From Pseudobdellovibrionaceae bacterium (GTDB lineage Bacteria; Bdellovibrionota; Bdellovibrionia; Bdellovibrionales; Bdellovibrionaceae): a stretch of 64,000 bases of DNA. A model generated the notes under the pieces. It was not told the DNA's origin and searched no databases. It saw nothing but the letters and a program-made list of their open reading frames with translations. A program made the translations under genes and the position numbers. Every line of letters starts with the position of its first letter. The first letter of the stretch is position 1. Below are positions 1-64,000 of the stretch, piece after piece. The DNA lies in assembly GCA_022843825.1 (NCBI GenBank), contig JALHMX010000010.1, positions 1 to 64,000 on the forward strand. The letters run 5' to 3'.

Positions 1-513
1 CGAAGTCACAGTGTAATTAGGCCCACGAGTTCCATGCTTCATGGAAATCCATCCCGGCGCCAGATTCGTAATTACAGAGGGAATAAAAAACGGGGAGATA
101 CGAGAAGGTCCTTTTTCAAGAAGTTTTTGATGCTGTTCTTCGATAAAGGGAAGTCCGCCCATACCAGTTCCGACAAAAACTCCGATTCTTGCAGCGTTTT
201 CGTCGGTGACTTTAAAACCGGACTGATCCATGGCCATTTGCGTACAGGTTAAAGCGTACTGAATAAATAGATCCATTTTCTTTTGATCTTTTTTATCTAC
301 TATGTGATCACAGTTAAAATTTTTAACTTCTCCAGCAAAACGCACATCAAAAGCAGCAGCATCAAACTTAGTGATGTTTGCTATGCCGGAAACGCCATTG
401 ACGGCGTTCTTCCAGCTTTCGTCCATAGAAAGACCTAATGGCGAAATGGTTCCCACGCCAGTGATAACGACTCTTCTTAGGCCAGAAGGTTTAGTCGTTG
501 AGGTCGCGTTCAT
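1..513 (-). CDS. fabF: 3-oxoacyl-ACP synthase II (FabF), N-terminal part
   Basis: Condensing enzyme of fatty-acid elongation, which joins malonyl-ACP to acyl-ACP in the cytoplasm. The first 171 codons are present, starting at an ATG at 513-511 and running off the left edge without a stop. The N-terminus reads LRRVVITGVGTISPLG, typical of KAS II, and a GTGMGG stretch follows further in. The fragment stops just before the expected active-site cysteine, so catalysis cannot be checked. It lies 7 bases after acpP, the usual acpP-fabF order. The identification is firm from motif and position; only the C-terminal half is missing. Confidence 0.93.
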   Translation of the reverse strand, partial: MNATSTTKPSGLRRVVITGVGTISPLGLSMDESWKNAVNGVSGIANITKFDAAAFDVRFAGEVKNFNCDHIVDKKDQKKMDLFIQYALTCTQMAMDQSGFKVTDENAARIGVFVGTGMGGLPFIEEQHQKLLEKGPSRISPFFIPSVITNLAPGWISMKHGTRGPNYTVTS

Positions 514-520
514 AATTGCC

Positions 521-757
521 TTAGGCTTTTCCTTTAGTCACTAGGTAAGCTTGAACATCATTTACTGTTTTTAATTTTTCTGCGTCTTCATCTGGAATTT
601 CAAGATCAAACTCTTCTTCCATAGCCATAACTAATTCAACGATGTCTAAGCTATCAGCGCCTAAATCTTCGATAAACTTAGCTTCAAGTTTTACTTTTTC
701 AGGAGTAACACCTAATTGATCCACGATAATATTTTTTACTTTTTCTTGCACTGCCAT
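521..757 (-). CDS. acpP: Acyl carrier protein
   Basis: Carries growing acyl chains on a 4'-phosphopantetheine arm. The protein is 78 aa, small and acidic, with the GADSLD motif; Ser36 is the expected attachment site. An in-frame ATG seven codons upstream exists, but an AAGGAG lies 5 bases before the ATG at 757, so that start is chosen and the upstream ATG is read as leader. It sits between fabG and fabF. A TATAAT-like box at 784-789 may give it its own promoter. Confidence 0.97.
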
Positions 758-783
758 TTTAATCTCCTTGTAGTTCATTTTTT

Positions 784-789
784 ATTATA
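784..789 (-). promoter_or_regulatory. Possible -10 box of an acpP promoter
   Basis: The minus strand reads TATAAT in the 50-base gap between fabG and acpP. No good -35 box is visible at 16-18 bases (best 3 of 6). A private promoter for acpP would fit the high demand for this protein, but this is inference. Confidence 0.35.
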
Positions 790-807
790 AAACTAAGTTA
801 TAAACAT

Positions 808-1557
808 TTAATTTAAGTACATTCCACCGTTAATGTGAAGCGTTTGTCCAGTGATATAGGAAGCCGCATCACTCAGCAAAAAAGTAACTGCGGTAGCTAT
901 TTCCGAAGCCTCGCCTGGACGCCCTAGGGGAATTCGATCTGAAAAGTGTTTCAGTTGCTCTTCAGACAGTTTTTTAGTCATATCGCTAGCTATGTAACCC
1001 GGCGAGATACAATTAGCTCGGATGCTTCGTGAAGCAAACTCTAATGCTATCGATCTAGTAAAACCTTCCAGGCCGGCTTTACTAGCTGAATAATTCGATT
1101 GCCCGGCATTGCCGGTGGCGCCGACCACAGAGGATATATTGACAAAGGCACCTATACGGTTTTTAAGCATAGATTTAGAAAAAAATTTTGTAACATAAAA
1201 CACACCTTCCAGGTTGGTTTTAATAACATCTGAAAAGTCTTCATTTTTCATCCGCAGAATCAATTGATCTTTTGTTATGCCAGCATTGTTAACTACGCCG
1301 TGCACTTGGCCTAGTTTTTCAAGAACTTGCGCACCGACGTCTTCAACGTTTTCAGGTTTTGACACATCCAACTTAAAACAGCAGTGGCCGGAGCCTTTAA
1401 GTGAATTTAAAACTTCTTCAGCAGCAGCTTGTTGACTTGAATAAGTAAAAGCTACGCGGGCGCCATCATCAGCCAATTGCTTTACGATAGCAGCGCCGAT
1501 GCCACGACTTCCGCCGGTAACGAATACGTTTTTATTTTCTAAAGACAAAATATTCAT
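808..1557 (-). CDS. fabG: 3-oxoacyl-ACP reductase (FabG)
   Basis: NADPH-dependent reduction of 3-oxoacyl-ACP, a short-chain dehydrogenase. The 249-aa protein shows the GGSRGIG nucleotide-binding turn (residues 15-21), NNAG at 90-93, a catalytic Ser near 143 and Tyr156/Lys160 in YSASK. The ATG at 1557 gives the family-length N-terminus (MNILSLENK); an in-frame ATG four codons upstream (1569) is possible but neither has a strong ribosome site. It lies between fabD and acpP in the cluster. Confidence 0.96.
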   Translation of the reverse strand: MNILSLENKNVFVTGGSRGIGAAIVKQLADDGARVAFTYSSQQAAAEEVLNSLKGSGHCCFKLDVSKPENVEDVGAQVLEKLGQVHGVVNNAGITKDQLILRMKNEDFSDVIKTNLEGVFYVTKFFSKSMLKNRIGAFVNISSVVGATGNAGQSNYSASKAGLEGFTRSIALEFASRSIRANCISPGYIASDMTKKLSEEQLKHFSDRIPLGRPGEASEIATAVTFLLSDAASYITGQTLHINGGMYLN

Positions 1558-1611
1558 AGGCACCATCATCAGCTACTTAGAGTGTTTACTCAAGACCTTT
1601 TTAGAGGCATT

Positions 1612-2583
1612 TTATAGACTTTCCAATGCTTTTAAATCGTCCAAACTAGAGGTGGAATAAACTTTAAAAAAGTCACCATCAATTTTTTTCAATAAACCCT
1701 TAAGCACACTGCCATGTCCGCACTCGATAACTGTAGAGTGATTTAAAGATTTTAGCTTTTGCATGCTCTGCATCCATAAAACCGGAGCCGAAACTTGACG
1801 AACTAAATTTTCCTTTAGCACAGAAGATTCAGTTTCTGGTTGTGCGTGGAAATTTTGGACAATGGAAAATGAAGAGTCCCTAAAAGCAATATCATTTAAA
1901 AAAGTGCGCATCTTATCTTCAGCCGGTTTCATCATAGAACAATGGAAAGGGGCTGAAACTTGTAATGGAATAAGTTTACATCGCTTAGCTTCGCCGAGAT
2001 TGTTTTCTAAAAAAATTTCAGGTTTAAAATTATCTTTAAGCCAGTCCAAAGCCTTTAAATTTCCACTAATAACTATCTGTCCATCACAATTATAGTTAGC
2101 AGGATTAACGGGTTTTTGTCTGGAGTTTTCTTCAGCCCACTGACACAAAAATTCAGTTTGTTTTTCATTTAAACCTAAAGTCGCGGTCATTCCACCAAGA
2201 CCTACCGGAACTGCATTCTGCATAGCTTGACCGCGAAATCGAACCGCTTTAACGGCATCTTTGAATCTTAATGAACCACTGATTACAAAAGAGGAGTACT
2301 CCCCAATGGAGTGCCCTGCGGTAATAGAAACCTGAACTCCAAACTGTTTTTGAATGACTGCAGCCGTAGCACAGCTTACAGTTAATAACGCAGGTTGAGT
2401 ATTCTCTGTTAATGCGAGAGTTTTATCATCAGATTCGAAGCACAATTTTTTAATATCAAAAGAAATAGCATCGCTAGCTTCCTCAAAAATATGTTTTGCC
2501 TCAGAAAAATTATCAAACAAGAATTTCCCCATTCCAACAGCTTGACTGCCTTGACCGGGAAATAAAAATGCAGCGGTTTTCAT
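1612..2583 (-). CDS. fabD: Malonyl-CoA:ACP transacylase (FabD)
   Basis: Loads malonyl groups from CoA onto ACP for fatty-acid synthesis. The 323-aa protein has the N-terminal FPGQGSQ motif and the nucleophile elbow GHSIGE with Ser92, as in the family, plus a late His-containing segment. An AAAGGAT lies upstream of the ATG. It starts 13 bases after the fabH stop, consistent with one transcript. Confidence 0.96.
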   Translation of the reverse strand: MKTAAFLFPGQGSQAVGMGKFLFDNFSEAKHIFEEASDAISFDIKKLCFESDDKTLALTENTQPALLTVSCATAAVIQKQFGVQVSITAGHSIGEYSSFVISGSLRFKDAVKAVRFRGQAMQNAVPVGLGGMTATLGLNEKQTEFLCQWAEENSRQKPVNPANYNCDGQIVISGNLKALDWLKDNFKPEIFLENNLGEAKRCKLIPLQVSAPFHCSMMKPAEDKMRTFLNDIAFRDSSFSIVQNFHAQPETESSVLKENLVRQVSAPVLWMQSMQKLKSLNHSTVIECGHGSVLKGLLKKIDGDFFKVYSTSSLDDLKALESL

Positions 2584-2596
2584 AGATTAGAATCCT

Positions 2597-3583
2597 TTAG
2601 TAACGAAGCAGTACAGAGCCTGCCGTTAAGCCTGCACCAAATGCAGTTAATAAAATAAGTTGGCCGCGTTGAATGCGTCCATCAGCCACGGCCATATCAA
2701 AAGCTATCGGAATAGAAGCGGCAGAAGTGTTACCTGTTTCATGTACAGTTGATATAACTTTACTTAAAGGGAATTTAAACTGATCTGCTACGGCCTCAGT
2801 AATACGAAGATTAGCTTGATGAGGAACGATCCAGTCTATTTGTTCAGGAGAGGTATTGGTCGACTCTAAAGCTTCCTTGCAGCAAGCGGCCATAGTGCGA
2901 GTGGCGTTTTTAAAAATTTCTTTACCCTTCATTTTCATGAAATGAGATTTATTATCTAGAACAGCCTGAGAGAAAGGAACTTTAGTGCCTCCGGCTTCAG
3001 CCCAGAGGAGTTCAGCATGTTGACCTTCGGCGCGAGCATGACCTGTTAAAATCACGTTAGTTTCTTTTTCCTCAGCGCGTGTCAAAATAAATGCCCCAGC
3101 TCCGTCACCGAATAAGATACAGGTATCGCGATCTTTGTAGTCGAGCATACGAGTTAAGCTTTCAGCTCCAACGACTAGAATATTTTTATAAAAACCAGTT
3201 CGAATAAATTGATCTGCTACAATAACGCTATATAGAAATCCTGAGCAGGCGGCGTTCAGATCAAAAGCCATCACGTTTCTGGCTCCAAGTTTTGATTGAA
3301 CAATGCAAGAGGTTGCAGGCATTTTGTAATCGCCCGATAGGGTAGCGACCAAAATCAAATCAAGATCTTCTGCTTTCATATTGGCGTCTTTTAACGCTTT
3401 CTGAGCCGCTCGTACGATCATGTCTGAGGTACCTTCACCTTCGGCAATAACGTGTCGGCGTTCAATACCAGTTCTTTGAACAATCCAATCATGTGAAGTA
3501 TCAACCATTTTTTCCAGATCGTGGTTGGTTAATACTTTTTCCGGTAAAAAAGATCCGATGCCAGCGATTTTGGTTTTAAACAT
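2597..3583 (-). CDS. fabH: 3-oxoacyl-ACP synthase III (FabH)
   Basis: Starts fatty-acid synthesis by condensing acetyl-CoA or another short acyl-CoA with malonyl-ACP. The 328-aa protein carries the catalytic triad: Cys113 in NAACSGF, His in PHQANLRI and Asn in ETGNTSAAS. It follows rpmF by 4 bases with no clear ribosome site of its own, so translation is probably coupled. In many bacteria plsX lies between rpmF and fabH; here it is absent. Confidence 0.97.
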   Translation of the reverse strand: MFKTKIAGIGSFLPEKVLTNHDLEKMVDTSHDWIVQRTGIERRHVIAEGEGTSDMIVRAAQKALKDANMKAEDLDLILVATLSGDYKMPATSCIVQSKLGARNVMAFDLNAACSGFLYSVIVADQFIRTGFYKNILVVGAESLTRMLDYKDRDTCILFGDGAGAFILTRAEEKETNVILTGHARAEGQHAELLWAEAGGTKVPFSQAVLDNKSHFMKMKGKEIFKNATRTMAACCKEALESTNTSPEQIDWIVPHQANLRITEAVADQFKFPLSKVISTVHETGNTSAASIPIAFDMAVADGRIQRGQLILLTAFGAGLTAGSVLLRY

Positions 3584-3587
3584 AGGA

Positions 3588-3782
3588 TTAAGCTTTAGAC
3601 TTAGATGCGCTTATCTGTTTACCTTTGTAGTAAAGAGCTCCGTCAGCGGCTTTGAAAGCAACATGTGGACGCACAAGTTCACCAGATTTTTTATCAATTG
3701 CTGTTGCAGGCGCACTAATCGCGTCATGCGAGCGTCTCATATCGCGGCGAGATTTCGATGTTTTCTTCTTCGGTGTAGGCAT
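3588..3782 (-). CDS. rpmF: 50S ribosomal protein L32
   Basis: A 64-aa basic protein beginning [17 protein letters not shown], the L32 signature, and ending with the tyrosine-containing YYKGKQ segment. It has no cysteines, so it is the non-zinc-ribbon form. A GGAGGAAAA lies directly upstream. It follows the YceD-family gene, as in many bacterial yceD-rpmF pairs. Confidence 0.97.
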
Positions 3783-3837
3783 TTTTCCTCCTGATTCAAG
3801 GTCTAATATTTAATTTTTCAAAGGATATAGTTATGGT

Positions 3838-4425
3838 TTAAGTTCGACTTTTAGGCAAGGTTTGTTTTAAGTTCTTAAGGACATTAAATGGGTTTTCCTT
3901 TTCCTTGGCTTTTTCAAAATTGCCCATATCTTCATCATACTTGATTTCTTGGTTTAGATTCATTTTTAGGCAAACCTTGCAATTACCATCTGCATCAGCT
4001 TCAGGTTTAGGATTAAAGGGGACTGATAGCGCAATGGCTTGATGGCTGAATTCGCCAACTTCAAAAGTATGACCATGGTACTCAGTCACAGAGGGGCCTG
4101 ATTCATTCAATTCTGAGAAGTGATTAGATCGAGACTGCTTTTCAAGCTCCTTATCAGGACCCGCAGATTGAATTAAGATTTCATGCAACCGCGTATTAAT
4201 TTTAAAATTAAAAGTTTCGCCACACAACGAACAAATCTCAGAAGTGGTTGTTTGGATTTGTCCTTTAAGCTCATAGTCATGGGTATTTAATGGAGTAATC
4301 GAAAACTTCACTTCATAAGGGTGACTGCCCACTAAGTCTTTAATCTCTGAAGTCAATTCAGCGCTCTTATGGCTAAGTTCAAACTCTCGACCATTTTCTG
4401 GAATTTCATTTAAATTAATTTTCAT
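3838..4425 (-). CDS. YceD/DUF177 family protein
   Basis: A 195-aa protein of the DUF177 family, members of which are linked to 23S rRNA accumulation and ribosome assembly and usually sit directly before rpmF, as here. Two cysteine pairs are visible, CSLC near the middle and CKVC in the C-terminal third, a possible metal site seen in this family. The ATG at 4425 overlaps the stop of the preceding gene as ATGA, which supports this start over an in-frame GTG at 4434. Confidence 0.85.
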   Translation of the reverse strand: MKINLNEIPENGREFELSHKSAELTSEIKDLVGSHPYEVKFSITPLNTHDYELKGQIQTTTSEICSLCGETFNFKINTRLHEILIQSAGPDKELEKQSRSNHFSELNESGPSVTEYHGHTFEVGEFSHQAIALSVPFNPKPEADADGNCKVCLKMNLNQEIKYDEDMGNFEKAKEKENPFNVLKNLKQTLPKSRT

Positions 4426-5063
4426 GTCGCCCACCCATAATTAAAACTTATGCTTATACGTTCCTGAGTGCAGGTCTGTCGAGGAACTTCATGCTTAAGC
4501 CAGCTTTCAAAAAGTACTAAATAACCGCTTAATGGTTTAAGTTCAATATATCTTTGGTTTTCTGGTTTCGCTGTAGACTTTACAGAGGGTGTATTCATAA
4601 ATAGTCCCATCCGAGGGTCTTCAAACTTTAAAGAGCTAGATCCCTTAGGAACATCGACATAAAAAGTTCCACTGATCACCGAAAGCGGGTGCGTGTGGGC
4701 TGAGTGCGAAGCATTCTTTCCCATGATATTAACCCAGCAGTAAGTCATTTTTAAGTCGTCAGCAGCGATATCGTAATCCAAATCCTGAATGAATTTTTTA
4801 ATATGTTTATTAATCTGTTTTTCGAGGTCTTTAAAACTTGATGAGACCTGGTGTAATCGATCAAAACCAGCTTGTGTTGAACCGTAACTGGTATACCCAA
4901 AGGCGTAGCTCTGTGCAGACCAGGCTCTTCCCAAAGAGTCAGCTTTTTTAATTTGATAGGCCTCTTTTTTAAGGTCATTAATCAGCCTTTTTGAGCTCTT
5001 ACTTGGAAGTTGAGCTGAGTAGATATGAGTGGCAAAGTATTGCTGATTTCGCTTGCGTAACAT
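4422..5063 (-). CDS. Putative 2OG-Fe(II) oxygenase, TIGR02466-like
   Basis: A 213-aa protein whose C-terminal half looks like an iron/2-oxoglutarate oxygenase fold: HTHP (His123, His125) followed by SGTFYVDVP, then KHEVPR (His191) and ERISISFNYGW with Arg202. These fit the small putative 2OG oxygenase family TIGR02466, whose substrates are mostly unknown. The gene ends in a 4-base ATGA overlap with the YceD gene, suggesting cotranscription with the ribosome/fatty-acid cluster. Family assignment is by motif recall; the substrate is unknown. Confidence 0.72.
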   Translation of the reverse strand: MLRKRNQQYFATHIYSAQLPSKSSKRLINDLKKEAYQIKKADSLGRAWSAQSYAFGYTSYGSTQAGFDRLHQVSSSFKDLEKQINKHIKKFIQDLDYDIAADDLKMTYCWVNIMGKNASHSAHTHPLSVISGTFYVDVPKGSSSLKFEDPRMGLFMNTPSVKSTAKPENQRYIELKPLSGYLVLFESWLKHEVPRQTCTQERISISFNYGWAT

Positions 5064-5065
5064 AA

Positions 5066-5131
5066 TGGTTATTTAACCAAATTTACTTATAAAGTCGATC
5101 CCTGTTTAGTCCTGTATAAAATAAATACAGG
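5066..5131. promoter_or_regulatory. Two small inverted repeats between divergent genes
   Basis: The divergent gap 5064-5246 contains a 6-bp inverted repeat TGGTTA-tt-TAACCA at 5066-5079, just upstream of the oxygenase start, and a 7-bp repeat CCTGTAT-7-ATACAGG at 5111-5131. Either could be an operator; neither has a clear poly-T tail. No convincing -35/-10 pair was found. Confidence 0.3.
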
Positions 5132-5246
5132 TAATAAAGGGTCATCGCCTTCAAAATGCATATAGCACATTAAAATGAGTCATAATGAGACACTCTTTTG
5201 GCATCAAGTTAGCAATAACTATGAGTATAGAAATAAGGAGTTTTAT

Positions 5247-5570
5247 ATGAAAACAATAATCTTAACCCTGGTTGCTTTAACTTTTGCAACTGTTGGAGCT
5301 ACGGCTAAAACCAATTTTGGTGAGCTTATCGTCGAAAATTCTAAAGCTCAAAATGAGTTACATAGTCAGATCAAATCAACAGTAAAAGCTGTTAATGTGG
5401 CTAAAAGAGAAGCTATCGATGGTGACAAGACAGTCTCTATCGCTAGTGAAACCTACCACGTTAAAACGAATAAAAACTTTCTTACTTTTGAAAAAGAAAA
5501 GAAGTTTTATAAAGAATCTGAATCTCAGGCTCATAAAAGACTTGCAGAAGAGTTTCAAAACTTAGAATAA
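5247..5570 (+). CDS. Small exported protein of unknown function
   Basis: A 107-aa protein with a clear signal peptide (MKTIILTLVALTFATVGATA, then KTNF). The mature part is charged and probably helical, rich in Lys and Glu. An AAGGAG 6 bases before the ATG at 5247 decides this start over an upstream in-frame ATG at 5175. A second small exported protein follows after 10 bases. I do not recognise the family. Confidence 0.75.
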   Translation: MKTIILTLVALTFATVGATAKTNFGELIVENSKAQNELHSQIKSTVKAVNVAKREAIDGDKTVSIASETYHVKTNKNFLTFEKEKKFYKESESQAHKRLAEEFQNLE

Positions 5571-5580
5571 TCATGATGTA

Positions 5581-5979
5581 ATGATTACATCAGCACTTAT
5601 ATCAGTAGCCATTTTATGGAGCGGAGATTTCTCCGCTCGTTTGCAATTTGATGGTACGTTGCAGTCTGAAATTAAGGGTGAATTTATTCAACCTGTGGAC
5701 ACACAGAACTCTCAAAACTGTGAAGTTTTCGGTCATTTTAGCGAAGTTAAGCACAAAGAAAAATCCTCAATTGAAAAATTTTTGCGCATAGAGTTTAAGT
5801 TTTTATGCACCGATAAGGGGCAGATAAAAACTATTCGGCTTGCTCCTGAGTTAATACGACTATCTGACTTAAAAACACACTCAAAGACAGTTTTTATCTC
5901 TGAAAAATTCAAAAAAAATTCTTTCAAAATTGAAAATTACTCTCTGCAAGTGATTAAATCTCCCTCTGAAAAGAAATAA
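5581..5979 (+). CDS. Hypothetical exported protein
   Basis: A 132-aa protein with a hydrophobic signal-like N-terminus (MITSALISVAILWSG) and a mature part that appears to alternate beta strands with charged turns, including two cysteines. It starts 10 bases after the preceding small exported protein without a good ribosome site, so it may be translated by coupling. No family is recognised; the start is uncertain. Confidence 0.55.
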   Translation: MITSALISVAILWSGDFSARLQFDGTLQSEIKGEFIQPVDTQNSQNCEVFGHFSEVKHKEKSSIEKFLRIEFKFLCTDKGQIKTIRLAPELIRLSDLKTHSKTVFISEKFKKNSFKIENYSLQVIKSPSEKK

Positions 5980-6064
5980 TTATTAAGTCAACGCGAAGTG
6001 TAACAACTAGCTAATTTTGCCAATTCAAACAAGAATTTCAACTTACATTAAGTTGGAGTTATAT

Positions 6065-7180
6065 ATGGGAACATTTGAAGTTATTGCACAGCATGGAAAC
6101 CACGAAGAAATTTTATTCTGCCAAGATGAAAAAGTAGGATTAAAAGCGATTATAGCAATTCATAACACAGCGTTAGGTCCGGCCCTAGGTGGAACGCGCA
6201 TGTGGAACTATAAAACAGAAGAAGATGCTTTAATCGACGTATTAAGATTATCTAAAGGAATGACTTACAAAGCCGCTGCTGCCGGATTAAATCTAGGTGG
6301 AGGTAAAGCTGTGATTATAGGAGACCCCAAAACTCAAAAATCAGAGGGTCTCTTCCGCGCTTTTGGACATTTTGTAAATTCACTAAATGGTAAATATATT
6401 ACTGCTGAAGATGTAGGAACAAGCGTTGATGATATGGAATATATTTATATGGAAACACCGTGGGTGACTGGAATCCCAAAAGACTTTGGAGGCTCCGGTG
6501 ATCCATCACCTTACACTGCTCATGGAGTGCTGATGGGAGTTAAAGCCGCCGCTCATGAAAAATTTGGTACAGATTCACTAAAAGGTATGCGCATAGCTGT
6601 TCAAGGTTTAGGTAACGTCGGTTCGCATTTAGTTAAGTATCTACACGAAGAAGGTGCAAAAGTTATTGTGTCCGACATTGATCAAGCGCGAGTTAAATAT
6701 TGCCACGATCAATTTGGAGTAGAAGTTGTTTCTCCGGATGCTATTCTTTCTGTTGAGTGTGATATCCAGTCACCTTGCGCTTTAGGTGCAATAGTTAACG
6801 ACCAAACTATTGGTAAATTTAAATGTAAAGCTATTGCTGGCGGAGCTAACAATCAATTAGCTGAAGCTAAACACGGGGACCAGCTTCGAGAGCTTGGAAT
6901 TTTGTACGCTCCAGACTATGTTGTTAATGCCGGTGGTTTGATGAATGTCTTTGTAGAGCTTGAAGGTTACTCTCCTGAGCGCGCCTTTGAAAAAACTCGT
7001 AAAGTTTATGACAACGTAAAACGTGTCTTTCAAATAGCTAAAAGAGATAACATTGCAACGAACATTGCTGCCGACAAATCTGCTGAAGAGCGACTAGAAA
7101 CTATTGGCCGACTTAAACAACGTCATCCGGGAAATTCAAATCGTGCATTTACGACTTTACGTGAAGTTAATAACCGCTAG
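6065..7180 (+). CDS. Leucine (branched-chain amino acid) dehydrogenase
   Basis: NAD-dependent oxidative deamination of leucine/valine/isoleucine to 2-oxo acids, of the Glu/Leu/Phe/Val dehydrogenase family. The 371-aa protein shows KGMTYK (Lys69), the GGGKAVI motif (Lys81), TAEDVGT and the Rossmann segment QGLGNVG, all close to Bacillus leucine dehydrogenase. A GGAG 6 bases before the ATG at 6065 sets the start; an upstream in-frame start at 6017 has none. It leads a run with yfgM- and bamB-like genes, probably by chance of operon layout. It could provide branched-chain precursors for FabH, which is inference. Confidence 0.9.
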   Translation: MGTFEVIAQHGNHEEILFCQDEKVGLKAIIAIHNTALGPALGGTRMWNYKTEEDALIDVLRLSKGMTYKAAAAGLNLGGGKAVIIGDPKTQKSEGLFRAFGHFVNSLNGKYITAEDVGTSVDDMEYIYMETPWVTGIPKDFGGSGDPSPYTAHGVLMGVKAAAHEKFGTDSLKGMRIAVQGLGNVGSHLVKYLHEEGAKVIVSDIDQARVKYCHDQFGVEVVSPDAILSVECDIQSPCALGAIVNDQTIGKFKCKAIAGGANNQLAEAKHGDQLRELGILYAPDYVVNAGGLMNVFVELEGYSPERAFEKTRKVYDNVKRVFQIAKRDNIATNIAADKSAEERLETIGRLKQRHPGNSNRAFTTLREVNNR

Positions 7181-7194
7181 TATAAGGAATTAAG

Positions 7195-7875
7195 ATGGAA
7201 TTTTTTGAAAAAAATGGTCGCTCAATAGGAATAGCTTTTTTAGTTTTTATTTTGGTCGGATCAGCGATGGCACTTTATAGTTATTCCAATCAAAAAAAAG
7301 AGCAAGAAGCCCAAGAAAAATTGGCCACTATCGAATTTGGATATTCTCGTTACAAACAAGACGTCGATTCTGACAAAACTAAACCCGATGCTAAAGTAGC
7401 TGAAAGCGTAGCCAGTCAACGAAGTCAATTAATCTCTCAATTACGTCAATTTCTAGATTCTCATCAAAAAACAATTGCCTCTAGGATTGCTAGTCTTTAT
7501 TTATCTGAGTTATTGATCGCAGATAATCAGCGGACTGAGGCCGTTGAAGTTCTTAAAAAGTCTAATGTGGGTGCTAAAGATTTAACTTCGATCCTGGTTC
7601 AGAAGAAGTTGGCGGCTTTATTATCCGATAATGATCAATGTGAAGAAGCCCTTAAAATTTGGAATAATATTTCAGATCTTAAAGCGGCGAAGTTCGCTTC
7701 AGCTGAAATAAAAATTATGAAATCGTTATGTTATCAAAAAATGAATGATCTTGCAAAAGCCGAGCAGCTTTTAAAAGAAGTTAAAAATGATGGCTCAGAA
7801 GCCTCAGCGGCTTATGTTCAACATGCAGAACGTATTTTAAAACTTATTCAATTTAAAAAAGCCGCAGGCTCATGA
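7195..7875 (+). CDS. YfgM-like TPR membrane protein
   Basis: A 226-aa protein with one N-terminal membrane helix (about residues 12-30), a charged coiled segment and helical repeats resembling tetratricopeptide repeats. It has the layout of YfgM, a translocon-associated periplasmic protein encoded beside bamB in enterobacteria. An AAGGA precedes the ATG. Its stop overlaps the next ATG as ATGA, and that next gene is bamB-like, which supports the assignment. Confidence 0.7.
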   Translation: MEFFEKNGRSIGIAFLVFILVGSAMALYSYSNQKKEQEAQEKLATIEFGYSRYKQDVDSDKTKPDAKVAESVASQRSQLISQLRQFLDSHQKTIASRIASLYLSELLIADNQRTEAVEVLKKSNVGAKDLTSILVQKKLAALLSDNDQCEEALKIWNNISDLKAAKFASAEIKIMKSLCYQKMNDLAKAEQLLKEVKNDGSEASAAYVQHAERILKLIQFKKAAGS

Positions 7876-9020
7876 AATTCATACTTACTCTATTAGGAAT
7901 TGGACTTGTTGGCTGCCAAACAGTGAAAAGCAATTTAAATGATGCTCAAAATACTGTGGCGGTATCGCTTAAACCGGTTTGGGTTCAGGATACTTTATCT
8001 AAGGCGAACTTAGCTTATCGTAAGGTTAACTTGTTTACTCCAATTTTTTATAAAGATGCGATTATTACAGCTAATGCCCTGGAGGGTATTATTAGTTATA
8101 ATCGCAATACTCAAAAGCACAATTGGAAAACATACATGCGCTATGGCGTGGAGTCTTCAGGGGTACTCGTTGATAATCAACTCCTCGTAGGTGCGCTTGA
8201 TGGGCACATGTACTCTATTAATGCGGATACAGGACAAATCAATTGGAAATATGACACTAAAGCTGAAATAACTTCTCAGCCCATGGCACATAATAATATT
8301 CTCTATTTTCTTAACGGTGCTAACTCTCTTTTTAGTATAGATATTAGAACGGGGAGACAGCTCTGGGTTTATAACCGACAGGAAACAACTACTAAAATGA
8401 CCATACGGGGAGGCAGTCGCCCTACTTTTTCCAATGGCATTATATACAGTGGTTTTAGTGATGGCGCCTTAGTCGCTATAAATGCCTCTACCGGTACACC
8501 CTTATGGGAAGTGAATTTAAATAACAATTCCCGCTTCAAGGACATAGACGCTTCTCCAGTTATTGATGGGGAAAACATCTATATAAATAGCTATGATGAC
8601 AAACTTTACTGTTTATCTCGACAAAATGGATCTATTTTGTGGAGATACAACACGGGCGGCGCCACTGCGCCAGTAATCACAGGTAATAGACTCTATTTCA
8701 GCACATCAAGTGGATCGGTTATAAGTTTAAATAAAAACACCGGCGCACTTGAATGGAAAAAGGACGACATTAAGGGGATCGCTACCGAGCCGATTATCGT
8801 TAAAGGATTTTTAGTTTATGGCGAGTCCCAAGGCCCACTTAAATTGGTCGAGCTTTTAACCGGTAAAACTCAAGCCGTATTTGATCCAGGAAAAGGAATT
8901 ATGTCTAAGATAAGTTCAGATGGCAGCAATGAACTTTATTTTATTTCAGGAGAAGCTAATTTTTATCAAGTCAATATTGTTCCGGTAACTAGGGGCATGA
9001 TCCAATACCTAGTTAACTAA
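7872..9020 (+). CDS. bamB: BamB-like outer-membrane assembly lipoprotein
   Basis: A 382-aa lipoprotein (lipobox LVGC, Cys15) with repeated PQQ-type beta-propeller blades (motifs such as NADTGQINWKY, NASTGTPLWE, NKNTGALEWK). This is the architecture of BamB, a scaffold of the BAM complex that inserts beta-barrel proteins into the outer membrane. The overlap with the yfgM-like gene repeats the known yfgM-bamB pairing. Other PQQ-repeat lipoproteins exist, so orthology is likely rather than proven. Confidence 0.82.
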   Translation: MKFILTLLGIGLVGCQTVKSNLNDAQNTVAVSLKPVWVQDTLSKANLAYRKVNLFTPIFYKDAIITANALEGIISYNRNTQKHNWKTYMRYGVESSGVLVDNQLLVGALDGHMYSINADTGQINWKYDTKAEITSQPMAHNNILYFLNGANSLFSIDIRTGRQLWVYNRQETTTKMTIRGGSRPTFSNGIIYSGFSDGALVAINASTGTPLWEVNLNNNSRFKDIDASPVIDGENIYINSYDDKLYCLSRQNGSILWRYNTGGATAPVITGNRLYFSTSSGSVISLNKNTGALEWKKDDIKGIATEPIIVKGFLVYGESQGPLKLVELLTGKTQAVFDPGKGIMSKISSDGSNELYFISGEANFYQVNIVPVTRGMIQYLVN

Positions 9021-9033
9021 AAGGAGAAATAAA

Positions 9034-9426
9034 ATGAAGTATCTTTTATTATTAGCACTCAGCTTTATCGCTTTGTCATGCTCGACGAAAACTTGCGCTA
9101 ATGAGAGAAAGTATAATCCAGCAGGTTCGGCGGCATCAAAATTAGATGATAAAATGACGATTAATCGTGGAGATATTAAAATGAATAAAGTTAAAGTTGC
9201 AAAAGCAGATGGAACATTGCAGTGCTCGCAGGGTAAAAAAATTCCTCTAGCAGATATGCAAAAGCAGCTTAAAAATATTCATGTTTTTTCATCTGAAACA
9301 TTAAACGATGGAATGATGCGTATTCAAGTTTGCGGATCTCCGACTGGAAGCTTTAATGTCTACGAAATATCTGAAGCTGATTTAGAAAAAGCATTAGGAT
9401 TTGGATTCCAGAAGTGGACTAAATGA
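9034..9426 (+). CDS. Small lipoprotein of unknown function
   Basis: A 130-aa lipoprotein (lipobox ALSC, Cys16) with AAGGAG before its ATG. The mature part has a few cysteines and a C-terminal region that may form a small alpha/beta domain. Its stop overlaps the start of the serpin gene as ATGA, so the two are probably translated together. No family is recognised; it could be a partner of the serpin, which is speculation from position only. Confidence 0.75.
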   Translation: MKYLLLLALSFIALSCSTKTCANERKYNPAGSAASKLDDKMTINRGDIKMNKVKVAKADGTLQCSQGKKIPLADMQKQLKNIHVFSSETLNDGMMRIQVCGSPTGSFNVYEISEADLEKALGFGFQKWTK

Positions 9427-10577
9427 TAATTAAATCACTATTACTTCTAACATTAGTTTTTCCTTTTTTTACAAATGCTAAAACATACAAAGCAGCTACA
9501 GCCTCAAATCAGTTTGGCTTTGAACTGTTTGAAGTACTTTCAAAGAAAGACTTAAAAAATAACATCTTCTATTCCTCTTTAAGTATCGAAGCGGCCTTAG
9601 CTATGACCAGCGCTGGCGCCCAAAAAGAAACATTAGAGCAAATGTTAAAAACTCTGCATATTGAAAAAAACGATCATGCAGAATTTAAAAAACTTTTTAA
9701 TGAACTCAAATACAATAGAGACTATCAGTTAAACATTGCCAACCAATTATGGGGTCAAGCGGGCACGACCTACAATCCTGATTTTCTTAAAGTGCTAAAA
9801 GAAAACTATAACTCAGACTTAACTCCTTTAAATTTTAAAAGAGATCCTGAAAAATCCAGGCTGCAAATAAATGAATGGGTGGAAAAAGAAACCGCATATA
9901 AAATTAATAACTTGTTAGAAAAAGGAGTTATAACATCAACAACTGATCTTGTTATAACCAACGCGGTCTATTTTAAAAGTCAATGGAGTAAACCTTTTAA
10001 TATAGGACTTACTACATATGAAAAGTTTAATAAAAAAACCTCTGTTCCCTTTATGAACAAAACTGATTATTACCTTTATGGAGAAACAGTAGATTTTCAA
10101 TTACTAGAAATGCCATATAAGGGCGACCAATTGGTTATGAATATTTTATTACCAAAAGTAGGTAAAAAGCTAAATTTAAATTTAGACTTATTTTCAGATT
10201 GGTTAAAGAAAATAAAGACTGATTTAGTTAAAGTTTCTATACCTAAATTCAAAATAGAATCTAAATTTGATGTTAACGATATACTTAAAGGCATGGGTAT
10301 GGTTTTGCCTTTTGATGAATACAAAGCTAATTTTCATGGGATAAGAGAAATCAAACCAAACCAATCTATCTATATCTCTAATGTCATCCATCAAGCCTTC
10401 ATCGCAGTTGATGAAGAAGGCACTGAAGCTGCTGCGGCCACCGCGGTAGCTATGCGAGCTGGCATGGGAGCTGCGCCAAAGCCGGTGGTGTTTAAAGCAA
10501 ATCGTCCATTTGTCGTATTTATAAGACACGTTAAAACAGGGGCTATCTTGTTTATGGGACGAATTACGAAGCTTTAA
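9423..10577 (+). CDS. Exported serpin (serine protease inhibitor)
   Basis: A 384-aa protein with a signal peptide (about residues 1-19) followed by a full-length serpin domain. Hallmarks are SSLSIEAALAMTSAGA near the start, TNAVYFKSQW in the middle, and the reactive-loop hinge DEEGTEAAAATAV followed by NRPFVVFIRH and ILFMGRI at the end. The hinge has small residues at P15-P9, the pattern of inhibitory serpins. P1 falls around the segment AMRAGM; the exact residue cannot be fixed by eye. The signal peptide places it in the periplasm or outside, where it could protect against the cell's own or foreign serine proteases. Confidence 0.93.
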   Translation: MIIKSLLLLTLVFPFFTNAKTYKAATASNQFGFELFEVLSKKDLKNNIFYSSLSIEAALAMTSAGAQKETLEQMLKTLHIEKNDHAEFKKLFNELKYNRDYQLNIANQLWGQAGTTYNPDFLKVLKENYNSDLTPLNFKRDPEKSRLQINEWVEKETAYKINNLLEKGVITSTTDLVITNAVYFKSQWSKPFNIGLTTYEKFNKKTSVPFMNKTDYYLYGETVDFQLLEMPYKGDQLVMNILLPKVGKKLNLNLDLFSDWLKKIKTDLVKVSIPKFKIESKFDVNDILKGMGMVLPFDEYKANFHGIREIKPNQSIYISNVIHQAFIAVDEEGTEAAAATAVAMRAGMGAAPKPVVFKANRPFVVFIRHVKTGAILFMGRITKL

Positions 10578-10642
10578 TGACTGATTGTATCAGGTCGATA
10601 CATATTTCATGTGCAACATAATATAACTTATCAGAGAATCGA

Positions 10643-10909
10643 CTAAGCTGACTTTTGATGATCTTTAAGCTCTTGATGAGAGCTATACCGAACCAGTTCC
10701 CTCTTCAATCGCATTTTATACATATAAGCACACATAATTAAAGCCACTATCAATACAAATCCAACCCACATTAAAATTTGTGAAGGGCGTACTTCTTTAA
10801 CAATCTGAGCATAGCTCGGAAGGCTTAATACCGAAATAATTTGGAATATAGTGATTTGAGCGATGCGTTTTTCAACGTGCTTCTTATTCTCGTGGATCAG
10901 ATAACTCAT
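10643..10909 (-). CDS. Small membrane protein, unknown function
   Basis: An 88-aa protein with two hydrophobic stretches: residues about 18-35 (ITIFQIISVLSLPSYA) and 44-66 (a stronger membrane helix), followed by a basic tail. No clear ribosome site precedes the ATG. It is convergent with the serpin gene across a 65-base gap. Function is unknown and it could be a spurious call. Confidence 0.5.
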   Translation of the reverse strand: MSYLIHENKKHVEKRIAQITIFQIISVLSLPSYAQIVKEVRPSQILMWVGFVLIVALIMCAYMYKMRLKRELVRYSSHQELKDHQKSA

Positions 10910-11035
10910 ATATTACAGGGTAATTTACTTTTGGGGATTCGGCCAGAGTCTTTGGATTTCCTCGACCTTTTTACTTAAAAAACGGATTAAACTGAGGCGC
11001 TTGATCATCCTTCTTTACTAAAAAATATCATCAAT

Positions 11036-11935
11036 TCAAACCTTCTTCAAATAATCCCCGACCGATTCTTTCGGACGAATTTCAAGATATCTTCCAGTGG
11101 TGGAAATGGATTCATGCCCTAGTGATCGTTGGACCACATGGACCGGAGCGCCGGCTTCGATCGCGTGAGTGGCGCTGGTGTGGCGCAACCAATGCGGAGA
11201 GGGTTTTACGTCCAGTCCTGCATTAGCGGCGGCCGATTTTACAATGCGAAAAATTTGGCTGTGGTTTAATCGAGATCTCTGAAAATCGCCGATGCCAAAA
11301 TCGACTCGTCGGTCATTAGTAAATAAATAATCTTCTGGGTTTAGATTGATAATGTAATCTAAAATATTTTCTTTGAAATGATCTGGAATGTGGACTGAGC
11401 GCAATTTTCGCCCTTTACCTACGACCAGCATAATTAATCCTTGAGTTGATTGCTGAAATGAATTGGTTTTCAGTTGGGTTAATTCATCCACTCGAATTCC
11501 GGTGAAATAAAGTATCTTTAAAATTAATTGATTACGTTGGTTTTTTTCACATTGAATTAATCTTTCGATTTGTTCTCGGGATAAAACTTTTGAATGGAAG
11601 CGATCGGGAACTTTAAGGCTTTCAAGCGCCAAAGCAGGATTTCGTTCTAAATACCCGGTTTTTAATGCGAAAGAGAATAAAGATCGGAGGGCGTTTTTAT
11701 AGGTATTTCGGGTCGAATCTGAAAACTGCTTGTAGGTTTTAAGAAACAAAACTAAATGAGTGATCTGCGTCGTCTTTAAAGTTAACTGAGGGTAGAATTC
11801 ATAAAACTCTTTCACCACCCGCTTGTAATAGATCTGAGTTTTCGGCCCCTTTTGATAAACCCACGCGGCAATAAGCGCCATATCTTCAGAATGACGAAAT
11901 AAACTGACGTTTTTTTGCAAAATCAGATTAAACAT
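11036..11935 (-). CDS. Tyrosine recombinase (XerC/XerD/integrase family)
   Basis: Site-specific recombinase of 299 aa with an N-terminal SAM-like core-binding domain and a C-terminal catalytic domain. The full catalytic set is visible: Arg148 (TGIRVDEL), a Lys at 174 or 177 (GKGRK), His248 and Arg251 (HWLRHTS), His274 (SLGHES) and nucleophile Tyr283 (GRYLEI). Length fits XerC/XerD, but the sequence alone does not tell whether it is the chromosomal-dimer resolvase or a mobile-element recombinase. It is divergent from a DNA-binding protein with an 18-bp inverted repeat nearby. Confidence 0.93.
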   Translation of the reverse strand: MFNLILQKNVSLFRHSEDMALIAAWVYQKGPKTQIYYKRVVKEFYEFYPQLTLKTTQITHLVLFLKTYKQFSDSTRNTYKNALRSLFSFALKTGYLERNPALALESLKVPDRFHSKVLSREQIERLIQCEKNQRNQLILKILYFTGIRVDELTQLKTNSFQQSTQGLIMLVVGKGRKLRSVHIPDHFKENILDYIINLNPEDYLFTNDRRVDFGIGDFQRSRLNHSQIFRIVKSAAANAGLDVKPSPHWLRHTSATHAIEAGAPVHVVQRSLGHESISTTGRYLEIRPKESVGDYLKKV

Positions 11936-12010
11936 TTTTATATTCTAAGTCATACGCAAGAATAGTCATCTAATATTGCATTTGACTAGACCTGTAATTT
12001 TTGGAAAATC

Positions 12011-12199
12011 CGTGGCAGATTTGGAAGATTTTGAGATGCTAATTTTATGAAAAAAATCACTAAAGAAACTTTGCGTTTTCCGATTGTGTTAAAAATGGTG
12101 GTTGATGATTTAATTGTCTCAGTTCCTGACCTGGGATTTTTTAAAAATCTTCCCTTAAAACTAGAGAAAACTTCTGGAGATTCTTCCAAATCTGCCACG
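12011..12199. repeat. 18-bp perfect inverted repeat, arms 153 bp apart
   Basis: CGTGGCAGATTTGGAAGA at 12011-12028 recurs inverted at 12182-12199. The arms flank the region between the divergent recombinase and excisionase-like genes and include that gene's first 45 codons. The match ends abruptly on both sides. An 18-base exact inverted match at this distance is very unlikely by chance. Confidence 0.85.
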
Positions 12200-12550
12200 A
12201 TGATTGTTTCAAATGAGTTTAAGATAGCCTTAGCCGAAGAGATTTTGGATCTTTGGAGTAAAACTGAAACTCATCGACAAGAAAAAAAGTGGCAGCCTTC
12301 CCCGTCTTCCTTTAAGCAAAGTTTAAACCCGGCGGAAGAGGATTATTCTCTTCCCGATTTTGTAAGAAAATTGAATCAGTATATTTCTATTTCAGAAAAC
12401 ACTGTCCGACGGGAAATCAAACGCGGAGTCATCCGCTGTTATCAAACCGAAGGTGGCCATCGCCGTATTCCATCCAGCGAAATCGCTGTCTATCTTAAGA
12501 AAATAGAAAGTAAGCTTGAAGGTCCACGTGATGTGCCCACACTTTCTTAA
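12047..12550 (+). CDS. Excisionase/MerR-like helix-turn-helix DNA-binding protein
   Basis: A 167-aa protein. Its C-terminal third (about residues 115-160) reads like an excisionase-type winged helix: YISISENTVRREIKRGVI, then TEGGHRRIPSSEI. The N-terminus (residues 1-45, with DDLIVSVPDLG) is loosely HicB-like, a weak resemblance. The start is uncertain: ATG 12047 has no strong ribosome site, and ATG 12200 just after the second inverted-repeat arm is an alternative that would put the repeat wholly upstream. It overlaps the next gene by 20 bases and probably regulates genes nearby. Confidence 0.75.
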   Translation: MKKITKETLRFPIVLKMVVDDLIVSVPDLGFFKNLPLKLEKTSGDSSKSATMIVSNEFKIALAEEILDLWSKTETHRQEKKWQPSPSSFKQSLNPAEEDYSLPDFVRKLNQYISISENTVRREIKRGVIRCYQTEGGHRRIPSSEIAVYLKKIESKLEGPRDVPTLS

Positions 12551-13580
12551 GGGGTGCGGTGGCTGCACTTATTGGAATATTTCTTACGAAGAAGAGTTAG
12601 CCCGCAAAAAAGCGGATCTTACTTCTCAGCTTGCTTTTGAAGTCTTGCCTGTTATTAAAATTCTGCCAGCACCGGCTTTTGATCTACGAATGCGATTCGA
12701 TGTGACTTTAGAAAATGGAAAATTAGGCTTATACTCTAAAAATCATAGCTTAATAGACCTTAATAGTTGTCCAATTTTACATCCAGAATTAGAAAAAGCT
12801 TTTATTGTGTTACGAGAATTTTTGGCAAAAAATCCTTTACCTATAAGTAAGGGCTCTTTACGTCTTCGGTTGTCTAGTGATCTCAAGCATTGGGGATTAT
12901 GGCTAGATTTTTCAAATAAGGATATTAAAAATTTACTAGAGCAAAAAAGTATACTTATAGAATTATCTGAAAAATTTATTATAGAAATTGGTCAGAAGAA
13001 AAAACGGTTGGATCCTAAATCTTTTTCGCTACCGCAGCTTAAATTAATGGATCCTATTCCTTTTTTGTGGTTTAAAACTTTAGAACAAGAATTATTATGT
13101 TCCATATCCAGTTTTACCCAACCCTCTTGGATCACTGCAGATCTGATGACTAAGCAAATGTTGAATTGGTTATCCGATATCCCGTCTAAAAAGATCATGG
13201 AGTACGGTTGCGGTATCGGACAATACACAGTACCCCTTTTAAACCGAGGATATGAGGTTAGCGTTTTTGAATCTGATGAGTCGGCACTTCATTACTTACA
13301 ACTTAATGTGCCACCTCATTTAAATTTCAAAGTTAATCCTGAAGTTACGTCTGATGCTGTGGCCTTAGTTAATCCACCACGATCAGGTTTAAAAGAGTTT
13401 GCGGAAGCCGTTATAAAATCTAACGCTAAATATATTATCTATATTTCCTGTTTTCCTAAAACTTTGGCTATTGATATAGAAAAACTTTCAGAATTTTATA
13501 AAATTATTGATATCACTTTAATTGACCAGTTCGCTAGAACTTCGCACTACGAAACCGCTGTGCTACTTCAGCGTATATAA
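12531..13580 (+). CDS. RNA m5U methyltransferase-like protein (TrmA/RlmD family)
   Basis: SAM-dependent RNA uridine-5-methyltransferase relative, 349 aa. An N-terminal cysteine motif CPHFLKGCGGC fits the iron-sulfur site of RlmD-type enzymes. The Rossmann motif EYGCGIGQY, the NPPRSG motif, a catalytic Cys in ISCFP and a C-terminal Glu in TSHYE complete the family pattern. It lacks an N-terminal TRAM domain and is shorter than the usual 430-450 aa. The ATG at 12531 has GAAGG 8 bases upstream. Its target (tRNA or rRNA) cannot be told. Confidence 0.82.
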   Translation: MCPHFLKGCGGCTYWNISYEEELARKKADLTSQLAFEVLPVIKILPAPAFDLRMRFDVTLENGKLGLYSKNHSLIDLNSCPILHPELEKAFIVLREFLAKNPLPISKGSLRLRLSSDLKHWGLWLDFSNKDIKNLLEQKSILIELSEKFIIEIGQKKKRLDPKSFSLPQLKLMDPIPFLWFKTLEQELLCSISSFTQPSWITADLMTKQMLNWLSDIPSKKIMEYGCGIGQYTVPLLNRGYEVSVFESDESALHYLQLNVPPHLNFKVNPEVTSDAVALVNPPRSGLKEFAEAVIKSNAKYIIYISCFPKTLAIDIEKLSEFYKIIDITLIDQFARTSHYETAVLLQRI

Positions 13581-14111
13581 TGAAGCCTTCGTCAGATAAC
13601 CCGCGATATCTTTTTTAAAGATCAAAGATAAAATTGGAAGTAAAAATATTCCGGTGCAAGTGATCAATAGTACCCGCGCTACGACTTTTAAAACGTAATT
13701 TGACTGCATCCGATCACTAGGTTGTCCTATACGAATGCCGCAACTCCATTCACCGATGGTAGATCCTAAAAAAACTCTTAAAAAAATGAAATACATAATT
13801 GAGATGTACCCAAATAAATAAACGATGGTTTGCTTTAAAGCTGTCGTGTTGAGAAAAGAATTTACAAATTGTTGCATTTGAGTGTTATCAATAGCTTTAA
13901 ACACTAAAGAGGCCCCGATGAGAAACACCAGGGTGCACATGAAAATAATCAGCAAATCTGTAATAACTGATGCTAACAACCAACCAGTTAATTTATACCC
14001 TTTGCGCCGAACCGGTCCGCGATGAAACGCTGAACTTAAATCAGTCTGCTCCACCCACTGTGCGTTCGGTCTAATTTCAAGATCAGATTGTTTATTGGGT
14101 ATAATATCCAT
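13563..14111 (-). CDS. RDD family membrane protein
   Basis: A 182-aa integral membrane protein with about three hydrophobic segments and the RDD-type layout: LRVFLGSTIGEWSCGIRIG in the middle and VVARVLL...KKDIAGYLTKA near the end. RDD proteins are poorly understood; some act in ion or compatible-solute transport. Its 3' end overlaps the convergent methyltransferase gene by 18 bases. A TATAAT on the minus strand only about 7 bases before the ATG suggests a very short leader. Confidence 0.72.
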   Translation of the reverse strand: MDIIPNKQSDLEIRPNAQWVEQTDLSSAFHRGPVRRKGYKLTGWLLASVITDLLIIFMCTLVFLIGASLVFKAIDNTQMQQFVNSFLNTTALKQTIVYLFGYISIMYFIFLRVFLGSTIGEWSCGIRIGQPSDRMQSNYVLKVVARVLLITCTGIFLLPILSLIFKKDIAGYLTKASLYTLK

Positions 14112-14183
14112 AATTTTATTATACCTAATTTGCCTGGTTTTTTAATTTTTTTATAAGCTCGCTAGACCTAAGATCTATACTGA

Positions 14184-14612
14184 TTATCTGTCGTCAGTAT
14201 AGCGCGTTTGAGTACAATTTAGCGTAAAATCTTGCACATTTATACGGTCTATATAGATCGCTCCTGCAATATTAAATGAATGCTTAACCCAGCTAACGCC
14301 GTAGCCGCCCTTTTCATCATGACGGTCGGTTTCTTTAATATTATAAACTGCTTTTGTTGCTAAAATGAGAGGCTGCTTTTTTTCATCTATATACACGACC
14401 TCACGAGTATCCATTAAATCGGTCGCTTCTTTTTTTAAGGCTTTGGCCGTTATATTACTAAAATCATGATAAGGGTCAGGTCTAATCGTTAACTCAGTAT
14501 TATCCACCAACAGCGTTTGCTCTTCATCAACACAAGAATATCCATAAGTAACTTTTGCTGCCTGAGCTGAAAATGATCCGATCAAAACTAAAATAACGCC
14601 TAATGATTTCAT
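14184..14612 (-). CDS. Exported protein of unknown function
   Basis: A 142-aa protein with a signal peptide (MKSLGVILVLIGSFSAQA) and AGGAG before the ATG. The mature part looks beta-rich and has two cysteines, one near the N-terminus and one near the C-terminus, that could pair. No family is recognised. Confidence 0.75.
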   Translation of the reverse strand: MKSLGVILVLIGSFSAQAAKVTYGYSCVDEEQTLLVDNTELTIRPDPYHDFSNITAKALKKEATDLMDTREVVYIDEKKQPLILATKAVYNIKETDRHDEKGGYGVSWVKHSFNIAGAIYIDRINVQDFTLNCTQTRYTDDR

Positions 14613-14711
14613 AAAGTCTCCTGTAGTTTAAGTTACAGCAGGACTTTATCAAAAAAATTGATCAATATCCAATTTTAGATTGTTAGAATTTTACACTATG
14701 TAAATCGGTTA

Positions 14712-14750
14712 TAAAAAATCAGAAGTGTCAAAAAGATGAACACCTCTGAT
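14712..14750 (-). terminator. Rho-independent terminator of the Cys-rich gene pair
   Basis: On the minus strand a stem ATCAGAGGTGT / ACACTTCTGAT with one internal mismatch and an 11-base loop is followed by TTTTTT. It lies 5 bases beyond the stop of the downstream Cys-rich gene. Confidence 0.85.
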
Positions 14751-14754
14751 CATT

Positions 14755-17004
14755 CTAGCGCGTGGTTTTAGAGCTTCCAGAAGTTCCTGCTGGAGGACGC
14801 TCTGGACAATTGATCGCATTGGCCACAACTGTGCCGTCCCAACAGGTGTACTGGGCTGCTGGACACTGTGAAATATTCGTTACAATTGTTACTCCATCAG
14901 CACATACAATATTGGTGTTATTCTGTGAAACTCCACACTGACAGGTATTTAAATTGGTAATGGTTTGACCCGGAGGGCAAGCTGCACAACTACAAGATCC
15001 ATTATGAAATACCAACGGTGCGGCACACTGCACTCCACACGGAGGCACAGAGCCCGTTGGACAATAATCACCAGCAACCTTCAACTTAGGTTGCTTAGGT
15101 TTCCATAAGAAGTACATCGCTGCTATTACGCCAGCGCCAGCAAGCCATGGTAATGCTTTTTCAAAGAAGCTTGCCAATTTATTTTTCTTTTTTGGCGGCT
15201 TCCCGGGAGTGGTTACTTCAACGCTTACGCATTGCTTTATCTCACGACCCTCTTCTATTTTAATTTTACATGACTTACCCGGGCCACAGTCGACATCACA
15301 ATCTTGTGTCGTGACCGGTGGTACAACAGGCTTATCTTTACAGACGAATTTATCGCCTTCTTTTTCACAAGTTTGCTTTGTCGCATCACATGCTGCATTA
15401 CATGTCGTAGGAGCAACTGGCGGCGCTTTAACCTCACACTTAGAACCTGGCGATACTGGTTTTCCATCTGTGCTTGCAGGATCACAAGAACATAACAACG
15501 TGTCTTTATCCAGTTTGCTATCTTTACCTGCGTTTTCACAACTTGGTGTCTGCTCTAGGACTTGAGCAATAAACAAGAATCTTTTGTGCAACTGATCACA
15601 GGCTCCCCAAAAGTTTTTCTCATTCTTATTCATGACCTGAGACGAGCATGAAGCTCGCGCTTTTTTAATATCTTCATTAAAATTAATTTGTATCAACTTA
15701 ATGGCTTCAAATACATCTGCACTTAAGGGATCATTTTTAGTAGTTAACGCTTTCATGCCTTTAAACTGTAAAAGACCATTTATTAAATCTCTTGAAAGTT
15801 TAAAGTTTTCTTTTTCTTGCTCTTGCAAAGCCAATGCCTCAGCCTGATTCGCCGCTGTTTTGTAATAATCTCGGGATTTAATGTTTCCTGCTATATTAAT
15901 CTGATTATTAGTTAAACGACTTTTAGCATCACAAGACTCTCCAGAATCCGCTTGCCACCAGGTCGCCTTTTGAAACTCTGCGGACCGTGAATTAATACAC
16001 GCAGCTTGCCCATTTGGTGTTCCGTAGATGAGCGGATTACAGGCGTAAAAATTAGCCCCTTGATTTTTACATTGGTCATTAGATTTTTTAATCACAGAGT
16101 CCGGATCTTGCTCTAGAATAATATTTTTTATACTACACACACCCTTGTTGGTGTAACGAGAAATATATCCAGCGACTAGACAAGTATTAGTAGTTGGAGT
16201 TGCTGACGTAATCGGCGTCGTCGTTGACGTATCTTCATCATATTCCACTTCTTCGGCCGTTATATTAGATGGCGGTGGGGGGACTTGCGCTTCCGAAGCT
16301 TGAAATATTAAAGAATTCAGCCAAGAGAATTTTTTTCTAGACTTACCTTTTTTTGAATTTACTTTTTCTTGCTCTACTAAAACTTTACGGGACTCCTCCC
16401 ACAAGCTTCGCATGCCAACGATATAATTAGCACGGTCCATAGTTGTCATTTTCGACCAAGCTTGTTTGGTGATTACAGGTAATCCAGTAATTGGTTTTTT
16501 TGTTGCTGTTGCAGGAGTTCTCACTTGCTGATAAAGTTTGGCATCACCGGCTGATAGTTTAACTAACATGTCATCGTAGTTGATCAAATCCACTTCTGTA
16601 AGATTTGTATTATTAAACTTCGCATAGCGCTCAGTCTCTCCGAAAAATTGAACGTTATGTAGTTCGCCATTTTGAGAGATTCTTAAAACTGGATAAATTT
16701 TACCGTCAGATCCTTTAGCTGTATCTACTATAAACTGAGGCATTGCGACTTTTGAAAACTTATTAAAATAAGGCGCTAGCTGCTTTTGTAACCGAGGGGG
16801 ATATTTATTTTTGTTTTTCTTAAAGAATTCTCCGTAGGTCATTGGCTTGTTTAAACCCATTTCAACTATGGCATTTTGCACCATAGCCTTAGAGATTTCT
16901 TGCTGTGCTTTTTCCGCTGCATGACCTTGTGCCACCGGCATCATCACCATTGTAACAACAGACAATTTAGCTAACGACCATCTAATTAAGTTTTTAAAAT
17001 TCAT
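14755..17004 (-). CDS. Large exported Cys-rich protein, paralogue A
   Basis: A 749-aa protein: signal peptide (about 1-29), a domain shared with the upstream paralogue (MTYGEFF, MPQFIVDTAKGSDG, VQFFGE), a segment DRANYIVGMRSLW, a cysteine motif YACNPLIYG, a helical region ending in CDQLHKRFLF, then Cys- and Pro-rich sequence. A membrane helix lies at about 617-634 followed by basic residues, and the final 115 residues are Cys-rich with two C-x-DG-x-V-x-N...CP repeats. The start at 17004 follows AAAGGTGG; an upstream in-frame start overlaps the previous gene. It follows its paralogue by 10 bases, so the two form one operon. Function unknown; surface or envelope role inferred. Confidence 0.85.
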   Translation of the reverse strand: MNFKNLIRWSLAKLSVVTMVMMPVAQGHAAEKAQQEISKAMVQNAIVEMGLNKPMTYGEFFKKNKNKYPPRLQKQLAPYFNKFSKVAMPQFIVDTAKGSDGKIYPVLRISQNGELHNVQFFGETERYAKFNNTNLTEVDLINYDDMLVKLSAGDAKLYQQVRTPATATKKPITGLPVITKQAWSKMTTMDRANYIVGMRSLWEESRKVLVEQEKVNSKKGKSRKKFSWLNSLIFQASEAQVPPPPSNITAEEVEYDEDTSTTTPITSATPTTNTCLVAGYISRYTNKGVCSIKNIILEQDPDSVIKKSNDQCKNQGANFYACNPLIYGTPNGQAACINSRSAEFQKATWWQADSGESCDAKSRLTNNQINIAGNIKSRDYYKTAANQAEALALQEQEKENFKLSRDLINGLLQFKGMKALTTKNDPLSADVFEAIKLIQINFNEDIKKARASCSSQVMNKNEKNFWGACDQLHKRFLFIAQVLEQTPSCENAGKDSKLDKDTLLCSCDPASTDGKPVSPGSKCEVKAPPVAPTTCNAACDATKQTCEKEGDKFVCKDKPVVPPVTTQDCDVDCGPGKSCKIKIEEGREIKQCVSVEVTTPGKPPKKKNKLASFFEKALPWLAGAGVIAAMYFLWKPKQPKLKVAGDYCPTGSVPPCGVQCAAPLVFHNGSCSCAACPPGQTITNLNTCQCGVSQNNTNIVCADGVTIVTNISQCPAAQYTCWDGTVVANAINCPERPPAGTSGSSKTTR

Positions 17005-17014
17005 AATACCACCT

Positions 17015-19762
17015 TTATTGACCTGTTCCGCCCCAGCCGCCGCCGTTTTCATTTGGATTTGTTCCACAGCCGCCCTCTTGAGGTACTGGAGTACAACTGC
17101 AACTGACTGGATTTTGAGTTTGTTCAATCGGTTGCCCACAATTATTTCTTACTATTGGACATGGTCCGCATTGACATTCAAATCCTGCCCATAACTTATC
17201 ACCTTCACACTTACAAACTCCATCAATAATAGTTCTTGGCGGTTCACAAGTAACCACTGGAGTACAATTCGGCGGAGTTCCTGTTGTACCGGCCGGGCAT
17301 ACTGGGCCAGGAGGCACTGGTGGTTTTTTACAATTTGGATATTTTCCAATCGTTCCCTTAGGACATTTCTTCTTGTTAATTAGTAACAAGGCCAAAATCC
17401 CAGCTATTCCTGCGCCGATTCCACCGATAACCCACCAATTAGGTCCTTGATTACACGTGTAACGTTTTCCATCTTCTTGTTTATCAGAGTTATTCTTAGA
17501 CGAAGTAAATATCGCTTTAAAACCTGTATTTACTTTCTTTGGCATTTTTTTAGTGCTATCACCTTTTTTGTTTTTACACATGCAATCGTCATCGAGTTGT
17601 GATCTGAAAGCTTCGTCGTACTGTTCACATTTTTTAACAACTGCTGGGGCCTCACATTTTGTCACCATTGTCTGAATGAAGTCTTCTCCACGCTGCGGAC
17701 CGTAAACGATTCCTGGCTTAGCAATACACTCACATGAATTAAGATTTCCTGCTTCATCGCGATTCTCTTTGAATCCGTCTCTACACGTATCAGTTTCTAC
17801 TTTAATTGGAGCTTCCTCAGCATTACATTTTTCCGGAATGCTTGGATCTAGTCCAAACGGAAACTTCAGCATTTCCTTAGTTTGAGGATTGGTACATCCA
17901 CATGGCAAGTCACCAGCTACTGCATTCAATTTATCAACACCTGTTTTATTTTTTGTTTTTCCAGCAACATTGTTGTTTACTTCATTGCTTAAACTAAACA
18001 AGTACTGCGTCGGCGCAGGACAAGCGTTCTGTCTATATTTAGAAATGAATTGTTCAGCAAACAACCAGCGTCTATGCAGTTGATCACAGGCACCTTGCTG
18101 ATTAGCTTTATCTTTTTGACGCGGATTAAGCGCTGTTTTTTCACAAATTTCTATGGCGCGATTGATTTCTTTCTCAAAACTTTCTTGAGTCTGGACCAAT
18201 AAGTCATCGATCTCTTTATTCCAAGCTGTCTTACCGTCTAATAGTTCAGCCATAGTGCCCTTAGAGTTATGCTTCAGTACGCTATCTAAATACTGCTGAG
18301 TTTTAGCATAAGTGTCTTTAGCCTGATCTTCTTCAATCGCCGCTAACTGTGCATCTCTGTTGGATGCATATTTATTTGCATTACGTAACTTAAATTCATT
18401 AAGTGCGTTATTTGCGTCTTTGGTAAAAGCATCACTGGTTAATGGATTTACAACGTCACAAGGACCACCGAAGTGCGTAGCTTTCTGAGCATTGTTGGTC
18501 GCCGGTCCAGTTCTGCTTCCTGTAGGTGGAAAGCATTTTGTCTTACCACTCTCTAAGTATCCAAAAGTTAAGGGATTACACGCAACTTCATTCGACTTAC
18601 AATCCTTAACAATACTTTGTACGAACTCTTTATCGTAACGATTCGATGTACCTTTACTAATATGAGCGTAGGAACATTTTTTTGCGTCATTTTGCGTAAT
18701 CCAACCTGCATTGATACACTCAAGCGCACCCGGAGTATCTGTTACGATCGGAGATGGAGCAGGGGTAGATCCTCCGCCAGCCGCTCTGGACGGCGGTGTA
18801 GGTTTAGATCCTGCTATTTCACAACCAGCAAAAGGCTTAGCAGCGGTCGGCGGCTGAAACACGTAGTTTTCTCCTGTTTCTTTCGCTTTCTGTGCACAGC
18901 TTTCAGCAGTCCATACATCTGCCCACTTAGGAGAATTAGTGTTCGCCTCAACGTCTTGCCCGAAGAAAACTTTGTACATATTTTCTAAAGATGAAGTTTT
19001 CTTTCGTGGTTTTTTTGAAGGTTGGGAAGCTGGCGACCGTTGCTGATCTGATATAAAATTCACTTTTCGGGCTTCCGTCCAAACCATTCGCATTTGAACT
19101 AAATACTGAGCGCGATCAAACTTCGACATTGACGCCCACATTTGCGGTGTTACACGAGCAAATCCATTGAATGACGAAAATCGACCTTTATTTTTAGTTG
19201 TAGCCTTAGGCTTCATCTCGGTTCTGTAAGTACGGTTTTCAGCTACCGCTGTTTTTGTTACAGCATCGTTATATTGTTTTTTAAGTTTAGAATCGTTATC
19301 GATCAACTTTTGAAAAATTTTAGAAGGTTGGGTAGATTCTGCTTCAGATACAGTTATACCATTAAATTTAAGATAGTTTTTCTCATCACCAAAGATCTGC
19401 ACACTGTGCGTTTTTCCACCGTCAGTAAACGTAATAACGGGAACCTCTTGGCCCTTACTGCCTTTTACTGTTCGCACTTCAAACTGCGGCATTAAGGCTT
19501 TTGGATTTTGCTTAATAAACTCTTCAATTTCGTAATAAGCATATCCTGGATATTCAGCTTTGGTTTTTTCCCAGAACTCTTTCACTGTCATCTTCTTGTT
19601 TAAATTAAGGGCTTGAATCGTAAATTTTAAATCTTGCGCCTTAATATTCTCTGCTTGCTGTCCTAGGGCCACCGGAGAAAACGCCATCGTCATCCACGAA
19701 ATATGTGCCATCGTCCATGTTGCAAATCTTAAGCAGCGCTTAACAAAAAAGTTTTGTTTCAT
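17015..19762 (-). CDS. Large exported Cys-rich protein, paralogue B
   Basis: A 915-aa protein with the same order of parts as paralogue A: signal peptide (about 1-35), MTVKEFWEKTKAEYP, MPQFEVRTVKGSKG, VQIFGDE, then DRAQYLVQMRMVW, EVACNPLTFG, a long helical region and CDQLHRRWLF. A membrane helix lies at about 776-796 (GGIGAGIAGILALLLIN) followed by KKK, then a 116-residue Cys/Pro-rich tail ending in a Gly-rich run. A GGAG before ATG 19762 sets the start. The promoter is probably at 19811-19840. Function unknown; the family is not recognised beyond its paralogue. Confidence 0.85.
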   Translation of the reverse strand: MKQNFFVKRCLRFATWTMAHISWMTMAFSPVALGQQAENIKAQDLKFTIQALNLNKKMTVKEFWEKTKAEYPGYAYYEIEEFIKQNPKALMPQFEVRTVKGSKGQEVPVITFTDGGKTHSVQIFGDEKNYLKFNGITVSEAESTQPSKIFQKLIDNDSKLKKQYNDAVTKTAVAENRTYRTEMKPKATTKNKGRFSSFNGFARVTPQMWASMSKFDRAQYLVQMRMVWTEARKVNFISDQQRSPASQPSKKPRKKTSSLENMYKVFFGQDVEANTNSPKWADVWTAESCAQKAKETGENYVFQPPTAAKPFAGCEIAGSKPTPPSRAAGGGSTPAPSPIVTDTPGALECINAGWITQNDAKKCSYAHISKGTSNRYDKEFVQSIVKDCKSNEVACNPLTFGYLESGKTKCFPPTGSRTGPATNNAQKATHFGGPCDVVNPLTSDAFTKDANNALNEFKLRNANKYASNRDAQLAAIEEDQAKDTYAKTQQYLDSVLKHNSKGTMAELLDGKTAWNKEIDDLLVQTQESFEKEINRAIEICEKTALNPRQKDKANQQGACDQLHRRWLFAEQFISKYRQNACPAPTQYLFSLSNEVNNNVAGKTKNKTGVDKLNAVAGDLPCGCTNPQTKEMLKFPFGLDPSIPEKCNAEEAPIKVETDTCRDGFKENRDEAGNLNSCECIAKPGIVYGPQRGEDFIQTMVTKCEAPAVVKKCEQYDEAFRSQLDDDCMCKNKKGDSTKKMPKKVNTGFKAIFTSSKNNSDKQEDGKRYTCNQGPNWWVIGGIGAGIAGILALLLINKKKCPKGTIGKYPNCKKPPVPPGPVCPAGTTGTPPNCTPVVTCEPPRTIIDGVCKCEGDKLWAGFECQCGPCPIVRNNCGQPIEQTQNPVSCSCTPVPQEGGCGTNPNENGGGWGGTGQ

Positions 19763-19810
19763 TTTGGCTCCATTCATTGAAGTATCAATTCGATATACTA
19801 TCGGTGTCTC

Positions 19811-19840
19811 ATTATAAAAACTTAATACTCATTATGTTAC
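19811..19840 (-). promoter_or_regulatory. Likely promoter of the Cys-rich gene pair
   Basis: On the minus strand a GTAACA -35-like box (19835-19840, 4 of 6) is spaced 18 bases from a perfect TATAAT (19811-19816), about 50 bases upstream of the ATG at 19762. Confidence 0.55.
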
Positions 19841-19872
19841 ATCTCATTTTGAGACATCGAATCAGTATTAAG
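19816..19872 (-). terminator. Terminator-like nested hairpin after the PilZ-like gene
   Basis: On the minus strand a 9-bp stem CTTAATACT / AGTATTAAG encloses a smaller TCTCA-AAA-TGAGA hairpin and is followed by TTTTT. The first arm overlaps the stop codon region of the gene ending at 19868. The stem is AT-rich, so strength is uncertain, and it overlaps the next promoter. Confidence 0.45.
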
Positions 19873-20605
19873 ATCCAGTCTTGGTTCTTAACCAGGACTT
19901 TAATTTACCCACAAACACTTCTTGCCCTGAAGCGAACTCTAGACGAACGTGCTTATCGGTGCTGTCTATAACAGTACAGTTCACTGGCAATGTATGTATT
20001 TCGGTAAATTGTAATTGAACTGTTTCATTCGGTTTTAAGTTTATACTTTCCTGAGTGATAATTCTGCACCCCGTAACAGAAACTGAGTCCGTCAGTAATT
20101 TCATCTGGTTAATTTGTACTTCTGTTTTTAAATTAAACCGTTCAATATTTTTAATCCAATTTGCACGACGATCCAAGTAGGGAAATCGAAAGTAAAAGGC
20201 AATAATGAGAACACCAAAAGTACAAAATAAGGCTAATATAGAAAAAACTTTCAAATACTGTGGAGTGATTGAGCTCATATCGGCATAAAACATACGATAG
20301 GCATTAAGACAAAGTATAAAAAGCAATGTCGCAATGGCAAAAGACCATGACAACTTATGGGGACGGAACAATGAAACCCCAGCTACAAACAACAGAGTTA
20401 ACCACACCCAATCAAAAAGCGGAATAGACTGTAAAAACACAAAGAATATACTTGGTTCATACCAGTTGCTTACACCTGCACCAGCAAAACTTATTAAAAT
20501 ATTTCCTAGTGGCGCAATAATAAAAAGTATAGCTAAAATGTAAACGCCAATGGGCTTCTTAAGGCCAACTTCATTCGATGCCTTAACCGATGTGCGTGAT
20601 GCCAT
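19868..20605 (-). CDS. Membrane protein with degenerate PilZ-like domain
   Basis: A 245-aa protein with four membrane helices in the first 150 residues and a soluble C-terminal domain. The domain begins with RFNLKTEV and carries SVSVTGCRI, resembling the PilZ c-di-GMP-binding pattern RxxxR...(D/N)xSxxG, but the second Arg of the first motif and the Asp/Asn are missing. It may be a non-binding PilZ relative. AAGGAG precedes the ATG. It lies upstream of the Cys-rich pair but is separated from it by a terminator-like hairpin and a promoter. Confidence 0.65.
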   Translation of the reverse strand: MASRTSVKASNEVGLKKPIGVYILAILFIIAPLGNILISFAGAGVSNWYEPSIFFVFLQSIPLFDWVWLTLLFVAGVSLFRPHKLSWSFAIATLLFILCLNAYRMFYADMSSITPQYLKVFSILALFCTFGVLIIAFYFRFPYLDRRANWIKNIERFNLKTEVQINQMKLLTDSVSVTGCRIITQESINLKPNETVQLQFTEIHTLPVNCTVIDSTDKHVRLEFASGQEVFVGKLKSWLRTKTGS

Positions 20606-20758
20606 GTTGTTACTCCTTATGTTGAATTCTCTGATTCTTTAAGCCTACTCTCTTTTACACTATTTGTTAAACGACCAATCAGGCTGTCTGGCCCATAGTC
20701 TAGGCATCATTTAATGACTTTATCGTTAGTTTTTTCATCTATTTAGGAAAATTTTCGA

Positions 20759-20788
20759 TTGCTGACAGGGCATTAAAAAAGCTAGACT
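20759..20788 (+). promoter_or_regulatory. Possible promoter of the mscS-ttcA-aldehyde dehydrogenase operon
   Basis: TTGCTG at 20759-20764 and TAGACT at 20783-20788 are 18 bases apart, each matching 4 of 6 consensus bases, ahead of the AAGGAG of the first gene. The rest of the 208-base divergent gap shows nothing distinctive. Confidence 0.3.
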
Positions 20789-20813
20789 GCAGCTACTATC
20801 AAGGAGTGCTTTT

Positions 20814-21893
20814 GTGCTAGCAAAACCTGTGTTTCCTATGTCGTTATATAGCCTGTTAGATTTTGAAATTTATATTCTTATTGTGTGCTTTTGTATATTG
20901 AACTGGCTTTTCTACCGCTTTTTTTTAAAAGACGTATCTGAAGAGCGACACGAAAGTATCCGCCAACAGTTTGCAAGCCTCATCCGACACGTGACCATCC
21001 TAAGTTTGTTGTTTACGCTTTACACTCTATCGCTAGCAGCTATGGATACCTCATCGCTGCTTCAAAAGATGACTCCGTACTTAGCCTCTTTTACATTTTT
21101 TTCTGGAGCTTTTATTTTTGTTAAATGTTTTAGATTGGTCGTGCTTCAATATTTATTTTTGGGATCGATTCGCGCTGGAGTCCCGATGCTGTTAGTCAAT
21201 ATTTTTTCATTATTACTTTCGTTGATAATTATTTTCTGGTCACTTTCTCGATTTTTTGGAATTGATCTTACTCCGGTGCTTGCGACATCAGCCGCTTTTT
21301 CCATTATTCTTGGTTTAGCCTTACAGGACACTTTGGGAAATCTGTTTGCTGGTATTGCTTTACAAATGGATAAAACATTTGAAATTGATGACTGGCTGGA
21401 AATTCAAAATGGACTTATTAAGATTACTGGAAAAGTCAAAGAGTTATCTTGGAGATCAACAGTCTTGTTGGGTTTTAATGATGAACTCATTACTCTTCCC
21501 AATAAACTTGTAGCCGCCTGCCAAGTCTCCAATTTTTCACGTGATAAAGAACCCATTATTAGAGGACAAATTTTTAGACTTCCCTTCCGTGTGGATTATA
21601 CCAAAGCTAAAGAACTTATTGAATTGGCCATCAGTCAAATCTCGGATGTCCGAGGGGTCCCCCCTCCGTTTGCCTATATTCAAGATGTAACTGAAAACTG
21701 GGTTGCGATAAAGGCCGTCTATTATATTGATGACTATGGAAAGCAATTTGTCGTCGGAGATAAAGTCTACGAGCGCATTATGCAAGCCCTCAAGCAAAAT
21801 GGGTTTGATTTGGCTCATCAAACAATTATTTATTCAGATGTTAAAGCGGCCGAAGTTGTTCAACAAATATCAAGCGAAAGCAATCCGCCATGA
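20814..21893 (+). CDS. MscS-family mechanosensitive channel
   Basis: A 359-aa inner-membrane channel that would release solutes on osmotic downshock. Four or five hydrophobic helices precede the MscS core: LGLALQDTLGNLFAGIAL (pore helix region), then the beta domain with DWLEI, WRSTVL and TLPNKLV. A GTG start at 20814 is supported by AAGGAG 7 bases upstream; an ATG eight codons later lacks one. Its stop overlaps the next gene as ATGA. Confidence 0.88.
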   Translation: MLAKPVFPMSLYSLLDFEIYILIVCFCILNWLFYRFFLKDVSEERHESIRQQFASLIRHVTILSLLFTLYTLSLAAMDTSSLLQKMTPYLASFTFFSGAFIFVKCFRLVVLQYLFLGSIRAGVPMLLVNIFSLLLSLIIIFWSLSRFFGIDLTPVLATSAAFSIILGLALQDTLGNLFAGIALQMDKTFEIDDWLEIQNGLIKITGKVKELSWRSTVLLGFNDELITLPNKLVAACQVSNFSRDKEPIIRGQIFRLPFRVDYTKAKELIELAISQISDVRGVPPPFAYIQDVTENWVAIKAVYYIDDYGKQFVVGDKVYERIMQALKQNGFDLAHQTIIYSDVKAAEVVQQISSESNPP

Positions 21894-22660
21894 GTCCTGT
21901 TAATCGCCAACATCCACTCGCAGTAAAAATTCGCAAACAAATCACTCAGGCCTTAGCCGATTTTAATATGCTCTCAAATAACGACCGGCTAATGATTTGT
22001 GTTTCAGGAGGAAAAGATTCTTCCATATTAACTATTTTACTCGACGAAATTAGAAAACGCGCAGAAATTAATTTTTCCCTGCATGCAGTTTTACTAGATC
22101 AAAAGCAACCTGGATTCGATCAAACTGCTTTTGCCACATGGTTGGAGTCTGAAAAAATTCCGTTCAGTTTAATCGAGCGCGACACATATTCTATAGTTAA
22201 AGAAAAAGTCACTGATGGTGTTTATTGCAGTTTATGTTCAAAACTCCGACGGGCCATTCTATATGATTATGCCGTCGATCACTCTTTTACCAAAATGGCA
22301 TTAGGACATCACCGTGATGATCTTATCGAAACGACGCTGCTCAACATGTTTTACACCGGACAACTGTCCACAATGCCGGCCAAACTGAAATCTGATGATG
22401 ACCGAAATACTGTCATAAGGCCTTTATGCTATGTCGCTGAAAAAGATCTCATGCTCTTGGCCAATGAGTGGAAGTTTCCTGTTATCCCGTGCAATTTATG
22501 TGGCTCACAAGAGGGCATGAAAAGACAAAAAATGAAACGCTTAATTGGCGATTTAGAAAAAGATATTCCAGGACTTGGTGGAAGCTTTATTAATTCACTT
22601 ATGAACGTTAAACCCCGACACTTATTGGATGAAAAACTTTATGACTTCAAAAATATTTGA
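21890..22660 (+). CDS. ttcA: TtcA-like tRNA 2-thiocytidine synthetase
   Basis: PP-loop ATPase that installs 2-thiocytidine at tRNA position 32 using an iron-sulfur cluster. The 256-aa protein has SGGKDS (39-44), CSLC in the middle (VYCSLCSKLRR) and NLCG later, with GHHRDD between, all typical of TtcA. It overlaps mscS by ATGA and its 3' end overlaps the aldehyde dehydrogenase start. Confidence 0.9.
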   Translation: MSPVNRQHPLAVKIRKQITQALADFNMLSNNDRLMICVSGGKDSSILTILLDEIRKRAEINFSLHAVLLDQKQPGFDQTAFATWLESEKIPFSLIERDTYSIVKEKVTDGVYCSLCSKLRRAILYDYAVDHSFTKMALGHHRDDLIETTLLNMFYTGQLSTMPAKLKSDDDRNTVIRPLCYVAEKDLMLLANEWKFPVIPCNLCGSQEGMKRQKMKRLIGDLEKDIPGLGGSFINSLMNVKPRHLLDEKLYDFKNI

Positions 22661-23981
22661 TTCCTTAAAATTAAGAGCTCACAAAAATCGATTCGAAAAC
22701 GCATCTGTGCGTATTAAAAAATTAAAGACGTTACAATCTTGGATTAAAAATCATGAAAGCGATATTGAGGCCGCGCTTTATGCAGATTTCAAAAAGCCTG
22801 CCTTTGAAGCTCAAGTCACTGAGATTTTATTTACTCTTTCAGAGGTAAAGTTTTTCATCCAAAACTTGAGTTGCTGGATGAAAGATAAGCGCGTTAATAC
22901 ACCACTCAGCTTGTTCGGACACAAAAGTTATGTTCATTATGAAAACAAAGGTGTCGTTCTATTGGTTTCGCCATGGAATTATCCCTTTATGCTGACTGTG
23001 GCGCCTCTGATTGCCGCAGTAGCTGCGGGTAACACCGTAGTTATTAAACCCAGCGAATTAACACCGCACGTATCTCAACTTTTAGAAAAAATGATTAAAG
23101 ACTGTTTTGATGCTGATGATGTGACTTTAGAGCAAGGTGATAAAGAAAAAACCACCGAGCTTTTGGGTTATCACTTTGATCACGTCTTTTTCACTGGATC
23201 AACCAGCGTAGGAAAAATTGTTGCTAAAAGCTGTGCAGAAAGACTTATACCCTATACGCTAGAACTCGGTGGAAAATCACCAGCCATAATCGATGCAAAT
23301 GCGAATATCGAAGAAGCTGTACGCAAAATTCAATGGGGAAAGTTCGCCAACCGAGGCCAGGCCTGCGTTGCTCCTGACACTTTATTTGTTCATAAAAAAA
23401 TTAAAAGTGCATTCCTAGCCGCTTACAAAAAATACGACGAGTCTTTAAAATCCGAGACACCAAGCGATATTATTAGCGCACGCCACAGTGAGCGATTGAA
23501 AAATTTAACAAACAACCAAGTTGATCTAAAATCTTCGAATACAGCGCTAATTGATTTAGATGACGTGACTCAATTTCCTAAAATTCAGGAAGAAGAAATA
23601 TTTGGCCCCATAGCCACTGTTTCTGAGTTTGAATCAATAGAAGATATTCGCCCTTTCTATGAGAAAAACAAAAATCCATTGGCCTTGTATGTATTTTCTA
23701 AAAATACAGATTTTATAGACCAAGTGATTAGAAATTTTCCCTCAGGCGGTGTGGGAATAAATACCTTAGTCGTTCATTTAGCCAATCACAATTTGCCCTT
23801 TGGCGGAGTAGGAAACAGTGGACAGGGGCGATACCATGGCCATTTCGGATTTCTCGAATTTAGCCACCAGCGTGCTGTTCTAAAGCAATGGGGCTTTAAT
23901 TTTTTACTTGAAATACTTTTCCCGCCCTACACCACACGAAAAAAGCAAGCTATCGACTGGATGAAAAAGTTTCTTACTTAG
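22641..23981 (+). CDS. Aldehyde dehydrogenase (class 3-like)
   Basis: NAD(P)-dependent oxidation of aldehydes to acids. The 446-aa protein has PWNYP (111-115), FTGSTSVG, catalytic Glu208 in LELGGKSPA and nucleophile Cys242 in RGQACVAP, and ends in a hydrophobic segment (WGFNFLLEILFPPY) like membrane-associated fatty-aldehyde dehydrogenases. ATG 22641 is chosen; an in-frame ATG at 22629 is also possible and both overlap ttcA. Its stop abuts a long palindrome. Confidence 0.9.
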   Translation: MTSKIFDSLKLRAHKNRFENASVRIKKLKTLQSWIKNHESDIEAALYADFKKPAFEAQVTEILFTLSEVKFFIQNLSCWMKDKRVNTPLSLFGHKSYVHYENKGVVLLVSPWNYPFMLTVAPLIAAVAAGNTVVIKPSELTPHVSQLLEKMIKDCFDADDVTLEQGDKEKTTELLGYHFDHVFFTGSTSVGKIVAKSCAERLIPYTLELGGKSPAIIDANANIEEAVRKIQWGKFANRGQACVAPDTLFVHKKIKSAFLAAYKKYDESLKSETPSDIISARHSERLKNLTNNQVDLKSSNTALIDLDDVTQFPKIQEEEIFGPIATVSEFESIEDIRPFYEKNKNPLALYVFSKNTDFIDQVIRNFPSGGVGINTLVVHLANHNLPFGGVGNSGQGRYHGHFGFLEFSHQRAVLKQWGFNFLLEILFPPYTTRKKQAIDWMKKFLT

Positions 23982-24034
23982 GGTGCCAGGCAACCAAACT
24001 GGAAGCGCTGCTTCCAGTTTAGTTGCCTGGCACC
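23982..24034. repeat. REP-like palindrome H1
   Basis: A 25-base arm (GGTGCCAGGCAACCAAACTG...) pairs with its inverse 3 bases later, 24 of 25 positions matching. It starts right after the stop of the plus-strand aldehyde dehydrogenase and ends in the stop of the minus-strand glycosyltransferase, filling the convergent gap. It shares its core with three other palindromes at 38761, 49394 and 55473. It could terminate transcription from both sides although there is no poly-T tail. Confidence 0.9.
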
Positions 24035-24723
24035 TATTTAAGAAGCCAGACTTTCCAAACGGCTTCGATTAAAATTTTAAAAGACATTTTACTTTGACCT
24101 ACTTTGCGATCTTCAAATGTAATTGGAAATTCCTTGATCCTGTATCCGCGTCTTAAAGCTTTGTATTTTAATTCTATTTGAAAACTGTAACCATTTGATT
24201 TAATGGAGTCTAAATCAATGTCTATCAAAACTTGTTTTTTCCATGTGTTAAAACCACCGGTCCAGTCATTGATGGGATAGCCTAATATCAACCGAGAATA
24301 AATACTGCCCCCTCGAGAAATTATTTTCCTAAGAATGCCCCAGTTAACGACCTTTCCACCCGGAACATACCTTGACCCCACAATCACATCTTCAGAAGGC
24401 ATTATATCAAGTATATTTTTTAGATCCACCGGGCGATGCGAGAAATCAGCATCCATTTCAGTGATGGTCTCGTAGTTTTTTTCTAAGGCCCATTTGAAGC
24501 CCGCTATGTAAGCCTTACCTAAACCGTTTTTTTCTTTTCGCGATAAAATGTGAATTCGTGGGTTGGTCTGAGCTATTGTCTGAATATATTTTCCCGTCCC
24601 ATCAGGTGACGAATCGTCCACAAAAAGCACGTCAAAGTGTGACTTTAGATTCATAAGTTCTGGAATCAACTTCTGAACATTTTCTAGCTCGTTAAATGTA
24701 GGAACTATAACTAGACTTTTCAT
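24034..24723 (-). CDS. Polyprenol-phosphate mannosyltransferase-like glycosyltransferase
   Basis: A 229-aa family 2 glycosyltransferase of the dolichol-phosphate-mannose synthase type: VPTFNE at the start, DDSSPDGTG, the metal-binding MDADFSH and a late EFPITFEDRKVGQSKM. It lacks C-terminal membrane helices, so it is the single-domain cytoplasmic form. It overlaps mevalonate kinase by ATGA and is the last gene of the mevalonate operon, fitting transfer of sugar to a polyprenyl phosphate made from this pathway's isoprenoids; that link is inference. Confidence 0.85.
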   Translation of the reverse strand: MKSLVIVPTFNELENVQKLIPELMNLKSHFDVLFVDDSSPDGTGKYIQTIAQTNPRIHILSRKEKNGLGKAYIAGFKWALEKNYETITEMDADFSHRPVDLKNILDIMPSEDVIVGSRYVPGGKVVNWGILRKIISRGGSIYSRLILGYPINDWTGGFNTWKKQVLIDIDLDSIKSNGYSFQIELKYKALRRGYRIKEFPITFEDRKVGQSKMSFKILIEAVWKVWLLK

Positions 24724-25634
24724 AAATGAATAAGCTCATTCTTTAATTCTGGCGGCATTACAGAGAAATCAAAATCCTGTGGCCAGAGACTCAAAATATA
24801 TCCTCCGCCGCCAGAGCCTGTCATTTTACAACCTAATGCACCGCTCGAACTGAGGAGCTCAATATGTTGATGAGCTTCCGGTGGTACCAATCCCCAATCG
24901 ACAAAACAGCTTTGAGCTTGGCTCAACAGCGAACTCCATATTTTAGCATCAATGTCCTTATCCTCATTAATAAGTTTAATAAATCCCGTGACCACCTCTG
25001 ACATTCTTAAATCGACTTGAGCGTATTTTTCAGAATCAGTATGTAACAATTGTTTTACTTTATCTACGCAGTCTTTGGTAGCGCCTCGAGTTCCAGAATA
25101 AGAAATACAAAGATTGGGCATCCGTCCTGGTTTCAAAAATAAATTATCTTTGCCACGCTGAAAAATCATAGGCTTTTGATAGAGGGCCACAGCAACATCA
25201 ACTCCACTGCTCTCACCATGAAAAAGATCTTCTATTTTTTTCGAAAAACTAAATAAATTATCTTTTAAAAGCCCTAAGTTATAAAAAAACTGTGTCATTC
25301 CTACGGCTAAAGTCGCTGAGGCGCCCATGCCGGCACCGAATGGAATCTGGGCCTGAATTTCCAAAGTTCCTTTTAAGTTTTCCATTTTTAAACCAAGTTC
25401 AATCAAAAATCTTTCAACTACAGCCCAAATAAAAACCTCTAAGTCGTTTTTATAATTTCCTAAAACTTTAATATTAAAATCACAACTAACTTCCGTGTAC
25501 TTAAAATATAAAAACTGACTTTTTAACGGAAATACTATAGCGGGCGCTCCTCTTAATACCGCATGCTCACCAGCCAATATCCACTTTCCCGGAACCTTGT
25601 ATTCAAAGGTTTTATTTTCCACGTTGATACCCAT
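24720..25634 (-). CDS. mvk: Mevalonate kinase
   Basis: GHMP-family kinase that phosphorylates mevalonate in the isoprenoid pathway. The 304-aa protein has GKWILAGEHAVLRG near its start, the ATP loop PFGAGMGASATLAVG, GESSGVDVAVA and the closing MTGSGGGGYIL. The GEHAV and ESSGVD motifs favour mevalonate kinase over phosphomevalonate kinase, and the second GHMP kinase upstream takes the other role. It overlaps the decarboxylase gene by 23 bases. Confidence 0.88.
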   Translation of the reverse strand: MGINVENKTFEYKVPGKWILAGEHAVLRGAPAIVFPLKSQFLYFKYTEVSCDFNIKVLGNYKNDLEVFIWAVVERFLIELGLKMENLKGTLEIQAQIPFGAGMGASATLAVGMTQFFYNLGLLKDNLFSFSKKIEDLFHGESSGVDVAVALYQKPMIFQRGKDNLFLKPGRMPNLCISYSGTRGATKDCVDKVKQLLHTDSEKYAQVDLRMSEVVTGFIKLINEDKDIDAKIWSSLLSQAQSCFVDWGLVPPEAHQHIELLSSSGALGCKMTGSGGGGYILSLWPQDFDFSVMPPELKNELIHL

Positions 25635-26619
25635 TTTTAGCCCATAAATTAAAATCTTTTAAGAAGTGACTTATATAACGCTCAAACAACAACGTTTGGT
25701 CCTGTCTGAACAACAAATGAATATTACTTCCCGCATCCATTGTTACTACAGGCCCATCATTATCTTTCCTCCAGAAATCTAAAATCTGAGTTAATGCAAG
25801 CTGTGAACCTGCATTCATATACATAAATGCAGGTTTTGCCGTATGAAACAGGACATGCATATCCCAAAACTCATTCCAGCAAATTTCAAAAACACTCTTC
25901 CACTCAGCAGGTCCAGTTTTCTTTCTTAGAATATTCACAAGCTCTTGGAAACGTGCATTAGCGCGCTCAGGTCTTCCTTTAAATAAATCTGAAGTTAATA
26001 CTGCACTGTGAGCTTCACTGGATGACACCGACTTTATAGTTTCATCACATAAAACGACCATGTGTTGCAATTGATTTAACTCAAGTCTAATTTCCTCAGC
26101 CCCACTTTCGTGCCACAGCCCCCAAGGAGAAAAAAAAGAGCGACAAGAAGACCCAGATCCTTTTTGGGAAAGTTTTGAGAGCTCTTTAGCTGTATAAGCA
26201 GCGACGTTTAACTTTCCCGGCTGATTTTGAAGATAAAACTCGTGTGCGCATTTAGTTAATGCCGCAAAACTACTGGCCGAACTAGCTAAGCCGCAATCTG
26301 ACGGAAAGTTATTAGCTGATTCAATTTTATAGAAACCTGTTAAGCGAAACTCCTTTTTAAGAATTTGAAAAAACTGCAAAAACTTTTCTTTACCCTTTTC
26401 GCTTAACTGAATCGGCATTAAATCTTCACGAAGAAATGGGGCCCATTGATCCTCTTGAACTGAATCAGAACTGTCAAGGGCAGCCATTCTTACAAATGTT
26501 TTTAGTTCATTTAAAGTATATGAAAATGAAACGTTAGTAGGTGTATTTGAAGATTTATCCACCTTGCCCATGTATTTAATCAACGCAATATTTGAAGGTG
26601 CCGAAGTTTCAATCCACAT
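25612..26619 (-). CDS. mvaD: Diphosphomevalonate decarboxylase
   Basis: Converts diphosphomevalonate to isopentenyl diphosphate with ATP. The 335-aa protein has APSNIALIKYMGK at the start, the loop DCGLASSASSFAA, SGSSCRS and a late MDAGSNIH containing the conserved catalytic Asp region. The ATG at 26619 has AAGGGG 6 bases upstream and is preferred over an in-frame start at 26640. It overlaps the upstream kinase by 11 bases. Confidence 0.9.
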   Translation of the reverse strand: MWIETSAPSNIALIKYMGKVDKSSNTPTNVSFSYTLNELKTFVRMAALDSSDSVQEDQWAPFLREDLMPIQLSEKGKEKFLQFFQILKKEFRLTGFYKIESANNFPSDCGLASSASSFAALTKCAHEFYLQNQPGKLNVAAYTAKELSKLSQKGSGSSCRSFFSPWGLWHESGAEEIRLELNQLQHMVVLCDETIKSVSSSEAHSAVLTSDLFKGRPERANARFQELVNILRKKTGPAEWKSVFEICWNEFWDMHVLFHTAKPAFMYMNAGSQLALTQILDFWRKDNDGPVVTMDAGSNIHLLFRQDQTLLFERYISHFLKDFNLWAKNGYQRGK

Positions 26620-27454
26620 AATGTGCCCCTTGGGAAACATGATCGCTATTTGTAAGTAACTCTAAATTTAGCTGCTTTAAATGCCGAGTCACTTCATTTT
26701 TATTTTCTCTATTATAAAAAATTGTAACCGTATCCGCTCCCAGCGCACCATTTGGTTTTGCACACAATATACTTGAAGATTTTTCTAGCGCTTTCACTAG
26801 CTCACTTGAAAAATTATGTTGCATTCCTTCAGATTTTAGAAAATCTCTCCAGGATTTAAGACCATCGATAAAAACGCTCACATCTTTTTTTAAAAAACTT
26901 TGAATAATTCCATCAGAAACTTGAGGAAAACTTTCTAGCTTCTTAAGATCAATCTGACTTAAATGCGAATGAGTCGGAATTTTCTGCCCTGTAGAAATAA
27001 TTCCAAACTCGATCTCCGGAAATGGCCAGGCATGTGCTTCAGATATAAATGACTGAGTGTCAAAATACGTTATACCCCCAACAAGTTGGGTGATAAGATC
27101 AGCTCCACTAGGTTTCATCTTTTGCAGTGATTTATTTTGATCATATAGATTTCTGTAATCATTAAAAATATTTTTATATTTTTCTGAAGTTATTTTTTTA
27201 ACATTATTTAGAGATAACCATGCTTGAATAAACTCAGCTGTAGACAATCCAAATCCACCACAACCATATGGATTTTCCATTTTATAGGATTGTTTACCAT
27301 TTAGTAGAAGACCTGCTGCACTTTCAGCATGAGGAAAATATTCAATCGCCGTTGATTTAAAATAGGGTCCTGATGCTACAGCAAGACTTTTTCCACCTAC
27401 TAAAACAGAATATTCTCCGATTAAAAAGGTTTTCCCTGGAACCAGCAACGTCAT
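26609..27454 (-). CDS. Phosphomevalonate kinase
   Basis: A 281-aa GHMP kinase with GKTFLIGEYSVLVGG at the start, a variant ATP loop GCGGFGLSTAEF and KPSGADLITQLVGG, the pattern of phosphomevalonate kinase. Its place between HMG-CoA reductase and the decarboxylase and the presence of a separate mevalonate kinase support this. Its start overlaps the mvaA stop as ATGA. It is shorter than many family members (330-360 aa). Confidence 0.8.
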   Translation of the reverse strand: MTLLVPGKTFLIGEYSVLVGGKSLAVASGPYFKSTAIEYFPHAESAAGLLLNGKQSYKMENPYGCGGFGLSTAEFIQAWLSLNNVKKITSEKYKNIFNDYRNLYDQNKSLQKMKPSGADLITQLVGGITYFDTQSFISEAHAWPFPEIEFGIISTGQKIPTHSHLSQIDLKKLESFPQVSDGIIQSFLKKDVSVFIDGLKSWRDFLKSEGMQHNFSSELVKALEKSSSILCAKPNGALGADTVTIFYNRENKNEVTRHLKQLNLELLTNSDHVSQGAHYVD

Positions 27455-28743
27455 GGATTTAAGTTGGATGATTTGTTTCTGAAGTCATTAAGAACTTCTA
27501 TTGCATGGCTCATTGAAATTCTTTTTCTTAACGTCAATATTTCTTCGAGTTTTTTAACAACAAAAGGCATTTCTTTTTCTGTCGCCCCCGCGCCCAAAGA
27601 CAAATTTTTAACATGCAACTTCATGTGTCCTTCAATAATTCCTACTGTTGTTAATGCTTTTAGAGCACCTAAGTTTTGGACTAATCCAACTGATGCAACT
27701 ACTCTTGACAGATGCTCCGCATTTTTAATATTCATCATCCGTAAAGACATCTTTGCCGTTGGGTGAAGTGCCGTAACACCACCGACTGTTCCTACCACAA
27801 TCGGAGCAATTAATTCCCCGACAAGTTTAGTTCCAATAACTCTCCATTTAGTAATTGAACTGTATCGTCCTTCGCGCGCTGCATAGGCATGCACGCCGGC
27901 CTCAACAGCTCGCCAGTCATTACCCGTAGCAATCAATATAGGGTCAATACCATTTAGCACACCTTTGTTATTAGTCGCCGCACGATAAGCATCTAATTCT
28001 GCAAATCTGGAAGCCTCTTCAATTTTATACGCTAAATCCAAATCAATATTGTTTATAGTCACTGTAGCTTTAGTCAATTTTGAATCCACTAAATTTGACA
28101 ATATACACATTGTCACTCTTTCAGCTGTAAACTCTTCTAATGGCGCCTTCAAAAACTCACAAACTTGATTAATAACATTAGCACCCATAGCATCACACGG
28201 ATTCATATACACATGAACTACCGCCATAGAAAAACCATCATCGCGCTTAAGTTCTCGAACAGTTATTCGAGAGACTCCTCCTCCGCGCTCGACCATACCG
28301 TAGGCCACTTCCTTATTAACTAACCCTACCAGATATTCTTTTTGCCTTAAAACTTGTTCTTCGAAAGCCGCAAAATTCTTCACCTTGGCAAACTGAATTT
28401 GCCCTATGATATCGGTACCTATAACTTCCGTTTTAATTTCACCGTGCTCACGAACCCACTTAGCGGTCTTGCTCGCCGCTGCAATTATCGATGTTTCCTC
28501 AACAGCCATAGGAATAATATAATGTTGACCATCAATATAAAAATTAGTCGCCACGCCCATAGGAATTTGAAAATACCCAATCAAATTCTCGACAAATTTT
28601 TCTCCTAAATCAAATGTTTGCAGGCCGCCGCTCATTAAGTAATGTACGTCTGATTCACTTAGTATTTGTTCACTTTGAAGTTTGTTTAAGCGCTCAATAT
28701 AATTTAATTTTGAGAATCCTGATAGGTCTATATTATTTTTCAT
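27451..28743 (-). CDS. mvaA: Hydroxymethylglutaryl-CoA reductase, class II
   Basis: Reduces HMG-CoA to mevalonate, the committing step of the pathway. The 430-aa protein shows class II features: MNPCDAMGANVINQV, GNDWRAVEAGVHAYA, GTVGGVTALHP and a C-terminal segment with MSLGAGA-like LSLGAGATE. An AAAGG about 8 bases before ATG 28743 sets the start; ten extra in-frame codons upstream lie inside the isomerase gene. It overlaps that gene by 11 bases. Confidence 0.93.
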   Translation of the reverse strand: MKNNIDLSGFSKLNYIERLNKLQSEQILSESDVHYLMSGGLQTFDLGEKFVENLIGYFQIPMGVATNFYIDGQHYIIPMAVEETSIIAAASKTAKWVREHGEIKTEVIGTDIIGQIQFAKVKNFAAFEEQVLRQKEYLVGLVNKEVAYGMVERGGGVSRITVRELKRDDGFSMAVVHVYMNPCDAMGANVINQVCEFLKAPLEEFTAERVTMCILSNLVDSKLTKATVTINNIDLDLAYKIEEASRFAELDAYRAATNNKGVLNGIDPILIATGNDWRAVEAGVHAYAAREGRYSSITKWRVIGTKLVGELIAPIVVGTVGGVTALHPTAKMSLRMMNIKNAEHLSRVVASVGLVQNLGALKALTTVGIIEGHMKLHVKNLSLGAGATEKEMPFVVKKLEEILTLRKRISMSHAIEVLNDFRNKSSNLNP

Positions 28744-29806
28744 ACCAAACCTTTCTCGGTTTTGTCTGAGCATTTAATAAACTAACTCGATCCACGCCCA
28801 TACAGAAAAGTGCCGTCCGTAATTCATAATCAAATTGTGCCATCGTTTGTAAAACGTGCTCAGTTGAATTTATTTTTCCATTTGTAATTACACTGTTTAA
28901 CAATGGTTGAGCTAAACCCACGGCCCTAGCGCCCATAGCCAAACACTTAGCGCTATCTACGCCCGAACGAACACCACCGGAAGCCCATATATTTTTTTTA
29001 TTAACTAAATCTTGGCAATCGATAAGACTTTCAACGGTAGAAAAACCCCAGTCAGAAAAGTGCTCAGCTGATTTTACAAAGTAAGAATTTTTTTCTTGTC
29101 TTAAAGCTTCAATCATACCCCAATGGGTCCCGCCGTGACCTGATACATCAACAACAGACACACCTACATTAAAAAGTCTTTTCGCAGTAACACGAGAAAT
29201 GCCAAAACCCACTTCTTTTGCAATAACTGGAACCGGGCTTGCCTTAACCAATTTTTCAATCGCCTTAATACCGTTTTTCATTTTTACATCTGATTTGTTT
29301 TGAAAAACTTCTTGTAAGGCATTGAGGTGCACGATCAGTCCAATCGACTGAATGGAATCTACTATTCTCAAAATTTCCTTTGGCGTATATGTTATAACTT
29401 CTTCTAATCCGATGTTTGATACGAATTTAGTTTTTTTGTTGGTTTTCGCTATTTGTTTTAGATCATTTTTTATTTCCGCTTGCGCTGATAAACCTAACAA
29501 TTCCTTTTTTTGAGATCCTACGCAAAACAGCCAGTTTTTTTCTGCGGAGGCTTCAGCCAATATGGAATTAATTTTAAAGCCCTGCTCGTGGCCCGCAGTC
29601 ATAGAACTGATAAAGTGAGGCGAAGAGAATTTGTGCCCTAAAATTTTTGCCTCTAAACTGACATCAGAAAAATTAATTTCAGGTAGTGCTTCGGGCACCA
29701 AAGCAATTCGTGAAAAATCATTCGATACAAGATTTTGAGTCAAATTATCCTGAGCTAATCGGATATGATCTTTTTTTCGTTGCTCAAAAGTTTTCACATT
29801 TTCCAT
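28733..29806 (-). CDS. fni: Type 2 isopentenyl-diphosphate isomerase
   Basis: FMN-dependent isomerase that interconverts IPP and DMAPP. The 357-aa TIM-barrel protein shows RKKDHI near the start, SSMTAGHE, VHLNALQE, IAKEVGFGIS, DVSGHGGTHW and ASGGVRSG, all characteristic of the family. No strong ribosome site precedes ATG 29806; a TTG six codons upstream is an alternative. It is the first gene of the mevalonate operon. Confidence 0.93.
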   Translation of the reverse strand: MENVKTFEQRKKDHIRLAQDNLTQNLVSNDFSRIALVPEALPEINFSDVSLEAKILGHKFSSPHFISSMTAGHEQGFKINSILAEASAEKNWLFCVGSQKKELLGLSAQAEIKNDLKQIAKTNKKTKFVSNIGLEEVITYTPKEILRIVDSIQSIGLIVHLNALQEVFQNKSDVKMKNGIKAIEKLVKASPVPVIAKEVGFGISRVTAKRLFNVGVSVVDVSGHGGTHWGMIEALRQEKNSYFVKSAEHFSDWGFSTVESLIDCQDLVNKKNIWASGGVRSGVDSAKCLAMGARAVGLAQPLLNSVITNGKINSTEHVLQTMAQFDYELRTALFCMGVDRVSLLNAQTKPRKVWYEK

Positions 29807-29854
29807 AGTGAACAAAATACTCAATAATTCTATTTAGTTGTAGCTTTAAATAAA

Positions 29855-29885
29855 AAAAGAGCGAGATTTCTCTCGCTCTTTTTAG
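29855..29885. terminator. Bidirectional terminator after rplT
   Basis: A perfect stem AAAGAGCGAGA / TCTCGCTCTTT with a 2-base loop, flanked by an A-run on the left and a T-run on the right, so it reads as an intrinsic terminator on both strands. It lies 35 bases beyond the rplT stop. Confidence 0.88.
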
Positions 29886-29919
29886 TTTTTACAGTACATC
29901 AAGGGCGTAGCAACGAAGA

Positions 29920-30267
29920 CTAAGCTATAGCATGCTTACAAAGACCTGTGAATGCACTAGCGTCGGTAATAGCCATATCCGCTAAAACCTTACGATCTAG
30001 AGTGATCCCAGCTTTAATAAGCCCACCGATTAAACGAGAGTATGTAGTTCCGTTTAAACGAGCCGCTGCATTAATGCGTTGATTCCATAAAGCACGGAAA
30101 GTACGTTTTTTCATTTTTCTGTGTTTATAGGCAAAAGCCATACCACGATCATTTTTCTCAACGGCGTGAGTATATGATCGCGAACCTGCTGAATAATAAC
30201 CTTTTGTTCTTTTTAAAACTTTTTTGTGGCGACGACGATTCGTCATGCCGGACTTTGCGCGTGGCAT
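29920..30267 (-). CDS. rplT: 50S ribosomal protein L20
   Basis: A 115-aa basic protein that begins [19 protein letters not shown] and contains [16 protein letters not shown] and YSRLIGGL, the L20 signature. L20 binds 23S rRNA early in large-subunit assembly and in many bacteria represses its own operon. It lies 13 bases after rpmI and is followed by a strong terminator. Confidence 0.98.
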
Positions 30268-30280
30268 ACTTCACTTCTCC

Positions 30281-30466
30281 TTAAAAACCAAATTGGCGCT
30301 TCACTTGAAGCATGTTAGCGTCAGCTACCAAAACCGTTTGGCCTAAGTGACGTTTTGTTTTAGAACTCATGTGTGAATTTAAGTGACGCATTTTTGTTTG
30401 TTTGCGTTTCACTTTTCCGTTTGGCAAAACGCGCATGCGTTTCTTAGCACCCGAGTGCGTTTTCAT
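30281..30466 (-). CDS. rpmI: 50S ribosomal protein L35
   Basis: A 61-aa basic protein beginning MKTHSGAKKRMRVLPNGKVKR, the L35 signature. GGAGGAAGG lies 7 bases before the ATG at 30466 and rules out an in-frame start 15 codons upstream. infC, which normally precedes rpmI, is not here; the next upstream gene is an unrelated thioesterase. Confidence 0.97.
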   Translation of the reverse strand: MKTHSGAKKRMRVLPNGKVKRKQTKMRHLNSHMSSKTKRHLGQTVLVADANMLQVKRQFGF

Positions 30467-30553
30467 ATAATAACCTTCCTCCAATAGGGCGAGATGTTTT
30501 TCAGTCGACAAAATGCCGAACTCATCTACTTCGTAAGTCGTTGTGACTTGCCA

Positions 30554-30581
30554 ATACTAGCCTTTAATACGAGGAGTTAAA
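30554..30581 (-). promoter_or_regulatory. Possible promoter of rpmI-rplT
   Basis: On the minus strand TTTAAC (30576-30581) and TAGTAT (30554-30559) lie 16 bases apart in the 178-base gap before rpmI. Each box is an imperfect match. It would leave a leader of about 80 bases, long enough for L20-type autoregulation, though no pseudoknot was identified. Confidence 0.3.
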
Positions 30582-30644
30582 TTAAGGTCTCGAGCCTGAT
30601 AAATCAATGTTTTTTACTTCAAATTTGAATGCCTATAATTTAAG

Positions 30645-31040
30645 CTAATTGTATATTTTAAGCCACTCCGGAGTGGGAGATATTAGTTTTCGCTCCGCTA
30701 AGTCAAAAAAACCAATAGTAACTATGAGTTCACTGGCCACATCTCCATTGGCCTTAAGCATTTTTTGACAGATTTTTGTGATTTTACCTTTAGAGTTTTC
30801 ACTGGGCACAAAAGTAATTTGAATCTTCTCTCTCAGCTTTAACTCTTTTAGAAACTTAATATGAGCTTCCAGAATCACCGGACCCTTTTTGTTCTTAAGT
30901 ACTTCATTAAGACCATAGCCTTTGGATGTTATAAACTGCCAGCGAGCTTCTTCAAACAGCTGTAAATACACAGCATTATTTACATGCCCAAAAGTATCCA
31001 AGTGATGTTCTTTAATAATAATTTCGTATGTAAAACTCAT
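30645..31040 (-). CDS. Acyl-CoA thioesterase, 4HBT hotdog family
   Basis: A 131-aa single-domain hotdog protein with HHLDTFGHVNNAVYLQLFEEAR, the YbgC/4HBT pattern with the catalytic Asp in the LDxFGHVNN motif. It hydrolyses acyl-CoA thioesters; the substrate is not clear. Its start overlaps the stop of the barrel-like gene as ATGA. Confidence 0.85.
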   Translation of the reverse strand: MSFTYEIIIKEHHLDTFGHVNNAVYLQLFEEARWQFITSKGYGLNEVLKNKKGPVILEAHIKFLKELKLREKIQITFVPSENSKGKITKICQKMLKANGDVASELIVTIGFFDLAERKLISPTPEWLKIYN

Positions 31041-31639
31041 CTAAAAGTATATCCTATGGTAACCGCTGGCTGCAAAGTTCTCATTATTGTCGATGTAACA
31101 GTGTCATCTAATGTATATATTTTAAAGTTAATTTCCCGAAAATCAACAATGACTCCTATATAAATCTCAGGGGTAATGCGCGCTGAATAACCCACATCCA
31201 GCTGAAATCCCGAGCCATCACGGTAATTTCCGTAGGTTTCATGGAATCGGTAAAAAGCTCTTACATCAAAGCCCGAGACCCAGAAGTAACCCACTCCGGC
31301 CCCTGAGCCACGCCCTTCATTATTACCAACATTGTCAGAATTATTTTTAAAGGTGTATTGTCCACCATAATAAAATCCTACTTGATTGACGTAACCTAGT
31401 TTTAAATCCAAAAAAGAATTTTGTGTTGAGGCTTCAGCATCTGTAGATGCAATACTGTTAGATCCAAAAAAATATGCTAAATCGGCGTACACACCCTGAC
31501 GGGGATATGTGCCCACTTGCGTCACGCCAGTTTTTCCCCGGGGCCTTTTCCTATTCCACGACTGCGCCTGAGCATTTTGAGCCTCAGAAAAAATAAGAAA
31601 TATAAAGGAAAACAAAAGGATATACCTATTACAACCCAT
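31037..31639 (-). CDS. Predicted outer-membrane beta-barrel protein
   Basis: A 200-aa protein with a signal peptide (about 1-25, ending NAQA) and alternating aromatic/hydrophobic strands (LDLKLGYVNQVGFYYGGQY, FQLDVGYSARI), closing with VTIGYTFR, a terminal aromatic-Arg typical of barrel proteins. Length suggests an eight-strand barrel. Function unknown. Confidence 0.72.
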   Translation of the reverse strand: MGCNRYILLFSFIFLIFSEAQNAQAQSWNRKRPRGKTGVTQVGTYPRQGVYADLAYFFGSNSIASTDAEASTQNSFLDLKLGYVNQVGFYYGGQYTFKNNSDNVGNNEGRGSGAGVGYFWVSGFDVRAFYRFHETYGNYRDGSGFQLDVGYSARITPEIYIGVIVDFREINFKIYTLDDTVTSTIMRTLQPAVTIGYTFR

Positions 31640-31758
31640 GCCCTATTTTACATCATCTATCAATTAATTCAGCTGTCTCAGCATATTTATTATTAATTCT
31701 GGACCTATTTCAATTTAATAGTGACATAGCTATAACCTCATGATGTTTTTATCCCCAT

Positions 31759-32376
31759 ATGAAACAATACATCTTCTTTATACTCTTTGCTTCATTACTT
31801 CAAATTGTGACCTCTTTTGCGATGGCAAAAACATATACAGGCCGTCTTGAAAAAAAGAGCAATCGGTATTACATAACAACCAATAAGATCCAATATGAGC
31901 TGCACTTCAGCACCTCAAGTTTAGAAAAAACCATTAAAAAACTTAAAACTAATGATTATCTTTCTGTAGAAGCCGACTTAGTACCTCATCCCAATAAAAA
32001 TAGAATAAGCAAAATTAAAATATACGAGATAAACTACGTCGGTTTAGGAGACTTAGTCGGTTTGTGGCTTGACCCTAACGGGGTTTGTTACTTCTTCAGC
32101 AGCTTCACAAAAGTTCAAATTTTTTATCCTAATCAGCGCATTGGCTGCAATTATAAATCATTAAGTCGTCTTAATCAGTTAAACCCCGCGATGTACAATT
32201 ACTTTATTAATCCTAATAATGATCATAGCTGGAATTTACTTTTAGCAAATGACGACGAACAATTTTTTGGAGAGTTAGAAGATTTATATTCTGACAGTGC
32301 AAAAAGACTTACAATCTATAGCGCAGTTAATGGTGACCTCTTGCTAGAGTACATTCTACGCAAAGTGCCCCAGTAA
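31759..32376 (+). CDS. Exported protein of unknown function
   Basis: A 205-aa protein with a signal peptide (about 1-23, ending AMA). The first half of the mature part resembles a small beta domain (KTYTGRLEKKSNRYYI), and later residues include two cysteines. No ribosome site is obvious. It precedes the ureohydrolase gene by 24 bases. No family is recognised. Confidence 0.65.
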   Translation: MKQYIFFILFASLLQIVTSFAMAKTYTGRLEKKSNRYYITTNKIQYELHFSTSSLEKTIKKLKTNDYLSVEADLVPHPNKNRISKIKIYEINYVGLGDLVGLWLDPNGVCYFFSSFTKVQIFYPNQRIGCNYKSLSRLNQLNPAMYNYFINPNNDHSWNLLLANDDEQFFGELEDLYSDSAKRLTIYSAVNGDLLLEYILRKVPQ

Positions 32377-32400
32377 GTTTATCTTAACCAAGGAACTGCT

Positions 32401-33330
32401 TTGTTTACACCGACCGATCCTAATTTATTTTTTACAAAAAACGATCTGCAAGATATCAGACTTGGAGATCTAGTTCTTAAAAAAGTTGAAACCTCTAAAG
32501 ATCATATCATTACAGTTATTGGCTATCCAGATGATGAAGGCATTCAACTTAATGGCGGAAGAATAGGATCCGCTCAGGCACCAGATATCATCCGTCGCTT
32601 TTTATACAAAATGACTCCACCTGCAGAGTTTAATAAAATCTTACCTACACTCATAGACGCTGGAAACTGCTCCACTGAAATAGCACTCGACCAAAGGCAC
32701 CTATTAGCCTCTGCACAGGTTAAAAGTGCATATCAAAAAAAACATCAAGTTATCAGCTTAGGTGGTGGACATGACTACGGATATCCTGACTGCGAAGCTT
32801 TTATAGAAATTTTTAAAAAAGCACACTCTAAGCCTGTAATAATAAATTTTGATGCTCATTTAGACGTTCGGCCAAACGATAAGTTTAATCATAGTGGAAC
32901 TCCGTTTTACCGACTTAAAGAAAAATATAAAGATCAATTTCATCTGATAGAAATAGGATTGCAACCTCAGTGTAACTCAAAAGCTCACTGGGAATGGGCC
33001 AAAAAAAATAATATCGATCTTTTTTCATTGGAAGCTATTGAAAAGTCGAATTGGCTATGTGCTAGTGACTATTTTCAAAATATAAGTCGCGATACACCGA
33101 TATTTATTAGCTTTGATATGGATGCACTTTGCAGTGCTGATGCCGGAGGTTGCAGTCAAGCTTGGCCCACGGGATTAAAACTTAAAGAGTGCTTAGTTTT
33201 TTTAAAACAAATTTATTCACAATACCCGGTTCAAGGTTTAGGAATTTATGAAACCTCACCGCCCTTTGATCATGATTTTAAAACCTCAAAAGCCGCAGCT
33301 TTATTAGCTTATCAGTTTATCTTTAACTAA
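32401..33330 (+). CDS. Ureohydrolase family enzyme, formimidoylglutamase-like
   Basis: A 309-aa manganese enzyme of the arginase/agmatinase/HutG family. Metal ligands are visible in order: GGGHDYG, NFDAHLDVRP, HSGTPFY and SFDMDA. The DAHLDVRP...HSGTPFY pattern points to formimidoylglutamase (histidine degradation) rather than arginase, but no other hut gene is nearby. The start is TTG at 32401 with AAGGAA 6 bases upstream; no ATG lies in a suitable place. Confidence 0.8.
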   Translation: MFTPTDPNLFFTKNDLQDIRLGDLVLKKVETSKDHIITVIGYPDDEGIQLNGGRIGSAQAPDIIRRFLYKMTPPAEFNKILPTLIDAGNCSTEIALDQRHLLASAQVKSAYQKKHQVISLGGGHDYGYPDCEAFIEIFKKAHSKPVIINFDAHLDVRPNDKFNHSGTPFYRLKEKYKDQFHLIEIGLQPQCNSKAHWEWAKKNNIDLFSLEAIEKSNWLCASDYFQNISRDTPIFISFDMDALCSADAGGCSQAWPTGLKLKECLVFLKQIYSQYPVQGLGIYETSPPFDHDFKTSKAAALLAYQFIFN

Positions 33331-33345
33331 GCATGAGGAGTAATG

Positions 33346-34398
33346 ATGAAAGGTTTTGGTAGCGATAATCATTCAGGCATACATCCGATTATGATGAACG
33401 CACTCCTCGAATGCAATATTGACCATGAACCCAGTTATGGTACCGATCGATACTCTGAAAAAACTCTAAAAATTTTTAAGGAATTGTTTGGACCACAATC
33501 TGAAACTTATTTCGTCTACAACGGTACAGCGGCAAATATTTTAAGCCTTCGTGCATGCATGAGGCGCTATGAAACTGTTTTATCTTCGGATACAAGCCAC
33601 ATTCATTTAGACGAATGTGGTGCGCCAGAATATTTTGCGGGTAAAGTTCAAACTCTTCCCACGGTCAACGGCAAAATCATTTTTTCCGAAATAGAAAAAT
33701 ATCTGATTCGAAAAGGTGATCAACATTACAGTCAACCCAAAGTCATTTCACTAACTCAACCTACCGAGCTTGGAACTTGTTATTCTATTTCAGAAATGCA
33801 GGAAATAATAGCCATTGCGAAGAAACATAATCTATATGTTCACATCGATGGCGCACGATTAAGCAATGCCGCTTACTATCTTCAATCGAGCTTTAAAAAA
33901 TTGACCTCGGACTTAGGTGTGGATCTGATTTCCTTTGGTGGGACTAAAAATGGATTCGCTTTCGGTGAAGCTGTCGTTATTCTAAATCCTAAATTACAAA
34001 TAGATTTTAAATTTCTCCGCAAGCAATCAGCCCAACTTCCTTCTAAAACTCGCTTTATTGCTAACCAGTTCTATCATTATCTTAATGATGAAACTTATCT
34101 AAAAATTGCAGAGCATTCAGTCAAGATGGCAAAACATCTGCATGATGGATTAAAATTGCTATCCTTAAAAAACGATCTGATCAAAATCACACAACCCCAA
34201 GAAAGCAATGCCGTTTTTATCCAGATACCTAAAAACCTAGTTAAACCGCTTCGTGAAAAATTTTTCTTTTATGTGTGGGATGAAAACACAACTGAGTGCC
34301 GACTAATGACTAGTTGGGACACCACAGAGAATGATGTTGATGAATTTTTATCGCTTCTGTTGAACCTGATCAATGCAGTGAGGACCTCCACCCTTTGA
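33346..34398 (+). CDS. PLP enzyme, threonine aldolase-like
   Basis: A 350-aa fold-type I PLP enzyme close to low-specificity threonine aldolase: FGSDNHSGIHP, VYNGTAANIL, HIDGARLSNA and the lysine in SFGGTKNG that should bind PLP. GAGGAG is 5 bases before the ATG at 33346 and 2 bases before another ATG at 33343. It follows the HutG-like gene by 15 bases. Its last 51 bases overlap the convergent gene. Confidence 0.85.
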   Translation: MKGFGSDNHSGIHPIMMNALLECNIDHEPSYGTDRYSEKTLKIFKELFGPQSETYFVYNGTAANILSLRACMRRYETVLSSDTSHIHLDECGAPEYFAGKVQTLPTVNGKIIFSEIEKYLIRKGDQHYSQPKVISLTQPTELGTCYSISEMQEIIAIAKKHNLYVHIDGARLSNAAYYLQSSFKKLTSDLGVDLISFGGTKNGFAFGEAVVILNPKLQIDFKFLRKQSAQLPSKTRFIANQFYHYLNDETYLKIAEHSVKMAKHLHDGLKLLSLKNDLIKITQPQESNAVFIQIPKNLVKPLREKFFFYVWDENTTECRLMTSWDTTENDVDEFLSLLLNLINAVRTSTL

Positions 34399-34719
34399 TC
34401 TCCCCACTATTCCCGCTATTTTTTTTCCAACTTTAAAACGAAAGTCTTCACAATTCCGAAATGTATACACTTGATTTAATGTCAACGTTTGGCAATCTAT
34501 AAAACTGGCTTCTTTTATTCCCGATTTTTTAACATGAGTTAACTTAAGTTTTACAGTGGGAACTTTTAACCGCTTCATCATCATATCTGTACCATCGGCT
34601 TTACCTAGACTTAAAACAGAGCCTTCCACGCGACACAATTCTGTATAGGGTGCTGGTGCTAAAGCTAAGGCCGTGTTTGATAACATAATTATCAAACATA
34701 AAACAGTCCTGTTACCCAT
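34348..34719 (-). CDS. Exported protein of unknown function
   Basis: A 123-aa protein with a signal peptide (MGNRTVLCLIIMLSNTALA) and four mature cysteines. It overlaps the peroxiredoxin stop by 8 bases at its start and the convergent threonine-aldolase-like gene by 51 bases at its end. No family is recognised. Confidence 0.65.
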   Translation of the reverse strand: MGNRTVLCLIIMLSNTALALAPAPYTELCRVEGSVLSLGKADGTDMMMKRLKVPTVKLKLTHVKKSGIKEASFIDCQTLTLNQVYTFRNCEDFRFKVGKKIAGIVGRSKGGGPHCIDQVQQKR

Positions 34720-35173
34720 TTATTTTCTTCACTTCACTTAAAATAAAATCGGCATGACCCTCTGCTTTGACTTTGCGGAACTCGCCGACCATAGTTAAGT
34801 TTTCGTCGAAAATAAATGTGGATCGCTCAATCCCCATAACTTTTTTACCGTACATATTTTTTTCTTTAATAACGTTGAAATACTTACATAGCTTTTCGTC
34901 TTCATCACTTAGAAGATCAAACTTAAACTTAAATTTATCACAAAACTTTTCATGAGATTTTACAGAGTCTCTAGACACGCCATAGACAGCACAGTTAAGT
35001 TTTTTAAACTTTGGTAATAATGCATTAAAGTCTATGCCCTCAGTAGTACATCCCGGAGTGTTATCTTTAGGGTAAAAGTACAATACAATTTTATGCCCTT
35101 TTAAATTTTTAAGATTAATTTTCTCGTTGTTTTGATTTGGCAATGTAAAGTTTGGCATCTTAGTTTTTAACAT
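34712..35173 (-). CDS. bcp: Thiol peroxidase, Bcp/PrxQ type
   Basis: A 153-aa peroxiredoxin that reduces hydroperoxides. The peroxidatic site is TPGCTTEG (Cys42). The resolving Cys that PrxQ members often have five residues later is missing, so this may be the 1-Cys form or use another Cys. AAGAAG before ATG 35173 sets the start; an in-frame start 28 codons upstream would run through the previous gene. Confidence 0.9.
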   Translation of the reverse strand: MLKTKMPNFTLPNQNNEKINLKNLKGHKIVLYFYPKDNTPGCTTEGIDFNALLPKFKKLNCAVYGVSRDSVKSHEKFCDKFKFKFDLLSDEDEKLCKYFNVIKEKNMYGKKVMGIERSTFIFDENLTMVGEFRKVKAEGHADFILSEVKKING

Positions 35174-35189
35174 TACTACTCTTCTTTCT

Positions 35190-36032
35190 TTAACGCCCCT
35201 GAGGCTGCTCCGTGTTTTCTGTACTTTTCGCTTTTTCCATCTCTTCAGCAAAGTCATCTTTTACATGCAGTTCAATCTCATTAAAATGAATTTTACCTTC
35301 TTCAGGGACAACTATATTAATTTTACTTCGCTCGGTAAAGTCTTTATATCGCCCACCAACAACTTCGATTTGCTTTTTTCCTGTGCGACTAAAGGAATAG
35401 CGACTTAGTCTAATCTCCTCCAATGACGTTCCCGCTCCAGAAGTTAATAATGTGTTCTCACAAGAAAACTCTTGAACTTTTTTATCCTCTACTTTGATTC
35501 TACAAGTCTTGTCCTTTTGGTTAAGCAATGCTGAATCACCTATTACACTGGACCACTGACTTTGGTAGAAGTGAATTAAGTAGTCATTAGATGAAGTTTT
35601 ATGAAGTAACGCTATACTCGACTTCTTCGCTTCACATGTGCGCAGAACCTCTACTTTTTTTTTCTCTTTAATGACTAGTTCTATTTTGTAACAATTGTAA
35701 AAAATCGACGTCGCCGGTGGTAAAGATTGAGGATCTACTTTAAGTTGTAACAACTGAGAAAGTATATATAATTGGCTAGGAATTTTTTGAGTATTTTTAA
35801 ACTGTGGATTAATAATTTTGAAGACTTCGAGCTCAACTTGACCTGTGAATTTAATAAAGTTTAAAAAATCTGAATCCAAAACTTGAGATTCTACTTTAAG
35901 TTTTTGCATCTGAGTACTTGCCTGTCTTTGGTCTGTATGCTCGGGATTAGCTTTTGGCGTGCATGCAGTCAGAAAATACAGCAGTAGTATCGGTTTCAGG
36001 TAATTGATACGAAGCGTGTTCATCATATTCAT
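35190..36032 (-). CDS. Lipoprotein of unknown function
   Basis: A 280-aa lipoprotein with lipobox FLTAC (Cys24) after a short membrane helix. The mature part is beta-rich and charged with four cysteines. It ends 17 bases before the peroxiredoxin start and may share its transcript. An alternative start lies three codons downstream (Met4). No family is recognised. Confidence 0.7.
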   Translation of the reverse strand: MNMMNTLRINYLKPILLLYFLTACTPKANPEHTDQRQASTQMQKLKVESQVLDSDFLNFIKFTGQVELEVFKIINPQFKNTQKIPSQLYILSQLLQLKVDPQSLPPATSIFYNCYKIELVIKEKKKVEVLRTCEAKKSSIALLHKTSSNDYLIHFYQSQWSSVIGDSALLNQKDKTCRIKVEDKKVQEFSCENTLLTSGAGTSLEEIRLSRYSFSRTGKKQIEVVGGRYKDFTERSKINIVVPEEGKIHFNEIELHVKDDFAEEMEKAKSTENTEQPQGR

Positions 36033-36112
36033 TTTATTATTACAATATTGTTAATTGCTTTTTACAACAAAAAGTGGACAATAAAGTAACTGATTTAACT
36101 AAAGGAAAATAC

Positions 36113-37771
36113 ATGAATAAGATATGGACAAAACTTTATCCTAAGCAAGTGCCCGTTGAGATCAACGTCGATGAATATTCTAATATTCTAGAAATCTTTA
36201 ATGAATCTGTGGGTAAATTCAAAAATACTACGGCTTTTATTAATTTTGGCTGCGCCATCACTTATGGAGAATTGGACGAGCTTTCCAGTCAATTTGCTGA
36301 TTATTTGCAAAATACCCTTAACTTGAAAAAAGGGGATCGGATTGCTATTCAATTACCGAATGTTTTGCAATTTCCTATAATTATTTTTGGAGCATTAAAA
36401 GCCGGTTTAGTGATCGTTAATACAAATCCACTTTACACCGCAAAAGAAATGAAGCATCAATTTAATGATTCAGGAACAACGACGATTGTTATATTAGCAC
36501 AATTTGCTTACTTGTTAGAAGAAATTCTTCCAGAAACTTCAATTAAAAATGTCATTGTTACTCAGGTGGGCGATCAATTACCGTTTATAAAAAAACATCT
36601 TATTAATTTTGTACTTAGAAAAGTTAAAAAGATGGTTCCTGCCTATAATCTAAAACATCACACCTGGTCCGATGTTATGACTGCGGGAAAAAATAAAAAA
36701 TTTACCACTCCTAGTTCTCAAAGCTCCGATACAGCCTTCTTGCAATACACTGGCGGTACTACTGGTGTCTCTAAAGGTGCGGTCTTAACGCATCGAAATA
36801 TTATCGCTAATTCACTTCAAATTTGTGCCTGGATGAAACCAAAATTAGTTGAAGGTAATGAGTTAGCCATTGCGCCACTTCCTTTGTATCACATATTTTC
36901 GTTAACCGTTTGCTGCCTTGGCTTTATGAAATACGGAGCCACTAGTGTTTTGATTACTAACCCAAGAGACATCCCTGCCTTTATTAAAATATTAAAAAGC
37001 ACAAAATTTACTGTCATGACTGGCGTAAACACTTTGTATAATGCGATTCTTAATGCTCCAAATATTAAAGACGTTGATTTTTCACATTTAAAAATATCAG
37101 TGGCCGGCGCTATGGCTTTACAAACCACAGTTAAAGAAAAGTGGCTTAAAGTTACAGGCACTCATGTCATTGAAGGTTATGGATTAACTGAAACCTCACC
37201 AGTGGCTTGTGTAAATCCTATTGATGGTACTGATCGTGCCGGAAGTATAGGGCTTCCAGTTCCTAATACTGATGTTAAGTTGGTCGACGAAGCAGGAAAT
37301 GATGTAACTGCCCCTGACACGCCAGGTGAGATTTGCATTAAAGGGCCTCAGGTTATGCAGGGATACTACAATAAGCCTGAAGAAACCGCTAAAACCATTA
37401 AAGATGGATGGTTATTAACCGGTGATATTGGAACTATGGATAAAGATGGATTTTTCAGAATTGTTGATCGCAAAAAAGATATGATTTTAGTTTCAGGTTT
37501 TAACGTATATCCAAATGAAGTAGAAGACGTTATTGCTAGCCATCCGAAAGTTAAAGAAGTGGCCGCGGTGGGAATGGCCAGCGAGCATTCGGGTGAAGTC
37601 GTTAAAGTATGTATCGTAAAGTCCGATGAAAGCTTAACCGAACAAGAGGTTATCGATTTTGCAAAAAAGTCTTTAACTAATTATAAAGTTCCTAAAAAAG
37701 TTGTCTTTATGCAGGAACTTCCTAAAACCAACGTTGGTAAAATTCTGCGCCGCGCTTTACGAGATATATAA
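36113..37771 (+). CDS. fadD: Long-chain fatty-acid-CoA ligase
   Basis: Activates fatty acids to acyl-CoA with ATP. The 552-aa AMP-forming enzyme has the P-loop-like YTGGTTGVSKGA, EGYGLTETSP, TGDIG, RKKDMILVSGFNVYPNEVE and the C-terminal catalytic lysine in PKTNVGKILRR. AAAGGA 6 bases before ATG 36113 sets the start. It is convergent with the next gene, with only 4 bases between. Confidence 0.93.
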   Translation: MNKIWTKLYPKQVPVEINVDEYSNILEIFNESVGKFKNTTAFINFGCAITYGELDELSSQFADYLQNTLNLKKGDRIAIQLPNVLQFPIIIFGALKAGLVIVNTNPLYTAKEMKHQFNDSGTTTIVILAQFAYLLEEILPETSIKNVIVTQVGDQLPFIKKHLINFVLRKVKKMVPAYNLKHHTWSDVMTAGKNKKFTTPSSQSSDTAFLQYTGGTTGVSKGAVLTHRNIIANSLQICAWMKPKLVEGNELAIAPLPLYHIFSLTVCCLGFMKYGATSVLITNPRDIPAFIKILKSTKFTVMTGVNTLYNAILNAPNIKDVDFSHLKISVAGAMALQTTVKEKWLKVTGTHVIEGYGLTETSPVACVNPIDGTDRAGSIGLPVPNTDVKLVDEAGNDVTAPDTPGEICIKGPQVMQGYYNKPEETAKTIKDGWLLTGDIGTMDKDGFFRIVDRKKDMILVSGFNVYPNEVEDVIASHPKVKEVAAVGMASEHSGEVVKVCIVKSDESLTEQEVIDFAKKSLTNYKVPKKVVFMQELPKTNVGKILRRALRDI

Positions 37772-37775
37772 AATA

Positions 37776-38345
37776 TCAATTATGCGTCCGGCCAGACGAG
37801 CTGTTCTTTTTTGCCGGAGCTCGTTTTGTAGTTGAAGCGGCTACGTTAGGTTGTTTTGTTAACGTCACTATACAGCGACAAAGTTGCTTCCCATTAGTAT
37901 TAATGTAGCTGCCACTGACTGAGGACACCTTTACCTTTTGAATGTTTAACTCATCACTTCCGGGCTTTGATTGATTGTCTAAACAACTACCACCTAAAGA
38001 ATTTACTACCGACCTAGCGGCAGCAGCATGTTTATCCTTACAAGCTACATCACACGACGCCGTGGTCGTGCCGCCTCCCCAATTAAAATAATCAGAAATA
38101 TGCGGAGCACAATCTCGTGGATCTATATTCCCGCAGTTTATAGCATACGAAGTTTCTATTTTTGTGGGTTTAGCGAGTTTGAAAAACTCAGTTTGAAATT
38201 TATTAAAACTTTGGCAGCTTGTTTTTTTTGATCCGTTATAACAGCTTTGTCCGCGCCCCGTAAAACCAAATTGCTGGCCACATTCGGGAATATTTTGTGC
38301 CTGTGCTGATATTGCGAAAAATAAAACTAATAACATCGAAAACAT
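37776..38345 (-). CDS. Exported Cys-rich protein of unknown function
   Basis: A 189-aa protein with a signal peptide (MFSMLLVLFFAISAQA) and about ten cysteines in the mature part, which would form disulfides in the periplasm. GGAGGGG lies just before ATG 38345. The C-terminus is basic and low in complexity (TKRAPAKKNSSSGR). It follows the HiPIP gene by 26 bases. No family is recognised. Confidence 0.7.
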   Translation of the reverse strand: MFSMLLVLFFAISAQAQNIPECGQQFGFTGRGQSCYNGSKKTSCQSFNKFQTEFFKLAKPTKIETSYAINCGNIDPRDCAPHISDYFNWGGGTTTASCDVACKDKHAAAARSVVNSLGGSCLDNQSKPGSDELNIQKVKVSSVSGSYINTNGKQLCRCIVTLTKQPNVAASTTKRAPAKKNSSSGRTHN

Positions 38346-38371
38346 AGACCCCTCCATATTTTATTAGCTAA

Positions 38372-38752
38372 CTATGGCATTTTTGCCCAAGAAGAACACC
38401 AACCGCTAGCGACAACTCCTTTATTTTGGAGTAACTGACAAGGCGCTGCTTTTTTTCCACTAACCGTTGCTTCCTTAGCTTTAGTGTAAAAAGCGCAACC
38501 ATCACATTTTTGGTTTTCAAATTTAATCCCATTTTTTTCAGTTTTTAAATTTTTATCTTTAATATCTGAGTGTTTTTCCACGTAGTTAAGCGCTTTGGCC
38601 ATAGGGTCACTGGGACTGATTAATGCTAAACCTGCAGTTGCAGCGGCTGGGGCAGCTCCACCGCGTCGGCGTTCGGCTAAGGCTATAGCTGGAATAACCG
38701 CCGCTAGGCCTGTGAATAAAAATGTTCTTTGAATAAAATCTCTACGATTCAT
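38372..38752 (-). CDS. High-potential iron-sulfur protein (HiPIP)
   Basis: A 126-aa periplasmic electron carrier with a 4Fe-4S cluster. The four ligands are Cys83 and Cys86 (CDGC), Cys105 (PCQLL) and Cys119 (SGWCSSW), with the family pattern including the GWCSSW end. The N-terminus has a Tat-type signal (NRRDFIQRTF), needed because HiPIPs are exported folded. AGGAGG precedes the ATG and lies partly in a long palindrome. No partner reductase is nearby. Confidence 0.88.
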   Translation of the reverse strand: MNRRDFIQRTFLFTGLAAVIPAIALAERRRGGAAPAAATAGLALISPSDPMAKALNYVEKHSDIKDKNLKTEKNGIKFENQKCDGCAFYTKAKEATVSGKKAAPCQLLQNKGVVASGWCSSWAKMP

Positions 38753-38760
38753 GATGTCCT

Positions 38761-38825
38761 CCTAAAAGTGCCAGGCTACTTTTTGGAACGCAACGCATTC
38801 CTAAAAGTAGCCTGGCACTTTTAGG
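38761..38825. repeat. REP-like palindrome H2
   Basis: Thirty-base arms (CCTAAAAGTGCCAGGCTACT...) pair with 28 of 30 matches around a 5-base loop. It sits between the HiPIP start and the RND pump stop, in the leader of the HiPIP gene; its outer bases overlap the HiPIP ribosome site. Confidence 0.9.
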
Positions 38826-38839
38826 GTACTCGTTATCAG

Positions 38840-41800
38840 TTAGTTTTCAACTAATTTTGATATAATTCTTTTAGACCACAATCGGAAGCTATCGATATAA
38901 CCATAAGCTGCAGGAACAACGACTAGCGTTAATAACGTAGACGAAATCACTCCTCCGATAATGGCAATACCCATAGATTGGCGTTGTGATCCCAGCGCGG
39001 TCATACCAATAGCAATGGGCAACATTCCTGCAATAAGTGCAAATGAAGTCATCAAGATCGGGCGAAGACGTGTTCGACAAGCTTGCATAATAGCTTGGTT
39101 CAGCGCCATTCCCTTGTCCAGCATTTGAACGGTATAGTCGACTAATAGAATAGAGTTTTTAGCCACGACGCCCATCAGTAGTATCAATCCAATAATAGAA
39201 AAAATATCGATGGTTTTTCCAAAAATCAAAAGTGCAATGAAAGCTCCTGAAATACCTAAAGGCAATGCTAGTAATATAGTAAATGGTGTCACAAAGCTTT
39301 CATAAAGAGACGCCAACACCAAGTAGATAAATAATATCCCAAAGGCTAATGCCATGCTCATGTTAATCATTAAATCTTTAAAGTCCTGGGCTTGTCCCTC
39401 AAATTTGTAAGTAATACCGATAGGTGGTTTCATTGTGGTCTTAAATAATTTTTCAATCTCAGCCGTCGCTGTGCCTAAATTTCCTTTTTGAGATAAATTG
39501 GCGGAGATTAATATAAATCGACCTTTGTTTTGACGATTGATTTGGGAATACCCTACTGTAGATTTTGCCTCCGCCACTTTAGAAAGCAGAATCATATTAT
39601 AGTTTGTGTTAGGAACATAGGTGGTATTAAATTCTTTTTTTAAGTCTGATTTATCATCGGCAAATTTAACACGGATATCATACTCAATTCCATTTTTTCT
39701 ATAAACTGCAGGAGTTGAACCTTCTATCCGATTTCTTAACTCTGCCCCAGCGGTCACCGTTGAAACACCTAAGGCTTCCGAGCGTTCACGATCAAAGACC
39801 ACTTGAAGCTCTTGCTTCCCAGAACGAAAATTTGTATCTACATCAATAAGATCGGGAATCTTAGCGATCTCTTTTTGTAAAGCTAATGTATAATTCGCTA
39901 AATCGTCTAAATTATCTCCTACAATATACAGTTCAAGTGGTTTTTGCCCACCGCCACTTATATCTACGTCGGTCACTGCTATAATGGCCTCATTAATAAA
40001 CGGCTGTATTGCCGTCCTTACCTTTGCTTTAACGTCCTCTGTATTTACTCCTCGGCGCTTTTTTGCCTCTACAAGTTTTACATAAAAACTAGAGCGATTT
40101 GATTCTAATGAATTGGATCCCACAGTCATGGCCACTAATTCTATTTCTTTGACGCTTTTTATTTCCGCTTCAATGCGTTTAGATAGGTTATGAGTAGCCT
40201 CTAAAGAACTATCCGATGGCAGCTCAACTGTGACAGTAAACTCACCGATATCGGCCCTAGGCAAAAACGTTGCAGGAATATATTTTGCCAAAAACACTGA
40301 AGTCATAAAAAATATCAACGCACCGATGAGAACTTTTCCTCGGGACTTTAAAGTCCAAGTAATCACTTTCTCGTAAAGATTTTCTAGTCCAACTTGAAAA
40401 CGATCAAAAGATTTTAAAATTTTGGATAAAAAATTCTGTTTAGGAACATGTCCCTCTTTATGCTTCGTCCCCAAATAAGCAGACAACATCGGCGCAACAG
40501 TAAAAGCATCAAAGGTGGATATTAGCATCGCAAATACCACCGTTAATCCAAACTGCTGAAAAAACTGTCCCACTATACCAGGCACAAAGGCGATCGGTCC
40601 AAAAACGGCGATAACTACTAAAGTCGTTGCAATAACAGCCATAGCCACTTCATTGGTTCCCTCTAAAGCGGCAGCTTTAGGGTCCTTTCCCATTTCCAAA
40701 TGACGAAAGATATTTTCTCGCACCACAATAGCATCATCAATTAATAAACCTACTGCTAACGATAAAGCGATCAACGTCATAATATTAATGGAAAAACCCA
40801 TCACATACATCAATACAAATCCACCGAGTAATGAGTTAGGTAAAGCTAGACCTGTGATAAACGTGGATTTCACAGAACCTAAAAAGAAGAAAACCACAAC
40901 GACACATAAAATAATACCGATAGTAATGGACTCGGTAACATCTAAAACATTTAATCTTATAGGCACAGAGGCATCACGGATTAATATGGCCTCTGCATCA
41001 ATTTTTTTTTCTGACAAAAATTTATTAACTACTTCAACTTGAGCTTTCAAGCGATCAGATACCGCTACGGTATTAGTTCCTGACTGCTTATAAACATCAA
41101 GAAACACTGCGTTTTCTCCATTAATAGAAGAAAAACGTTTAGCTTTTTCTAACCCTTCTCGGATGGTGGCTACTTCTGAAAGTCTAACCGGCCGATCAGA
41201 ACCTAAAAAATTAATTGAAACATTTTTTATTTGATCAATAGATCCAAATTCCCCGATCGTTCGATATAAAATTTCATTGGCTTCACCTTCAAACTTCCCG
41301 AGCGGTATATCCTTAGATGTGTCTTCTATACGCTTTGACACTTGCAATAATGAAATTTGACGATCTTGAAGTTTATCCTTGTCTACTTCAACCAGAATTT
41401 CCTTTTTTCGTCCGCCGACAATGCTTACTAAGCCCACGTCTTGAGTGCGCTCAAGGAGTGGTTTAATTTGCTCATTCGCCACATCGTAAAGTTCATCCGC
41501 AGGTAATTTAGAATTTAAAGCAAATGTAACTATAGGCTGATCCGCTGGGTCAAAGCGGCGAATAATTGGTTCTTCTATTTCTGCTGGCAATTTTCGTCGA
41601 ACATTTTGAATACGATTTCGTACTTGCTGCTCACCCTCTTTGATATCGTATCCCAACTTAAAACGTACAATAATAACTGCTAACGAGTCATAATTATTTG
41701 AAGTCACTGTTTCTAGACCTGGTAAACTTGAAACCTCATCTTCAATAATTTTAGACACTTGTCTTTCAATATCCAATGGAGAGGCGCCCGGATATACGAT

Positions 41801-41944
41801 TTGTGCAAAAACAATAGGAAACGTAACATCAGGAAACTGATCCACGGGCATTTTTTTCCAAGATACGATTCCCAAAACAATCATAGTAATAATTATGCAC
41901 GAAATAAAAATGGGACGCTTGATGGAAAGTGCTGCTAAATTCAT
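38840..41944 (-). CDS. RND efflux transporter (HAE1/AcrB-like)
   Basis: A 1034-aa proton-driven inner-membrane pump with the AcrB layout: TM1 (11-29), a large periplasmic porter domain, TM block, second porter and TM block. The proton relay Asp403-Asp404 (GLLIDDAIVVREN) is present, as are LYKQSG-like VYKQSGTNTVAVSD and the second-half repeats. It follows a tolC-like gene by 1 base in an operon that lacks a membrane-fusion protein. Substrate unknown. Confidence 0.92.
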   Translation of the reverse strand: MNLAALSIKRPIFISCIIITMIVLGIVSWKKMPVDQFPDVTFPIVFAQIVYPGASPLDIERQVSKIIEDEVSSLPGLETVTSNNYDSLAVIIVRFKLGYDIKEGEQQVRNRIQNVRRKLPAEIEEPIIRRFDPADQPIVTFALNSKLPADELYDVANEQIKPLLERTQDVGLVSIVGGRKKEILVEVDKDKLQDRQISLLQVSKRIEDTSKDIPLGKFEGEANEILYRTIGEFGSIDQIKNVSINFLGSDRPVRLSEVATIREGLEKAKRFSSINGENAVFLDVYKQSGTNTVAVSDRLKAQVEVVNKFLSEKKIDAEAILIRDASVPIRLNVLDVTESITIGIILCVVVVFFFLGSVKSTFITGLALPNSLLGGFVLMYVMGFSINIMTLIALSLAVGLLIDDAIVVRENIFRHLEMGKDPKAAALEGTNEVAMAVIATTLVVIAVFGPIAFVPGIVGQFFQQFGLTVVFAMLISTFDAFTVAPMLSAYLGTKHKEGHVPKQNFLSKILKSFDRFQVGLENLYEKVITWTLKSRGKVLIGALIFFMTSVFLAKYIPATFLPRADIGEFTVTVELPSDSSLEATHNLSKRIEAEIKSVKEIELVAMTVGSNSLESNRSSFYVKLVEAKKRRGVNTEDVKAKVRTAIQPFINEAIIAVTDVDISGGGQKPLELYIVGDNLDDLANYTLALQKEIAKIPDLIDVDTNFRSGKQELQVVFDRERSEALGVSTVTAGAELRNRIEGSTPAVYRKNGIEYDIRVKFADDKSDLKKEFNTTYVPNTNYNMILLSKVAEAKSTVGYSQINRQNKGRFILISANLSQKGNLGTATAEIEKLFKTTMKPPIGITYKFEGQAQDFKDLMINMSMALAFGILFIYLVLASLYESFVTPFTILLALPLGISGAFIALLIFGKTIDIFSIIGLILLMGVVAKNSILLVDYTVQMLDKGMALNQAIMQACRTRLRPILMTSFALIAGMLPIAIGMTALGSQRQSMGIAIIGGVISSTLLTLVVVPAAYGYIDSFRLWSKRIISKLVEN

Positions 41945-41945
41945 T

Positions 41946-43349
41946 TTATAGTCCTATTTCTGATGGCACAAATAATAAACTTGAGGCCTCGTATTTTCTT
42001 AATCCAATTTTGGCTCTAAGTAAGTTTGTTGCGGCTTCAGCTGAGTCCGTTTCTGCTTGAACGACTTGAGCGGTAACAGTTCTGCCCTTTGAAAAACGAT
42101 CGGCCTCTGCATCAGAGCGTCTTTTTTGCAAATCCGCTACTTGCTCTAAAATTTTTACTTGGCCCGCGCGAATATCATAAACTCGTAAAAACTCATTCCA
42201 CGCGATGAGTCCATCACGTTTATTTTTTTCGGCCTTAATTCTGGCCGCTTCGGCTTCTATCACTGCAGCCGAACGCAAACCTGAAGTGGATTTGTTGGAA
42301 ATAGTCCAAATAAAGTTTACACCGACAACGGATTGTGGATATTCCGGATACCCTACTTGTCGCCAGGCCTCGTTTCTGTCGACATCATACGAAGTGTAAT
42401 TATAAGTACCAAATACAGATAAGTCCGGACGAAGACTGTCCACGGTCTCATCCGCCACTAAAGATTTTGTTTTTGCTTCCAGTAGTGAAAGATAAGTTTC
42501 TATTTTCATGATATTTTTTTTACTTCGAAGCTCTTCTATATATGGCCGAGTGTCTTTCCAGTTCGAAAGCGCAACAGGAGTTTTATCTTGAGGCCCAAGC
42601 TCTAAGGCTTCTCGGAATCTAATTTCGACGTTTTTGTATTCGTTTTCAGCTAACAATAACTCCATCTCTCGAATTGACACGAGTGCTTTAGCATTTAAAT
42701 CGTCGGCTCTTTCCGATATCCCATTTTCAAAGCGCCGTGCTGTCCACCGCTGAACTTTTTTTGCTCGGTCCAAGTTAGATTTTTTTAAATTTAAATCTTC
42801 CTGAGCGGCCACATAATCCCAAAACACAGATTCTGCCTGTATGAGTAAACTTCGCCGTTGCAAATCAGCGCTTGTTATCTCTAGTTGCGCCACAGATTTT
42901 TGACGTTCTATACGAGTTCTTGTTCCTGCTCCGAAAAAATCTTTCCATAACGATTGGCTAATGGTGACCCCTAGTAACCCTGTTGAGTACTCTCCAAACA
43001 TCGGCGGGGCACCTTGATTATCAAAAGAAAAGTTTTGGGCATTCAATTGCACACTGGTCCCGGTAAAAAATCTTTTAGCCAGGCCCGCTTGATAGGTCTC
43101 ACTTCTGCGAATGGTGCCTAGTTGCGCAGGTAAAGATTCGTCTTTTCCTTTCGCATAGGTAAACGAAAATGTGGGTGCTAATTCAGTTTCGGCACCGTCA
43201 ACCTTACCCTCAAGAGCCTCTACACTGAGCTCACTAGATCTTAAGAGGGCATTTTTATTTTTATAGATACTCATGTACTCATCAATACTCATCGCTTGAG
43301 TATTCCAACTCGTAGCAAGTAAACACAGCACTGCAATATGTTTTCTCAC
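41946..43349 (-). CDS. TolC-family outer-membrane efflux protein
   Basis: A 467-aa protein with a signal peptide (about 1-19, ending NTQA) and two long repeats rich in coiled-coil helices, the TolC architecture. It provides the outer-membrane channel for the RND pump. Its start overlaps the tetR stop as ATGA, and the pump follows after 1 base. Confidence 0.88.
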   Translation of the reverse strand: MRKHIAVLCLLATSWNTQAMSIDEYMSIYKNKNALLRSSELSVEALEGKVDGAETELAPTFSFTYAKGKDESLPAQLGTIRRSETYQAGLAKRFFTGTSVQLNAQNFSFDNQGAPPMFGEYSTGLLGVTISQSLWKDFFGAGTRTRIERQKSVAQLEITSADLQRRSLLIQAESVFWDYVAAQEDLNLKKSNLDRAKKVQRWTARRFENGISERADDLNAKALVSIREMELLLAENEYKNVEIRFREALELGPQDKTPVALSNWKDTRPYIEELRSKKNIMKIETYLSLLEAKTKSLVADETVDSLRPDLSVFGTYNYTSYDVDRNEAWRQVGYPEYPQSVVGVNFIWTISNKSTSGLRSAAVIEAEAARIKAEKNKRDGLIAWNEFLRVYDIRAGQVKILEQVADLQKRRSDAEADRFSKGRTVTAQVVQAETDSAEAATNLLRAKIGLRKYEASSLLFVPSEIGL

Positions 43350-43990
43350 AGCAAAATTCCTTCCACATATATTCTTAACATTTGATTTTTTAATTCTTTA
43401 GGATCGCTGAGGACTTGATGACAATGGTCAAGAATTTTGGTTTTGCAAGCAGCTATTTCAAACAGTCCCCAAAGTCCTTCCGTCAGCATAATAAAATAAG
43501 CTGCGCCATTGATGTCATCGCGAATAATTTTTTGTTTTTGAGCTTGCTCAAAGAGAGTCAAAAAATTTTTAACTAAAGGGTAAATTATTTTTTCATAGAC
43601 ATCTCTAGATAAGGGCAATCCCTCTATTTTTTCACGCGCCAAAAGCACACTGATTTCAGGGTTTTCAATACGAGTTTTAATCATATGTTCGATAATTCGA
43701 CTCATCCGCTGCACAAATGAGTTCTTATCTAAAGGTGCTTTAGCAAAATCCCCTATAATTTGATCTGCATTTTTTTCGACGTTAAGAGCAAAATCAGTTA
43801 TAACCTGTTTATACAGGCCCTCTTTTCCACCAAAGTGATAGGAAATCATAGATATATTTACTTTAGATTCTTCGGCTATATCACGCGTGCTGGTTTTATC
43901 TTTACCTTGACGAGCAAAAAGTTTTGAAGCTGCTGCAATAAGACAGGTGCGCGCATTATTTTTCTTTGAATCATCTGTCTCAGAGGACAT
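43346..43990 (-). CDS. TetR-family regulator of the efflux operon
   Basis: A 214-aa TetR-type regulator with an N-terminal helix-turn-helix (STRDIAEESKVNISMISYHFGGKEGLY, residues about 37-63 spanning the motif) and a larger helical ligand domain. It heads the efflux operon. A 12-bp inverted repeat over the promoter (43998-44033) is the likely operator. Length and C-terminal domain are close to the CerR/YbiH type, by recall only. Confidence 0.88.
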   Translation of the reverse strand: MSSETDDSKKNNARTCLIAAASKLFARQGKDKTSTRDIAEESKVNISMISYHFGGKEGLYKQVITDFALNVEKNADQIIGDFAKAPLDKNSFVQRMSRIIEHMIKTRIENPEISVLLAREKIEGLPLSRDVYEKIIYPLVKNFLTLFEQAQKQKIIRDDINGAAYFIMLTEGLWGLFEIAACKTKILDHCHQVLSDPKELKNQMLRIYVEGILL

Positions 43991-43997
43991 AAAAAAA

Positions 43998-44033
43998 CCT
44001 TCTTAATATAAGTATGTCCACATATTAAGAAGG
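43998..44033 (-). promoter_or_regulatory. Palindromic operator / attenuator before tetR
   Basis: Perfect 12-bp arms CCTTCTTAATAT and ATATTAAGAAGG around a 12-base centre. The arm nearest the gene, read on the minus strand, supplies AAGAAGG, the ribosome site, then TTTTTTT and the ATG. It overlaps the -10 box. As RNA from upstream it forms a terminator hairpin with a T-tract. Confidence 0.75.
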
Positions 44034-44050
44034 CTTTTTGATATTGTCAA
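44022..44050 (-). promoter_or_regulatory. Promoter of the tetR-tolC-RND operon
   Basis: On the minus strand TTGACA (44045-44050) is 17 bases from TAATAT (44022-44027). A start about 7 bases on, near 44015, would lie inside the palindrome centre. Confidence 0.65.
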
Positions 44051-44096
44051 TCGATCGTTTGATTAATTAAACTAGATTTTTAAGTATCTGATTTAA

Positions 44097-44342
44097 TTAT
44101 GATTTATTGCTTTTTTTAGGGCTTGTTTTTGGAGTCTTGTGATCATGAGTTTTACCTTTATCATCCCCGCACTCGCAAACATGAGCCTTTTTTTCAGCCT
44201 TGTCACCACACTCAGTGCAAGCCTCTTTTTTGTCTCCGCATTCACAGCTATGAGCTGCAGCAGTTGGAGTTGTTGCACTTTGAGTACTTGCACAAGAAGC
44301 CATAAAACCGACACAAGCTAAAACCATCATTAAATTTTTCAT
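44097..44342 (-). CDS. Small Cys-rich lipoprotein, possible metal binder
   Basis: An 81-aa lipoprotein (lipobox MASC, Cys17) with seven or more cysteines in CECGD and CTECGD repeats (SCECGDKKEACTECGD, then HVCECGDDKG) followed by HDH and a Lys-rich tail. The repeated CxCGD/CxxCGD pattern suggests metal binding, but no known family is recognised. GGGGAA precedes the ATG. Confidence 0.75.
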   Translation of the reverse strand: MKNLMMVLACVGFMASCASTQSATTPTAAAHSCECGDKKEACTECGDKAEKKAHVCECGDDKGKTHDHKTPKTSPKKSNKS

Positions 44343-44375
44343 TTGTTCCCCTTTTTGTTAAATTGTTTTTATACG

Positions 44376-46301
44376 TTATAAATGTTTCTTAAAAAACTCA
44401 ATGGTATTTCCTATTTGCGACACTATGTTTTCTTTTTTCGAAGCCCCGTGTCCTTCATCAGCGTAAATTATCAACTCTGCTGAAAGACGTTTCTTCTTTA
44501 AAGATTCATACATCTGCACAGCCTCTCCGACGGGAACGCGCGGATCATTTGCTCCTTGAATAATCATTAACGGAGCGCTGACTTGATTAATATAGGTGAT
44601 TGGAGAAAGCCTTACTAAAGCCTCTCGATCTTTTTCCGGATCACCATATTCAGAAATCCTTAAAATACGTCGATAGGGGGCCGTGTTCATTAAAAAAGTA
44701 ATAAGATTACTCATTCCCACGTTAGATACACCGGCATCATAAGTCCCTGCAAATCGAGTCATAGCCATTAGGGTCGAATACCCTCCGTAACTTCCGCCCA
44801 TGACGCCTACTTTTGGTGGTTTTCCTTCTTTGTTTTTCCAATTATTCTTAATCCAAATTCCTGCATCTGGTATATCGGTTATGACATTCTCCCTTAAAGG
44901 TCCATTATCCATATCCAACCACTTCTTTCCATAGCCACTACTTCCCCTAACGTTAGGCTCGACTAAAATAAATCCCGCATCTACAAAAGCCTGTGATACG
45001 GTGCTAAAACCCGGTACGCTTTGTCCTTCAGGACCCCCATGAAAGTCGACAATAACTGGACAGTTTTTGGACTCTTTACAGCCTGGCGGGAATCTAACAA
45101 TCATCGGGATCTTGGTTTTATCTCGAGCCTCATAATACATAATCTCTGATGGTGCAAAGGTGGACAAATCAACTTCCGGTGCAGAAGGTAGCACCCACTG
45201 TGTCAATTTTTTTGTACTCCAATTATATGAATAACTTAAACGCGGCGACTGTGCCGTAACCATACCTAACATCGTCACTTGCCCGTCTCGTGTAGTGGTT
45301 CCACCAAACACATGCTCAGCGCCTTTAAACTGAGGAATTTTTAAGGGCTTAAAAGTTTTGGCATCCATCCCACGAAGCTCAGTATAACCATCGCGATTAA
45401 TACGATATAATATCCGTCGGCGCTGAAAATCTAGATCAAGTGATGAGATATCATGTGAAAGCTTTGGGTCTGATAACAATTTTAACTTTTTATTTTTATA
45501 TGAATACAGCCTTTTAAAATCATCCTCTGAAGAAAGAACAATATATTCGTCCTTGTTGGCCGAGAACGCTACACTATAGTCCTTATTTTCATTTTGACCT
45601 ATGATCGGCTCCATTTTTTTACTCATTACCTCATAGCGGTAGTATTCGTTAATCGAACCTCCCCGATACTTTACAAATAATAAAACTCGGCCATTATTCA
45701 AATAATCCGCCACGTACCAATTGCCATCGCCATCATAAATTGTTTCAATTTTTTTGCTTTCTATATCCATTTTATAAGTTGAATAGGAGTCCGATTTTTT
45801 ATCGTTGGCAGTAAAAAATAAATATTTTGAATCGTCGGTCACAAAGACACTGTAGGCTTGAACTTTTTCTTTGCGATATAACTCTGTAACAGAGCCCGTT
45901 TTAACATCTAACTTAAATATTCCCGGATTTTCCTGTCCATTAACATCTTTTGAAAAAATTAAGAACTTCCCATTAGGCGAAATTAAACTTAGAGATACCG
46001 CATCGGTCCCACTGGTTAGTTGCACCGGAAACTTTTGTGGCCCGTCAATTTTCCAAATGTGATTTTGTCCTGTGACTCTCCAAGAAAAATACAAAGTTTT
46101 TTTATCCGGTGACAATAGACCCATTCCAGGGGCGGCTACTTCTAACATTTTATTCAGTTTATTTGACATTTCTGGCTTAAGCGCCGGAGGAGAAAATTTT
46201 TTAAGTGTTGCTTCAGAAACCGATTCTACACCATGGCCTTTGTATTGAGAAAAAACTTGTATACCATACAATGCCACCAACAAAAAAATTAACCGAATCA
46301 T
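44376..46301 (-). CDS. S9 family prolyl-oligopeptidase-type peptidase
   Basis: A 641-aa exported serine peptidase: signal peptide (about 1-18), an N-terminal beta-propeller of WD40-like repeats and a C-terminal alpha/beta-hydrolase domain. The triad is Ser504 in GGSYGG, Asp586 in ANDPRVP and His618 in EGHG. The family removes dipeptides or acyl-amino acids from peptides in the periplasm. AGAGGA lies upstream of the ATG. It is divergent from a trypsin-like gene. Confidence 0.9.
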   Translation of the reverse strand: MIRLIFLLVALYGIQVFSQYKGHGVESVSEATLKKFSPPALKPEMSNKLNKMLEVAAPGMGLLSPDKKTLYFSWRVTGQNHIWKIDGPQKFPVQLTSGTDAVSLSLISPNGKFLIFSKDVNGQENPGIFKLDVKTGSVTELYRKEKVQAYSVFVTDDSKYLFFTANDKKSDSYSTYKMDIESKKIETIYDGDGNWYVADYLNNGRVLLFVKYRGGSINEYYRYEVMSKKMEPIIGQNENKDYSVAFSANKDEYIVLSSEDDFKRLYSYKNKKLKLLSDPKLSHDISSLDLDFQRRRILYRINRDGYTELRGMDAKTFKPLKIPQFKGAEHVFGGTTTRDGQVTMLGMVTAQSPRLSYSYNWSTKKLTQWVLPSAPEVDLSTFAPSEIMYYEARDKTKIPMIVRFPPGCKESKNCPVIVDFHGGPEGQSVPGFSTVSQAFVDAGFILVEPNVRGSSGYGKKWLDMDNGPLRENVITDIPDAGIWIKNNWKNKEGKPPKVGVMGGSYGGYSTLMAMTRFAGTYDAGVSNVGMSNLITFLMNTAPYRRILRISEYGDPEKDREALVRLSPITYINQVSAPLMIIQGANDPRVPVGEAVQMYESLKKKRLSAELIIYADEGHGASKKENIVSQIGNTIEFFKKHL

Positions 46302-46440
46302 TCGTTATCCTCTCTTTAAACAGTTCAGAACAAATGATTTCATTGATTAACCGCGCTGTCATGACCCAACGACAAAAAAACTAGACTTATTTTTTTAGCC
46401 TTAAACGAGGGCGCTGGTGTCATACGATCTGTATCGGACA

Positions 46441-46456
46441 TTGGACCAAGGTCCAA
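46441..46456. promoter_or_regulatory. Small inverted repeat in the divergent protease gap
   Basis: TTGGACC-aa-GGTCCAA, 7-bp arms, lies 40 bases before the trypsin-like gene in the 195-base gap between two protease genes. It could be an operator. A 16-base direct repeat (AAAATTAACCGAATCA) also occurs at about 46285-46300 and 46459-46474. Confidence 0.35.
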
Positions 46457-46496
46457 GAAAATTAACCGAATCACAAATGAATAACTAAGGAGAGTT

Positions 46497-47801
46497 ATGC
46501 TAAATAAAAAAAGGATTTTAAAAATCTCATTAGGAGCGCTGACGACACTGATGATTCTCCAAAGTTGTGCCGCCGAGAATGCTACTGAAGTTGATGTCTA
46601 TAGCGCTTCAAAAGAAAATGTAAACTCACATGTCATCTACGGAAGCGATGGACGATTAGATTTATATCAAGTCAGTGATGATACATTAAAAAGACTAGCT
46701 GACTCAACTGTAGCCTTAGTTAAGAATGACAAACTTATCTTACAAGGTCATCAGGTGGTCATCACCGGCGATAATTACGGAACTCGCTTAGGACTGTGCA
46801 CTTCGGAAAGATTCAGAGAGCAGAATGCATCAGCGTATTGTTCGGGGGCACTGGTGGGCGAAGACACCATCATCACTGCCGGACATTGCATCCAAACCGT
46901 TGCTGACTGCCAAGACACCAGTTTTGTTTTTGGGTACGCCGTAAAAACAGCAAGTATACTTCCCAGTGCAGTAGCTGCAACTGAAGTTTACCGTTGTAAA
47001 TCTATTATCAAACAAGTTCTAAAAAGCGGAGGCGCTGATTACGCTGTTATTCAGCTTGATCGTAAAGTATCCAATCATGTTGCCTTACAAATGAGATCTA
47101 CTGGTGAAAGTGTTATTGGAGATGAGTTAGTCGTTATAGGTCACCCTTCGGGACTGCCTACCAAAGTCACCACCGGCGGAAAAGTCCGATCTATAAGTCA
47201 TCCCGAGTTTTTAGTAGCCAGTGTTGATACCTACGGTGGAAATTCGGGCTCAGCGGTTTTTAATGCAAGAACTGGATTAATCGAAGGTATCCTTGTTCGG
47301 GGAGAAACTGACTTTGTTCGCTCTACTGCTGGCTGTGTGGTTTCAAAAGTCTGTACTGAAGAGGCCTGTCGCGGTGAAGATATTACTAAAATTTCAGTGG
47401 TGCGCCCTTTTATTCCCTCGCCGCCAGTGCCTCCACCCCCGCCTTCAACTTCGCAACGCTATAGTGCTGTTGTGAATGTGGCAATACCTGATCGCAGCTC
47501 TACAGGCATAACCCACTCACTGAATGTGTCCTCAATTCCCGGCAATCGAAAAGTTTATATTTCTGTGAATATTACTCACACCTATATTGGCGATTTAGTA
47601 GTCAAAGTCACTTCTCCCTCAGGCAAAGTGGCCACGCTTCACCAACGAGCTGGTGGCAGCAGTGACAATATTAACAAAACCTATGAAATCACCTCAATAT
47701 TTAGTAATGAAGCACAAGCTGGCGCCTATAAAATAGCTGTTCAAGATCTAGCCTTTTTAGATAAAGGAACGCTAAATAGCTGGACTATAGAGTTTAAATA
47801 A
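46497..47801 (+). CDS. Lipoprotein with trypsin and P-domain
   Basis: A 434-aa surface or periplasmic lipoprotein (lipobox LQSC, Cys24). A trypsin-like domain carries His130 (TAGHC), Asp181 (GADYAV) and Ser250 (GGNSGSA). A Pro-rich linker (about 304-316) leads to a C-terminal proprotein-convertase P-domain (THSLNVSSIPG, YIGDLVVKVTSPSG, LNSWTIEF). P-domains usually help fold or target the protease. GGAGAG precedes the ATG. Confidence 0.88.
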   Translation: MLNKKRILKISLGALTTLMILQSCAAENATEVDVYSASKENVNSHVIYGSDGRLDLYQVSDDTLKRLADSTVALVKNDKLILQGHQVVITGDNYGTRLGLCTSERFREQNASAYCSGALVGEDTIITAGHCIQTVADCQDTSFVFGYAVKTASILPSAVAATEVYRCKSIIKQVLKSGGADYAVIQLDRKVSNHVALQMRSTGESVIGDELVVIGHPSGLPTKVTTGGKVRSISHPEFLVASVDTYGGNSGSAVFNARTGLIEGILVRGETDFVRSTAGCVVSKVCTEEACRGEDITKISVVRPFIPSPPVPPPPPSTSQRYSAVVNVAIPDRSSTGITHSLNVSSIPGNRKVYISVNITHTYIGDLVVKVTSPSGKVATLHQRAGGSSDNINKTYEITSIFSNEAQAGAYKIAVQDLAFLDKGTLNSWTIEFK

Positions 47802-47860
47802 AACTCTTGATAACCCTTCTTGATTTAGATACTTAACGGTATCAAAACAAAGAGGGGTCT

Positions 47861-49390
47861 ATGTCGTCAGATGCACACGGTACAATTCTAGGTCATCCAA
47901 AAGGTCTATTTGTTCTTTTCTTTGCAGAAATGTGGGAGCGCATGTCGTTCTACGGGATGCGTGCACTTTTGGTTCTTTATATGACGACGTATTTAATGGC
48001 CGATCCAGCTCGAGCGGCTGATGTTTTAGGGTTTAATTTTCTTCGGTCTATACTAGAAATTGGTTTCGGTCCATTAGCAGTTCAACCCTTTGCTTCGCAA
48101 ATTTATGGACTGTACACAGGTTTCGTTTATCTTTCCCCGTTCTTTGGAGGCATCCTAGCAGATCGCGTGTGGGGGAAAAAGAAAACTGTTTATCTGGGTG
48201 GTATTCTTTTTGTTATCGGCCACTTTATGATGGCTTTTGAAAGCTTATTTTTGCCCGCTCTATTTTTTCTTATATTAGGTAATGGCGCATTTAAACCTAA
48301 TATATCTTCACAAGTTGGGACCCTGTATCCCGATGGTGATTCACGTCGAGATGGTGCTTTTACTATATTTTATATGGGTATTAATATCGGAGCCTTTCTT
48401 TCTCCATTTATCTGTCGAGAGTTAGCTGTATGGATATGTAATATGCGAGGAATAACAGATCCCGGCGCGGCCTGGCACTTAGGTTTTACCTTTGCCGGTG
48501 TAGGAATGTTGATTGGGTTACTGGTTTACCATTTTGGTCGACGACTACTTCCTGATGACTATGTCCCACCAAAAACCGCAGCGGAAAAATCTCAACGTAT
48601 TTCCATAGCAGTTAAAACTTTTGCGGGATTTTTAATTTGCTTTGTAGCCTTTATGTTTTTTCTGATGTCACCAGCTTGGATAAAAACTCTAGCTATGGTT
48701 GGCGTAGTTGCAGCTATTGCCTATGCGATCTCGCGGGTCAAAGACAAACTCGATCGCAGCAAAGTGACCGCGTTGGTTATTGTTTGCTTAGCCACAATTG
48801 CTTTCTGGGCCGTATTTGAGCAACAAGGAAATACATTACAACTATGGGCCGAAGAAAAAGCCGATTTTGGATTTTTTGGCTTACAGTCTACAGCCTATCA
48901 ATCTTTCAACCCGTTCTTTATTTTCGCCTTTGCCCCGCTAATGGATATATTATGGACTTGGCGTGCCCGTAGAACAGGAAAGACTTCAAGTTCTATTCGT
49001 AAAATGGCTGTTGGTTCTTTCTTAGCAGGCGCCGGCTTTCTATTATTATCTTTGGTTTCAAATCATATCACGATGGAGAAATCTTTAGTTAATTTGTATT
49101 GGTTAGCTTTAACAACCTGGATTTTCACTATGGGAGAGTTGTATCTTTCACCTATCGGGTTATCATTTGTAACTAAAGTAGCACCTAAATATCTTTTATC
49201 TATGATGATGGGCGTTTGGTTCGCCTCATCCTTTGCAGGAAACTATTTATCTGGCTATTTAGGTTCTTTTTACTCCTCAATGTCTAACGCTTCGTTTTTT
49301 ATGATGTTCGCCGTTCTAGGATCTGGAGTCGGAGTATTTTTTCTATTAGCTGAAAAGAAAATGAACCAAGCCATCGGCTCGAATATTTAG
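47861..49390 (+). CDS. POT-family proton-dependent peptide transporter
   Basis: A 509-aa inner-membrane symporter for di- and tripeptides with 12-14 membrane helices. The family motif EMWERMSFYGMRALL (ExxER) is near the start and GNGAFKPNISSQVGTLY follows. GAGGGG precedes the ATG. It follows a trypsin-like gene by 60 bases and fits uptake of peptides released by the neighbouring proteases. Confidence 0.92.
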   Translation: MSSDAHGTILGHPKGLFVLFFAEMWERMSFYGMRALLVLYMTTYLMADPARAADVLGFNFLRSILEIGFGPLAVQPFASQIYGLYTGFVYLSPFFGGILADRVWGKKKTVYLGGILFVIGHFMMAFESLFLPALFFLILGNGAFKPNISSQVGTLYPDGDSRRDGAFTIFYMGINIGAFLSPFICRELAVWICNMRGITDPGAAWHLGFTFAGVGMLIGLLVYHFGRRLLPDDYVPPKTAAEKSQRISIAVKTFAGFLICFVAFMFFLMSPAWIKTLAMVGVVAAIAYAISRVKDKLDRSKVTALVIVCLATIAFWAVFEQQGNTLQLWAEEKADFGFFGLQSTAYQSFNPFFIFAFAPLMDILWTWRARRTGKTSSSIRKMAVGSFLAGAGFLLLSLVSNHITMEKSLVNLYWLALTTWIFTMGELYLSPIGLSFVTKVAPKYLLSMMMGVWFASSFAGNYLSGYLGSFYSSMSNASFFMMFAVLGSGVGVFFLLAEKKMNQAIGSNI

Positions 49391-49393
49391 GTT

Positions 49394-49456
49394 ATTTAGG
49401 TACCAGTTCCCTTTTGGTATTGCGTCGCAATACCAAAAGGGAACTGGTACCTAAAT
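49394..49456. repeat. REP-like palindrome H3, perfect
   Basis: Two perfect 31-base arms (ATTTAGGTACCAGTTCCCTT...) around a single central base. It starts 4 bases after the stop of the peptide transporter, with no other gene on it. It is the most perfect of the four related palindromes. Confidence 0.93.
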
Positions 49457-49556
49457 TGTCTGCTGTTCAATAGATTGACAGCAGAGCTGTGCGTAAGTGC
49501 TCTAAATGACTTACAGTCTGAATTGTCATGGATTTTGTTTTGCACAGTCAAAACTC

Positions 49557-50027
49557 ATGGCACGAGTTCATCTGATATCTAAGAATAAAATTCTATTAAA
49601 GCTGTCAATTTTCAGTCTGGCGATTGTTTTATTCAGCTCGCTATTTAAAGTATACCAACAATCAAAAACTGATCTTATTCGTCAATCTCAGGAAATTTCC
49701 TTTCCCGGAACAACTTATGTAAATATTAATCGAACCATACGGCATCTGAACTTAACTAAAACTACGCCTGATCATGAAATTTTAGCTGCTCAAAATCTTC
49801 AAGCCGTAAGTTCATTTTTTAGTGATAAAAATATGAATTTAACTTTAGTCATAGCTGCTACTCCAAACAAACAACTTTATCTGTCGGTTATAAAAAATGA
49901 CACTCTTATACAAAACCAAAAAATTAATCATATAGACGAGAAAATGATCCACTTGCAGTATGGTCAAATTGAATTAAATGCTCAAGGTGAGTTAATGGCC
50001 GAAGCTCAAGCTACAGATATTTTTTAG
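49557..50027 (+). CDS. Hypothetical membrane-anchored protein
   Basis: A 156-aa protein with one N-terminal membrane helix (about 13-30 from ATG 49557) and a hydrophilic remainder. No ribosome site is clear, and an in-frame start at 49506 is also possible. It follows palindrome H3. No family is recognised. Confidence 0.55.
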   Translation: MARVHLISKNKILLKLSIFSLAIVLFSSLFKVYQQSKTDLIRQSQEISFPGTTYVNINRTIRHLNLTKTTPDHEILAAQNLQAVSSFFSDKNMNLTLVIAATPNKQLYLSVIKNDTLIQNQKINHIDEKMIHLQYGQIELNAQGELMAEAQATDIF

Positions 50028-50063
50028 TTTGTTTAAACTGCTTTAAAACACTATTCTTAATGC

Positions 50064-50453
50064 ATGGATAAAAAAATTCTTTTCTTTGATGGAGTATGCC
50101 ATCTTTGTAATTCCTATATTAATTTTTTAATTAAATTTAAGTCGAAGAATTTGCTTTATGCACCACTTCAAGGAGTTACTGCTTCACGACTTTTACAACC
50201 TGATCAGATTCAAAAGCTGGATTCACTAATATATTATAAAAATGGACAAGTCCTTGAGAAATCAGAAGCCGTTATTGAATCCTTAAGCGATGCTTTTAAA
50301 ATGTTTTCCATATTCAAAATTTTTTATATTATTCCTAAAGCCTTACGAAATGCTATCTACGACTATGTCGCCCGCAATCGTTATAGATTTTTCGGACAAA
50401 GAGAAACATGTAGAATCCCTTCACCAGAAGAAAAGCTTTATATCTTAGATTAG
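50064..50453 (+). CDS. DCC family thiol-disulfide protein (DUF393)
   Basis: A 129-aa protein with FFDGVCHLCN (Cys12/Cys15), the DxxCxxC hallmark of the DCC family of putative thiol-disulfide oxidoreductases, and a following YAPLQG segment. The partner is unknown. It is convergent with the S1-domain gene, ends overlapping by 4 bases. Confidence 0.82.
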   Translation: MDKKILFFDGVCHLCNSYINFLIKFKSKNLLYAPLQGVTASRLLQPDQIQKLDSLIYYKNGQVLEKSEAVIESLSDAFKMFSIFKIFYIIPKALRNAIYDYVARNRYRFFGQRETCRIPSPEEKLYILD

Positions 50454-51649
50454 TTAGTCTTTTTAACTAAGCCTGCCAAGGAACCAAAGTTATTATTCGA
50501 AAAACCTGATTTCTGTGCTGTATGTTCTCTCCAGGATTGATCTTCTGCTAATCCTGCCACGCTTAAAGACATTTTCTTTTGTTCAAATAAAATTTCATCC
50601 ACCTGAATTTTAATTTTATCACCTTTTTTCTTATTTTCAAAAGTCACCGCATCTACATGATCGCGCCATTTTGATCGCGGAAGTAACCCAGTGATGCCGG
50701 GCCCTAAGTTTACAAACAAACCGTACTGTTCTTTTTTCTCAATAGTCCCCTCATGCTGAGAACCTACTGGGTAATTTTGTGAAATCATCATCCATGGGTC
50801 ACCCTCTCCACCAGCTTGTTTAATACTGAGTGAAATTTTTAAACGTCCATCCATTTCGACTAAATCTAGGACTTTAACTTGTACTGTTTGCCCTTTACTT
50901 AAAACTTCTGACGGGTCTTGCAAGCGCGACCAACCAATTTCAGATATATGGCAAAGCCCTTCAACTCCCCCACCTAAAGATATAAAAGCGCCAAATTTTT
51001 CCATTCGTGTCACTAGGCCATCAACAATATCGCCTGGTTTTACTTTATTAAGAAACTCGCCCTCATTTTCTACTTTTTGTTGGTCAAGTAGCCGACGCCG
51101 AGAAACTACTACATTACGTGCCTTGGCATCAAACTGAGTGATCAGAAAATCAAATTTTTTATCTACATAACTTTGATGATCGCCAACCTTATAGTCCATT
51201 TGGCTGACCGGGCAAAAAGCAATCTTATTTTGAATCTGAACTCTAAAGCCACCATTACAAACTTCTGTAACACGACCCTCAACCGGCATTTCCATATCAA
51301 AAGCATCTTCTAAAGAGTCCAAATCAGAATTGGCTTTTTTGCTTCCCGCACGAGTCACCCGAATTTCGCCGCCCTTAGTTTTAACCACAGTAACGTCGAT
51401 GCGATCACCGACTTTGTATTTCAACTGGCCTTCGGCGTCTAATAAATCTGACTTCAGGATCATTGCATCTTGAGTTGTCGTCGTAGAAATAAAAGCTTCT
51501 TCTTTGCCTAAAGACAGAATCTCTCCAGTAAACGTATCGCCCACTGAAAGCTTGCTGCCCGTTTTCCCAATACTTTGTTCAAACAGGGAAGCAAAATCAT
51601 TTTGATTATTTACGTTAACTTCATCGCCAAACAAATCTTTTTTCGACAT
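50450..51649 (-). CDS. S1-domain RNA-binding protein
   Basis: A 399-aa protein with four S1-type OB folds in series (starting near VGDTFTGEI, MPVEGRVTE, PGDIVDGLV, VGSQHEGTI). The third is the most canonical (GAFISLGGGVEGLCHISE). It resembles ribosomal protein S1 but is shorter than the usual 550-570 aa with six domains, so it is an S1 paralogue or short form. AAGGA precedes ATG 51649. Confidence 0.8.
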   Translation of the reverse strand: MSKKDLFGDEVNVNNQNDFASLFEQSIGKTGSKLSVGDTFTGEILSLGKEEAFISTTTTQDAMILKSDLLDAEGQLKYKVGDRIDVTVVKTKGGEIRVTRAGSKKANSDLDSLEDAFDMEMPVEGRVTEVCNGGFRVQIQNKIAFCPVSQMDYKVGDHQSYVDKKFDFLITQFDAKARNVVVSRRRLLDQQKVENEGEFLNKVKPGDIVDGLVTRMEKFGAFISLGGGVEGLCHISEIGWSRLQDPSEVLSKGQTVQVKVLDLVEMDGRLKISLSIKQAGGEGDPWMMISQNYPVGSQHEGTIEKKEQYGLFVNLGPGITGLLPRSKWRDHVDAVTFENKKKGDKIKIQVDEILFEQKKMSLSVAGLAEDQSWREHTAQKSGFSNNNFGSLAGLVKKTN

Positions 51650-51659
51650 AACTATCCTT

Positions 51660-52160
51660 TTATTTTTTCTTTGCGCGTCTTTTGACAGAAAGTGTAAGCT
51701 CAAATTCAGCTACGCGATCTTGCGGGTCAATGGAAGGAACTACCGCATAAGCTTTCATTGTTCTATTAATTCGTTGTTCTGAAGTTTTAGCTTCTTCAAT
51801 TTGCGCCATCACAGTTTGAACTTCTTCGCAGACAAAGTGAACATCGCCTTCGGCTCGTTTTAAAAAATTCGCTTTATAATCCTTAAACAAAAAATCAATT
51901 CGATCGCCGCCAGCATCCATGTGCTCTTTAATTTTTTGAACGGCTAGCATGGCGATACATAGTTCTGAGCCTATCGCCAACGCACCAAAGTACATCGCTT
52001 TTAAGTGATTTCTGGTTTTATACCCCAGAGAAACCTTTAATACCACTTTTTTGTCATCGCGATCGACGATACGAGGGGAACAAAAACCAATTAAAGGAAT
52101 TTTAATCCACGCAAATAGCATAAGAAAAAGATTCATCTTAAATTTTTCAAATTTTGACAT
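51660..52160 (-). CDS. DUF4442 hotdog-fold protein
   Basis: A 166-aa protein with RNHLKAMYFGALAIGSELC, the signature of the DUF4442 family, which is related to hotdog thioesterases. It ends in a basic tail. Its start codon lies inside a 20-bp perfect palindrome, and it lies 10 bases upstream of the S1-domain gene. Function unknown. Confidence 0.78.
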   Translation of the reverse strand: MSKFEKFKMNLFLMLFAWIKIPLIGFCSPRIVDRDDKKVVLKVSLGYKTRNHLKAMYFGALAIGSELCIAMLAVQKIKEHMDAGGDRIDFLFKDYKANFLKRAEGDVHFVCEEVQTVMAQIEEAKTSEQRINRTMKAYAVVPSIDPQDRVAEFELTLSVKRRAKKK

Positions 52161-52169
52161 GTCAAAATT
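52150..52169. promoter_or_regulatory. 20-bp perfect palindrome over a start codon
   Basis: AATTTTGACATGTCAAAATT is self-complementary and contains TTGACA on both strands. It overlaps the ATG of the DUF4442 gene and lies 36 bases from the divergent monooxygenase gene. It may be an operator for both. Confidence 0.5.
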
Positions 52170-52205
52170 CTAGCCAAAGCCTGATAAATAAGTCACTCTA
52201 ATACT

Positions 52206-53201
52206 ATGAAAAAAATTGAAACCTCATTTACTAAGATGCTCGGCATCCAATACCCCATTATCGGCGCCCCAATGTTTTTAGTTTCCAATGCCGATATGGT
52301 CATTAATATCAGCGAAGCTGGGGCCATTGGTACTTTTCCCGCCTTAAATTTCCGCCCAGTTGAAGAATATCGAAGACAACTTAAAGAAATTAAATCCCGC
52401 ACCAAAAAGCCCATTGGCGTAAATGTCATCGTCAATAAAAGCAACGCCCGCGCAAAAGACGACATTAAATACGCCTTAGAAGCTGGAGTAGAGCTTTTTA
52501 TCACATCACTGGGATCCCCTAAAGAAGTCATCCAAGAGGCCCATAAAAATGGCGCTAAGGTTATTTCTGATGTAGTTAATCTTGAACACGCGCTTAAGTG
52601 TCAAGACTTAGGAGCTGATGGAGTCATTGCCGTAGGCGCTGGTGCCGGTGGACATGCGGGCCCTATTTCACCCATTGTTCTTGTTAGTTGGCTTCAAAAA
52701 AAACTTTCTATTCCTGTGATCGCTGCGGGGGGCGTGGCTGATGGATACACCATGGCATCGATGCTGACCCTGGGTGCGGCGGCAGTCAGTGTCGGTACAC
52801 GCTTTATCGCAAGCACAGAGGCACAAATTCCGATGGATTACAAAAATGCCGTGGTCAACTCAACTCCAGAAGATATAGTCATGACAACGCGAATTTCAGG
52901 GACTCCAGCGGCAGTCATTCGAACTCCTTATATCGATAAAATGGGCCTAGAACTTCCTTGGTATTTTAAGCTTTTAAAACAAAACAAAAGCCTTAAAAAA
53001 TATATTGTTCCCTTAATTCATTATTTAGGTTCGAAAGAGTTAGAAAAAGCAGTTCAAGGTCCTACCTGGAAAACTGTCTGGAGTGCAGGGCAAAGTGTTG
53101 GCTTAGTCGAAGAAATTTTATCCTGCGAAAAAATTATTGAAAAACTTATTCAAGAATATGACGAAGCCTTAAATAAAGCTCCGCGACTGAAATCTTACTA
53201 G
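52206..53201 (+). CDS. Nitronate monooxygenase / FabK-like flavoprotein
   Basis: A 331-aa FMN TIM-barrel protein of the nitronate monooxygenase family: PIIGAPMFLVS near the start, GAGAGGHAG with the conserved His, AAGGVADG and VGTRFIAS (FMN phosphate site). Some relatives are enoyl-ACP reductases (FabK), so either role is possible. It is divergent from the DUF4442 gene and convergent with the HNH gene. Confidence 0.82.
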   Translation: MKKIETSFTKMLGIQYPIIGAPMFLVSNADMVINISEAGAIGTFPALNFRPVEEYRRQLKEIKSRTKKPIGVNVIVNKSNARAKDDIKYALEAGVELFITSLGSPKEVIQEAHKNGAKVISDVVNLEHALKCQDLGADGVIAVGAGAGGHAGPISPIVLVSWLQKKLSIPVIAAGGVADGYTMASMLTLGAAAVSVGTRFIASTEAQIPMDYKNAVVNSTPEDIVMTTRISGTPAAVIRTPYIDKMGLELPWYFKLLKQNKSLKKYIVPLIHYLGSKELEKAVQGPTWKTVWSAGQSVGLVEEILSCEKIIEKLIQEYDEALNKAPRLKSY

Positions 53202-53722
53202 TGTAACGATTTTAAATAGTCACCAAGCTCTGGGCAGCGACCTAAATTAAGCTTGCACTCTTTGATGACTCTTATGGCTTCAGCCTGAGTAATTTTACCC
53301 TCTGAAATTAAATTAAATACTTCGGTTTCTAATGGATCAGAATGCTCGTAAATTGATTTGTGCTGCGGCCACAAATTGGTCGCTTCATTTGAGCCACCAA
53401 TGCTTAAAGGAATAAAGTGATCAATTTTAAAATCTGCTCGTGGCATTTCTTCGATAGTATAACCTAAATCATCATCGTAGTCCTCAATGATACGCTTCTT
53501 TAACCCTGAGGATACGTCGCGATCACAATATTTTATTTTTTCTGAATAGCGATAGGTTGAAGAACTGGTACACAATGATCCTGGAGTCATTACTGGATGA
53601 GGCCCTTCAGGAATATGATATTTGCCATAATTGCCTGCCATCACTGCATTTGATAACATCAATACAGACGCAAAGACCGAGAGCCTTAAAGCCATTCGTT
53701 TAAATAACGATGTACTTAACAT
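53198..53722 (-). CDS. Exported HNH-nuclease-like protein
   Basis: A 174-aa protein with a signal peptide (about 1-28) and a C-terminal HNH-like segment: IDHFIPLSIGGSNEATNLWPQH, with His, Asn and a final His placed as in HNH nucleases. The export signal is unusual for an HNH nuclease and suggests degradation of external or periplasmic DNA; activity is unproven. GGAGG precedes ATG 53722. Confidence 0.75.
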   Translation of the reverse strand: MLSTSLFKRMALRLSVFASVLMLSNAVMAGNYGKYHIPEGPHPVMTPGSLCTSSSTYRYSEKIKYCDRDVSSGLKKRIIEDYDDDLGYTIEEMPRADFKIDHFIPLSIGGSNEATNLWPQHKSIYEHSDPLETEVFNLISEGKITQAEAIRVIKECKLNLGRCPELGDYLKSLH

Positions 53723-53737
53723 GCGAGCCTCCATAGT

Positions 53738-53864
53738 AAGGTATTAATGGTACCTTGTAGAAACGCCGATCCATATTACCGGCTTATATTTTGGTTCATA
53801 AAACTTGAATTAAAAATAGCTAGTTAGCGTTATAGCTTGCAACAAAAAACTGATAACGCCTAAC
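53738..53864. promoter_or_regulatory. Inverted repeats in the HNH/lipoprotein gap
   Basis: AAGGTA-7-TACCTT at 53738-53756 lies just upstream of the HNH gene, and GTTAGCGTTAT at 53823-53833 pairs with ATAACGCCTAAC at 53853-53864 with one bulge, in the leader of the lipoprotein gene. Both are operator- or leader-hairpin-like; no promoter boxes were assigned. Confidence 0.3.
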
Positions 53865-53910
53865 GCTATCCGCATTGACTAAAACATCACCACCAACGTT
53901 CAATAGATAT

Positions 53911-54432
53911 ATGTCTTCAAAAAAGCTAAGCTGTAATTCTTTTTTAATACTGGTTTTATTGGCGGCCTTATCCACCAGTTGCAGTTTATTCGCCCCTCGC
54001 TCTGAAACACCTGAGCAACTTTTAGAGCGAGTGTCTCATCAAAGAATATTCCTGGCTCCTTATGATAAGGTATGGAGAGCCGCACATACCGCACTTAAAT
54101 ACACCATTGCTTCTGAAAACCAAGATTTTGGAACCATCGAAACTGATTTCGTAAAGGCCGTGGATGGATGGATCCCTCCTTACAAAGAACGTCCCGATTA
54201 CCCAGGCGCTCGTTATAAACTGACTTTCACTTTTGCTAAGGGTGAAACCAAAGGAAAAGAATCGACCCGCGTGACCATTGAAAAAAGAATTGAGGCCTTC
54301 AGGAATATCATTTCTGACAGCCATAAAATTGATAGTGATGGCACTGAAGAAAAAGCGATTTTTTACCGAATGGAACGTGAGCTGGTTATTGCCCGCGCTA
54401 TAGAGCGCGCGAACGCTGCTGAAAATAAGTAA
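53911..54432 (+). CDS. Lipoprotein of unknown function
   Basis: A 173-aa lipoprotein with lipobox STSC (Cys24) after a membrane helix. The mature part, with IFLAPYDKVWRAAHTAL and an alpha/beta pattern, loosely recalls BamC-like or DUF-type envelope lipoproteins, but this is weak. ATG 53911 is used because it directly begins the signal peptide; an in-frame start at 53875 exists. Confidence 0.65.
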   Translation: MSSKKLSCNSFLILVLLAALSTSCSLFAPRSETPEQLLERVSHQRIFLAPYDKVWRAAHTALKYTIASENQDFGTIETDFVKAVDGWIPPYKERPDYPGARYKLTFTFAKGETKGKESTRVTIEKRIEAFRNIISDSHKIDSDGTEEKAIFYRMERELVIARAIERANAAENK

Positions 54433-54660
54433 CTATTTTGATAAATATCCCGAGATTTCTTTAAGCAAATATCTACGCTTTTGATTTTCTTTATAAATTT
54501 GATCAAACTGAGCATTAATACAAGAGATTAATTGCTGAGAAGTGACCTGTTCACCTAAATCATTTAATCCCGCTGTAGAATAGGAAGATGAAGACGAAGA
54601 ACCATCCATTTCGGTGTTTGTATGAATATCTATGTGATTTAAGTTCGTTATCATTTTCAT
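54433..54660 (-). CDS. Small hypothetical protein
   Basis: A 75-aa protein with a Ser-rich run and a basic C-terminus (YKENQKRRYLLKEISGYL). GAGGAT lies upstream, better placed for the second ATG at 54654 than the first at 54660. Function is unknown. Confidence 0.5.
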   Translation of the reverse strand: MKMITNLNHIDIHTNTEMDGSSSSSSYSTAGLNDLGEQVTSQQLISCINAQFDQIYKENQKRRYLLKEISGYLSK

Positions 54661-54683
54661 ATCATCCTCATTATCAAAAACAT

Positions 54684-55352
54684 TTATTTATATGCACATT
54701 TAATACTTTCACTATCGGATTCAGATAATACTGTCCTATTCGTAAAAGCAGATAAATGCGTGACCATAACTGAGCTTCTATCTGTGGTATGCTTAAGGCC
54801 TAGAAAATGCCCAAGCTCATGCAGAACTAATGCTTCAAAGTTGTACCCATCTGAGTTTGACAAAGCATTTACTGTTCCGTCAATACCTGATGCTAAGACT
54901 AATTGCGTAGGCTCTTGATCATAAAAAGAGAAGTTGGCTGCGTTAATTCTGATGTCAGATTCCATAATTTGATCGTCAGCCCAATAAACAGAGGTTCGCC
55001 CCTGTTCTGATTGTCGATTTGACTCCCAAGTGTGCATAAAATAAATCGCATTTTTTCCATCTTTAGTAGGACTTGCGCTGGCCTGTGATGAATCTTCAAT
55101 CACTCTAAATAATTTCTCACCGGCATGATCTTCCCAAGTTTTAATGGCTCTATATATAGCTGGTCGTAACTGCGAAGGAACACTAGAGTTAATCACCAAA
55201 GGAATAGGCTCTTTAGTTTTCCACGAAATATTCTGCCCGTAAACATTCTTAACAAAGCCACAGTCCTTAGCATCCTTGGGTTTACAGCTGACTGCCGTAA
55301 ACGCCAAAGTAGAGACTATAAGTAAAGATTTTAAAAAACCACGTTGTGCCAT
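54684..55352 (-). CDS. Matrixin-like zinc metalloprotease lipoprotein
   Basis: A 222-aa lipoprotein (lipobox AVSC, Cys23) with the zinc motif HELGHFLGLKH (His178, Glu179, His182, His188) and a Met-turn SSVM, the pattern of M10 matrixins and related metzincins. It is a single catalytic domain without a recognised propeptide. Confidence 0.85.
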   Translation of the reverse strand: MAQRGFLKSLLIVSTLAFTAVSCKPKDAKDCGFVKNVYGQNISWKTKEPIPLVINSSVPSQLRPAIYRAIKTWEDHAGEKLFRVIEDSSQASASPTKDGKNAIYFMHTWESNRQSEQGRTSVYWADDQIMESDIRINAANFSFYDQEPTQLVLASGIDGTVNALSNSDGYNFEALVLHELGHFLGLKHTTDRSSVMVTHLSAFTNRTVLSESDSESIKCAYK

Positions 55353-55472
55353 TACCTATAGGCAATTCAACAAACTGACCAACCCAAATCAAATATATGC
55401 GTTTTAAACGTCTCATTTTAAGAATTCCCATCCCCACCGACTTTTTAAGTCTTGCGTAGAAAAAACTTCGAC

Positions 55473-55527
55473 AGGGGTCAGGCTCCCTTTCTTCACGCAG
55501 CACGTGAAGAAAGGGAGCCTGACCCCT
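55473..55527. repeat. REP-like palindrome H4, perfect
   Basis: Perfect 25-base arms (AGGGGTCAGGCTCCCTTTCT...) around a 5-base loop CAGCA. It lies between the matrixin gene start and the TonB receptor terminator. Confidence 0.93.
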
Positions 55528-55565
55528 AAAAAAAAGCCCCGGGTTTTGAGATCCGAGGCTTTTTA
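55527..55565 (-). terminator. Rho-independent terminator of the TonB receptor gene
   Basis: On the minus strand AAAAGCCTCGG...CCCGGGGCTTTTTTTT forms a GC-rich stem with a loop of about 9 bases and a T-run. It lies about 20 bases beyond the receptor stop. Confidence 0.85.
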
Positions 55566-55587
55566 ATTCGATTATATTAAATAGAAT

Positions 55588-58137
55588 TTAGAATTTTTGG
55601 GTGTAGCTTATAAAGAACTTACGACCGTTGATATCATATAAATCTGGATTTACAACATTTGAATCACCTAAACCGTCTGCTGGATCGTATGGTGGTATAG
55701 CATTAAGCACATTTTTAACTCCCCCACCAATTTCAGAATTACGAGAGAATTTGTACGCAGCTGCAATATCAAATTCATTCATGTCTGAAATTTTCTCGTC
55801 TATAGTTCTGTCTTGAACATTTTGGCCCGGGATAGATCTCATTGTTAATGCATAAGTTGTTACGTCATTTTTCAAACTTAATTGCAAAGTATTTCTCCAT
55901 CTCGGTTTACCCCATTCTCCTAATGTATCACGCACACCTAACCCAGGGAATGTTTCATATTTGTCCATAAAAATATACGAAAACTCGTTAGCAAAATCTA
56001 ATTGATGACCCCAAACATTATGCGCCAACACGGCATCTAATTTTAAATCCGCACCTGAAAGCTCTTGTGATGAAAGGTTTAAAGTTTTTATATTTAGAAC
56101 ATCAATACGTCCATTCGGTAATCGAGTAATTTGAATACCATATTGCGCAAGATTTAAACCCTTAAGCTCTGCTTCTGTAACGGCTTCATAATCTAAAGCT
56201 ACAATGTCATTTACTTTAGTATACCAACCATCAACAGAGAAGGATATGTCGTTAGTGGGTTGAATTACTGCGCCCAAGTTAGCTGTGAATGCCTTTTCTT
56301 CTTTAAGATCACGGTTTCCACTACTAACTACGTGCCATTGGCGCGCACTACATAAATTCGGATTGTTGGCACAAGCAAAACGATCAATAAAGGTTATATA
56401 ACCATCAGACAAAGCGCCGTAAACCTCTGAAAGACTTGGTGCCTTAAATCCCGTTCCTACTGATGACCGAATTAAAACATTTGAACTTACATTATATTTT
56501 GCAGATAACTTAGGATTGATCGCCGTACCAAAGTCAGAATAATGATCGGCACGAGCTGCAATATCAACTTCAAATTTTTCAGTCAATGGGAAGCTCATTT
56601 CAACAAACACAGATTGAACATCGCGTTTTCCCGAATCAATTGAACCAGATGATCCAATAACATCTTGAGCTACAGTTGGACGATCCGCATCTTGATCAAG
56701 TACCTCGTTAAATACCGAAACTCCTGCCGCTACACCAATAGGACCATTCTCAATATCCATTAACTCGCCTGTAGTAATAAAATCTGCAGATAATAGTTTT
56801 GTTTTAGATTCTTGGTAAGGTTTCCAGATAGCCGAGGAAACATCTCCACGAGCTCCTGGAGCGCCTAATGGATCATGTTGATTATTCGCAACTAAACTCT
56901 GCAGCACACTTTTACGGAAAAATCCACTCTCACTACTAGATAAGCGGTAAACTTCTGAGTATCCTGCTGAAACATCATATTCCCAAATTGGACTAAAATT
57001 ACCTGTTAAACCAAACAGTGCGCTATAATTAAATTCTTTGTCTTTGTTGTCGCGGTTTCCATAATCTGTGTATCTGTAAAAAACATTTGTAGCTGCGGGC
57101 ACAGAAGTTGTTCCAGAAACTGCATAAGAAGCAGGTGTTGGTGCTAAATTCCATTCAATATCTTTATAAACAATAATATTTCGATTATAAAACTTTAACC
57201 CAGACCCTAATCTGTAGGTATAATCTGTAAACAAATTAGTTTGTGCAACTTGAGGTCGAAGCGATGCGAAGTCGTTATATTTAAAATAACAATATGATCC
57301 ATCAGAATCTGTAACCAATACATCAGCAGGACAACCCGGTTGTGCTATATAAGTTGTGCCATTATCAGTAGAATAGGTCGCAGGGCTCCCTGGGAAAGTC
57401 ACCGCATCAGCAATTAAATCACGGTCTTTACCAAAAATTTTATCTTGGTGATTGTAGCTTAATACAGCCATAAAATTTGAATTTTCTGTCTCAAAACCCG
57501 ATAAAAGTGAAACATCATATGAAGAACCACCTTTTTTTTCCATTGTCGAAAATTTCACTGCAGCTTCATTGCCTACATATCCCTTTTTAGTAACTATATT
57601 AACTACACCGCCTAATGCATCTGTACCATATAACGCTGAAGCTCCATCTTTTAATACTTCTATACGCTCGATTGCACTTTGAGGAATAAAATTAAGATCT
57701 ACTGCTTCTGCAGCTGGATCTTTTGGTAGTTTGCGTCCGTTAAGAAGCACTAGTGTTCTTGTCGCACCCAAACCTCTCAATCCAATAGTTGTCACTGCTG
57801 CTGCATTTGAGCCTGAAGTTTCTCGACGCGCTCCAAAGGAGGCCATACTAGAGTCACGCAGACTATCTGAAGTCGATGTATTGGCAGAGTTTTTCATTCC
57901 CTCTTTGCCCACGTTGGAAACAGGATTTGCACCCTCTTTTTGAATACGCTTAATACGGCTACCGATAACTTCGACACGCTCAACGGTTTGACCTTGTGGA
58001 TTGGTCGTCGTGGTGGTGGTCGCTGCTTCTTCAGCTGGTACAGACGAAGTATTTGTTGTGTTTTCCTGGGCTTGCGATACGGAATTAATGCTTAACATTA
58101 AGCCAAGGATCGCGGCGCTGGTTAGGTTTATCTTCAT
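55588..58137 (-). CDS. TonB-dependent outer-membrane receptor
   Basis: An 849-aa outer-membrane transporter: signal peptide (about 1-23), a plug domain with VTTIGLRGLGATRTLVLLNGRKLP and YGTDALGGVVNIVTKKG, then a beta-barrel ending in FFISYTQKF with a terminal Phe. A Thr-rich linker follows the signal peptide. It is transcribed away from tonB-exbBD, with which it would share energy. The ligand cannot be told; oligopeptide or siderophore are usual. Confidence 0.92.
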   Translation of the reverse strand: MKINLTSAAILGLMLSINSVSQAQENTTNTSSVPAEEAATTTTTTNPQGQTVERVEVIGSRIKRIQKEGANPVSNVGKEGMKNSANTSTSDSLRDSSMASFGARRETSGSNAAAVTTIGLRGLGATRTLVLLNGRKLPKDPAAEAVDLNFIPQSAIERIEVLKDGASALYGTDALGGVVNIVTKKGYVGNEAAVKFSTMEKKGGSSYDVSLLSGFETENSNFMAVLSYNHQDKIFGKDRDLIADAVTFPGSPATYSTDNGTTYIAQPGCPADVLVTDSDGSYCYFKYNDFASLRPQVAQTNLFTDYTYRLGSGLKFYNRNIIVYKDIEWNLAPTPASYAVSGTTSVPAATNVFYRYTDYGNRDNKDKEFNYSALFGLTGNFSPIWEYDVSAGYSEVYRLSSSESGFFRKSVLQSLVANNQHDPLGAPGARGDVSSAIWKPYQESKTKLLSADFITTGELMDIENGPIGVAAGVSVFNEVLDQDADRPTVAQDVIGSSGSIDSGKRDVQSVFVEMSFPLTEKFEVDIAARADHYSDFGTAINPKLSAKYNVSSNVLIRSSVGTGFKAPSLSEVYGALSDGYITFIDRFACANNPNLCSARQWHVVSSGNRDLKEEKAFTANLGAVIQPTNDISFSVDGWYTKVNDIVALDYEAVTEAELKGLNLAQYGIQITRLPNGRIDVLNIKTLNLSSQELSGADLKLDAVLAHNVWGHQLDFANEFSYIFMDKYETFPGLGVRDTLGEWGKPRWRNTLQLSLKNDVTTYALTMRSIPGQNVQDRTIDEKISDMNEFDIAAAYKFSRNSEIGGGVKNVLNAIPPYDPADGLGDSNVVNPDLYDINGRKFFISYTQKF

Positions 58138-58295
58138 GATCAGTTCCTCTTTTCGTGTTTATTAACTGTCTAAATACTTTTCATGTTTGTAAAAAATTTA
58201 TAGAAACGTACGCGATTGCAATAAGAAAACCAATTAAAAACCCCCCAAAAGAGTCACAATGGCACTGTTAGTCAGGTTAAATTCTGGAACATTGT

Positions 58296-58323
58296 TTGCT
58301 CTAATAAGGTTTTTGGTTATAGT
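58296..58323 (+). promoter_or_regulatory. Possible promoter of tonB-exbB-exbD
   Basis: TTGCTC (58296-58301) and TATAGT (58318-58323) are 16 bases apart, about 55 bases before the tonB start. The other 150 bases of the divergent gap show only AT-rich sequence and a C-run. Confidence 0.4.
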
Positions 58324-58379
58324 ACTGGTTCGTTTTGGAACCGCTTTTTTACTTTAAAAAAGTTGACGGGGGGATAGAG

Positions 58380-58988
58380 ATGATTACAACAAGCACATTC
58401 AACGCTGACGACGTCGGTAACACTTCAAACAAAATTATGATGTGGGCAATGATTATTTCTGTGGCTGCACACTTAGTAGCCATCACTGCCATAAAATATA
58501 GTTACTTAATTTCATTCACTACGGCCTCAGTTACCGAAGATCATTATATCGATTTAGGTTATGAAACTTTTGACGAAGTCCCAGAGGCTCGTCCAGTTGT
58601 GACTCGCTCAGAAGAAATTCAAGATTCAACCGGCGAAGTGCAAAGTCTGCAAAAAGAAAAAAGTAGCGAATCAACAGCTCCGTCAGATCGACCAACTTAT
58701 GCCGACGTTCCTTACTATAAAATTAAACCTAAATATCCGCGGGATGCTTTAGAGTCCGGACTTGAAGGACATGTTAAGATGACTATTGATATCTTAGAAG
58801 ATGGAACCGTAGATAATATTAAAGTGACCGGCGGCGAAAAAGTTGGCGTGTTTGAATCAGCAGCAATGCGATCTGTTTCTAGATGGAGATATAAACCATT
58901 TACAGACGCCAACGGAAATCCTATAAAAATGCAAAATTATTTAGTTCAAGTTGATTTTAAAATTAGAGATGAAATCGCATCGAATTAA
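58380..58988 (+). CDS. tonB: TonB energy transducer
   Basis: A 202-aa inner-membrane protein with one N-terminal membrane helix (about 20-42), a periplasmic linker and the C-terminal TonB domain (YKIKPKYPRDALESGLEG, MRSVSRWRYKPF). It transmits proton-motive energy to the receptor with ExbB and ExbD. The linker is short and rich in Glu/Ser/Lys rather than Pro-Lys repeats. GGGGGG precedes ATG 58380, which is preferred over an in-frame start at 58335. Confidence 0.9.
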   Translation: MITTSTFNADDVGNTSNKIMMWAMIISVAAHLVAITAIKYSYLISFTTASVTEDHYIDLGYETFDEVPEARPVVTRSEEIQDSTGEVQSLQKEKSSESTAPSDRPTYADVPYYKIKPKYPRDALESGLEGHVKMTIDILEDGTVDNIKVTGGEKVGVFESAAMRSVSRWRYKPFTDANGNPIKMQNYLVQVDFKIRDEIASN

Positions 58989-59046
58989 TTGATTAGTTTT
59001 AAAAAGTAAAAAACACCAACCACACAAGGAAAAGGAATTTAATCGA

Positions 59047-59673
59047 ATGGAATCAATGTATCAATTTGCAGAAGCTAGTGCCAATTTTATTTTATATTTC
59101 ATGGGCTTTCTAAGTATCGTAAGTCTTGCGATCATGATCGAAAGATTTTTGTCATTACGAAAAATTTCAAAAAGCAGTAAAGAAATTGGAGTTAAATTTC
59201 AAGAAATTATTAACACTCAAGATATTTCTAAAATGAAAGAATTAACGACCTATAATGACTCTATGGAAAGTCGTGCTTTAGGTTACGGTATTAACTATTT
59301 AAATAAAAACAGCGAAGATGGCATAGATGAGTTATTTAGCTCGTACAAAACCATGGAAAAGCCGAAGCTTGAAAGAAATTTATATATTTTAGGAACGATC
59401 GCTTCAAATGCACCGTATATTGGTCTTTTAGGAACAGTTATGGGAATCATGAAGGCGTTTAACGATTTAGGAAACTCTCCTGGTCAAGGTAATGAAGTTG
59501 TTATGGCTGGTATCGGTCACGCTTTAGTTGCAACTGCTGTTGGTCTTGCCTTAGCAATTCCTGCCGTAGTAGCATTCAACTACTTTTCTAAAAAAGTGGC
59601 CTTAATCTTATCAAATATTGATGCCACTAAAGATCTGTGCCTTTTATTCTCTAAAGCGAAAAAAGGAGCTTAA
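59047..59673 (+). CDS. exbB: ExbB proton-channel protein
   Basis: A 208-aa MotA/TolQ/ExbB-family inner-membrane protein with three membrane helices and the conserved GLLGTVMGIMKAF and ATAVGLALAIPAVVAFN segments. It forms the proton channel that energises TonB. AAAGGA lies upstream. It precedes exbD by 2 bases. Confidence 0.92.
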   Translation: MESMYQFAEASANFILYFMGFLSIVSLAIMIERFLSLRKISKSSKEIGVKFQEIINTQDISKMKELTTYNDSMESRALGYGINYLNKNSEDGIDELFSSYKTMEKPKLERNLYILGTIASNAPYIGLLGTVMGIMKAFNDLGNSPGQGNEVVMAGIGHALVATAVGLALAIPAVVAFNYFSKKVALILSNIDATKDLCLLFSKAKKGA

Positions 59674-59675
59674 TC

Positions 59676-60089
59676 ATGGCTGGCTCAGGAAACAATGACA
59701 GCGGCAGCACCATTGCCGAAATTAATATCGTACCCTTGGTCGATATCGTACTGGTTGTTTTGATTATATTTATGGTGGCAGCACCTTTGGTGATGCAACC
59801 AAAAATTGATATCTCATTACCAAAATCATCTTCAACGGATATTGATAAATCAAAGAAGCCTATGAAAATTACCGTGGGCGGACAAGGTCAAATTTTTGTG
59901 GATAATCGAGAAATTTCCTTAGCTGATCTTAAAGATTTTTCAGCAGCTGAAGTTCAAAAAAATCCCGAAGTAAATGCCATCTTAGTTGCCGATAAAAGTG
60001 TAACTTTAGAAATGGTGACCGATATTATCGACACTGTGAAATCGCAAGGGTTAAAGAAAGTCGCATTTAGTATTCAAAAACGTCAGTAA
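59676..60089 (+). CDS. exbD: ExbD proton-channel accessory protein
   Basis: A 137-aa protein with one N-terminal membrane helix, carrying the conserved Asp in NIVPLVDIVLVVLIIFM, and a periplasmic domain (VADKSV, IIDTVKSQG). It partners ExbB. AAAGGAG lies within the preceding gene end. Confidence 0.92.
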   Translation: MAGSGNNDSGSTIAEINIVPLVDIVLVVLIIFMVAAPLVMQPKIDISLPKSSSTDIDKSKKPMKITVGGQGQIFVDNREISLADLKDFSAAEVQKNPEVNAILVADKSVTLEMVTDIIDTVKSQGLKKVAFSIQKRQ

Positions 60090-60122
60090 CTTTTAGATCT
60101 TTAGATTCTTACAGCAACTCAT

Positions 60123-60153
60123 AAAAAAATACGCCTATTCAGGCGTATTTTTT
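60123..60153. terminator. Bidirectional terminator after exbD
   Basis: A perfect stem AAAAAAATACGCCT / AGGCGTATTTTTTT with a 4-base loop serves both exbD and the convergent lipoprotein gene. Confidence 0.9.
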
Positions 60154-60186
60154 TATCTATTTATTAAAACTAAAAATTTAAGAAGG

Positions 60187-61125
60187 TTATTTTGAAGCGG
60201 CAAAATATAAGCCTGAAATCGTATCGTACCCAAGCACTCCTTTTTTATCTGGCGAAAATAGGAAAGCTCCGATCAAAGGTGTCGCTACAGTGGGAGGATT
60301 ACCCGTATCGTCATCATACCCAAAAACAAATGCACCTGTATTTGAATTATTTAAAACAACTTCACCTTGAAAGGCGCCCGATATTGAGTTTTGCCCCGTA
60401 AACGCGGTCATTCCCACTGTCCCACCACTTCCACCTACGACGACTGAGCTAGTTGAGTCAATAGCGATAGTTCCTGAGTTATCTATATAAAAATTAACTA
60501 AATTAGTCGTTCCGAACAAATCGGCGATAGTTGATGCGGGTAATGATGAGGCTTTTTGAGCGATAAAGAAGAAGGTGGTATCATCGCCTCCAACCATAGT
60601 GTTAAAATCAGTGGTAAAAATCACCGCTGCATTGGAAATATCATCTAAATGGGTATTATCCGAGAAATCGATACTAAAATTAACAAATCTTTTACTAGCA
60701 TCGGCAATTTGAACACTATTTGTTAATATATTATAAGCCATAGATGTAAGGGTAACTTGCGCTGGTGTCGTAATAACGTTAGACGATGTTGTATAGCCAG
60801 TAACTTGTGTTAAATAATCTATAAAAAAATTGGAAAAATAGGCTGTATTTGCATCGTTTTTATTTAAAGTGAAATGAAAAGCCATAGCATAGATATCAGC
60901 TCCATCTTTCATTAAAGCTCGACCATAATAAGCTTGTGAGGTCGACAAAGGCACAGCTAAATTTACTGACGAAACTGAATAAGCCGAAACCATAGCGTCT
61001 GCAGTAATCGGAGTTCCTACGGCAGTGAACTTATTTATTGTTCCGCCGCCGCCTCCACCTGAAGATCCGCCACCACTACACGCTGTAATTAAACCTGTTA
61101 AAACCAAAAAAACTAACTTTTTCAT
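60187..61125 (-). CDS. Gly-rich-linker lipoprotein of unknown function
   Basis: A 312-aa lipoprotein (lipobox ITAC, Cys16) with a flexible SGGGSSGGGGGG linker and a beta-rich mature part containing many aliphatic residues and Thr. AAGGAGA precedes the ATG. Family not recognised. Confidence 0.75.
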   Translation of the reverse strand: MKKLVFLVLTGLITACSGGGSSGGGGGGTINKFTAVGTPITADAMVSAYSVSSVNLAVPLSTSQAYYGRALMKDGADIYAMAFHFTLNKNDANTAYFSNFFIDYLTQVTGYTTSSNVITTPAQVTLTSMAYNILTNSVQIADASKRFVNFSIDFSDNTHLDDISNAAVIFTTDFNTMVGGDDTTFFFIAQKASSLPASTIADLFGTTNLVNFYIDNSGTIAIDSTSSVVVGGSGGTVGMTAFTGQNSISGAFQGEVVLNNSNTGAFVFGYDDDTGNPPTVATPLIGAFLFSPDKKGVLGYDTISGLYFAASK

Positions 61126-61161
61126 TTTATCTCCTTAAAATTTCTTTACATTTTATATATC

Positions 61162-61195
61162 GGAAATATGTAAAAATATTTCCTTTACAAATTAT
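61162..61195 (-). promoter_or_regulatory. Inverted repeat and -10-like box before the lipoprotein gene
   Basis: GGAAATAT-6-ATATTTCC at 61162-61183 lies about 40 bases upstream of the lipoprotein gene starting at 61125, with TATAAT at 61190-61195 on the minus strand. A repressor site overlapping the transcription start is plausible. Confidence 0.35.
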
Positions 61196-61257
61196 AAGGA
61201 TTATTTATGAAAAATCATTTAAAGTTTTAAAATTGATATTTTAAGCGGCGCGTAAGC

Positions 61258-61737
61258 TTATATTCCCATGGCGGAGAGTTTTCGAGAAAACTCTCCGATA
61301 GTAATCAACGAATCGACTGAAAAAATAGACTTCTCTGATGACTCAGTTTTTATATTCTCACTGCTATCAGCAGTCTTTAAAAGTTCCGCTAAATGATAAA
61401 GTAAATCATCGGTGGTTATAATCCCCGTCACTTCATCATGATCATCGGTAACTAACACACAAGAAATCTTTTTCTCCAGCATGCTTAAAGTCACTTGACG
61501 TAAAGGTAACGAATTTCTGACGTACTCTACGGGTTTAGATGAAAAAAGCTCTACAGGAATATCTTGAAACTGAGAGATATCTGTTAAGTCCGTTCGAGAA
61601 ACTATTCCTACTATGGTGTGTTCATTATCAATAACCGGCAAGTGTCTAATACGACGCTCATTCATGATTTCACGGGCTTCGCGCACAGTAGTATTTTTCG
61701 TTACACATATAAGCTGTGTTTTATATTTGGATTTCAT
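61258..61737 (-). CDS. Two-CBS-domain protein
   Basis: A 159-aa protein with a pair of CBS domains (NERRIRHLPVID with GIVSRTDLTD; then SCVLVTDDHDEVTGIITTDDLL), an adenosine-nucleotide-binding module that senses energy state. ATG 61737 with AAGGAAG upstream is preferred over a start at 61788. It is the last gene after an AI-2E family transporter. Confidence 0.85.
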   Translation of the reverse strand: MKSKYKTQLICVTKNTTVREAREIMNERRIRHLPVIDNEHTIVGIVSRTDLTDISQFQDIPVELFSSKPVEYVRNSLPLRQVTLSMLEKKISCVLVTDDHDEVTGIITTDDLLYHLAELLKTADSSENIKTESSEKSIFSVDSLITIGEFSRKLSAMGI

Positions 61738-61784
61738 AGTAGCACTTCCTTTTTGGGCTATAATTAAATCACTTTCAAAACAGG

Positions 61785-62948
61785 TCAAGATCTATCGAGC
61801 AATTTAAATTCAGATTGAGGATTATCCATAAGATGAGCCAGCCACCTTAGCTGAGGATGATTAGAACTTTCTAGCAAAATTTTAAGCATAGCCGTTAACG
61901 GTATGGCCAACAACAGTCCCATTCCTCCCCACATTAGGCTCCATATCATTAATGCAATAGTCGAAGTGGTCGCGTTAAGATTTACCCTAGATCCTAGAAG
62001 CTTAGGAGTTACAAAGTTTGCCGAGAAAAAATGAATTGTTAAACATATAACATACATCCAAAAAGCCATCACAGGACTGTAGTTATCACCTAGCACCTGC
62101 AACGCAGGAATAATTCCCGTAAGTACTGCGCCTAAAAAAGGAATAATATTAATGACCGCTGCCAAAATACCTAACGTAATAAAGTTTTCAATTGAAAATA
62201 ATAGAAACAAAATTACAAAAAGTGGAACTGTAAGAATTAATAAAACAAAGTTTCCTAAGAAATAGGCGTTTGCTGTCTCTACAATTTTAATCCACGCGCC
62301 TTGGGCAGACTTTTTACTTTTAAATAATAAACTAAAATTTTGAGCTAATAAATCTCTTTCCGCTAACATAAAAAATGTCAGGATAGGCCACAAAAGAATA
62401 TACACCAGTACTCCCATAATACTGCCGACACCACTCAGCAAGGTTGTTCCCATCGAGGCTGATATTGGAGCATTATCAACGATTTGAACTTTTTGCACCT
62501 CAGATTGCGATAAGGCATCTTTTGCTGCTGTAGATACTTCTTGTGAGTTATAGTTGGTTAACGTGCTCATAAAATCTTTTATCTGTTGGGACCAAATATT
62601 ATAGTACTCGATCAAAATAACTTTTGAACTTTCAAGCTCTTGATACACGTCGGTAGATATATAAAGAACTATACTGATAATAATGGCGCTTAAGACAAAA
62701 GAGGCGAGCACCAACAAAGTTGCTGCTAGTACTGATGAAACTTTTTTTGATCTTAATATTAAAAACCACGGGTCAATTAAGATGAATAATAGCAAGGAAC
62801 AACTTAACCAGATAAAGAAGTTCGCTTGTTGGTGAAGCAAATAGCCCATTAAAAAAAGTGCAATAACCCAAATAGGCAAAAGAAAATGTGATGAAATTTT
62901 CCTTTTTTTAGACTGACCTTCATTAATAATTAAGTGATCATCGCTCAT
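61785..62948 (-). CDS. AI-2E family transporter (PF01594)
   Basis: A 387-aa membrane protein with about eight helices in the AI-2E/PerM arrangement, including a conserved tail region (GSRVNLNATTSTIALMIWSLMWGGMG). Some relatives export autoinducer-2 or act as ion antiporters; the substrate here is unknown. It overlaps phnE by ATGA. Confidence 0.85.
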   Translation of the reverse strand: MSDDHLIINEGQSKKRKISSHFLLPIWVIALFLMGYLLHQQANFFIWLSCSLLLFILIDPWFLILRSKKVSSVLAATLLVLASFVLSAIIISIVLYISTDVYQELESSKVILIEYYNIWSQQIKDFMSTLTNYNSQEVSTAAKDALSQSEVQKVQIVDNAPISASMGTTLLSGVGSIMGVLVYILLWPILTFFMLAERDLLAQNFSLLFKSKKSAQGAWIKIVETANAYFLGNFVLLILTVPLFVILFLLFSIENFITLGILAAVINIIPFLGAVLTGIIPALQVLGDNYSPVMAFWMYVICLTIHFFSANFVTPKLLGSRVNLNATTSTIALMIWSLMWGGMGLLLAIPLTAMLKILLESSNHPQLRWLAHLMDNPQSEFKLLDRS

Positions 62949-63712
62949 AACTGCCTACGATCATGGTAGCGATTAATAACTTCAAAGCCAATCGCAATAA
63001 AGAAGATAAGCATAATAACAAACGAAAAGCGATCCCAGCGACCATATTCTTGATAGATATGCAAATACGTGCCCAATCCCCCTGCACCAACATAACCAAT
63101 GATGCTGGCTGACCGAATGTTGTATTCGAGCATCCATAAGACATGTTTTTTAAAAAGAATCTTGATGCTGGGCCACATGCCGTATTGAAAAGCTTGCCAT
63201 GGCCCCGCGCCTTGTCGTCGGTAGAATAAAACCACATCAAAATCTTGAGCATCAATAGCGTCAGCAAAAAATTTTCCCAAATAACCCAAACTATAAAAGA
63301 CTAAGGCAATAATCCCCGCTAAAGGATAGGGACCTACAATGCTGACCCCAATTAACGCCCATACTAAACTGGGTATGGCTCTGATGATGGACAAAAAGAC
63401 GACGACACCCGTCTGCATAAACCAGGGACTGACTTTTTTTGATGACGCTAACGCCAAAGGAAGCGCCACTACCGTAGCAATTAGGGTTGCGATCACACTC
63501 ATCTGTATTGTTTCTACAAGTCCCGAAAAAACTTCACGCCAAACTGAAAAATCAGGAGGGAAAAATTCTTTGAGTAAACGTAAAACATTTTCAAAATAGT
63601 TAATATCTCGAGTCCCCGCATTAAACGCAGGGACCGAAGCAATGACAACCACAAAAATGAAAATGAACGGCAAAATCTTTTCCTGAAGCTTATTTTTATA
63701 ATAGGGGTTCAT
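62945..63712 (-). CDS. phnE: Phosphonate-type ABC transporter permease
   Basis: A 255-aa permease with six predicted helices. The PhnE-type pattern includes TIQMSVIATLIATVVALPLALA, RAIPSLVWAL and the cytoplasmic coupling loop FQYGMWPSIK. The ATG at 63712 overlaps the phnC stop as ATGA, which decides this start. It would import phosphonate or a related phosphorus compound with PhnC. Confidence 0.87.
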   Translation of the reverse strand: MNPYYKNKLQEKILPFIFIFVVVIASVPAFNAGTRDINYFENVLRLLKEFFPPDFSVWREVFSGLVETIQMSVIATLIATVVALPLALASSKKVSPWFMQTGVVVFLSIIRAIPSLVWALIGVSIVGPYPLAGIIALVFYSLGYLGKFFADAIDAQDFDVVLFYRRQGAGPWQAFQYGMWPSIKILFKKHVLWMLEYNIRSASIIGYVGAGGLGTYLHIYQEYGRWDRFSFVIMLIFFIAIGFEVINRYHDRRQL

Positions 63713-64000
63713 TTTAAAACCCACCCGTTCTCAGACTCACTGGTCATAATCAACTGATGAGTGGCAAACTGGCTTATCACATGGGATTGATGAAGCACAC
63801 AAACTAAAGCGCCGTCGCGACGAAACACTTCGTCTCTTAGTAGAAGCAATGATTCAATCGCACGAGATTCATCCAGCATGGAAATGGGCTCGTCAACAAT
63901 AAATAGTTGTGACTTACCCATCAGAGAGCGCGCCATAACGACACGTTGCCTTTCTCCACCGGAAAGTTGTTCAACATTATTATGAATGACATGATCTATT
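63709..64000 (-). CDS. phnC: Phosphonate-type ABC transporter ATPase, C-terminal part
   Basis: The C-terminal 96 residues of an ABC ATPase enter from the right edge with no start inside the window. The signature LSGGERQRV, Walker B LFIVDEPISML and the H-loop His (VLHQSH) are present. Pairing with phnE suggests PhnC; the N-terminal half and the binding protein are outside the window. Confidence 0.85.
   Translation of the reverse strand, partial: IDHVIHNNVEQLSGGERQRVVMARSLMGKSQLFIVDEPISMLDESRAIESLLLLRDEVFRRDGALVCVLHQSHVISQFATHQLIMTSESENGWVLK

Follow-up and report, generated by a model that had tools for sequence, protein, structure and literature searches.

Two adjacent genes, here called A and B, encode paralogous exported Cys-rich proteins with a single hydrophobic helix, and they represent a protein family that is nearly universal in Bdellovibrionaceae and was duplicated in the genus of the analysed genome. 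The genes lie in a 64,000-nucleotide stretch of contig JALHMX010000010.1 of a Pseudobdellovibrionaceae bacterium (the window, meaning the whole stretch analysed). Our tentative view is that A and B are scaffolds of the envelope, stapled by disulfides and tethered to the membrane, which would anchor partner structures or assemble them. A reading made from the sequence only had placed adjacent genes for proteins of 749 and 915 residues here, in one operon with its own promoter and terminator; both open reading frames were confirmed at their positions and are listed here with the adjacent signals.

14755–17004, minus strand: gene A, exported Cys-rich membrane protein of 749 aa (open reading frame and homology; A clade of the genus in the tree)
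17015–19762, minus strand: gene B, paralogue of A, 915 aa, located 5' of A (open reading frame, BLASTP, B clade in the tree)
14712–14751, minus strand: intrinsic terminator after A (folding energy −18.3 kcal/mol, z = −5.2; a run of U follows)
19811–19840, minus strand: weak candidate for a promoter-like site before B (GTAACA-18-TATAAT, not above the shuffle background)

Gene B is upstream of A at an intergenic distance of 10 nt, and A is preceded by its own AAAGGTGG ribosome site. The single operon was upheld, as was the strong terminator, in which a 12-pair stem 3' of A is followed by UUUUUU. A promoter belonging to B is only plausible: the 105-nt gap upstream of the gene holds a sigma-70-like site matching 10 of 12 positions (19840–19811), and such sites were not commoner than background (18 observed versus 15.9 in shuffled sequences).

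The homology of the two proteins was evident from BLASTP (27% identity over nearly 580 residues, E = 2e-48), and the motifs that the sequence-only reading had described as shared were found in both, in consensus form across the aligned homologues. A family profile built with A and B included scored them at 722 and 700 bits, respectively, and each displays the family layout of signal peptide, N-terminal domain, six-Cys module, two-Cys helical bundle, hydrophobic helix and tail. The profile search across Bdellovibrionota found members in 61 of the 66 Bdellovibrionaceae genomes, some of these matches covering part of the profile only, and in 51 of the 53 good ones; no characterised family was encountered. 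Outside Bdellovibrionaceae nearly every match was incomplete, most of them falling in the central part of the profile; one protein with the full layout came from a different family of the order (L089). The first contig scan with A as the query gave no match. The earlier failure to recognise a family was borne out, as searches of Pfam, NCBIfam and PHROGs with A and B, and of Pfam and NCBIfam with all 48 homologues, returned weak, chance-like matches only, and the best PDB sequence and profile matches (DotF, E = 0.038; VirB10, E = 0.079) fell on a low-complexity stretch and were not believed. A phage origin of the pair was rejected, tblastn having given no match. An undescribed, near-universal envelope protein restricted to Bdellovibrionaceae is a good place to look for biology specific to this family. 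The named genomes were taken to be Bdellovibrio exovorus JSS (G002), presumably of the same genus as the window, B. bacteriovorus HD100 (G060) and B. bacteriovorus Tiberius (G018), and the window's genus appears to include the surface-feeding predator B. exovorus. The domains of both proteins were assigned as follows.

16915–17004, minus strand: A, signal-peptide-like N terminus with a conserved TMxxxPVAxG motif (alignment of 27–48 homologues)
16510–16914, minus strand: A, N-terminal alpha/beta domain, GLNKxxTxGEF ... MPQF ... KFNN (AlphaFold, alignment identity)
16339–16482, minus strand: A, long helix WxxMTxxxRAxYxxxMRxxW (alignment and AlphaFold)
15529–16203, minus strand: A, six-Cys module (CxVAGY...CNPxxYG...GxPxC) and helical bundle ending CDQLHxRxLF (AlphaFold, Cys conservation)
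15094–15168, minus strand: A, single Gly/Ala-rich hydrophobic helix, candidate membrane anchor (hydropathy, conserved position)
14758–15093, minus strand: A, genus-specific Cys-rich tail with 12 Cys
19661–19762, minus strand: B, signal-peptide-like N terminus, also with the TMxxxPVAxG motif (homologue alignment)
19268–19660, minus strand: B, N-terminal alpha/beta domain (alignment)
18011–18757, minus strand: B, Cys module and helical bundle, as in A (Cys conservation)
17378–17434, minus strand: B, single Gly-rich hydrophobic helix (hydropathy, conserved position)
17018–17377, minus strand: B, Cys-rich tail with 14 Cys

AlphaFold modelled the N-terminal and central domains of A confidently, with a pLDDT of about 90 over most of the N-terminal domain, and the Cys module with its helical bundle, modelled alone, reached a pLDDT of 89 and a pTM of 0.87. 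Comparison of A and the central module with PDB folds gave no credible match (best Foldseek E values of 0.45 and 1.0; best VIA Z scores of 4.3 and 4.2), which would not amount to proof of a new fold; the comparison thus gave no hint of a biochemical activity, which counts against the scaffold reading. The long helix of A is common to other exported Bdellovibrionota proteins. The hydrophobic helix near the C terminus is single, keeps its position in nearly all homologues and is followed by approximately 30 to 180 residues. MYXO-CTERM sorting signals comprise a Cys, a hydrophobic helix and an Arg cluster at the very C terminus; A and B, having 115–120 residues after the helix, do not carry a signal of this type. 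In the A-type copy of G012 (L043:3436-6579), a Pro/Ser/Gly repeat insert of about 300 residues precedes the hydrophobic helix.

In most other genera the family is present as one copy at a conserved locus, usually upstream of an RDD-family gene, and the RDD, TrmA-like, MscS and TtcA-like flanking genes are kept across many genera. In relatives, a gene for a PilZ-domain membrane protein lies just upstream, joined in many genomes by an L,D-transpeptidase gene. Two of these partners flank the pair in the window.

19868–20605, minus strand: membrane protein with a PilZ-like domain (upstream neighbour kept both in this genus and in Bdellovibrio)
13563–14111, minus strand: RDD-family membrane protein (most constant downstream partner)

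A 142-aa exported-looking protein without a family match is encoded between A and the RDD gene (14184–14612); in relatives this position is taken by the RDD gene itself or by another small gene. Within the window's genus, the adjacent A/B pair was present in all 10 genomes with an assembled locus, most other matches in the genus sitting at contig ends. The synteny comparison tied the tandem pair at this locus to the window's genus; in most other genera the gene stands alone and its product lacks the Cys-rich tail. A and B fell into separate clades of the tree with good support, which makes the duplication an old one for this genus. The proposed course of duplication followed by strong divergence was thereby supported, with the proviso that the two copies of G005 and those of G013 are closest to each other, which suggests gene conversion or a second duplication.

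The constancy of the RDD neighbour and the frequency of the PilZ-membrane neighbour would also suit an alternative that we consider unlikely, namely that A and B are inner-membrane type I proteins of a signalling or transport complex with these polytopic partners, their tails being cytoplasmic with metal-binding or reduced Cys. The loss of the PilZ domain in several genus members (L031, L034, L036, L038 and L044), where the upstream protein keeps its membrane part, speaks against such a complex, and in view of the same loss c-di-GMP control through this neighbour was not pressed as a reading.

The cysteine pattern and the helix flanks bear on the same alternative. Eight core Cys are near-invariant, each occurring in at least 45 of the 48 members. 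After the helix, members of the window's genus have 4 to 20 Cys and most other genera 0 to 4; this number is even in 21 of the 21 genus members listed, and the number before the helix is even in most members, although these parity counts, like the C-terminal counts below, come from related sequences and overstate the number of independent events. Even numbers on both sides of the helix suggest that core and tail Cys are disulfide-bonded and that the tail would hence lie outside the cytoplasm. The mean positive charge at the helix flanks is higher on the C-terminal than on the N-terminal side (3.5 versus 2.25), which under the positive-inside rule would make the tail cytoplasmic; this counts for the inner-membrane complex and against the scaffold reading. 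The even tail Cys numbers and their variable spacing weigh in the opposite direction.

The C-terminal ending provided a further indication. A terminal Arg was present in 22, and G-x-R in 16, of the 24 other-genus members, compared with 44 and 1, respectively, of 474 background proteins. A ends in Arg without G-x-R and B in Gln, the motif being usual in the other-genus members only. Some exported relatives that have only the Cys module, without an internal hydrophobic helix, also end in G-x-R; if they are exported, the motif is not cytoplasmic there, which again disfavours an inner-membrane complex. GGVR as a general export tag was rejected, since GGVR-stop occurred 12 times in G060 compared with 10 for a control pattern, and the scan of that genome revealed no further exported protein ending in GGVR.

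The tails themselves were conserved to about the same degree as the folded domains. Within the genus, mean pairwise identity was 0.47 for A tails versus 0.49 for the A N-terminal domain, and 0.38 for B tails versus 0.44 for the B N-terminal domain; the A tail matched solely A-type tails and one B-type tail, all in the genus. Conservation of this kind favours a structured, shared task over diversifying prey-binding tips. The sequence-only reading had offered envelope anchors or adhesins, of which the anchors gained support from the conserved helix and the gene neighbours, and fast-changing prey-binding adhesins did not. It is rather unlikely that the proteins are surface adhesins touching prey directly with the tail as a binding tip. 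The genus-specificity of the tails, the predatory habit of the named relatives and the adhesion-type domains next to off-locus paralogues would be in keeping with such a role; the lack of tail diversification, the single-copy form without a Cys-rich tail in other genera, including Bdellovibrio, and the failure of Pfam, NCBIfam and PHROGs to find any known adhesive domain in A or B run counter to it.

Other exported proteins throughout the phylum Bdellovibrionota contain the Cys module, which merits a separate family entry. It is joined, in a protein from a different family of the phylum, to a YkuD L,D-transpeptidase domain (L099:1911-3890; E = 1.4e-4, just below Pfam's cut-off, the HGT...NGCLSL motif having been read by eye), and in L097, as judged by eye only, to a cysteine-peptidase-like domain. 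Along with the L,D-transpeptidase gene that many relatives have next to the PilZ gene, these fusions raise a further, quite unlikely alternative, in which A and B would be accessories of cell-wall remodelling, with a peptidoglycan-binding Cys module that controls L,D-transpeptidases or endopeptidases or recruits them. Just one of the fusions is clear, the window locus has no L,D-transpeptidase neighbour, and no known sugar-binding fold was found. The YkuD enzymes resemble A and B in that one fusion protein has the Cys module and that a locus is often shared; their catalytic domain is absent from A and B (Pfam). In the scaffold reading, the presumed link of the family with the cell wall derives from the one clear fusion and the neighbour genes, which weighs against that reading.

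Off-locus paralogues were found beside surface-type proteins. In four genomes from three genera (L091:2158-5205, L114:5115-8132, L155:3792-6476 and L156:3265-5867), a short family member follows directly downstream of a gene for an RCC1/Calx-beta exported protein, within about 20 nt, and these partner proteins are 40–77% identical to each other. In a fifth genome (L089), an off-locus paralogue stands between FN3/Ig-like and TSP1 genes. The pairing lends a role as partner or anchor of surface structures the best support among the readings, but the RCC1-linked paralogues form a separate subfamily and A and B lack a neighbour of this kind, points that weigh against the scaffold reading. The features newly described here are the core Cys, the Cys parity, the G-x-Arg ending, the phylum-wide Cys module and the paralogues beside surface-type proteins.

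In the scaffold reading, A and B would be exported by Sec, stapled by disulfides and held by one hydrophobic helix; their N-terminal and Cys-module domains would reside in the envelope, probably at the wall. The mostly single-copy core family would act as a membrane-tethered scaffold that holds partner structures or helps to assemble them. At the base of the genus, the gene would have been duplicated and each copy would have gained a Cys-rich, probably extracytoplasmic tail; given this history, the two proteins most likely work jointly, perhaps as a hetero-oligomer.

The single-copy gene of B. bacteriovorus (G060, 1964732-1966474) shares family, locus and domain order with A and B and differs from them in its copy number, in a tail without a Cys-rich part and in its GGVR ending; its presence makes the question testable with existing genetics. 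No paper naming this gene was found, and its number, about Bd2050-2065, is an estimate from average gene spacing with the sole EAL gene of the genome assumed to be Bd1971. Identity with Bd2033, a gene from a predation screen (PMC2797640), is unlikely, the sole EAL gene being 82 kb away. The MAT fibre proteins of B. bacteriovorus resemble A and B as large exported proteins with a candidate surface function; they are homologous to phage tail fibres and carry S74 or related parts (PMC10769870), and no phage tail fibre or S74 match was found in A or B (Pfam, NCBIfam, PHROGs). The MIDAS-family adhesin Bd0875 (PMC11003981) is likewise a large predator envelope protein; unlike it, neither A, B nor the 46 homologues matched a von Willebrand A domain. 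In B. exovorus, a fixed-size feeding junction clamping the prey has been imaged, its protein composition being unidentified (PMC11055950). The duplication and tail gain mark a genus that apparently includes this epibiotic predator, and A and B might, as a duplicated core scaffold with disulfide-rich tails, be structural parts of the junction; we consider this very improbable, as only their lineage and architecture make them candidates.

Other arrangements of the family were also observed. A different genus carries a second tandem pair of family members (L153:4935-8197), the second of which lacks the Cys module, and this pair stands behind a third gene for an exported protein. At L152:5331-8531, two neighbouring Cys-module proteins are encoded directly downstream of a lon protease gene.
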